DNA from: Patescibacteria group bacterium
GTDB lineage: Bacteria > Patescibacteriota > Patescibacteriia > SG8-24
NCBI GenBank assembly: GCA_018813785.1
Contig: JAHJAU010000041.1
Coordinates: 1 to 35,500 of the forward strand
Reading direction: 5' to 3'
DNA length: 35,500 nt
Made by a program: the position numbers and the translations under genes. How positions within the stretch are numbered: position 1 is the first letter of the stretch; every line of letters begins with the position of its first letter. This document shows, piece after piece, positions 1 to 35,500 of this stretch. The notes below the pieces were generated by a model. That model was not told the DNA's origin and did no database searches. It was given only the letters and a program-made list of their open reading frames with translations.

Positions 1-476
1 ATTTTTCGGACCCCTTCTAAATCAATCCGTTCTTCGTCACGAGAGACGCCATAGGAAACAAACCGATATAGTTTGCCGGAAAAATTTACCTTACTGCCAT
101 GGGTCAAGTGACCACCATGTGCTAGATCCATAGCCAGAATCGTGTCACCTGGTTCAGCTAAAGCAAAATAGGCTGCCATGTTAGCCTGCGAACCACAATG
201 CGGTTGAACATTGGCATGCTCAGCTCGAAAAAGAGTTTTGGCGCGTTCGATGGCTAAGGTTTCGACGATATCAATATATTTATTGCCGCCATAATAACGC
301 TTGCCCGGATAGCCTTCAGAATATTTATTCGTCAAAACCGTACCCAGAGCTTCCAATACTGACATGGATACGATATTTTCTGAGGCGATCATTTCTAATC
401 CGGTACGCTGTCGGGTCAATTCATTCTCTAGAGCCACCGCGATTTCTGGATCGTTTTGTCGTAAATTATCAAGCAT
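1..476 (-). CDS. glyA: Serine hydroxymethyltransferase, N-terminal part (truncated by window edge)
   Basis: Reverse-strand translation from ATG at 476: [37 protein letters not shown]...[22 protein letters not shown]...[14 protein letters not shown], typical SHMT. Confidence 0.95.
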
Positions 477-569
477 AATTTATCTGTTTATATGGCCAAG
501 ATTAGCACGGGTCGGGGAATATATAAAGTCAGCAGAAATGAATTGTTATATTGGTGATTTTTATAATCA

Positions 570-595
570 AAACCCCCACCAGATGTGGGGGCGAT
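570..595 (-). terminator. Rho-independent terminator for the 598-891 minus gene
   Basis: CCCCCAC(573-579)/GTGGGGG(585-591) hairpin; T-rich on the minus strand (GTGGGGGTTTTGATTATAAAAAT). Confidence 0.7.
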
Positions 596-597
596 CA

Positions 598-891
598 TTA
601 GCTGAAGAAGCCGACGATGGTTAACAGATGATTACCTTGTCGATCATTGCCTCGTTGTAGAGTCGCACCGATACGGTTATCAACCTGCACAATGAATTCA
701 TCGGGCGTGCTTGGTACCAGAACACGATCATGACCAGTTTTTGAGATCGTCGCCTGAACGATGACTTTTTCTTTGACCTCAACAGCTTCCGAGGTCAGAA
801 TTACCCGTCTAATGTTCGGGTCAGGTGGCAGCCGAGTGACGGTTACTCGAACCGGGTAACCGGTAGAATTAATTACATAGAATTGCCCCAT
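598..891 (-). CDS. Hypothetical small protein (97 aa)
   Basis: ORF with SD (gtgaggaaacATG) and downstream terminator; no family recognised. Confidence 0.7.
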   Translation of the reverse strand: MGQFYVINSTGYPVRVTVTRLPPDPNIRRVILTSEAVEVKEKVIVQATISKTGHDRVLVPSTPDEFIVQVDNRIGATLQRGNDRQGNHLLTIVGFFS

Positions 892-908
892 GTTTCCTCA
901 CTTTAACT

Positions 909-1220
909 TTAGTCCGAACGATCGACTAAGCTACTGTTGTAGAATTTGAAAACCGGACCATCTGGTTTGGCGGTAGTGGGAATACGCAACCAGACCCCAT
1001 CACAGTGACCAACAATAGTGTATTGCAACTGGCCATTATGAATACAAGTTTCGATTTCCGCAGTGGCATTGATTGATAGGCGCTGCAGCGGTCGAATTTC
1101 AAGGAGCGCTTGATCCGGCTCGTTATAAATATGGATTTCTAGCCGCTCTTCTCGCAGCCAGAGGCCGATATAGACAGTTTCATCTGAGCAACAATTTACA
1201 AAATGCAGCAATTTGGTCAT
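909..1220 (-). CDS. Hypothetical small protein (103 aa)
   Basis: ORF with SD (agaggtgaacaATG), 17 nt upstream of the 598-891 ORF on the same strand. Confidence 0.7.
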   Translation of the reverse strand: MTKLLHFVNCCSDETVYIGLWLREERLEIHIYNEPDQALLEIRPLQRLSINATAEIETCIHNGQLQYTIVGHCDGVWLRIPTTAKPDGPVFKFYNSSLVDRSD

Positions 1221-1288
1221 TGTTCACCTCTTTTTTATAAAGAACTTTTTAAGATTATCAGTCCAGACTCCGGCAGACAACTAATTTA

Positions 1289-1333
1289 AAAAGTGCCAGA
1301 CAGTTTTTAGTCTAAAGCCGTCTGGCGTTTTTT
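1289..1333. terminator. Inverted repeat / terminator-like hairpin (member of a recurrent family)
   Basis: aaaaagtGCCAGACagtttttagtctaaagccGTCTGGCgtttttt; stem flanked by A and T runs. Confidence 0.65.
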
Positions 1334-1339
1334 AAGTAA

Positions 1340-1372
1340 AAAGCGCCCGATGCAATGAGTGCATTAGGCGTA
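1340..1372 (-). terminator. Imperfect terminator hairpin downstream of the 1400-2218 gene
   Basis: CGCC-cg-ATGCA atgag TGCAT-ta-GGCG, followed by U-rich sequence on the minus strand. Confidence 0.5.
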
Positions 1373-1399
1373 GATGATTTTGTAGTGATGAGGGCGGCG

Positions 1400-2218
1400 C
1401 TAATTCGCGAGCACCGCCGTCAGGAGGCCGGCAGGCCAGTCGTTGACGAGCCAGTTACAGCCCCAGTCCCACTTGTCGCCGTTCCAGAGGAGGCAGCGCA
1501 CACATAGGCCACCGCCCCGGTCGCGGTAGACAGTACCCCAGAAAAATATGTACTTACCTCGCCACTCCTTGGGAATGAGGTGTGGGTGGGCGAGCAGGTG
1601 ATCGAGGACGTTGGCGTTCAGGATCGGTTGCTGCTGGAGCTCCTGGCGAAGCCGGCGACCCAAAATAATTCGATTACTCTTCTGCTTTTTGGACAGGTAG
1701 AGTTGAACCCGGGTTGGATCCCAGAGCAGTTGACCGTTTGATCGATGTTCTTCAATGATCCAACTTTTTTCGTGTGGAATGAACGGATCCGCGTCCCCGT
1801 TGATGTTCTTGGGGGCGTGTTCCCGCATGGCCTCGTTCCAGTGCTCTGGAGCATGCGTAAGGAGATACCCCAGATCATTAGGCTCAAAACAGCCGGGGGT
1901 ATCCCAGATTCTTCCCCAATGCTTGAGGAATGACTCCGGATCCTCCGGATGAAGCGCCTGGATCTCAGGTGGAAGCCTTTTAATGTCCCAAAAATCACGA
2001 AGTTCGCAGTTGAGACCACCCACCAAGGATTCCTCTCCTAGAGGAGCAAAGAAACGACGAATGGCTCCGTGACCCAGAACATCATAGTCTCTGGGGTTCG
2101 TTCCGAAGACTTCCCGGCCATGAGGAGAGAAGACCTCTCTGTCCGTTAGGAACAACACGCGGCGTCCGTTTGCCGCCTGCTGGTCAAGTACCTCGATCCA
2201 ACTGATAAAGTCACACAT
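1400..2218 (-). CDS. Hypothetical Trp-rich protein (272 aa)
   Basis: Long ORF with SD (gagaggttctagaaATG); C-terminal W-rich segment IFFWGTVYRDRGGGLCVRCLLWNGDKWDWGCNWLVNDW. Confidence 0.8.
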   Translation of the reverse strand: MCDFISWIEVLDQQAANGRRVLFLTDREVFSPHGREVFGTNPRDYDVLGHGAIRRFFAPLGEESLVGGLNCELRDFWDIKRLPPEIQALHPEDPESFLKHWGRIWDTPGCFEPNDLGYLLTHAPEHWNEAMREHAPKNINGDADPFIPHEKSWIIEEHRSNGQLLWDPTRVQLYLSKKQKSNRIILGRRLRQELQQQPILNANVLDHLLAHPHLIPKEWRGKYIFFWGTVYRDRGGGLCVRCLLWNGDKWDWGCNWLVNDWPAGLLTAVLAN

Positions 2219-2355
2219 TTCTAGAACCTCTCATTCAAGTTTAAAAGACCTTTTTTAAATGAGCTAAAGAGCTTGCCACAAGAGAGTATGGGCGTCAAAC
2301 ATTTCGACCCATAACAACCGTCGAATATTTTTGAGTAGAAAATTGTCTGATGCTT

Positions 2356-4023
2356 TTAATTCAATTGTTTTATCATGTACGTTCCCAACAATTCATAGCC
2401 CAGCTTATGATAATAACCTCGGACACCAATACCAGAAATGACCGCCATTTTTTTATAACCAGCCTGCAGGGCGATGCGTTCAGCTTCAGCCATTAACTGT
2501 CGTCCGTAACCGCGATGTTGGGCGGCTTTTGGATCGTCAGTATCGATCGGCACCAAATGACCATAGGTGTGAAGTTCTCGAATGAAAGCGCAATCTTTGA
2601 TTTCCGGCAGTAATTTAAACAATTCAGTTTCAGTCTCATTCAGCGGTTTGTGTTTGGCCTGGCTGGCCGGCAGACGCAGTCGGCAAAAAGCAAAAACCGC
2701 TTCTCGGTTTTCGTCTTCCATAGATAAAAAATATTCTTCACCACCTGCAGCTTCGTAGGTGTCAGTAAAAAATTTTGGCTTGGCGGTTTTTAATAATTCC
2801 AAATGGCGCCCCACCTCACGACACCGCAGACAATTACAACGCAAGCCGCGTTCTTTCATTTCACGCTGAATAACCTGACGCAGTGAAGTTACGATGTTGC
2901 CAGCCTGAATGGACGGAGAGGGGATATCACGAATAATGCGCGATAGCCGACAATAGCGAGGCAGATCAACTTTGGCGGCAATGATGACCTCTTTTAAGGC
3001 CTGATTGTCATACGGAAGATAACGTCCGGCGCGCCACCAATCAGACAATTCCGTGTTAGCGATGACGGTACACGGATAAATTTTTAACATGTCTGGCCGG
3101 AAATCCGGACAGCGAAATAATTCACGCAGTTCATGCAGATCGGATTCTGGTGTTGCCTTCGGTAGCTGTGGCATCAGATGATAATCGGTTTTATAACCTG
3201 CCATCTTTAGCAGTCGGGTAGCCCGGATAACCGCGGCGACTGTATGACCGCGACGACACAACTCCAGTTTGTGATCGTCAATTGTTTGTACACCTAACTC
3301 AATTCGCGTGCACCCCAACTGACGCAAAAGAAAAATTTCCTGTGGAGTGATGTGATCCGGCCGAGTTTCGAGGGTTAGACCGATAATGCGGTACTGAGCG
3401 GATTCGTTAAGTAGTTGAGTCTCAGTTAAATCCTTTGTTGTTTGTGGTTTATCTGTGGCGAAATTATTGCAGGCATCAAAACAACCCTTGATGAATTCTT
3501 GCTGATAATCTTGAGGGTACGCCGACCAAGTTCCGCCCTTTACAATCAGTTCGATTTTATCTGCCGGATGACCGTTGGCCGAAAGAGCGCGCAAACGTCG
3601 CTGGACTTGTCGGTATGGATCAAACTCGCAATCCAGAGCGCGCATGGCCGCAGGTTCATTAGCCAAATAACTTTTAGGCAGGTTGGATTCAGTTGGACAA
3701 TAAATACACCGTCCCGGACAGGGATATGGTTTGGTTAATACCGTCACCACCGCCACGCCAGACAATGATCTAATTCGTGACTTTAATAGATAAGATTCCA
3801 GGCGCGGATTAATTAAAGAAGCATCGTTTGCGATTAATAAACGATAAGCCGTCAACAAATCTCGTATTGGTGGCATGGGTTGGCCAGCCGCGGCAGCTAT
3901 TTTTCGAACCAAGCAAAAGAAATCGTCGCGACAATTAATCGTACTTTTTAAGGCGGCTTTGATAACCAGTGCGGCCACAGTTTCTTCTGATTTTTCTAAG
4001 TGATTAGCTCTCATGATTTTCAT
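2356..4023 (-). CDS. elp3: Elongator protein 3-like radical SAM / GNAT tRNA U34 carboxymethyltransferase
   Basis: Radical-SAM CPGRCIYCPTESNLPKSYLANEPAAMRA, GGTWSAYPQDYQQEFIKGCFDACN, GLTLETRPDHI; C-terminal GNAT HRGYGRQLMAEAERIALQAGYKKMAVISGIGVRGYYHKLGYELLGTYMIK. Confidence 0.95.
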   Translation of the reverse strand: MKIMRANHLEKSEETVAALVIKAALKSTINCRDDFFCLVRKIAAAAGQPMPPIRDLLTAYRLLIANDASLINPRLESYLLKSRIRSLSGVAVVTVLTKPYPCPGRCIYCPTESNLPKSYLANEPAAMRALDCEFDPYRQVQRRLRALSANGHPADKIELIVKGGTWSAYPQDYQQEFIKGCFDACNNFATDKPQTTKDLTETQLLNESAQYRIIGLTLETRPDHITPQEIFLLRQLGCTRIELGVQTIDDHKLELCRRGHTVAAVIRATRLLKMAGYKTDYHLMPQLPKATPESDLHELRELFRCPDFRPDMLKIYPCTVIANTELSDWWRAGRYLPYDNQALKEVIIAAKVDLPRYCRLSRIIRDIPSPSIQAGNIVTSLRQVIQREMKERGLRCNCLRCREVGRHLELLKTAKPKFFTDTYEAAGGEEYFLSMEDENREAVFAFCRLRLPASQAKHKPLNETETELFKLLPEIKDCAFIRELHTYGHLVPIDTDDPKAAQHRGYGRQLMAEAERIALQAGYKKMAVISGIGVRGYYHKLGYELLGTYMIKQLN

Positions 4024-4153
4024 TGAAATGAGCAGTCAAGATAGCATGAATAGAGTTGCTGGTAAAGGTTTTTGGGCTGTAGTCAGAGCTTGACCTCAGC
4101 TTAAAAATATGTTTTAAATAATTAGTTCTTTTCAGAAAGAGGGAGGAGGAAAG

Positions 4154-5155
4154 ATGAGCGTTGATTCAGATCATCTGGGGCGCAAATTGCGAGTTGCTTT
4201 CACCAATGCTCTTCAAACTATGTTGAAGCATTGGCAAGAAACCGATGGAAAGGACGGTCAGACTTATCAATCGTGTTTGACTGCTTTCTGGGGTTTTTGT
4301 GAACAGGTCGCCCGTCAACAGGACTTGGCCTATCCACTCGCGGCTAATATCATTGCCGAAAAGCTGTTGGTGACCGGAGTACCTCGAGAACTTCGTTCCG
4401 TTATTTTGACTGCGTTGGCTTGTTGGCCATTCGAGTCGCATGGTAGTCGAGGCGCGGTTCTCAGCGGTCGGCATGTTGCCCACTTTGGGCGAGTGCTCAA
4501 TCGCACTGCAGAACATTGTGCTTGCTACTACACCGAGTGGTTCGTGGATATGGGTAACGGGATCCCGCTGGTCAGGAATGATTCCGAATCAGTTGGTGAT
4601 TATCACGATTGGTTGCTGGCTCCACAATCCACTCGCATGATGCGCGGTATTCTGTTCGCGTCGAAGCTACAAACCGGGCGTTTGGATTTGTTTTGGACAT
4701 TGGCCGCCGCCGATGAGCGCTTCCCGGAGCGGATCTTTACTGATCCTGGGGATTACGAGCGGCGATCGTGCTATATGACCCCGACGCAGATGGCTCAACT
4801 GGCGACATTTTTCGCTTACGCTCCAGAAGAGGCAGTACGTCGTTTTGCTGCTGCTTTTCATCAGCAGGTGATGAGTATGCAGTTGATCATCTATGCCGGC
4901 ATCCTATTGTCTGGTGGGGTAGCGGCCGAAGTGGCAGTTTGTGATCCTGAAGCCAGTAACGTGCTACAACTTTTCAGTGGAGTGATGGTCAATACCAAGT
5001 TTCTCACTCAACGGGATATTAGGTACCATAAGGAGATCGAGGTCACAGCTGACAAGCGACAGGCTCTGCTGTGTACTATTCGCGCCCTTATTCAGGATGC
5101 CGGACGACGACAACTGGTTAGGGAAATCTTCGTCGGTGATGAGGGTGGTGAGTAA
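4154..5155 (+). CDS. Hypothetical protein (333 aa)
   Basis: Long ORF with very strong SD (gagggaggaggaaagATG) and a terminator directly after; no recognisable domain. Confidence 0.8.
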   Translation: MSVDSDHLGRKLRVAFTNALQTMLKHWQETDGKDGQTYQSCLTAFWGFCEQVARQQDLAYPLAANIIAEKLLVTGVPRELRSVILTALACWPFESHGSRGAVLSGRHVAHFGRVLNRTAEHCACYYTEWFVDMGNGIPLVRNDSESVGDYHDWLLAPQSTRMMRGILFASKLQTGRLDLFWTLAAADERFPERIFTDPGDYERRSCYMTPTQMAQLATFFAYAPEEAVRRFAAAFHQQVMSMQLIIYAGILLSGGVAAEVAVCDPEASNVLQLFSGVMVNTKFLTQRDIRYHKEIEVTADKRQALLCTIRALIQDAGRRQLVREIFVGDEGGE

Positions 5156-5174
5156 TCCCACACTCGATTTGTTT

Positions 5175-5198
5175 AGAGGTCTAACGACCTCTTTTTGT
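5175..5198 (+). terminator. Rho-independent terminator
   Basis: AGAGGTC taac GACCTCT followed by TTTTT. Confidence 0.85.
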
Positions 5199-5290
5199 TT
5201 ATCGGGATTTTTAGTGAGAGTTTTTTGTGTAGAGGGCTATTGACGATAGGTAAATATTACTAATCAGTAGACAACAACTCACTCAATTTT

Positions 5291-5319
5291 TTGCCCCTCC
5301 GCCCTAACCATGTCATAAT
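5291..5319 (+). promoter_or_regulatory. Putative promoter for murC (near-leaderless)
   Basis: TTGCCC-N17-CATAAT; -10 ends 8 nt before ATG 5328. Confidence 0.45.
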
Positions 5320-5327
5320 CTTGCCGT

Positions 5328-6743
5328 ATGAACATGTTAGCCGGTGTTAAAAAAGCACATCTAATAGGTATTGGCGGAATTGGTGTTTCGGCTGTCGCTA
5401 AGTTATTGTGGCACGCCGGAATAAAAGTCAGTGGTTCAGATGCAGTGGCCAGCGGGATCACCAGTGAGTTGATTAAGCGAGGGATGGAAATCAGTATTGG
5501 ACCAGCAGCCGGACAATTACCGGATGAGGTTGATTTAGTGGTGCGATCCAGTGCCGTGCCGGACGATGATCCAGAGTTGCTGGCCGCGCGCGAACGAGGT
5601 GTGCGTAATTTAACCTACTTTGAGTTTTTGGGTCAGTACGCGGCTGAGCGGCGCGTGGTGGCGGTAGCTGGCACACACGGCAAAAGCACGACAACCGCTA
5701 TGCTCGGGCAGATCCTCATCGAGGCGGGTTTTGATCCAACTGTCATTGTCGGTTCCAAAGTGCCCATCTTTCCAGATGGAAATATTCGACTGGGTAACAG
5801 TGATTTATTCGTGATTGAATCCTGCGAACACGAGGCTCATCTGCTGGAGTTCAAGCCACAGGCCGCTATCGTCACTAACATCGAGGCTGATCATTTGGAT
5901 TTTTATCGCGACTTGGATCACATTAAACAAACGTTTCGACAGTTCGTGAGTCAGCTGACCCCGACCGGTTTACTGGTGGTCAATTTCGATGACCAAACTG
6001 GAGCCGGTGAACTTAAAGCCTCAGGCCGAACCGTGTCTTTTGGTTTCAATTCGGGGGCAGATTACAGCATAAAAAATCTACAAGTAGAAATAGGCCGTCA
6101 GAAGTTTGAATTATGGCGGGGAGAAAAATCGTTCGGAGCGTTCGAATTATCTGTGCCTGGACGATTTAACATAGCTAATGCTGTTGCCGCTGCGACCCTG
6201 GCCATTGAGTTGGGAGTATCGTCTGAAGTCATTCGTTCCGTGCTGTCCTCATATCAGGGAATTTGGCGACGATTTGAGATTGTCGGTCAGCGGTCAGGGG
6301 TAACGGTGATTTCTGACTACGGTCACCATCCAACTGCCGTGGCCGCCACTCTGGCTGCGGCACGCGAGTTTTATCAAGATCAGCAGATTATTTTGGTATT
6401 TCAACCACATCAGCGGCATCGAACCCGGAAATTATTTGCTAAGTTTGTGGAATCATTCGATCAGGCAGATGCAGTTATCTTGCCCGAGATATATGATGTA
6501 AAGGGACGAGAACAGACAGCGGACGACGACATCAGCTCACGTCAGTTGGTAACAGTTGTTCTGGTACGCGATCAACAACGCGATAGAAAGCGATCCATCG
6601 AATATGCCGCCGACTTGGCTGACGCTTTCACTATTTTACAATCATTTTTATCACCAGATTCCGTTGTGCTGATTATGGGCGCCGGTGACGTCGATCAGCT
6701 GGCGCGTCGTTTGGTTTCTCCCTCAATCAATTTTTCGATCTAA
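5328..6743 (+). CDS. murC: UDP-N-acetylmuramate--L-alanine ligase
   Basis: HLIGIGGIGVSAVAKLLWHAGIKVSGSD, VAGTHGKSTTTAM, FQPHQRHRTRKLF, ISDYGHHPTAV: MurC signatures. Confidence 0.97.
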   Translation: MNMLAGVKKAHLIGIGGIGVSAVAKLLWHAGIKVSGSDAVASGITSELIKRGMEISIGPAAGQLPDEVDLVVRSSAVPDDDPELLAARERGVRNLTYFEFLGQYAAERRVVAVAGTHGKSTTTAMLGQILIEAGFDPTVIVGSKVPIFPDGNIRLGNSDLFVIESCEHEAHLLEFKPQAAIVTNIEADHLDFYRDLDHIKQTFRQFVSQLTPTGLLVVNFDDQTGAGELKASGRTVSFGFNSGADYSIKNLQVEIGRQKFELWRGEKSFGAFELSVPGRFNIANAVAAATLAIELGVSSEVIRSVLSSYQGIWRRFEIVGQRSGVTVISDYGHHPTAVAATLAAAREFYQDQQIILVFQPHQRHRTRKLFAKFVESFDQADAVILPEIYDVKGREQTADDDISSRQLVTVVLVRDQQRDRKRSIEYAADLADAFTILQSFLSPDSVVLIMGAGDVDQLARRLVSPSINFSI

Positions 6744-6747
6744 TAAT

Positions 6748-7728
6748 ATGCTTTCCGAATTGCAACAACTTATTTCTTCAGCCGTAAAAGAAAATGAGCC
6801 GTTAGCCGGACATACCACTTATCGTATTGGTGGATCGGCTGATTATTTTTTTGCAGCTACAACCAGTGACGAGGCGATTAAAGCACTCCATGTTGCCAAG
6901 GAACTGGGGTTATCCTATTTCATACTAGGCGGTGGTTCTAACGTGCTAGTTTCAGACGAAGGGTTTCATGGTTTGCTGATAAAAATGGCCAACCGAGGGA
7001 TTGAGTTTGCTGGAACTAAGATTAAGATTGAGGCCGGCACACCCACGGCGTTAGTAGCCTTAAAGAGTGTCGAAGCTGGGTTAACTGGTTTTGAGTGGGC
7101 AGTTGGCTTGCCCGGCACTATCGGCGGAGCAATTCGTGGCAATGCCGGAATGTTTGGTGGGGATACCGGACAGGTAATTGAAACCGTCCGTTGCATCCGC
7201 AATGGCGAACCAGAACAACTCACTCACGAACAATGTGCTTTCGGTTATCGTGATAGTTTGTTCAAGCATCAATCAGGTTGCGTTATTTTGTCAGCGGTGC
7301 TGGCGCTCGAAACAGCCAGTGATTTGGCGGCCAGTCAGCAGCAATTGCAGGCTATTTTAGCCCACAAAAAAGATCAGCAACCAATTGAATATCCAACAGC
7401 TGGTTGTATTTTTAAAAACTGGCTACCAAGCGAGCCAGAGGACTTGATCAGTATACGGCAGTCATTGGATTTGGATTCAGGTGAAGAAATTCCGGTTACG
7501 CCTAACGGAACAGTGCCAGCCGGTTGGATCATTGATCGCGCCCAGCTCAAGGGTACTAAGGTTGGTGGAGCAATGATTTCAGAGAAACACGCTAATTTTT
7601 TCATCAATTCGTCTGGTGCCAGTGCGAGTGACGTTATCGGGCTTATCGCTGTGGTTAAGACTCGCGTTCGTAATATAACGCGCAGTGTAATTCATCTGCA
7701 GGAGGAAATTGAATATCTTGGTTTTTGA
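6748..7728 (+). CDS. murB: UDP-N-acetylenolpyruvoylglucosamine reductase
   Basis: HTTYRIGGSADYFF, LGGGSNVLVSDEGFHGLLI, GLPGTIGGAIRGNAGMFGGD, GYRDSLFK, AGWIIDRAQLKGTKVGGAMISEKHANFFIN; ATG 5 nt after the murC stop. Confidence 0.97.
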   Translation: MLSELQQLISSAVKENEPLAGHTTYRIGGSADYFFAATTSDEAIKALHVAKELGLSYFILGGGSNVLVSDEGFHGLLIKMANRGIEFAGTKIKIEAGTPTALVALKSVEAGLTGFEWAVGLPGTIGGAIRGNAGMFGGDTGQVIETVRCIRNGEPEQLTHEQCAFGYRDSLFKHQSGCVILSAVLALETASDLAASQQQLQAILAHKKDQQPIEYPTAGCIFKNWLPSEPEDLISIRQSLDLDSGEEIPVTPNGTVPAGWIIDRAQLKGTKVGGAMISEKHANFFINSSGASASDVIGLIAVVKTRVRNITRSVIHLQEEIEYLGF

Positions 7729-7745
7729 AATTGTCAGGCAAAAAT

Positions 7746-8360
7746 ATGAATGATAAAAGTTCGACTCTTATCGGTCAGGCTTACGACAAAATTGCCGGAC
7801 TGTATGTGGCCGAGGCCTACGTCGAAGACCCCAGTCAGGAAAGCCGAAATCGATTTATTTCTTTATTACCCGAACACGGCCGAGTTTTAGATATTGGTTG
7901 TGGCGGCGGTCAAGATAGCGCCGGCTTCGAGATAGCTCAGTTGGTGGTCTATGGCGTTGATCCATCAGAGCGCATGATTGAGCTGGCTACGACCTTGGTG
8001 CCTTCGGGTCATTTTCAAGTAGCTGGTTTTTTGACAGCCGAGCTAGAAGCCGAAAGTTTTGATGGTGTGTGGTGCAGTCGAGTTTTTCATCACGTGCCCA
8101 TGGCTGAGCAGAATGAGTTTGTTCAGCGAATGAACTTGATGCTTAAACCGGGCGGTTGGCTTTATTTGTCAGTTCAGCTGAATGAAGATGAAACCGATGA
8201 AGAGACCTGGGATGTTGAAAGCGGCGGTACCAAATCTTTAATTAAAACCCTGGGTCATCGTTCTTGGCCAGCCATTTTAAAAGACAACGGTTTTGAGGTT
8301 ACTGATATTCGCAAATATAGTACCGATGGCTGGGTAGAAGCTTATGCCATTAAACGTTAA
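7746..8360 (+). CDS. Class I SAM-dependent methyltransferase
   Basis: VLDIGCGGGQDS motif I, VDPSERMIELA, FDGVWCSRVFHHVPMAEQNEFVQRMNLMLKPGGWLYLSV. Confidence 0.88.
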   Translation: MNDKSSTLIGQAYDKIAGLYVAEAYVEDPSQESRNRFISLLPEHGRVLDIGCGGGQDSAGFEIAQLVVYGVDPSERMIELATTLVPSGHFQVAGFLTAELEAESFDGVWCSRVFHHVPMAEQNEFVQRMNLMLKPGGWLYLSVQLNEDETDEETWDVESGGTKSLIKTLGHRSWPAILKDNGFEVTDIRKYSTDGWVEAYAIKR

Positions 8361-8424
8361 AAGAATTTGATTGCTTCATCTTTCTATTATTTCAATCTCT
8401 CAGATAATTAATATCTTTCACGTT

Positions 8425-9375
8425 ATGGATAATGAGAGTCAAAATAATTACCGAAGAAATTGGCGCTGGTTTTATTTAAAATGGCAATTCTTTTTGTTGT
8501 TAGCGATTGGTGGAGCGGTAATTTGGTGGTTGAACTACGGTAATATATGTCGACTGCCAATTAATTATCGTTTGGGGCAAGTGGATGCCAGATTTGGCTT
8601 AACGAGAGCTGAAATAATGCCCGCACTCGAACAAGCTGAACAGTGGTGGGAAAGCAGCCTCGGTGCTGATTTATTTGAATATGATACGGGGGTTGAATAT
8701 GCCCTGACTATAAATTTTGTTTTTGATGAGCGCCAGCGAGCTACGCAAGAATTACGATTAATTCAGTCTCAAAAGCTGGCGCTGGAAGATGAGATTGAAA
8801 ATATCGTCGGTGAGTATCGTGACCTGCGAGCTTTATATGATCAACGCGAAGTCGCGGTTCTGGAGTTACAGACGATTTATAATGATCAGTTAGAACAATT
8901 CAAGCAATTGGTACAGGTTTGGAACAAGCGTGGTGGGGCACCGCATGTTGTTTATGACGAGCTACAGAAAGAGCAGGCTGAATTAGATGAATTTGTTATT
9001 CAAATCAACTCATTTATTGCTCAACAAAATGAACTGGCAACACGCATTAATCAGTTGGCCGACACAGAAAGTGAGACCGTGCAAATTTTTAATGAAGGAG
9101 TGCGTGAATTTAACGAGAATTATGTTGTTCGAGAAAATTATGAAGAAGAGCAGGGTATTTATGGGTTAGATACCATCAATGTTTATCAGTTTGATGATCA
9201 ATCAGATTTGATATCGTTGTTAGCTCATGAGCTGGGTCATGCCCTGGGTTTGGATCACTCCGATGATCCGCAAAGTGTGATGTATCCAAAAAAGAACGAA
9301 CGACAAGTGATTGGCGAGACGCGCATTTCCAGTCAGTCCATGCAAGTTTTAAAGAAAAGATGCAATTTAAAGTGA
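8425..9375 (+). CDS. Predicted membrane-anchored matrixin-like (M10) zinc metallopeptidase with coiled-coil region
   Basis: HELGHALGLDHSDDPQSVMYP (HExxHxxGxxH plus Met-turn); N-terminal TM FFLLLAIGGAVIWWL; central Q/E/L-rich segment. Start could be 8371. Confidence 0.85.
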   Translation: MDNESQNNYRRNWRWFYLKWQFFLLLAIGGAVIWWLNYGNICRLPINYRLGQVDARFGLTRAEIMPALEQAEQWWESSLGADLFEYDTGVEYALTINFVFDERQRATQELRLIQSQKLALEDEIENIVGEYRDLRALYDQREVAVLELQTIYNDQLEQFKQLVQVWNKRGGAPHVVYDELQKEQAELDEFVIQINSFIAQQNELATRINQLADTESETVQIFNEGVREFNENYVVRENYEEEQGIYGLDTINVYQFDDQSDLISLLAHELGHALGLDHSDDPQSVMYPKKNERQVIGETRISSQSMQVLKKRCNLK

Positions 9376-9438
9376 TCATTAGGCGGTCGTTTTCTTTGGT
9401 AGAAATATAATTTGTTTAGTTATTTAATTGAAACTAAT

Positions 9439-9756
9439 ATGCATTTCGATATAAAAACAAAAAACATGGATTTAACTGAGGCGATTCGGGCGGCGGTTGA
9501 AGAGAAAATAACCAAATTAGTGCCGCTGGTGGAACGATTTGGCGAATCGGTCTTGGCTGAGATTGAAGTGGGGAAAACCACCGGTCATCACAGCAAGGGG
9601 CCATTTTTTCGGGCGGAAGTACGGGTTCGTTTGCCGGGCAAATTAGTTTATGCTGACGCACAGGATGAGGATTTATATCTGGCAGTGCGTGAAGCTCGCG
9701 ATAAGGCCAAGCGTCAAATTTTGGATTATAAAGAAACTCTGAACAATCGATCTTAA
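9439..9756 (+). CDS. hpf: Ribosome hibernation-promoting factor HPF/RaiA family (short form)
   Basis: MHFDIKTKNMDLTEAIRAAVEEKITKL...AEVRVRLPGKLVYADAQDEDLYLAVREARDKAKRQI. Confidence 0.9.
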   Translation: MHFDIKTKNMDLTEAIRAAVEEKITKLVPLVERFGESVLAEIEVGKTTGHHSKGPFFRAEVRVRLPGKLVYADAQDEDLYLAVREARDKAKRQILDYKETLNNRS

Positions 9757-9761
9757 ACTTG

Positions 9762-9807
9762 AAAAAGTGTCAGACAGTTTTAAGGTAAAAATTGTTTGAC
9801 GCTTTTT
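9762..9807. terminator. Long near-perfect inverted repeat / terminator downstream of hpf
   Basis: AAAAAGTGTCAGACAGTTTT aaggt AAAAATTGTTTGACGCTTTTT. Confidence 0.8.
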
Positions 9808-9902
9808 CATTAGATAAGTCTGAAAAGTTGGTCATTGAGTGGACTATCATTCCGTACGCGTGTATAAATAGGTATATTACTTCCAGAATTAACGCACTTC
9901 AC

Positions 9903-12680
9903 ATGTCTCTTTTTTATAAGATTTTCGGCGATCCGAACGAGAAGGTTTTGACTGAAATGCAACCGATCGTCGAAGATATCAACAATTTAGAAAAAGAAAT
10001 CGAACAGCTGGGTCCAGAAGCACTTCGTGACCGGTCACTTGATTTGAAAGCTCGGGTAACTGCCGGTACAGCGCTCGATGTGATTTTACCGGAGGCATTT
10101 GCGTTGTGTCGCGAGGCAGCCAAGCGCACGCTTCATCAGCGACATTATGATGTTCAGCTGTTGGGTGGTTTGGCTTTGCATCGCGGACAAATCGCGGAAA
10201 TGCGTACTGGTGAGGGTAAGACTTTGACCGCTACCTTGGCGGTTTATCTGAATGCGTTGACCGGCAAGGGAGTACACGTAATCACCGTTAATGATTACCT
10301 GTCCCGTCGTGACGCCTCCTGGATGGGGCAGGTTTATAATGCTTTGGGTTTGTCAGTGGCGTGTATTAATCACATGTCTGCTTTTCGTTACGATTCGGAT
10401 TGGCAGGCACCAACTGAAATTGAAGAGGTATCTCTGGCCAATTTAGCTGAAGCAGCTGAAAAAGAAGAAGGTGGTGTAGTGGATCAAAAACGTGATCGTA
10501 TCGGTTCGTTTAAGGTAGAGATGGATTACTTGAAGCCCTGCGAGCGTCAGGAAGCGTATCAGGCAGATATTACTTATGGCACTAATAATGAATTCGGTTT
10601 TGATTACCTGCGCGACAACATGGCCATGCGGCCAGAACACAAGGTTCAGCGTCCGCATCATTACGCTATCGTGGACGAAGTGGACTCAATTTTGATTGAT
10701 GAGGCGCGTACGCCGCTCATTATTTCTGCAGCAGCCGAGGAAGCGGCTGATATTTACTACAAATTTGCGACGTTGATTAAGCCGATGAAAGAGAACGTGG
10801 ATTTCAATAAAGATGAAAAGATGAAATCCTCCAGCTTTACAGAAGAAGGTCAGAATCGAATCGCTAAATTACTCGGTTACGATCCGTGGTCTGAAAATGA
10901 TACCAGTACAATTTTTCATCTGGAGGCAGCTCTGCGAGCCGACAAGATGTACGAGAAGGATAAAGATTATGTAGTCAAAGATGATGAAGTGATTATCGTG
11001 GATGAGTTTACTGGACGATTGATGCAAGGGCGACGTTATAGCGAAGGTTTACACCAGGCGATTGAAGCCAAAGAAGGTGTGGCTATTCAGCGTGAAAGTC
11101 GGACGTTGGCCACTATCACTTTTCAGAATTATTTTCGCATGTATGAAAAGTTGGCCGGCATGACCGGTACCGCGGCCACTGAAGCTGAGGAATTCGCCAA
11201 AATTTACAATCTGGACGTAACGGTTATTCCGACTAATCGATCCAATGCTCGGGTGGATTTATCGGATCGAATTTATAAAAGTGAGCAGGCGAAGTTTATT
11301 GCGGTGGTGAAAGAAATTCGTGAGCGACATGAAAGAGGTCAGCCGGTATTGGTCGGCACCGCCTCCATTGAGAAGAATGAGATTTTGGGCGAATTGTTGA
11401 CCAGGGAAGGTATTCCGCACGAATTATTGAATGCCAAAAACCATGAACGTGAGGCGCAGATTATTGCGCAAGCTGGTCGGTTTGGGGCGGTGACCGTGGC
11501 CACTAACATGGCTGGCCGCGGTGTCGACATTATCCTGGGTGGTAATCCAGCCAACGCAGTCGATGCCCAAAAAGTCAAAGAGCTTGGTGGTTTATTTGTT
11601 CTGGGTACAGAACGACACGAATCACGACGCATAGATAATCAGCTGCGCGGTCGATCTGGTCGTCAGGGTGATCCGGGCGTCACGCAATTTTTCATCTCTT
11701 TAGAAGATGATTTGTTGCGTATTTTTGCCACGGACAGCATGCGTTCCATGTTGGATCGGCTGGGCCTGCCAGACGATGTGCCAATCGAAAATCGAATGGT
11801 TAATCGTTCGATCGAAAGTGCCCAGAAAAAAGTCGAGGGTCATCACTTTGATATTCGCAAACATCTTTTAGAGTACGATGACGTATTGAATCGACATCGC
11901 GAAGTATTTTATAACAAGCGCGATGAACTTTTGTTTATTGTGCCGGGTGATTCAGTTACAGTCAGAGAGCGGGCGATTGAATGGGTTGAATCAGAAATTG
12001 AACGAGTAGTGCTGTTTCACACAGCAGCCGAAGATGAAAAAGCCTGGGATTTGAAAGAGATTTATGAAGTTATTGCAACTATTTTTCCGGTTTCCGAAGC
12101 TGATCGTGAGCAGTTAACTGACATTCACCAGACAGCCGGTTCTAAAAAAGCCGATGCTGAAGCTCGCACCAAGATTATCGAACATCTAATGACTTTGGTG
12201 AAGCGTGAATACGATGCGCTAGAGGCGCGGGTTGACGCAGTCTTAAAAGAATATGAAAACGTTGGAGCGTTCCCTGATTTGGTTCGCGGAATGATGTTGC
12301 GAGCCATGGATATGTTATGGGTAGAGCATTTGGATGCTATGGATCATATGCGAACTGGTGTAGGGTTGCAGGGTTACGGTCAGCGCGATCCGTTGGTTCA
12401 GTATAAGAAAGAAGCGTTTCGAATGTTTAACGAATTGATGGCCATGGTGGAAAAACAAGTGGTGTATTCATTGTTTAAGATGAGTGTTGCACCGCGTCCG
12501 GATCAGTCACGGAGATACGCCAAATCATTGATGGACTCTCAGGGGGTAAAAATGCAGGGAGCTGGAAAGGTGGCTGGTGAGTCCGGCAATAATGCTGGCG
12601 GTGGTCAGGCTAAGGTGGGTCGTAACGAACCCTGTCCTTGCGGTAGTGGAAAAAAATATAAGAAGTGTTGCGGGGCATAA
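9903..12680 (+). CDS. secA: Protein translocase subunit SecA
   Basis: MRTGEGKTLTATLAVYLNAL, YGTNNEFGFDYLRDNMA, VDEVDSILIDEARTPLIIS, TNMAGRGVDIILGG, SGRQGDPGVTQFFISLEDDL, C-terminal SEC-C RNEPCPCGSGKKYKKCCGA. Start at MSLFYKIFGDPNEK; the ORF-track extension to 9792 lies in the hpf terminator. Confidence 0.97.
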   Translation: MSLFYKIFGDPNEKVLTEMQPIVEDINNLEKEIEQLGPEALRDRSLDLKARVTAGTALDVILPEAFALCREAAKRTLHQRHYDVQLLGGLALHRGQIAEMRTGEGKTLTATLAVYLNALTGKGVHVITVNDYLSRRDASWMGQVYNALGLSVACINHMSAFRYDSDWQAPTEIEEVSLANLAEAAEKEEGGVVDQKRDRIGSFKVEMDYLKPCERQEAYQADITYGTNNEFGFDYLRDNMAMRPEHKVQRPHHYAIVDEVDSILIDEARTPLIISAAAEEAADIYYKFATLIKPMKENVDFNKDEKMKSSSFTEEGQNRIAKLLGYDPWSENDTSTIFHLEAALRADKMYEKDKDYVVKDDEVIIVDEFTGRLMQGRRYSEGLHQAIEAKEGVAIQRESRTLATITFQNYFRMYEKLAGMTGTAATEAEEFAKIYNLDVTVIPTNRSNARVDLSDRIYKSEQAKFIAVVKEIRERHERGQPVLVGTASIEKNEILGELLTREGIPHELLNAKNHEREAQIIAQAGRFGAVTVATNMAGRGVDIILGGNPANAVDAQKVKELGGLFVLGTERHESRRIDNQLRGRSGRQGDPGVTQFFISLEDDLLRIFATDSMRSMLDRLGLPDDVPIENRMVNRSIESAQKKVEGHHFDIRKHLLEYDDVLNRHREVFYNKRDELLFIVPGDSVTVRERAIEWVESEIERVVLFHTAAEDEKAWDLKEIYEVIATIFPVSEADREQLTDIHQTAGSKKADAEARTKIIEHLMTLVKREYDALEARVDAVLKEYENVGAFPDLVRGMMLRAMDMLWVEHLDAMDHMRTGVGLQGYGQRDPLVQYKKEAFRMFNELMAMVEKQVVYSLFKMSVAPRPDQSRRYAKSLMDSQGVKMQGAGKVAGESGNNAGGGQAKVGRNEPCPCGSGKKYKKCCGA

Positions 12681-12685
12681 AGACC

Positions 12686-13018
12686 ATGATTGATTACAAA
12701 GATTTTGAAAAAGTGGATATACGAGTGGGGGAGATTGTGAAGGTTGAAGATTTTCCTGAGGCCAGAAAACCAGCTTATAAGTTAATGATAGATTTTGGTT
12801 CAGAAATTGGGATCAAAAAATCTTCAGCTCAAATTACCGAACACTACTCAAAAGAAGAACTGCTGGGAAAGTTAATTATTGGGGTAGTTAATTTTCCACC
12901 AAAACAGATCGGTTCTTTTATGTCAGAAACTCTTACCTTGGGGTTGTCGGATGAGAAGGGTGACGTAGTGTTATTGAGTCCGGACATAAAAGTCCCCACG
13001 GGCGGAAAAATGTTTTAA
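12686..13018 (+). CDS. csaA: CsaA-like tRNA-binding-domain protein
   Basis: DFEKVDIRVGEIVKVEDFPEARKPAYKLMIDFGSEIGIKKSSAQITEHY...GVVNFPPKQIGSFMSETLTLG. Confidence 0.85.
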   Translation: MIDYKDFEKVDIRVGEIVKVEDFPEARKPAYKLMIDFGSEIGIKKSSAQITEHYSKEELLGKLIIGVVNFPPKQIGSFMSETLTLGLSDEKGDVVLLSPDIKVPTGGKMF

Positions 13019-13144
13019 GGTCAGTGGTCAAACAGGGTATTCCAGAAGAGATCGCTCAGACGATAGAGCTATTCAATAAATAAAGAGTAGATCAAAGAGG
13101 TGAGAGCTTAGATTATTTTTTGGAGGAATCTTGATGATAAAAAT

Positions 13145-13630
13145 ATGACATCAGACACTTTAATTAAGGCGGATACGGATGTGCTGGCTAGTTTTTTGGT
13201 CGAGGCCAAGCGGAAAACATATGCCGCGAACGGTGAGAGCGGCGAAGAACGGCGTGCCGATGGCGGGCGGGAACTTACTTATGAGTCCGGTCAGTTCTTA
13301 TATCGCGATCGCTATTATGGTTTTAATCCGTTCGTCGGTCAGGAATTGGTGTTTAAAAAAGGCCAGTGTATTTGGGCTATGAATTATTATGGGGAGGTTT
13401 CTCCGGAGGTGGTGGACGTCAAGGCTGTTTATGCGTTTTTGAAAGCGGCACTAAGAGAAGTCGATACACGAAACCCCTTTCGTGGTCCGTATAATTTCAC
13501 TGACGAAAAATATTCTTATCAAAATGTATGCGGCGGCAATGTCGAAAGGTTCAACGGTCGAGAAGTTATCAAGCGAGGGGATTTCGAAATATACAAACTC
13601 TCTTATCAAGGGGGGTTGGTCAAGATTTGA
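13145..13630 (+). CDS. DUF5680-like protein
   Basis: Family features from memory: F..EAKRKTYA...RELTYESGQFLYRDRYYGFNPFVGQELVFKKGQCIWAMNYYGEV. Confidence 0.75.
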   Translation: MTSDTLIKADTDVLASFLVEAKRKTYAANGESGEERRADGGRELTYESGQFLYRDRYYGFNPFVGQELVFKKGQCIWAMNYYGEVSPEVVDVKAVYAFLKAALREVDTRNPFRGPYNFTDEKYSYQNVCGGNVERFNGREVIKRGDFEIYKLSYQGGLVKI

Positions 13631-13686
13631 CAGATTTTGACCGACAACCTAAAAGAGAGGCTGTCCGATTCATAACGTTAAATGAT

Positions 13687-14106
13687 ATGTCTTTTGAAGA
13701 GACAGTTATAACGGAGTTAAAGCAGATAAGCTTGCATTTAGGCGGTGTTGACCAGTGTCTAGAGGGCATCGATCAACATTTAGATGGTGTTGACCAGCGT
13801 CTAGAGGGCATCGATCAACATTTAGATGGTGTTGACCAGCGTCTAGAGGGTATCGATCAACATTTAGATGGTTTAGACGAGCAAGAAGATTTATTATTTC
13901 AGCAGATTACGGAAATAAATGAAAAAATTTCCGGTTTGACTACCAATGAGCGTGTGGATATGTTAGAAAATAAAATGATGACCTATTTTGACCAGCAGAA
14001 CTTATTATTAGAAAAATTTAACGTGGAGAGATTAAGCACTGTAGTACGTTTGGATCGCGTTGAGGGAACCATCGAGTTTTATCACCCGGATTGTAAATTA
14101 CATTAG
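13687..14106 (+). CDS. Coiled-coil protein with tandem heptad repeats
   Basis: MSFEETVITELKQISLHLGGVDQCLEGIDQHLDGVDQRLEGIDQHLDG...; longer ORF-track start (13528) overlaps the DUF5680-like gene. Confidence 0.75.
   Translation: MSFEETVITELKQISLHLGGVDQCLEGIDQHLDGVDQRLEGIDQHLDGVDQRLEGIDQHLDGLDEQEDLLFQQITEINEKISGLTTNERVDMLENKMMTYFDQQNLLLEKFNVERLSTVVRLDRVEGTIEFYHPDCKLH
13744..13869 (+). repeat. 3 x 42-bp near-identical tandem repeat within a CDS
   Basis: Unit ggtgttgaccagcgtctagagggcatcgatcaacatttagat at 13744, 13786, 13828; copy 1 differs at one base (cagTgt), copy 3 at one base (gggTatc). Confidence 0.97.
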
Positions 14107-14115
14107 TCTTAAATT

Positions 14116-14535
14116 ATGTCTGAAAATTGTCCACGCGTTGGTATTGGTTGTCTGGTGCTGAAAGATGGTCGAATTTTACTTGGTAAGCGCTTAGGGTCAT
14201 TTGAGGCTGGAACTTATGACAGCGCTGGCGGACATTTGGAGTACATGGAATCTATTGAAGCTGGTTTGCGGCGCGAAGTGCGAGAGGAGGCAGGGATTGA
14301 AATCAGTGAGCCGCGATTGCTGTGCGTTATAAATTATCGAGTTAATGCACCCAAGCATTATATTGGTATTGGTTTTGTGGCGGATTGGCTGAGCGGCGAA
14401 CCAACTGTTTGCGAACCTGACAAACGTGAGTCCTGGGATTGGTATGATTTGGATAATTTACCCGAGCCACTGTTTGGTGCGGCTAAATTATATATCGAAG
14501 CACTTAAAACCGGTCGAACATTTTTTGATGAATAA
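14116..14535 (+). CDS. NUDIX hydrolase (NUDT15-like)
   Basis: GHLEYMESIEAGLRREVREEAGIEI Nudix box; RVGIGCLVLKDGRILLGKRLGSFEAGTYDSAGGHLE. Confidence 0.92.
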   Translation: MSENCPRVGIGCLVLKDGRILLGKRLGSFEAGTYDSAGGHLEYMESIEAGLRREVREEAGIEISEPRLLCVINYRVNAPKHYIGIGFVADWLSGEPTVCEPDKRESWDWYDLDNLPEPLFGAAKLYIEALKTGRTFFDE

Positions 14536-14615
14536 TCACGGTGGAAGTTTTGAGGATGACAGCGCGGCGCCGGACTGCTATTATCAGTCACAGTTAATTA
14601 CTTACCAAAATCATC

Positions 14616-15065
14616 ATGTTGGATTTAAAAGAAGTTCATCAGCGTCTCGAAGAACTTAAGCATCGTCGTCGTGATTTGAACCGCATGTTTAAAGACGAGT
14701 TGGATCAAAATGAGTCGTATAAAAAAATCGTCGAAGAGTTAAAAGTCTTGCGAGAGAAGAAAAAGTCTATTGAGAATGTGGCGCGGGTGTCGTGTTTTGG
14801 TGGCTCAGACGAACTGGAGCGGATTAAAGAACAAATCAAAGATGAGAAACAATTACTCACTGATCTGGCGTTAAATCAATATGTTGCTGGACAAACCGTT
14901 GAGATTGTTGAAAACGAAACCCGTTTTGTGCCGCAATTCAGCGTGAAGTTTAAAAAAGAAAAATCTTCGTATGCCGAGGAGCAGCGAGCTGTTCGAGCCG
15001 AGTCTCATCCAACCAGAACCTTTTTACCGGCGGAGAAAGCTGGTGAGGCGTTAGTAACAATTTAG
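14616..15065 (+). CDS. Hypothetical coiled-coil protein (149 aa)
   Basis: Charged helical N-terminus LEELKHRRRDLNRMFKDELDQNESYKKIVEELKVLREKKKSIE; terminator after stop. Confidence 0.75.
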   Translation: MLDLKEVHQRLEELKHRRRDLNRMFKDELDQNESYKKIVEELKVLREKKKSIENVARVSCFGGSDELERIKEQIKDEKQLLTDLALNQYVAGQTVEIVENETRFVPQFSVKFKKEKSSYAEEQRAVRAESHPTRTFLPAEKAGEALVTI

Positions 15066-15076
15066 TCTGAATTTTT

Positions 15077-15105
15077 AAAAAAACGTGCTTAAATAGCACG
15101 TTTTT
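15077..15105. terminator. Bidirectional terminator between convergent genes
   Basis: AAAAAACGTGCT taaat AGCACGTTTTT between the + ORF ending 15065 and the - ORF ending 15109. Confidence 0.9.
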
Positions 15106-15108
15106 GGT

Positions 15109-15399
15109 TTAGCGAGTTGAGGGCTTGCGACCCAGACGACCACTGAATCGTTGGTGGCCGAGAACCGGTTGAATAGATGCGTCAACCGTGGGTGGTGTTT
15201 TGGCAAACATAGAGCCAAGAGCATTGCGCAGCAGCTCCGGTTTTTCGAGATATTTATTAATCACCGCAGTGGGTTGAATTTTCAGCCAAGCCACGAATTT
15301 TTCGATCGCCTTACCACCAAATTCTTCGGTGGCGTTTTGGTGATCGAGTTGTTCCCGCAGTTGTTTTTCTGTCTCAGGTGTAAGAGTTGAGATTGTCAT
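15109..15399 (-). CDS. Hypothetical small protein (96 aa), paralogous to the 15432-15653 product
   Basis: ORF; core EEFGGKAIEKFVAWLKIQPTAVINKYLEKPE aligns with its neighbour. Confidence 0.7.
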   Translation of the reverse strand: MTISTLTPETEKQLREQLDHQNATEEFGGKAIEKFVAWLKIQPTAVINKYLEKPELLRNALGSMFAKTPPTVDASIQPVLGHQRFSGRLGRKPSTR

Positions 15400-15431
15400 G
15401 TTGCTATCTTTTGTGAGCCTGGCAGAAATTT

Positions 15432-15653
15432 TTAGAATGGCGAGGCGTAGAGTATGCCTACGTTAGTGCCCGGGCTACCATCCATTGGATACCGCCCACT
15501 TTTTATATTGCGCATGATCTTGACGGCAAAATCCGGATTAGATTTGAGAATATCTCGGACTACCTGATCCTGCTTGGTAAGCCACTTCATGAATTTGGTA
15601 ACGTCCTCTGGAGAAAACTCCGGCTGTGGATCGGTCTTCTTTTTCGATGCCAT
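15432..15653 (-). CDS. Hypothetical small protein (73 aa), paralogous to the 15109-15399 product
   Basis: ORF with SD (agagaggtgaatcATG); core PEFSPEDVTKFMKWLTKQDQVVRDILKSNPD. Confidence 0.7.
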   Translation of the reverse strand: MASKKKTDPQPEFSPEDVTKFMKWLTKQDQVVRDILKSNPDFAVKIMRNIKSGRYPMDGSPGTNVGILYASPF

Positions 15654-15801
15654 GATTCACCTCTCTGGTTGTTTAAAGAACTATGCCCAGAACAGTCTCC
15701 CTGGCGATGTTACTGGAGGCGGTTTAATAATTCAAGCCGCACGAATAAATAATTGGCGTTAAATTAAGAATGAAAAAACCGGCCAAGCAGCCGGTTAATC
15801 G

Positions 15802-16599
15802 TTAATTAATGATCGGATTTTTTTCTGGCGACAGAAGACAGAGATTGGTTGGGATTTTCGTTTCAGTTACATAGACCGGAAACCCTAATTGCATCAGCTC
15901 ATCAACGCGGGGTTCGAGCAACAGGCAAATTCCATCAGACTGTTGCAGTACAGCCAACGCCTGCTTTCGGTCAATGCCGTAACGGGTTTGACCATAGGTT
16001 GATATTTGAACCAGTTGGTCAGCAGCTTCACGTTTGGCAAATTCTTCAGGTGTCAAAAATTCGTAGAACAACTGATCATTCGGTGAGCGTGGTGCTCGCG
16101 TGGTAACAGTCTTAATGATAGTCATTTGTCCCGGTCCAGCCATAACTTCCATTCGACGTAGTCGATCCATGATTGCGGCCTGACGACCAGAACCGGGTAA
16201 ACCAGTTACCACGTGTAGTTCGTGCATCATTTCTATAACTAGCACAAACTGTGGAACCTGCATGTTGATGATATTGCGAGGTCGAGCGGCTTGTTGTTCG
16301 ACAATCTCGTCGCGCTTCAAAACATCACTTGATCCGATTACCACTACAACTTCACCAGGTTGATCGGTGGTGAAGGTATGAGCTACCGGTCTAGGTAGCC
16401 AGACTATTAGATCAGGCGACATTGCCCGAACATCGATGGCGATTAAGGTATCTTCCGCCGCTTCACCGATCAGGATGATCTGTCGACGTAGTTCAGCTAC
16501 CCGTCGAATCACGCGGGGTTCACGTACCCCAGGTAGACGAATGAGCATCGAAGCGATGCCGTTTTCAATGTCCAATCCGGATAGAGTATCAGCCGTCAT
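15802..16599 (-). CDS. Guanylate-kinase-like domain protein with degenerate P-loop and unknown N-terminal domain
   Basis: VVTGLPGSGRQAAIMDRL...TVTTRAPRSPNDQLFYEFLTPEEFAKREAADQLVQISTYGQTRYGIDRKQALAVLQQSDGICLLLEP resembles the GMK fold (TTRxxR, FF/FY..EEF, YG..R); SD ggaggaataATG. Confidence 0.7.
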   Translation of the reverse strand: MTADTLSGLDIENGIASMLIRLPGVREPRVIRRVAELRRQIILIGEAAEDTLIAIDVRAMSPDLIVWLPRPVAHTFTTDQPGEVVVVIGSSDVLKRDEIVEQQAARPRNIINMQVPQFVLVIEMMHELHVVTGLPGSGRQAAIMDRLRRMEVMAGPGQMTIIKTVTTRAPRSPNDQLFYEFLTPEEFAKREAADQLVQISTYGQTRYGIDRKQALAVLQQSDGICLLLEPRVDELMQLGFPVYVTETKIPTNLCLLSPEKNPIIN

Positions 16600-16707
16600 T
16601 ATTCCTCCGATCCAACTCCTTTAACCGAAACACTAATTGCTAGTTATCGTCAACTAACATTGCTATAAGTTGATTAATTTAATTATTACATTTGATTGTT
16701 CGTCGGC

Positions 16708-16736
16708 TTGTCGCAAAAATGATCTGAACGTATACT
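16708..16736 (+). promoter_or_regulatory. Putative promoter for MTH1-like gene (near-leaderless)
   Basis: TTGTCG-N17-TATACT, -10 ends 9 nt before ATG 16746. Confidence 0.55.
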
Positions 16737-16745
16737 ATTTCTCGT

Positions 16746-17282
16746 ATGAACAATACTCCTATTACCATGGTTTTAGTGCTGGTCCGTGACGGTGATCGTA
16801 TTTTGTTAGGTCGAAAAAAGCGTGGTTTTGGTCAGGGGAAGTGGAATGGATTTGGCGGTAAGGTGGAACCGGGAGAATCAATTGAAGCAGCGGCTCGGCG
16901 TGAGTTCATTGAAGAAACCAGTAGTGATATTCGTGAACTGCGTTCCGTCGGGCAATTGTCATTTACGTTTGCCGATGGTCAACCGGAATTAGAGATGCAT
17001 GTTTTTGCCGCCGCTGAATTAATTGGTGAACCACAAGAAACAGACGAGATGTTTCCCGATTGGTTTAAAATCGATTCAATCCCATTTGACGAAATGTGGG
17101 CTGACGATCAGTATTGGCTACCACTTTTTTTGAGTGATCGAAGATTTGTCGGATCATTTCATTATGCCGATGAAACTACGATTTTACATCATTCGGTGAT
17201 CAAGCTTGAGAATTGTCTGGCGGATAACGGAACTCAATTTTGTCAGCTAGCTCTAGCGGAGATTAATGAGGCTGATAACTAG
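16746..17282 (+). CDS. MTH1/NUDT1-like 8-oxo-dGTP diphosphatase (NUDIX)
   Basis: LLGRKKRGFGQGKWNGFGGKVEPGESIEAAARREFIEETS; MWADDQYWLPLFLSDRRFVGSFHY parallels MTH1 MWxDDxYWxPLxL. Confidence 0.92.
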   Translation: MNNTPITMVLVLVRDGDRILLGRKKRGFGQGKWNGFGGKVEPGESIEAAARREFIEETSSDIRELRSVGQLSFTFADGQPELEMHVFAAAELIGEPQETDEMFPDWFKIDSIPFDEMWADDQYWLPLFLSDRRFVGSFHYADETTILHHSVIKLENCLADNGTQFCQLALAEINEADN

Positions 17283-17344
17283 GTTGCCAAAACTCGTAAC
17301 CTGCACTAGGATTATTGTCAGTTATGCACAAATAATGACAATTA

Positions 17345-17368
17345 GAGCGTATCGAACGCTCATTTTTT
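17345..17368 (+). terminator. Rho-independent terminator between NUDIX gene and secD
   Basis: GAGCGT atcga ACGCTC followed by ATTTTTT. Confidence 0.8.
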
Positions 17369-17390
17369 CTCGGAAGCAAACAACGATGAT

Positions 17391-19550
17391 ATGAAAGAAA
17401 ATAATGTTATTCGTGAATCTTTCTCGAAGTTACTCAAGGCGCTGTTTTCCTTGGTGGCGCCGACCACACCGCGAGGCAGAGTGAGACGAGCAATATTTAT
17501 TATTGCCATTCTGTTATTTTTCTCAGGCCTGTTAAGTTATCCCAATTGGTGGAACTCAACAGCCGATAGAGTTAATAGCTGGTCAGAAGAGACGTTGAAC
17601 TTTAATCCGAAGATTCCACATTTTTGGGAAGTGGCTTTTCGCTTGGGCTTAGATCTGCAGGGTGGAACACATTTGGTTTATACAGCAGATATGAGTTCCA
17701 TTCCCTCAGCAGAGCAGGATGATTCAATTGCTGGTGTGCGTGATGTTATCGAGCGTCGGGTCAATGCTTTTGGCGTGTCTGAACCATTAGTTCAAACCAA
17801 TAAATCCGGGGATGAGTGGCGACTCATAGTTGATTTGGCTGGAGTGACTGATATTTCTGAGGCGATTCAACAAATTGGAGAAACACCGATTTTAGAGTTT
17901 AAAGAAAAGAATCTAGAACCGCCACGCGCTTTGACCGAGGAAGAGCGACAGGATATGGAGATGAAAAATTCTACGGCCAAAGTTTTAGCCGGTGATGTAT
18001 TGAAACAGGCTCAGGAGGCGGAGGCTGATTTTGCTGCGCTAGCTGCCGAGCACTCAACTGACATGTCATCAAAAGCTATGAGTGGCGATATTGGATTTCA
18101 GACTACAACCGGCGAATTTCAGATGCTGGTTCAGGCTGTGATAGACAATGATGTTAAAGCTGGGGCACTTGTTCCTAAGATCGTAGAAAGTTACCAAGGT
18201 TATCATATCGTTGGTTTTGAAGGAACGCAGGAGGGAGGCAAGGAAGTACAAGCTTCACATATTTTGCTGTGTTGGCAGGGTGCGTTACGTTGCGAAGCAG
18301 AGCGCACCAAAGAAGAAGCCTTAGCTCTGGCTCAGGAGTTAGTTGCTCAGGCCACGCCAGAAAATTTTGCCGCTCTGGCTGCTGATAATTCTAGCGATGC
18401 ATCAAATGCCGAAACCGGTGGTGATCTGGGCTGGTTTCCGGAGGGGGCGATGGTTGAGACGTTCAATGATGCAGCTATGACCCTGGCCGTCGGTCAGATT
18501 TCCGAGCCAGTCGAGACAGAGTTTGGTTATCATCTGATTTATAAGACCGATGAGCGTTTTCAGTTGGAATATCATCTGCGACATATTCAGTTTACTAAGA
18601 AGGTGGTGACCGATTATGTACCGCCGGCAGATGAATGGAAAAATACACAATTGTCCGGCAAACACCTTAAACGTTCGATGATGCAATTTCATCAACAAAC
18701 CAACGAACCGTTAGTTGGCTTAGAATTTAATGCTGAGGGGAAGGATTTATTTGCAGACATTACTCAGCGCAACATTGGAAAACCTGTAGCTATTTTCCTT
18801 GACGGTCAACCTATTAGTGTACCGACTGTTAATGAGGCTATCACCGGTGGCGAAGCAGTTATTACGGGAGATTTTACGATTCCCGAGGCCAAACTTTTGG
18901 TTCAGCGATTGAATGCTGGTGCGTTGCCAGTGCCAATTAATTTGGAGACTCAGCAATCAGTAGGGGCAACACTCGGCAACTCGTCCTTGCTAGCGTCACT
19001 TAAAGCCGGATTGATTGGTTTTTTGATCGTGGCGTTGTTCATGTTGCTTTACTATCGATTACCGGGATTAGTGGCGATTATTGCTCTGGCCATTTATACA
19101 TCTGTTAACTTAGCTTTGTATAAATTGATTCCAGTTACATTAAGTTTGTCTGGCATTGCCGGTTTCATTTTGTCGGTTGGCATGGCGGTAGATGCGAACA
19201 TTTTGATTTTTGAACGGCTCAAAGAAGAGTTGCGTCGTGGACGATCTTTGCAATCAGCCTTAGAAGAAGGTTTTCGTCGGGCTTGGTTGTCAATTCGCGA
19301 CTCCAACTTAACAACGCTTATTTCCTGTGCGATCTTGTTTTACACCAGTTCATCGTTGATCAGGGGTTTCGCTTTAACCCTGGGTATCGGTGTGTTAGTA
19401 TCCATGTTCTCGGCGATTATCGTAAGTCGCTCCTTATTGCGTTTGTTAACCGGCTGGGGCTTTCTCAAGTCCGAGATGTTATATTTGCCGGGTTTTAGTA
19501 CCAGAGCTAAACCAGCCCAGGCTGGTTTAGACGAGAGAAGTACGAACTAA
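17391..19550 (+). CDS. secD: Protein translocase subunit SecD with inserted parvulin-type PPIase domain(s)
   Basis: [88 protein letters not shown]: SecD. Insert QASHILL...[58 protein letters not shown]: parvulin. Confidence 0.95.
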
Positions 19551-19556
19551 CGGTTG

Positions 19557-20450
19557 ATGAGTATGATATATCCAATCATTAAATATCGAAAAATTTGGTT
19601 CACCTTGTCGAGTTTATTAGTTTTGGTTAGTGTGGCTGCCTTGGTAATATTTCCACTTCGTTTTGGGATTGATTTTACCGGCGGTTCTTTAATGGAGCTG
19701 AGATTCAACGAGCGACCGTTAACACAGGAGATGCGCAATACCATGACTGAATTGAATTATGCTGAAGCGGTGGTGCAGCCACTGGGTGACTTGGGCATGT
19801 TAGTACGTCTTCCTACCATGGGTGAAGAAGAGCATCAATCATTACTAACTTCTTTACGAGAGAAGCATGGCGAAGTAATCGAATTGCGTTTTGAATCCAT
19901 TGGTCCAACAGTTGGTTCGGAAATGCGAAGCAAGGCCGTTTGGTCATTATCATTAGTATTGATAGCGATTGCTTTATACGTAGCTTATGCTTTTCGCAAG
20001 GTTTCGCGGCCAGTGGCATCCTGGAAGTACGGCATTACCACGTTGATTGCTGCTCTCTGTCATGATGTTCTGATTCCTCTGGGGGTGTTTGCTGTGTTAG
20101 GTCACGTCTTGCTAGTGGAAATAAATTCAGCTTTTATTGCCGCCATGCTTACCGTGTTAGGTTTTTCAGTTCATGACACGATCGTGGTGTTTGATCGCGT
20201 TCGTGAAAATTTGATGAAGACCGGTGGTACATTTGAAGAGATCGTAGAGCGCAGCGTCAACGAAACTTTGGCTCGATCCATCAACACCTCACTTACCACC
20301 ATGTTGCCGCTCATCGCTATTTATTTATGGGGAGGGGAAACTTTGAGATGGTTTGCGCTGGCTTTGATGATTGGTTTAATTGCTGGTACCTACTCTTCAA
20401 TCTTTTTGGCCTCACCGTTGTTAGTGGTTTTTCAGAAGAAGTCAAAATAA
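19557..20450 (+). CDS. secF: Protein translocase subunit SecF
   Basis: FGIDFTGGSLMELRF, LGFSVHDTIVVFDRVRENL, ARSINTSLTTMLPLIAIYLWGGETLRWFALALMIGLIAGTYSSIFLASPLL. Confidence 0.96.
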   Translation: MSMIYPIIKYRKIWFTLSSLLVLVSVAALVIFPLRFGIDFTGGSLMELRFNERPLTQEMRNTMTELNYAEAVVQPLGDLGMLVRLPTMGEEEHQSLLTSLREKHGEVIELRFESIGPTVGSEMRSKAVWSLSLVLIAIALYVAYAFRKVSRPVASWKYGITTLIAALCHDVLIPLGVFAVLGHVLLVEINSAFIAAMLTVLGFSVHDTIVVFDRVRENLMKTGGTFEEIVERSVNETLARSINTSLTTMLPLIAIYLWGGETLRWFALALMIGLIAGTYSSIFLASPLLVVFQKKSK

Positions 20451-20474
20451 GAATCGAGTAGTTAAAAATGAAAT

Positions 20475-20503
20475 AAAAAAGCCCGCTAAGCAGCGGGTTT
20501 TTG
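20475..20503. terminator. Bidirectional terminator
   Basis: AAAAAAGCCCGCT aag CAGCGGGTTTTTGC-type hairpin (CCCGCT/AGCGGG). Confidence 0.9.
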
Positions 20504-20529
20504 CTTTGGTTTTTCTACTTATTTTTCAG

Positions 20530-20838
20530 TCAGGTAAAAAGAAGGTAGAGGACAAAGCTCAAAGATGCCGATCCACCCAACAACACCAGACCAATGAGCA
20601 AGTAACGCAGAAAAATCATCATGCTCCCATGAAGACCGAACTCTATTGTCTCCAAGCGGTCTATTTTAGTTCGAGTAACTTCTCGGGTGGGGGATTCGCG
20701 GTAACTGGGGATTGTATTAAGTGTCACATCAATTTCGATAACTCGCTCCTCGGTTTTGGTTTCAGTGACACTGATCCCATTACCCCAATCTATAATTCTT
20801 CTTACAGCTTCTTGCCACCAATTTTTTTCTTTGGTCAT
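20530..20838 (-). CDS. Hypothetical C-terminal membrane-anchored protein (about 102 aa)
   Basis: ORF with SD (cttGGAGGaaaccaaaATG); C-terminal TM SMMIFLRYLLIGLVLLGGSASLSFVLYLLFT. Confidence 0.75.
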   Translation of the reverse strand: MTKEKNWWQEAVRRIIDWGNGISVTETKTEERVIEIDVTLNTIPSYRESPTREVTRTKIDRLETIEFGLHGSMMIFLRYLLIGLVLLGGSASLSFVLYLLFT

Positions 20839-20961
20839 TTTGGTTTCCTCCAAGAGGAGGAGTCTAGTAGTAAAAACTTTTTTTGTCAATTTACATTACT
20901 GGCTATTAAGTCGCGCTTTTGCTTTAATAAAAATGCACCATCTCAATTACAGGAGGACGCG

Positions 20962-21537
20962 ATGAGATTTTCTATCGTACTGAGTGCAATTATGGTTCTT
21001 TTGCTGACTGCCTGCACCGCCTCGGTGGTTCATGCACCTGACACGACCACAGGGTTAGCGCAACCAGAGACTACCACGCCAACTCCAACTGCCCACGAGT
21101 CCAGAACAGATCAGCAAACAATCGACTCTGAAGAGTTGACGCTTCAAGTTTGGGCTGAGCTGGATCACACTTGCGCTCAGCTAATCACCCTGACTCACCA
21201 GCTCGGTACTTGTATAGTTCAAAGCGGACTGAGTGATGCACGTTGGGAATCAGTTGCCAGATTCTGGCGGTCAGCAGTAAGTTCCTGGCTTTACGGCATC
21301 GAACAACTGCGTCAAGCCAGTACTCAGCGTGATTATTGGCGCGCTCTACTACAGTTGGAAAATAATTTGCTCGATTTAGAGCGCTATATGAATCGACTGG
21401 AGGAGACCGCACACGATCTATCAATTCATCAGCCAGATTTTCAGCGAGTCATGACTGAATTGCATCAAGTAGTTGTCAGCGCCAGACAGGGTGTTGGACG
21501 AGCACATGAGCGCTATAGTCACATGACCAATAATTAA
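20962..21537 (+). CDS. Hypothetical lipoprotein
   Basis: Strong SD (aggaggacgcgATG), signal peptide and lipobox MRFSIVLSAIMVLLLTAC; the longer ORF-track form (20506) runs antisense to the 20530-20838 gene. Confidence 0.8.
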   Translation: MRFSIVLSAIMVLLLTACTASVVHAPDTTTGLAQPETTTPTPTAHESRTDQQTIDSEELTLQVWAELDHTCAQLITLTHQLGTCIVQSGLSDARWESVARFWRSAVSSWLYGIEQLRQASTQRDYWRALLQLENNLLDLERYMNRLEETAHDLSIHQPDFQRVMTELHQVVVSARQGVGRAHERYSHMTNN

Positions 21538-21548
21538 AATCGAGTCGT

Positions 21549-21576
21549 AAAAACGATCTTAGAAGGTCGTTTTTTT
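21549..21576 (+). terminator. Rho-independent terminator
   Basis: AAAACGAtCTT aga AAGgTCGTTTTTTT. Confidence 0.8.
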
Positions 21577-21697
21577 AAATAGAGAAAGTTTTTTAAAATA
21601 AAAACCCGATGGTTAAGCCAAATAACTTGATTTTCCTTCTTATTTATGTTAATATATAGATGAATAGTCAGATTGAATGAACGTCTCGTTTTAAGCG

Positions 21698-21703
21698 TAT
21701 TAT
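21698..21703 (+). promoter_or_regulatory. Putative -10 element for T4SS-like locus
   Basis: TATTAT ending 8 nt before ATG 21712; no clear -35. Confidence 0.35.
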
Positions 21704-21711
21704 CTGCTCAA

Positions 21712-23115
21712 ATGACCATCCCTAACATTGTTATAGATTACGGGTATATATTTCGCTTAGGAGATCTGCCACTCCCAATAATGTTGTGGCAGATTTTTTG
21801 GGATTTTGGCTGGATTCCTTTTGTTATCATCGTTTTTAAAGGCAGCTGGAAATTATGGGTACAATGGCGACAAAATAAGTATGCTGCCACCATCGAGACT
21901 TGTTTGCTGGCAGTGGAGGTGCCACGACAAAATGAGCAAACCGCTAAGGCAGTAGAGCATATTTTTGCGACTTTATCTGGTGCTTATTCTGGCTTAGATC
22001 GTTTTGAGAAATATTGGCTGGGAAAATTTCAACCAACGTTTAGTTTTGAAATTGTGTCCATTAATGGTTATGTGCAGTTTGTTGTGCATACCTGGACCAA
22101 GCATCGTGATTTAGTGGAAGCAGCTATTTTTGCCCAGTATCCGGATGCAGAGGTTGTAGAAATTGCTGATTATACTTCTGGCATTCCAACTAAGTACCCA
22201 CATCCAGAATGGAATGTATTCGGTACAGAATTCGTGCTCAAGCGCCCCAGTCATTTACCCATTCGTACTTACTCTGAGTTTGAGCACACTTCAGCTGAAG
22301 ACCCATTTAAAGATCCCATCTCTGCTTTACTAGAAGTGATGGGCTCACTCAAGTCCGGTGAGCAAATGTGGTTTCAGCTTTTAGTAAATCCAACCGACAG
22401 TAGTTGGAAAGACGCGGGACAGAAAGCTGTTGAAAAGATGCTCGGTCGGAAACCAACACCAAAGAAATCGAGTTTTGACGAGGCGATGTGGTTGCCTAAA
22501 GGGGTGGCCAAAGAAGTCGCCTCGTTATTGAGTACTCCTTCTGAGGGCGGCAAAAAAGAAGAGAAGAAAGATGATTTCAGAGTGTTAAATATGAGTCCGG
22601 GTGAGCGCTCGGTTGTTGAAGCCGTACAGATGAAGTTGGCTAAGATCGGCTTCGAAGCCAAGATGCGCATAGTTTATGCTGGTCGCCGCGATATTTTTAA
22701 TAAAAAGCGTTTTACGGCTATTAAGGGTGCATTGATGCAATATAATGCACTCAACATGAATGAAATTAAAACTTACGGCAAAGTGACACCTAAGGATGAT
22801 TATTTTCATGAGCGCTGGTCAGTGTGGCAAAAAAAAATGAAGCTCGTTCGGTGTTTTCGTGGGCGTAGTGGCAAGGGTGCGCCTTCTTACGTCCTTAATA
22901 TTGAGGAATTAGCCACGCTTTATCATTTTCCAATGCGGTTGGTTAAAACTCCACTGCTGAAGAAAACCGATGCTAAACGAGCCGAACCACCGGCTGCGTT
23001 ACCCATGTTGGGTGAGAGCACCGAAGGATTTTTTAAGCCGATTAAAAAGACATCAACCAAAGATCAGGCTTCAGACTCTGCCGGTGAACCGCCAGCGGAT
23101 TTGCCCTTTGCTTAG
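21712..23115 (+). CDS. Conserved membrane protein adjacent to TraG/VirD4-like ATPase (T4SS-like locus)
   Basis: Long ORF with N-terminal TM MLWQIFWDFGWIPFVIIVF, 14 nt upstream of the ATPase gene; a TTG start at 21673 is possible. Confidence 0.75.
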   Translation: MTIPNIVIDYGYIFRLGDLPLPIMLWQIFWDFGWIPFVIIVFKGSWKLWVQWRQNKYAATIETCLLAVEVPRQNEQTAKAVEHIFATLSGAYSGLDRFEKYWLGKFQPTFSFEIVSINGYVQFVVHTWTKHRDLVEAAIFAQYPDAEVVEIADYTSGIPTKYPHPEWNVFGTEFVLKRPSHLPIRTYSEFEHTSAEDPFKDPISALLEVMGSLKSGEQMWFQLLVNPTDSSWKDAGQKAVEKMLGRKPTPKKSSFDEAMWLPKGVAKEVASLLSTPSEGGKKEEKKDDFRVLNMSPGERSVVEAVQMKLAKIGFEAKMRIVYAGRRDIFNKKRFTAIKGALMQYNALNMNEIKTYGKVTPKDDYFHERWSVWQKKMKLVRCFRGRSGKGAPSYVLNIEELATLYHFPMRLVKTPLLKKTDAKRAEPPAALPMLGESTEGFFKPIKKTSTKDQASDSAGEPPADLPFA

Positions 23116-23129
23116 ACATAACAGGTCAT

Positions 23130-25229
23130 ATGATTGGAGAGATTAAACCCTACGATCACGATCACGAAAACGAAGTGACCTTGTTTGCGGTCACCAATTT
23201 TCGTAATCAACAAAGAAAGTTTGGTATCAAGACCGATGATCGACGCAAACATATCTACATTCTCGGCAAAACCGGCATGGGGAAAACTACGTTAGTTGAG
23301 AATTTAGTATTATCTGACATTTATGCTGGTCATGGATTGTGTTATATCGATCCGCATGGTGATACCGCTCAGAAGATTCTTGATTTTATTCCAGCACACC
23401 GCATCAACGATGTAGTGTATTTAAATCCGGGTGATGTTGAACATCCGATTGGTTTCAATATCCTTGAAGTAAAAGATGAGCGGCAAAAACATCTGATTGC
23501 CTCTGGTTTGATGGGGGTTTTCAAGAAGATTTGGCCAGATGTTTGGTCGGCTCGCATGGAATACATTTTAATGAATACGATTTTGGCCTTGCTAGATGCG
23601 CCTGGTTCATCTTTGCTTGGCATTACTCGTATCTTGGTTGATGAGGAATACCGTAAACGGGTAGTGTCGTTGATTCAGGATCCGGTAGTAAAAACATTTT
23701 GGGTTAAAGAGTTTTTTTCTTGGCAGGATAAATATCGGACTGAGGCCATCGCTCCGGTTCAGAATAAGGTTGGTCAATTTTTATCATCTGGAATCATTCG
23801 TAATGTTGTCGCTCAGGTAAAATCAACGATTGATCTGCGCGATATCATGGATTCGCGTAAAATCTTTTTAGTCAATCTGTCAAAGGGTCTGATTGGTGAA
23901 GAGAATATGCGACTTTTGGGTGGTATGATTATCACTAAGTTGCAGATGTCGGTTATGGAGCGCGTGGATACACCAGAGCATTTACGTCAGGATTTTTATT
24001 TGTATGTCGACGAGTTTCAAAATTTTGCCAATGAATCATTTGCCAGCATCCTGTCTGAAGCTCGTAAATATCGTTTGAATTTGACTGTGGCTCATCAGTA
24101 TATTGAGCAGTTAGATGAGGTAACCTGTGCAGCTGTTTTTGGCAACGTTGGTACGATTATTGCTTTTCGTGTCGGCGCAGCTGACGCCGATGCCATGGAA
24201 AAAGAGTTTATGCCGGTTTTTATACCGGAAGATCTGGTCAATCTGCGCAAGTTTGATATCTATTTGAAATTGATGATTGATGGAGCGGCATCCGAACCAT
24301 TTTCTGCTACCACCATGCCGCCGATTGGTAATCCGACCGGTAGCGAGGAAAAGGTGATCCGAGTTTCACGAGAGCGATATTCACGACCACGAGCAACGAT
24401 CGAGGATAAAATAGTGCGCTGGAGTGGTTTATCGCCGGGTGAGGATCAAGAAAATGATGCTGAAAATGACATTGTTTCTGCCGCTAAAGAGTTGGGTGTG
24501 AGTTCAACCGATCTTAAAGATTTACAAGAAAAGTCTCCTTATATTAAGGAGTCGCCCAAATCAGAAACAAAAAAGAAAAAAGAAGCCAGCTTCCAGATTC
24601 CTTGTTCTGTATGTGGTGAAATTCAAAAATTAACTTTTGAACCAGATTGGTCGAAACCATGGTTTTGTAAGGAACACTTGGAGTTGCGAGGAAAGATTCC
24701 ATTGACTGAGCTTAAGCCAGTCCAACCCCAGCCAGCCAGTACTGTCGATGAGACTAAAAGTCAGGAGGCTGTAACTCCCCCAATGAAGAAAATTTTACCC
24801 AAAACACCATCATCAACAGGCGATGAACCAAAAAGGCAATCAAAGAAGAAATCTGCCCGCAGAGATGATCGTCAGCGAACCAATCAGCGAGAGCAGTCTC
24901 GACCAGCGATGGCTTCATTGCCAAGTATTAGAGATTCAGCTCCGGTGTTACTTGAAGAAAAAGACAGTGGAGTGTCATTGTCAGCCTTGGTTCCACGAAG
25001 TGAAACCAAGATGGGTGATGAGCGGAAAGAAGATAGCAAGAAAATTTCTGTTGAGTCCATCAAGCAATCAGAGAGTGAGCAGAATAAAAAAGAAGAGAAA
25101 CCCGATCAATCCCATAAAGGAACAACGGACGCAGCCGATTTTGATAACTCAGCTCCTTCCAATGATCAGAAAGATAAGCCAGACCAAGGTCCTAAGCAAA
25201 TTAAACCGGGCGAAGTCGTTAAATTTTAA
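23130..25229 (+). CDS. Type IV secretion TraG/TraD/VirD4-type coupling ATPase with disordered C-terminal tail
   Basis: HIYILGKTGMGKTTLVENLVLSDIYAGHGLCYIDPHGDTA Walker A; FYLYVDEFQNFANESFASILSEARKYRLNLTVAHQYIEQL Walker B/TraG motif; K/E/S/P-rich tail of roughly 200 aa. Confidence 0.9.
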   Translation: MIGEIKPYDHDHENEVTLFAVTNFRNQQRKFGIKTDDRRKHIYILGKTGMGKTTLVENLVLSDIYAGHGLCYIDPHGDTAQKILDFIPAHRINDVVYLNPGDVEHPIGFNILEVKDERQKHLIASGLMGVFKKIWPDVWSARMEYILMNTILALLDAPGSSLLGITRILVDEEYRKRVVSLIQDPVVKTFWVKEFFSWQDKYRTEAIAPVQNKVGQFLSSGIIRNVVAQVKSTIDLRDIMDSRKIFLVNLSKGLIGEENMRLLGGMIITKLQMSVMERVDTPEHLRQDFYLYVDEFQNFANESFASILSEARKYRLNLTVAHQYIEQLDEVTCAAVFGNVGTIIAFRVGAADADAMEKEFMPVFIPEDLVNLRKFDIYLKLMIDGAASEPFSATTMPPIGNPTGSEEKVIRVSRERYSRPRATIEDKIVRWSGLSPGEDQENDAENDIVSAAKELGVSSTDLKDLQEKSPYIKESPKSETKKKKEASFQIPCSVCGEIQKLTFEPDWSKPWFCKEHLELRGKIPLTELKPVQPQPASTVDETKSQEAVTPPMKKILPKTPSSTGDEPKRQSKKKSARRDDRQRTNQREQSRPAMASLPSIRDSAPVLLEEKDSGVSLSALVPRSETKMGDERKEDSKKISVESIKQSESEQNKKEEKPDQSHKGTTDAADFDNSAPSNDQKDKPDQGPKQIKPGEVVKF

Positions 25230-25231
25230 TT

Positions 25232-26215
25232 ATGCCCGATGAAGTGGTGAAAAAGATAAGATACCAAAGGATTATCAGTCTGCGTCAGGCTCTTTTTATG
25301 GTGCTCTTAGCCGCTTTATTAACTTTTGCTGGTCAGATAATCGTTGGTATAACTACTTATTATCGTTATGCTGATAGCAAAGAAATTAGTGATGCTGAAA
25401 TTGTTGATCGACAAAGTAGTCTGGAGAAACGTCTGCGTGAAATTGAGGCGGTGTGCAGAACAGACAAGATCGTCTTAGAAAACAGATTGAATGATCTAAT
25501 AGAGCCGGGAGGCGCATTGATTAAACCAACTAGTCGGGTGAATGGCTCATCATTTTCTGTTGAGCGGGTCATGGGTTCCGTGGTGGAGATAACTTGCTTG
25601 GATAACACAGATCCTGACATTTTTTATACAGGATCGGGCACGATTATAGATCGTAGCGGTTTAGTACTGACCAATCAGCACTTACTAGTTAGCAGTGAGG
25701 GTGCTTTAATTCATTTTTGCGGCATTGGATTCACAACTGAGATTCAGCTTCCGCCGCAAGTTGAATATATAGCTGAGACTGTGGCTGCGGATCGCGATGC
25801 AGATTTAGCCATATTGCAAATCGTTGAACATCTAGATAGTAAACCACTGCCGGACTTTTTTCCGGCGATCACCTTGGTTGGATCGCGCTTGACCGCTCAA
25901 GAACTCAAATTAGGAGATGAGGTTTTTATTGCGGGTTATCCTGGTGTAGGGGCAGAAACTTTTACTTTCACGCAAGGTGTGGTGAGTGGTCGGGTAGGGA
26001 AAAAATTGATCAAAACCTCGGCCTTAATTGACAGTGGGACATCAGGTGGTGCTGCATTTAATTTCAATGGTGATTATATTGGTTTGCCAACCGCGGCCGC
26101 GCGCGGTGATATTGGCGGTAGTCTCGGATATTTGATCGCGGCTGATATTGTTGATGAGTTTCTTCAGGACTATTATGCTGGAGAACTTAACTCATCAGTA
26201 AATTTTATTGAATAA
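25232..26215 (+). CDS. Membrane-anchored trypsin-like (S1C/DegP-like) serine protease
   Basis: N-terminal TM; SGTIIDRSGLVLTNQHLL (His), DADLAILQI (Asp), LIDSGTSGGAAFNFNGDYIGLP (Ser). Confidence 0.85.
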   Translation: MPDEVVKKIRYQRIISLRQALFMVLLAALLTFAGQIIVGITTYYRYADSKEISDAEIVDRQSSLEKRLREIEAVCRTDKIVLENRLNDLIEPGGALIKPTSRVNGSSFSVERVMGSVVEITCLDNTDPDIFYTGSGTIIDRSGLVLTNQHLLVSSEGALIHFCGIGFTTEIQLPPQVEYIAETVAADRDADLAILQIVEHLDSKPLPDFFPAITLVGSRLTAQELKLGDEVFIAGYPGVGAETFTFTQGVVSGRVGKKLIKTSALIDSGTSGGAAFNFNGDYIGLPTAAARGDIGGSLGYLIAADIVDEFLQDYYAGELNSSVNFIE

Positions 26216-26272
26216 AAATTTGGATCATCGTTGTCAGCCGGTTCCCTGATTGATAATGATGTGACAAGCATT

Positions 26273-26941
26273 ATGTTCAAGGCAGAGAAAGTTTCTTTTG
26301 TTACTTTAGACGACGTAACTATTGTTGGTGACGTTTATCGCGGCACTGGACATGGTCCGGCTGCTCTGTTGTTACATATGATGCCAGCCATCAAAGAGAG
26401 CTGGTCTAGTTTTGCTAACGTACTTTTATCGCAGGGTTTTAAAATCATTCTAGCTATTGATTTGCGTGGTCACGGTGAAAGTCAACTGCAGACCGATAAA
26501 AAATTAGATTTTTTGGAGTTTAGTGATCAGGAGCATCAACTAAAAATACGGGATGTTATCACTGCAGTGAGTTGGCTCGAAGAGCAGGGTGCTACTAAAG
26601 ATAGATTGGCCTTGATTGGTGCTTCAATTGGAGCGAATTTATCTATTGCTTATGGAGCCATGAATCCGGAAATTCCGGCCGTGGTGGCACTGTCGCCCGG
26701 ATTGAATTATCGTGGTGTGACCACTGAAGACAAGATGTCGGCCTATGTCGGGCGGGCATTATACCTAGTAGCTAGCGCCGAGGATACTTATTCACTTGAA
26801 ACAAATCAACGATTGGCTGCTCTTTATTCTGGAGCTACACTTAAAGAGTTGAACCAAGTCGGACACGGCACAGCTATGTTTGATCAATCACCAGACTTGA
26901 TGTCTGAAGTGGCGGCCTGGTTAATAGAGAGAGTTAATTAA
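26273..26941 (+). CDS. Alpha/beta hydrolase
   Basis: AALLLHMMPAIKESWSSFANVLLSQGFKIILAIDLRGHGES...DRLALIGASIGANLSIAYG...QVGHGTAMFDQSPDL; ORF-track start 26231 possible. Confidence 0.88.
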   Translation: MFKAEKVSFVTLDDVTIVGDVYRGTGHGPAALLLHMMPAIKESWSSFANVLLSQGFKIILAIDLRGHGESQLQTDKKLDFLEFSDQEHQLKIRDVITAVSWLEEQGATKDRLALIGASIGANLSIAYGAMNPEIPAVVALSPGLNYRGVTTEDKMSAYVGRALYLVASAEDTYSLETNQRLAALYSGATLKELNQVGHGTAMFDQSPDLMSEVAAWLIERVN

Positions 26942-26955
26942 TTTTGGTCAGGGTT

Positions 26956-28341
26956 ATGTACGAAATTCGTGATCCAATTCACGGCACCATAAGTTTTTCT
27001 GAGCGAGAAAGACAGGTTATTGATCACAAATTTTTGCAGCGCCTACGTCACGTTCGGCAGCTGGGCTTGAGTTACCTGGTTTACCCCGGATCAATACATG
27101 ATCGTTTTTCACATAGCCTTGGTGCCATGCACGCAGTAAGTCGTATTTGGGATCGAATTATAGAAACCAGCGGCGAGGTATTACACCGACATTTTGAAGA
27201 TTTTGATTTGCAATATTTTCGTCGAATTTTACGCTTGGCCGGCCTATTGCATGATATTGGCCACCCACCACTATCACATGTTTCTGAGAGATTTATGCCG
27301 TCATTTAATGACCTGCGACTACCAGCTGATTGGTTTATTGATTTGGAGCGCAATAGACAGGCCAAACATGAGGATTACAGTGTTTTACTAATAGGTGCAT
27401 TATCTAATGCCGATAATTCTCCCTTATCACCGGATGAAGCGCAGGATATCGCATCTCTCATTCATCATGAAGTATTGCCATCACTATCCTGGGAAAAGCG
27501 TTTTGGTGAGGCTAACAGTGGTCGTTTTGGTATTCATCGGCTTCTACGTTCATTTATTTCTGGTGAGCTGGATTGTGATCGTATGGATTATCTCCTCCGA
27601 GATGCTTATTATACCGGGGTTGCTTACGGTACTTACGATATGGATCATCTGATAAGTAACTTAGGAGTAGTTGAGCATGATAATTTGATAGTTCCGACGA
27701 TTGATTCTACCGCCGTGCGAGCGTTTGAGGATTTTTTGCTAGCGCGGTATCACATGTTTTTGCAGGTTTATTTACACAAGACCACCATTGCTTTTGATCG
27801 ATTCTTGGAAAACGCAATGGTCACCAGAGAAATTGGATTGATTATTCCGGGCGAAGCTGAGGGTTTTTCTGATTTGCGTGATAGCACAATTACCGAGCGA
27901 ATATTTGATGCGGCTAAGTTTTCGGATAATTCTTGGTCAGTTCGTTTAGTTAATCGTATTCCACCCAAAATGTTATTTCGAGCATCAAATATGAACACTG
28001 ACGATCGAGCCATTATGGAACGTCTAATTACTGCCTTGAAGCAGGCGACTGTGCCGTTTTTCAAAATAGATTCGAAACAATATCTCTCTATGTCTGCCCC
28101 CGTTTCCGCCCGGGATCGAGTCAGCGGTTTAATGGTGCGACGAAAAATGTTTGGACGCATTGCTTTTGAGCCAGTTGAGCGTTATTCAGAACTACTTAAT
28201 AAATATAACGAGGTTATCGACTTATCTAATTTATATGTTTTACGCGAGGACTTGCCAGCTGCGCAGAAGGTGATCAATGAAATGGGTTGGCCAATTATCA
28301 CTGAATCAAACAAAGGACATCAAGCAAAATTTTTGGAATAA
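26956..28341 (+). CDS. HD-domain phosphohydrolase (SAMHD1/dGTPase-like)
   Basis: MYEIRDPIHGTISFSERERQVIDHKFLQRLRHVRQLGLSYLVYPGSIHDRFSHSLGAMHAV...LAGLLHDIGHPPLSHVSE...GELDCDRMDYLLRDAYYTGVAYG. Confidence 0.93.
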   Translation: MYEIRDPIHGTISFSERERQVIDHKFLQRLRHVRQLGLSYLVYPGSIHDRFSHSLGAMHAVSRIWDRIIETSGEVLHRHFEDFDLQYFRRILRLAGLLHDIGHPPLSHVSERFMPSFNDLRLPADWFIDLERNRQAKHEDYSVLLIGALSNADNSPLSPDEAQDIASLIHHEVLPSLSWEKRFGEANSGRFGIHRLLRSFISGELDCDRMDYLLRDAYYTGVAYGTYDMDHLISNLGVVEHDNLIVPTIDSTAVRAFEDFLLARYHMFLQVYLHKTTIAFDRFLENAMVTREIGLIIPGEAEGFSDLRDSTITERIFDAAKFSDNSWSVRLVNRIPPKMLFRASNMNTDDRAIMERLITALKQATVPFFKIDSKQYLSMSAPVSARDRVSGLMVRRKMFGRIAFEPVERYSELLNKYNEVIDLSNLYVLREDLPAAQKVINEMGWPIITESNKGHQAKFLE

Positions 28342-28365
28342 AGATCAATCCTCTCGGTTAAAGAT

Positions 28366-28394
28366 TTGAGGCATCAAAAGCACCTCATTTTTTG
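28366..28394 (+). terminator. Terminator after HD-domain gene
   Basis: TGAGG...CCTCA hairpin followed by TTTTTT. Confidence 0.7.
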
Positions 28395-28426
28395 TTTGCC
28401 CGACCTTTTTATGCACATTAATCGCA

Positions 28427-28455
28427 TTGACACTCACTCTACTCAGCTCTAAGTT
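28427..28455 (+). promoter_or_regulatory. Putative promoter TTGACA-N17-TAAGTT
   Basis: TTGACA 28427-28432, TAAGTT 28450-28455, upstream of SD-led gene 28503. Confidence 0.4.
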
Positions 28456-28502
28456 TAGGGTGGTTCTTTAGCATTTATAGTCACAAAACACGAACAGGAA
28501 GG

Positions 28503-29255
28503 TTGTCGATGTCCAGAAAGAAATTAGATGCTAATGTTCTTTCCCCAGAAAGATCAGCGGAACTCGTCAGTTTGGCCGAGAATGTTTTACAGCGTTTTGA
28601 TCCGACCCAGGAACGTCGTTCCGTTTGGCGGAGGCCTCTGGCGATTGAGCTTTTGGGTCAGCCCGCATCTGGTAAGACCACAGCTCAGAGCGTACTGCGA
28701 CATTTTTTCCGTCGTCACAAATTCGAGGTGCACGCACCACGCGAGGGAGCTGAGGCGATTGAAGGACCGCGCCCAGCACCGGATTACAATCTGCATACGG
28801 TTGAGTGGGCGTTGCATCACGCGAGACTGCTACAACATAGTAAGCAGCATCATGTCGGCATCTTCGACCGCGCCATTTATGATGGAGTGGTGCGGATGGA
28901 GCACTATCTCAATGATGGTGTTATCACCAGCCAAGAGAGGGAAATCATAGAAGGATATTTCCTTCTTCCGGCAAACTCTCGCTTGTTCGATTTGCACGTT
29001 TTTTTGATGTGTCAACCTAACACTACGTTTAAGCGCAAGCATGGAGTCGAAGTCGTTCATAAGCCAGGCAAAACACTCAATACAGAGACTCTCAATCGTC
29101 TATATGGGGCTCATCAGCGGGTTTGGGATCGTCTCGGTTTAGGTCAGGATTCGCGTTTCGTTTGGCTGGATTCTGATCAGTTAAACCAACGAGAAGTAGC
29201 GGAAAAGATTCTCGAAGTGGCATTGGCTGCTTTCGAGCGACACTTGACAACCTGA
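28503..29255 (+). CDS. P-loop kinase-like protein (deoxynucleoside kinase-like)
   Basis: AIELLGQPASGKTTAQSVLRHFF Walker A; VGIFDRAIYDGVVRMEHYL resembles DR/ER motif; SD aggaaggttgtcgATG. Confidence 0.75.
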   Translation: MSMSRKKLDANVLSPERSAELVSLAENVLQRFDPTQERRSVWRRPLAIELLGQPASGKTTAQSVLRHFFRRHKFEVHAPREGAEAIEGPRPAPDYNLHTVEWALHHARLLQHSKQHHVGIFDRAIYDGVVRMEHYLNDGVITSQEREIIEGYFLLPANSRLFDLHVFLMCQPNTTFKRKHGVEVVHKPGKTLNTETLNRLYGAHQRVWDRLGLGQDSRFVWLDSDQLNQREVAEKILEVALAAFERHLTT

Positions 29256-29262
29256 TTCGTGT

Positions 29263-29288
29263 AGCCGACCCACCAAGTCGGCTTTTAT
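29263..29288 (+). terminator. Rho-independent terminator
   Basis: AGCCGAC ccaccaa GTCGGCT followed by TTTATTTTG. Confidence 0.8.
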
Positions 29289-29339
29289 TTTGTCATTGTT
29301 TTTTGAGTGTAGAGAAGCAGAGAAACTGGTTTAAGCTAA

Positions 29340-29368
29340 TTGACCACTTTTACACTTGTCGCTAAGGT
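29340..29368 (+). promoter_or_regulatory. Putative promoter TTGACC-N17-TAAGGT
   Basis: TTGACC 29340-29345, TAAGGT 29363-29368. Confidence 0.4.
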
Positions 29369-29415
29369 GGAAAAAGAGTGTTTCGTTCTTTTCTAAGGTT
29401 AGGAGAGGTGGTGTC

Positions 29416-30108
29416 ATGGATTTTGACCCAACAATATCCTTGATTCTGATAAGTTTTGGTTTGACGATCTTCGGAGCTCGTTTAGTCATTACGATGCTGA
29501 AAAATTCTGGCGAAGGTGATGAAGATCCTAAACGATTATCTAATGATCAAGTTCCAGCCTTGCCACCTAAACTTGGCAGTCCATATCGCCACAATGATGA
29601 ATTGACCGACAGCGACGAATCGAATGATGAAGATCCAGATGATGATGAAGAAAGACTTCGTCGTTTTGTCTATGCGGCCAGTCGATTGCGTGAACAATTG
29701 TCTGAGGTCGAACTACGGCGACTAGCCGAGCAACTCTATTTAGATGGATTACTCGATTCAATTGAGCAAGATGATGTCGATTCTGACTGGGAATCAGCCG
29801 CCATTTACGCTTTTTCTTTACGATGTAAGCCAGAAGACATTCCACCCCTGGTTGAGATTCTCGAAACTAGCCACTGTACTTATGCCAGACTGGCGGCCAT
29901 GAAGGCCTTGGCATCTCGTGGGCCAAGCAACCACCGGGTGATCAATGCCGTCGTGAAATGTGCCCTAGCTGATAACAGTTGGTCTGAAAAAGATAATGAG
30001 CGAACCAAGCAGGAAATTGAGCAACTGCGTTCAGCTGGTCAGCAGGTTCTGACACAATGGGAAAAAGATTTTTCAGAAATCATGACGAGATTCGTCACTT
30101 CTTCCTAG
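29416..30108 (+). CDS. Membrane-anchored acidic protein with HEAT/ARM-like helical segment
   Basis: SD ggagaggtggtgtcATG; N-terminal TM SLILISFGLTIFGARLVITML; acidic linker; PPLVEILETSHCTYARLAAMKALASRG suggests alpha-helical repeat. Confidence 0.75.
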   Translation: MDFDPTISLILISFGLTIFGARLVITMLKNSGEGDEDPKRLSNDQVPALPPKLGSPYRHNDELTDSDESNDEDPDDDEERLRRFVYAASRLREQLSEVELRRLAEQLYLDGLLDSIEQDDVDSDWESAAIYAFSLRCKPEDIPPLVEILETSHCTYARLAAMKALASRGPSNHRVINAVVKCALADNSWSEKDNERTKQEIEQLRSAGQQVLTQWEKDFSEIMTRFVTSS

Positions 30109-30135
30109 GGGTCAGCTTCCCAACTCAATAACTTA

Positions 30136-30161
30136 AAAGAGCGGAGTAATTCGCTCTTTTG
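30136..30161 (+). terminator. Terminator
   Basis: AAAAGAGCG gagtaatt CGCTCTTTT. Confidence 0.8.
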
Positions 30162-30557
30162 TTTACGGCGGTAGTGGCCGCATTATTGTTGACGGCCTTT
30201 CGAGAAAGTAGTAATTTTCGGAATCAGGAAAGCTATCTACAAGCCTTGGGCGGTATTTGGCCGGTCAGTGATCGAGTGTTGGCTGAAGTAGTACAGATCA
30301 CTAGCTACGAAGTGGAACCAGATGGTTCCTACCATCTGCGCGCCAGCAATATTCGTCATGATGCCGTGGAAGTACTCGCTTACTGGAGTCGGGAACACTC
30401 AGCAGAGTTGATGGCCGCCCTGCGCCGCATTGGGGCTTTTGGTCTGCAGGCAGATCCGATTGTGACGCCAGAGCTTCATTTGTTCCCAACATCGGTACCG
30501 ATTGATGAATCGGCCGAAGTCGTTGTGTCGCCTTCAGACGAAGCAGTCGGTATTTAA
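30159..30557 (+). CDS. Hypothetical protein (start uncertain)
   Basis: ORF open only from 30150; no early ATG (TTG/GTG candidates), N-terminal hydrophobic TAVVAALLLTAF; terminator directly after. Confidence 0.5.
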   Translation: MFTAVVAALLLTAFRESSNFRNQESYLQALGGIWPVSDRVLAEVVQITSYEVEPDGSYHLRASNIRHDAVEVLAYWSREHSAELMAALRRIGAFGLQADPIVTPELHLFPTSVPIDESAEVVVSPSDEAVGI

Positions 30558-30569
30558 CTTGCCGGACTT

Positions 30570-30596
30570 AGAGAGGATTTCGCCTCTCTTTTTTAT
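30570..30596 (+). terminator. Rho-independent terminator
   Basis: AGAGAGG atttcg CCTCTCT followed by T run. Confidence 0.85.
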
Positions 30597-30644
30597 ATCT
30601 CTCATTCGTAGTATTATTGGCACGAAAATATTAATCGTTATTCT

Positions 30645-31205
30645 ATGCGTATCGGATTAGATTTTGATGGTGTCATTGTTGATCACAGTGAGCACAAAAT
30701 TCGTTTGGCCGCTGATTTGGGTTATCGATTTGAGCCATGGCAAACTAATACCAACGTGATGGCTCATTTAGTGCCAGAGGAGCAATATCGAAATATCCAG
30801 GACATAATATACACTCATTTAACACTTCAGGCGCCGCCGGTCGTTGAGTCTCTCGAACACATTCGTAAATTGGGAGGGGAGCTGTATATTTTGTCGGCTC
30901 GACGCCAGGCGGCGGTTCGTTTTGCCCAGGATTGGTTGCAACAACACGGAGTTTACGATGTGATTCCAGCTCAGCGAATACATTTTTGCGGTAAAAGTAA
31001 TGAAAAAGGTGATTATTGTCGGCGACTAGGAATAGAATTATTTTTGGATGATAAATTGGCCGTGCTTAAAGTATTGGATCCTCAGGTTAAAAAATATCTT
31101 TTTGATAGTCATGGTGCGGCGGCAAAATTTGGTTTAGAGCACTCTTATAATATAGTTTCTGGTTGGCAGGAGTTTGCGAGCGAATTAGAAAAAGTTTTGG
31201 CCTGA
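30645..31205 (+). CDS. HAD-superfamily hydrolase (5'-nucleotidase-like)
   Basis: MRIGLDFDGVIVDHS motif I, LYILSARRQ motif II, FLDDKLAVLKVL motif IV. Confidence 0.82.
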   Translation: MRIGLDFDGVIVDHSEHKIRLAADLGYRFEPWQTNTNVMAHLVPEEQYRNIQDIIYTHLTLQAPPVVESLEHIRKLGGELYILSARRQAAVRFAQDWLQQHGVYDVIPAQRIHFCGKSNEKGDYCRRLGIELFLDDKLAVLKVLDPQVKKYLFDSHGAAAKFGLEHSYNIVSGWQEFASELEKVLA

Positions 31206-31228
31206 GTCAGAGTACAGCTTAAAAAACT

Positions 31229-31257
31229 ATCACTGACTGAGGTCAGTGATATTTGTT
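31229..31257 (+). terminator. Perfect-stem hairpin, probable terminator
   Basis: ATCACTGAC tgag GTCAGTGAT followed by ATTTGTTTT. Confidence 0.7.
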
Positions 31258-31291
31258 TTGGCGATCTTACTATCGATTATCTCAAGCTGTC

Positions 31292-31320
31292 TTGATTCCC
31301 GGCTATTCTTCTGTTATCAT
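31292..31320 (+). promoter_or_regulatory. Putative promoter for mnmA (near-leaderless)
   Basis: TTGATT-N17-TATCAT, -10 ends 8 nt before ATG 31329. Confidence 0.5.
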
Positions 31321-31328
31321 CAGCAGCT

Positions 31329-32420
31329 ATGACTGATCAGCAAAATAAAAAAGCTATTGTTGGTATGTCCGGCGGCGTGGATTCCAGTGTGGCCGCGGCT
31401 TTATTATTGCGCGCTGGTTATGAGGTGACCGGTGTTTTTATGAAAAATTGGTCAGATCGACACGAAGGCAACTTGGCAAATTCCAACGACAAGATGTGCA
31501 GCTGGCGAAAAGAGCGAGCTGATGCCCAAGCCGTAGCCGATCAACTCGGCATATCGTTAATTACTTTGGATTTTGAAGAGGACTATCGCCGCGAAGTTTA
31601 CGCTTATTTATTAGCGGAATATGAAGCCGGTCGGACACCCAATCCGGATGTGTTATGCAATGAAAAAGTGAAGTTTGGTTCGTTTTTGCAGCAAGCGCTG
31701 GAGATGGGGGCTGATATTGTCGCCACCGGTCATTACGTTCGAATTAAAAAGAATCAGGCGGTCTGTCAGCTTTTGGCGGCCGTTGATACCAATAAAGATC
31801 AATCTTATTTTCTGCATCGTTTGTCGCAGGAGCAGTTACGTCTGGTTGTATTTCCGCTTGGTGAATTAACCAAGCCAGAAGTCCGGGCTTTGGCCCGAGA
31901 CTTAAAGTTGTCGGTGGCTGACAAAAAAGACAGTGTGGGTATTTGTTTTGTTGGCGAAGTTAAAATGGATGAATTTCTTGGTCGGGCGATCGCTGGTCAC
32001 CCCGGGCCGATTATTAGTACCACCGGCCGGGTTGTTGGTCGTCATCGCGGCCTGGCTCCTTACACTATTGGTCAGCGACATGGTTTGGGATTGGGAGATG
32101 GCACACCATACTTTGTTGTTGGAAAAGACGTGATGCGCAATACTTTAATCGTAGCCGCCGGAGAGAATCCGCCCGAGTTATACTCCGATCAGCTGATCGC
32201 CTCTAATATTCATTGGATTTCCGGTGACGAGCCAAAATTTCCGTTGCGTTGTCTGGCTCGGATTAGATACCGGCAACCCTTACAGACTTGCCAAGTACAA
32301 AAGCTGGAAGATAACAGTTTGAGTGTGATTTTTGATCAACCTCAGCGGTCAATTACACCGGGTCAATTCGTGGTGTTTTATGATGGAGAAGTTTGTTTGG
32401 GTGGGGGAGCAATAGAGTAA
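31329..32420 (+). CDS. mnmA: tRNA-specific 2-thiouridylase
   Basis: AIVGMSGGVDSSVAAALLLRAGYEVTGVFMKNW, GRTPNPDVLCNEKVKFG, ATGHYVRI, NKDQSYFLHRL, DSVGICFVGE, YTIGQRHGLGLG. Confidence 0.97.
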   Translation: MTDQQNKKAIVGMSGGVDSSVAAALLLRAGYEVTGVFMKNWSDRHEGNLANSNDKMCSWRKERADAQAVADQLGISLITLDFEEDYRREVYAYLLAEYEAGRTPNPDVLCNEKVKFGSFLQQALEMGADIVATGHYVRIKKNQAVCQLLAAVDTNKDQSYFLHRLSQEQLRLVVFPLGELTKPEVRALARDLKLSVADKKDSVGICFVGEVKMDEFLGRAIAGHPGPIISTTGRVVGRHRGLAPYTIGQRHGLGLGDGTPYFVVGKDVMRNTLIVAAGENPPELYSDQLIASNIHWISGDEPKFPLRCLARIRYRQPLQTCQVQKLEDNSLSVIFDQPQRSITPGQFVVFYDGEVCLGGGAIE

Positions 32421-32451
32421 TAGAATGAAAGTTCGACATCAGATAATTTTA

Positions 32452-32490
32452 TCATCCACCGCAAAACCACGGGCTTTAGCCCGTGGATGA
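32452..32490 (+). mobile_element. IS200/IS605-end-like hairpin (possible solo end, MITE relic or omegaRNA-like scaffold)
   Basis: CCACGGGC(32467-32474) TTTA GCCCGTGG(32479-32486); competing pairing TCATCCAC(32452-32459)/GTGGATGA(32483-32490); no U-tract. Confidence 0.4.
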
Positions 32491-32567
32491 AGTGGTTGAA
32501 ATTTTAATTTGACCAGGTAACTGATTCCTGTATGCTTTAGTGGCATCCTAAACAAAGGAGTTGTTCG

Positions 32568-32855
32568 ATGCAACAAATCATAGTCGGCTTACAACTACTG
32601 CAAAACGTTTCGTTCTTTGCCTTTGCGCTATCCTTCGTGGCCATGTTGGTGGCCAATCATTACGTTGGCAAGCAAAAATTTGGTTCAGCTCGCCGCTGGA
32701 CATTGGTCTCAGCCATTTCGGCCAACGTGGTTTTGGCTTTTGAGGTCGCGGCCTTCGTATTCACCCTTTCACCATTTGCCGGATTTATGATCCTAGTCTG
32801 GGGATATTTTTCATATTTCAGCTGGAAGAGATACGGCGAGCTCAAAAATCTCTAA
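32568..32855 (+). CDS. Small hypothetical membrane protein (95 aa)
   Basis: SD aaaggagttgttcgATG; two or more hydrophobic segments FFAFALSFVAMLVANHYV and FEVAAFVFTLSPFAGFMILVWGYFSYF. Confidence 0.75.
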   Translation: MQQIIVGLQLLQNVSFFAFALSFVAMLVANHYVGKQKFGSARRWTLVSAISANVVLAFEVAAFVFTLSPFAGFMILVWGYFSYFSWKRYGELKNL

Positions 32856-32882
32856 GGGATATTTTCTGTCTTGAACATTTAT

Positions 32883-32906
32883 CCGCCTAGGCCTAGGCGG
32901 TTTTTT
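32883..32906 (+). terminator. Terminator built on a perfect 18-bp palindrome
   Basis: CCGCCTAGGCCTAGGCGG (32883-32900) followed by TTTTTT. Confidence 0.85.
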
Positions 32907-32916
32907 GTTGGCCGGC

Positions 32917-32946
32917 TTGACCTAATCGTAGTTAGATCGCTAAGCT
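32917..32946 (+). promoter_or_regulatory. Putative promoter TTGACC-N18-TAAGCT
   Basis: TTGACC 32917-32922, TAAGCT 32941-32946, upstream of SD-led M28 gene. Confidence 0.4.
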
Positions 32947-32978
32947 CTCTCACATGCTCTTTAAGAAAGGTGAGGTTG

Positions 32979-34001
32979 ATGATGAGTTGTGAAAATTTCT
33001 ATCGGAGAATCAAAAAATTGATCAAGGTGTTGATTCTACTAGCGGTAATAATTCCAGGTTGTCGCAGTAATACTTCCGCAGTCAGAGCTGTAGCTATGTT
33101 GCCGGAAGTTGATTCCACACTGTTTGATCCGCAGACATTTCTGTGTGAATTATCCGGTCGGACAGTGTCAGAATCGGATGCCCGAGCGATTGGCCAGCGT
33201 TATCGTCCGGAAGAGCGAGCTCGGGCAAGAATTATTATCGCCCGGGAATTACGTCGTATCGGTTTGTCGCCACGAGAACATACCTATGAAAATGGTCGGG
33301 AAGTATTTTATCCAGCCCCCGGTTATTATCCGGGTGAGGGTACGGCTCGCGGGGTAAATTTGTACGCCGAACTGCCGGCGACTATGCCTACCAATGATTG
33401 GATTGTCATTGGCGGTCATTATGACACGGTACTGGGTACGCCCGGAGCAGACGACAACGCCTCGGGTGTAACTGCAGTTTTGTTGGTGGCGACGGAACTA
33501 TTGCGTGTACCAGAACGACGAGCTAATCTCATATTCGTCTTTTTTGATCAAGAGGAAGTGGGGTTAGTGGGAAGTGACATGTTTGCCCAACGCTTGCTCG
33601 ACCAAGGGCGCAACATTATCACTTTTCACAACATAGATATGGTAGGTTGGGACGGTGATCACGATCGCGATATCGTTTTGATGCACGGAGTGAGTCTCGT
33701 GCCACCACTCGATGATCGTTATATGCGACTTTATACCCAGGCTGCTCAGTTTTTGCGGACGGAATCGGGGCGTGATTGTCGGCCAGGCGAGATTCTTCGA
33801 TCTGATACCAATCGTGGTGAACATATCACCTTCGAGATGCATGGTATTCAGGCAGTGACAGTCATCGAAGAATTTGCAGAAGAAGGTGATTTCAATCCTT
33901 ATTATCATCAACTTGGTGATTCCTGTGATCGGCTCGATTATTCATATCTTCGTCTGTGTGCTGATTTGGTAGTAGCCGTAGTAACCAGGCAATTACAGTA
34001 A
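32979..34001 (+). CDS. M28-family metallopeptidase lipoprotein
   Basis: Lipobox VIIPGCRS; VIGGHYDTVLGTPGADDNASGVTAVLLVATELL, FVFFDQEEVGLVGSDMFAQRL, NIDMVGWD, YYHQLGDSCDRLDYSYL. Confidence 0.9.
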   Translation: MMSCENFYRRIKKLIKVLILLAVIIPGCRSNTSAVRAVAMLPEVDSTLFDPQTFLCELSGRTVSESDARAIGQRYRPEERARARIIIARELRRIGLSPREHTYENGREVFYPAPGYYPGEGTARGVNLYAELPATMPTNDWIVIGGHYDTVLGTPGADDNASGVTAVLLVATELLRVPERRANLIFVFFDQEEVGLVGSDMFAQRLLDQGRNIITFHNIDMVGWDGDHDRDIVLMHGVSLVPPLDDRYMRLYTQAAQFLRTESGRDCRPGEILRSDTNRGEHITFEMHGIQAVTVIEEFAEEGDFNPYYHQLGDSCDRLDYSYLRLCADLVVAVVTRQLQ

Positions 34002-34010
34002 AATAAAAGT

Positions 34011-34032
34011 CCTCTCATTTTGAGAGGTTTTT
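34011..34032 (+). terminator. Rho-independent terminator
   Basis: CCTCTCA ttt TGAGAGG TTTTTG. Confidence 0.85.
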
Positions 34033-34111
34033 GTATAAGTCCTGTTTTTAACAGGTTGAATATTGGAGGTGATTTTGCTAATCTTTGAATAGGAATTGAC
34101 AAGCAAAATAT

Positions 34112-34714
34112 ATGCCAAACAAATTATTTTTTTTCTTATTGGCCGCCTTAATTTTAGCCGGCCTGGGATGTAAATCAGTCGATCAGTCGGAGATATGGTC
34201 CGACGAACCAATTGAATCCACTGCTGATCAGGTTGTCGATATTTTTGCACAACGACGCGCCTCAGATTCGATAACTAATTTATTACCAGTGGCATTGGTT
34301 TTAACTGAAGGACACGAAGCTCCGATTAATGGCGTTGAGCGATTAGCAGATAAAACATTTGGCTGCTCGGATCGTATCGGCTATGTGCGAGTATCACGTG
34401 AAACCGCAACTGATGATGTTGTTAAGGACGCTCTTGAAACTTTATTTGCTATTCGTGAGCCACAAACTAACGGAATGTTAAATTCGCTTTGGGAGTCGAC
34501 ATTAAAGGTTGAGCAGATTCGTAGTGTTGACGGTTTTATCACTGAAGTTTGGTTGACAGGCGATCTGTCATCTCCTGGTGTTTGTGCTGATCCGCGAATT
34601 AAAGAGCAGGTTGAAGCGACGGTGCGTCAGTATCGTCCGAATTACGAGATTATCCTAAACGGCGATGAAGCCAATTGGCGTTGTTTTGGTGATATGTCAG
34701 GACAGTGTCAGTAA
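34112..34714 (+). CDS. Hypothetical lipoprotein (200 aa)
   Basis: MPNKLFFFLLAALILAGLGCKS signal peptide with lipobox. Confidence 0.75.
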   Translation: MPNKLFFFLLAALILAGLGCKSVDQSEIWSDEPIESTADQVVDIFAQRRASDSITNLLPVALVLTEGHEAPINGVERLADKTFGCSDRIGYVRVSRETATDDVVKDALETLFAIREPQTNGMLNSLWESTLKVEQIRSVDGFITEVWLTGDLSSPGVCADPRIKEQVEATVRQYRPNYEIILNGDEANWRCFGDMSGQCQ

Positions 34715-34745
34715 AAAGCAAAAATTAGTGCTGGCCTAGCGTTAT

Positions 34746-35500
34746 ATGAAATCAAGCGACATCAGAAAAAGATACTTGGAATTTTTTAAGGCTCGTGGAC
34801 ACGCGGTTATTCCTTCGGCATCGTTAATCCCAGAAAATGATCCAACTGTGCTTTTCACCACTGCCGGCATGCACCCTCTGGTGCCCTACCTGCTAGGTGA
34901 ACCACACCCAGGTGGCACGCGACTGACTAATATTCAAAAGTGCATTCGAACGGGCGATATTGACGATGTGGGTGACACTAGCCATCTGACTTTTTTTGAG
35001 ATGCTTGGTAACTGGTCACTGGGTGATTATTTTAAAACAGAGGCACTGAATTGGACGTTTGATTTTTTAACTAGTCAAACTGAAGGTTTGGGTTTATCGG
35101 CTGATCGGCTATTTGTTACGGTATTTGAAGGTGATGATAATGCACCAAAAGATGAAGAGGCAATAAAAATTTGGCAAAAAATTTTTATTGCACACGGTCT
35201 CGAAGCGGTAGAAGGTCAACGTATTTTTACTTATCCCAAATCGGAGAATTGGTGGGGGCCAGCCGGACAAACCGGTCCCTGTGGTCCGGATTCAGAGATT
35301 TTTTATGATATTTTGGGTGTTTCAAATCGGACTTTGCACCGCGATGGTTGGGAAGGTGGCGGTGATTGCGAGCCTTGTTGTAATTGTGGCCGTTATATCG
35401 AAATCGGCAACAATGTTTTCATGCAATATTTTAAATCTGCTGACAGCTCTTTTGCACCGCTTAAACAGAAAAATGTTGATTTTGGCGGTGGTTTCGAGCG
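34746..35500 (+). CDS. alaS: Alanyl-tRNA synthetase, N-terminal part (truncated by window edge)
   Basis: [97 protein letters not shown]. Confidence 0.97.

Follow-up and report, generated by a model that had tools for sequence, protein, structure and literature searches.

Two nested parvulin domains, the outer one probably circularly permuted, in the SecD export motor of a patescibacterium

The SecD protein encoded in the 35,500-nucleotide stretch of DNA analysed here (the window), which belongs to a tiny uncultured bacterium, carries two parvulin domains in its extracytoplasmic P1 domain, both situated between the P1 base and the P1 head (Table 1). We hold with good confidence that they form a nested pair at the joint between base and head, comprising an outer parvulin (D1) that is permuted and would act as a stalk, and an inner parvulin (D2) of regular order that would be the active one. 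On balance, we also lean towards a broader view, according to which Patescibacteria evolved a permuted parvulin that is used in their main extracytoplasmic foldase and was built into the P1 base–head joint of SecD in at least two classes, making folding help a part of the proton-driven export motor.

Table 1. Features of the SecD gene and its surroundings, in window coordinates.
Feature	Residues	Position	Strand	Basis
SecD ORF, 719 aa, with two nested parvulins in the extracytoplasmic P1 domain		17391..19550	+	Pfam and Foldseek
P1 base, first part	83-173	17637..17909	+	Pfam SecD_1st 116-173; phmmer alignment to 3aqp
D1 body, alpha1 to beta4, ending in QGYHIV (His272)	183-277	17937..18221	+	Rotamase profile
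D2, complete regular-order parvulin (His290, Met354, Phe358, His381)	284-388	18240..18554	+	Rotamase profile
beta1 strand of D2		18243..18272	+	Coevolves with D2 body, not D1; within model strand 270-293
Cys294 and Cys301, beta1-alpha1 loop of D2		18270..18293	+	Conservation and coupling
Relocated beta1 strand of D1 (His398), after D2	394-403	18570..18599	+	Couplings; within model strand 379-402
P1 head	418-514	18642..18932	+	Pfam SecDF_P1_head 5.9e-29
SecF, separate ORF directly downstream of SecD		19554..20450	+	Pfam SecD_SecF_C 1.5e-57

The assignment as SecD is based on the presence of P1 base and head, the SecD/SecF membrane domain, the GG motif and an adjoining secF. In the translation, the Pfam models SecD_1st, SecDF_P1_head, SecD_SecF_C and Sec_GG were all matched, as were, each in two stretches, Rotamase_3 (8.9e-41) and Rotamase (5.3e-35). 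Foldseek retrieved the SecDF of Thermus thermophilus (5yhf, E=5.2e-23), and the insert begins directly after the first part of the P1 base, where residue 171 aligns with residue 116 of the T. thermophilus protein (phmmer, 3aqp). SecF has neither a Rotamase match in Pfam nor a parvulin insert. The same window encodes SecA (9792-12680), about 5 kb upstream of secD, with a DEAD-domain match of 426 residues over 287 profile positions; part of this long span is due to the preprotein-binding domain, and insertions may contribute as well. A 265-aa ORF on the minus strand (15802-16599), the second half of which appears guanylate kinase-like by eye (GLPGSGRQAAIMDRL), had no Pfam match at 1e-4.

The original prediction, that the first extracytoplasmic domain of SecD contains a clear parvulin and a less conserved one, is borne out by two Rotamase matches in a whole-genome search. 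D2 covers the full profile (positions 1-96; G000:C11:18258-18548, with G000 denoting the window genome; E = 1.3e-23), while D1 is matched at 17955-18218 over profile positions 11-95 (E=1.4e-11). The predicted extent of the pair, 17970-18560, was right within a few codons, except that it ends just before a strand (18570-18599) that we assign to D1. Besides the full profile, D2 has a predicted parvulin fold and conserved active-site residues: among 130 double-insert SecDs, His290 and His381 occur in 130/130 each, Phe358 in 129/130 and Met354 in 110/130, and an acidic residue occupies position 336 in 124/130. Cys294 and Cys301, each found in 115 of the 130, with the C..C spacing after the strand kept in 112/130, are coupled (z=6.9) and probably form a disulfide.

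D1 had been described as a degraded copy lacking the N-terminal HIL strand. The strand is indeed absent at the N-terminus, since the profile match begins at position 11; it was, however, not simply lost, given that coevolution, structure models and relatives all point to its relocation behind D2. Likewise, degradation is true of the family, in which the equivalent of His272 is kept in 12/130 and the strand histidine His398 in 20/130 sequences, yet the window protein retains both, with a pocket position that lacks Phe. These two histidines are kept or lost jointly: 8 sequences have both, 16 have just one and 106 have none (Fisher p of 2.7e-5, uncorrected for relatedness). A full fold in regular strand order is not found in D1, whose first strand follows D2. 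The D1 body scores 74.6 bits against a profile built from single-insert SecDs, in which the same order, body and then strand, explains why D1 has no HIL strand at its N-terminus; the relocated strand is homologous to their conserved C-terminal ASHILI strand. Thus, D1 is quite probably a circularly permuted parvulin, with the body first and the first strand last, a degree of confidence that applies jointly to the whole explanation given here; D2 would then, as the best explanation, occupy the beta4-beta1 loop of D1, which joins the last strand of that domain to the relocated first one.

Direct coupling analysis of the 130 double-insert SecDs (effective number 112) placed the pairs 285-389 (z 14.8), 233-395 (z 7.4), 272-398 (z 7.2), 237-396 (6.9) and 280-393 (6.8) among the strongest couplings; 233-395, 237-396, 272-398 and 196-401 tie the relocated strand to the D1 body. 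Within the top 100 couplings, the D1 body is linked nine times to the late strand and once to the early one, and the D2 body five times to the early and once to the late strand. Permutation tests of the strand ladders, taken alone, gave p values of 0.012-0.074. The late strand coevolves with the body and lies behind it, which would make D1 a circular permutant, with the same fold in rotated chain order. A rotated-profile HMM outperformed the regular one on 29/39 single-insert SecDs (median 2.2 bits), but this test is weak because the gain is modest and a reversed-strand control is not clearly beaten, the rotated profile being better on only 21/39.

AlphaFold2 models of the full SecD (76 sequences; pLDDT 91.7) and of the insert alone (70 sequences; pLDDT 97.0, pTM 0.84) both contain equally long strands of 24 residues at 270-293 and 379-402, the positions of which sum to about 672, as for one antiparallel ribbon. 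These strands, which lead into and out of D2, would pair over their full length, a pairing deduced from strand positions and coevolution rather than from listed model contacts, and D1 and D2 are therefore predicted to share a two-stranded ribbon. The D1 body is modelled at a pLDDT of about 96-98. The parvulin fold is recovered in the insert model, with TMt values of 0.86 to the PPIase domain of PrsA (2jzv) and 0.85 to domain II of SurA (4g2p); its best PDB match is Escherichia coli SurA (5.4e-11), and the nearest solved structures are SecDF (5yhf), SurA (1m5y), PrsA and Pin1. A fold search in viral proteins yielded no significant match.

The parvulin within SecD is not a one-off fusion, as it is near-universal in the window genome's own class and also occurs in a second one. 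In a survey of the insert and its copy number restricted to Patescibacteria, the tally for the window's class covered 133 genomes with a classifiable SecD, including the window: 77 have a single insert of the permuted type, 53 a nested double, one a regular single (L057) and two none (L056, L287); two entries (L306, L316), cut or missed by the anchors, were placed by reading the sequence. Single inserts consist of a domain running from alpha1 to GYHII, followed by a conserved EVrAsHILI strand directly before the P1 head, and this order of body and then HIL strand argues for circular permutation; of 76 singles in the alignment, 72 retain the histidine of the C-terminal HIL strand and 74 that of GYH. 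Double inserts share their start and end with the singles, and D2 is placed behind the last D1 strand and ahead of the relocated one; named relatives with double inserts include Magasanik-, Uhr- and Falkowbacteria. The lone regular-order parvulin in L057 (2009-2608, minus strand) is of the D2 type and looks as though D1 had been deleted along with its relocated strand. An unrooted SecD core tree with a weak backbone implies at least 16 changes of architecture and is compatible either with a single gain of the insert followed by losses or with its transfer between the two classes.

Across a phylum sample of 145 genomes, SecD outside the window's class is mostly 420-510 aa long, and the longer parvulin-less SecDs examined contain linkers, acidic or otherwise, or are extended at their termini. 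In this sample, parvulins at the same place of SecD occur outside the window's class only in the class of G101, where the nested series (L176-L181, L222-L246) are similar or longer. Some SecDs of this class apparently have three parvulins in series, and L244 and L246 seem to hold only degenerate parvulin bodies. Several members contain many in-frame TGA codons, which suggests Gracilibacteria-like bacteria.

Two other readings of the anatomy have to be weighed against the nested pair. The insert could be a decayed tandem duplication, with D2 as the working copy, D1 broken after loss of its first strand, and the strand behind D2 being mere SecD linker. While the late start of the D1 profile match at position 11 and the loss of most D1 active-site residues in the family fit such decay, the strand behind D2 shows coevolution with the D1 body and is absent from SecDs without an insert, the strand and its histidine are kept in 72/76 single-insert SecDs, and the D1 region is modelled at a pLDDT of about 97; hence, we regard this reading as very unlikely. 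Slightly less credible still is a strand-swapped tandem, in which the early strand (285-294) would complete the D1 body and the late strand (394-403) that of D2, giving two permuted units in a row. On paper, its order of body, strand, body and strand is identical, and the two linkers are similar in length, but the top 100 couplings favour the nested pairing by 14 to 2, and His290 is invariant together with His381 of D2, whereas His398 decays together with His272 of D1.

D2 is most likely a putatively working prolyl isomerase or holdase tethered to the SecDF motor; every conserved active-site position is retained in it. D1 is most likely mainly a stalk for D2. As we picture it from sequence and predicted structure, the common ribbon would make D1 and D2 a fairly stiff rod standing on P1, with D1, its active-site residues mostly lost, providing stalk and binding surface. 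D2 would meet chains leaving SecYEG and isomerise or hold them, and its action may be driven or timed by the proton-powered motion of the P1 head. In E. coli, SurA binds the holotranslocon, and AlphaFold models place both of its parvulins on the P1 head of SecDF (PMC9987972); PpiD, another parvulin protein, is located at SecYEG (PMC9643414). The nested anatomy of the window SecD might, as a possible though less likely alternative, accommodate two non-catalytic parvulins, i.e., a holdase or scaffold whose rod captures or guides chains or docks partners, isomerisation being irrelevant. Such a role accords with the largely degenerate D1 and with the situation in PpiD, which acts at the translocon although its domain is described as having the parvulin fold but being catalytically inactive (Weininger 2010, cited in PMC9643414), and also with PrsA, which still supports secretion when its active site is mutated (PMC12445088). 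In view of these two cases, catalysis may be unimportant even where the residues are conserved. Against pure scaffolding, which would not require such conservation, stand the active-site positions of D2, essentially invariant across the 130 double-insert sequences, and the two histidines of the single domains, each retained in >90% of 76.

As to the origin of the permutation, the window genome also encodes a stand-alone SurA_N-parvulin protein, L001 (G000:C4:1064-1438, minus strand). In most of the SurA-like stand-alone foldases of Patescibacteria (L001, L247-L266, L325-L342), the parvulin is permuted, its HIL strand following the body. Using a strand profile trained on SecD singles only, the best strand match lay after the body in 37/43 foldases, before it in 4/43 and nowhere in 2/43, and in 36/43 the strand score exceeded the best of shuffled sequences. 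In 114 permuted sequences, body and C-terminal strand are coupled, with z 3.7 for the His pair and z 6.5 for the hairpin K90-E97. L001 aligns in one stretch to the body of SurA P1 and the HIL strand of SurA P2, in keeping with a permutation that arose through duplication followed by truncation (PMC3320104). The permuted SurA-like foldase itself most plausibly derives from a truncated SurA-type tandem, and a permuted SurA-like foldase of the same phylum is the likely source of the SecD insert.

No report of SecD–parvulin fusions or of permuted parvulins was found in the open-licence literature. The current view is that SurA and PpiD of E. coli take up chains near SecDF/SecYEG as separate proteins. 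Parvulins fused into P1, the domain where SurA is predicted to dock, make the link between motor and foldase testable in one protein, and the natural parvulin permutant, spread through a phylum, provides a clean example of how tandem domains give rise to permutants.

Compared with known systems, the window SecD shares P1 base, P1 head, membrane domain and Sec_GG with T. thermophilus SecDF (phmmer 2.1e-79 to 3aqp) and E. coli SecD; the stretch between P1 base and head, however, comprises about 236 residues with two parvulins (171 to 408), versus about 31 residues in 3aqp (116 to 148). Like the insert, the periplasmic chaperone SurA of E. coli has two parvulins in a row, the second being better conserved, but it is a soluble, separate protein whose parvulins both follow the regular order and each have an HIL strand of their own at the N-terminus. 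PrsA of Gram-positive bacteria is likewise an extracytoplasmic parvulin, yet a lipoprotein separate from SecDF and regular in strand order. PpiD of E. coli resembles the window SecD in that a membrane anchor holds a parvulin at the Sec translocon, and its AlphaFold model, with split domains nested and the parvulin innermost (PMC9643414), recalls the nesting of the insert; unlike the insert, PpiD has its own single-helix anchor outside SecD, and PMC9643414 describes no circularly permuted parvulin for it.
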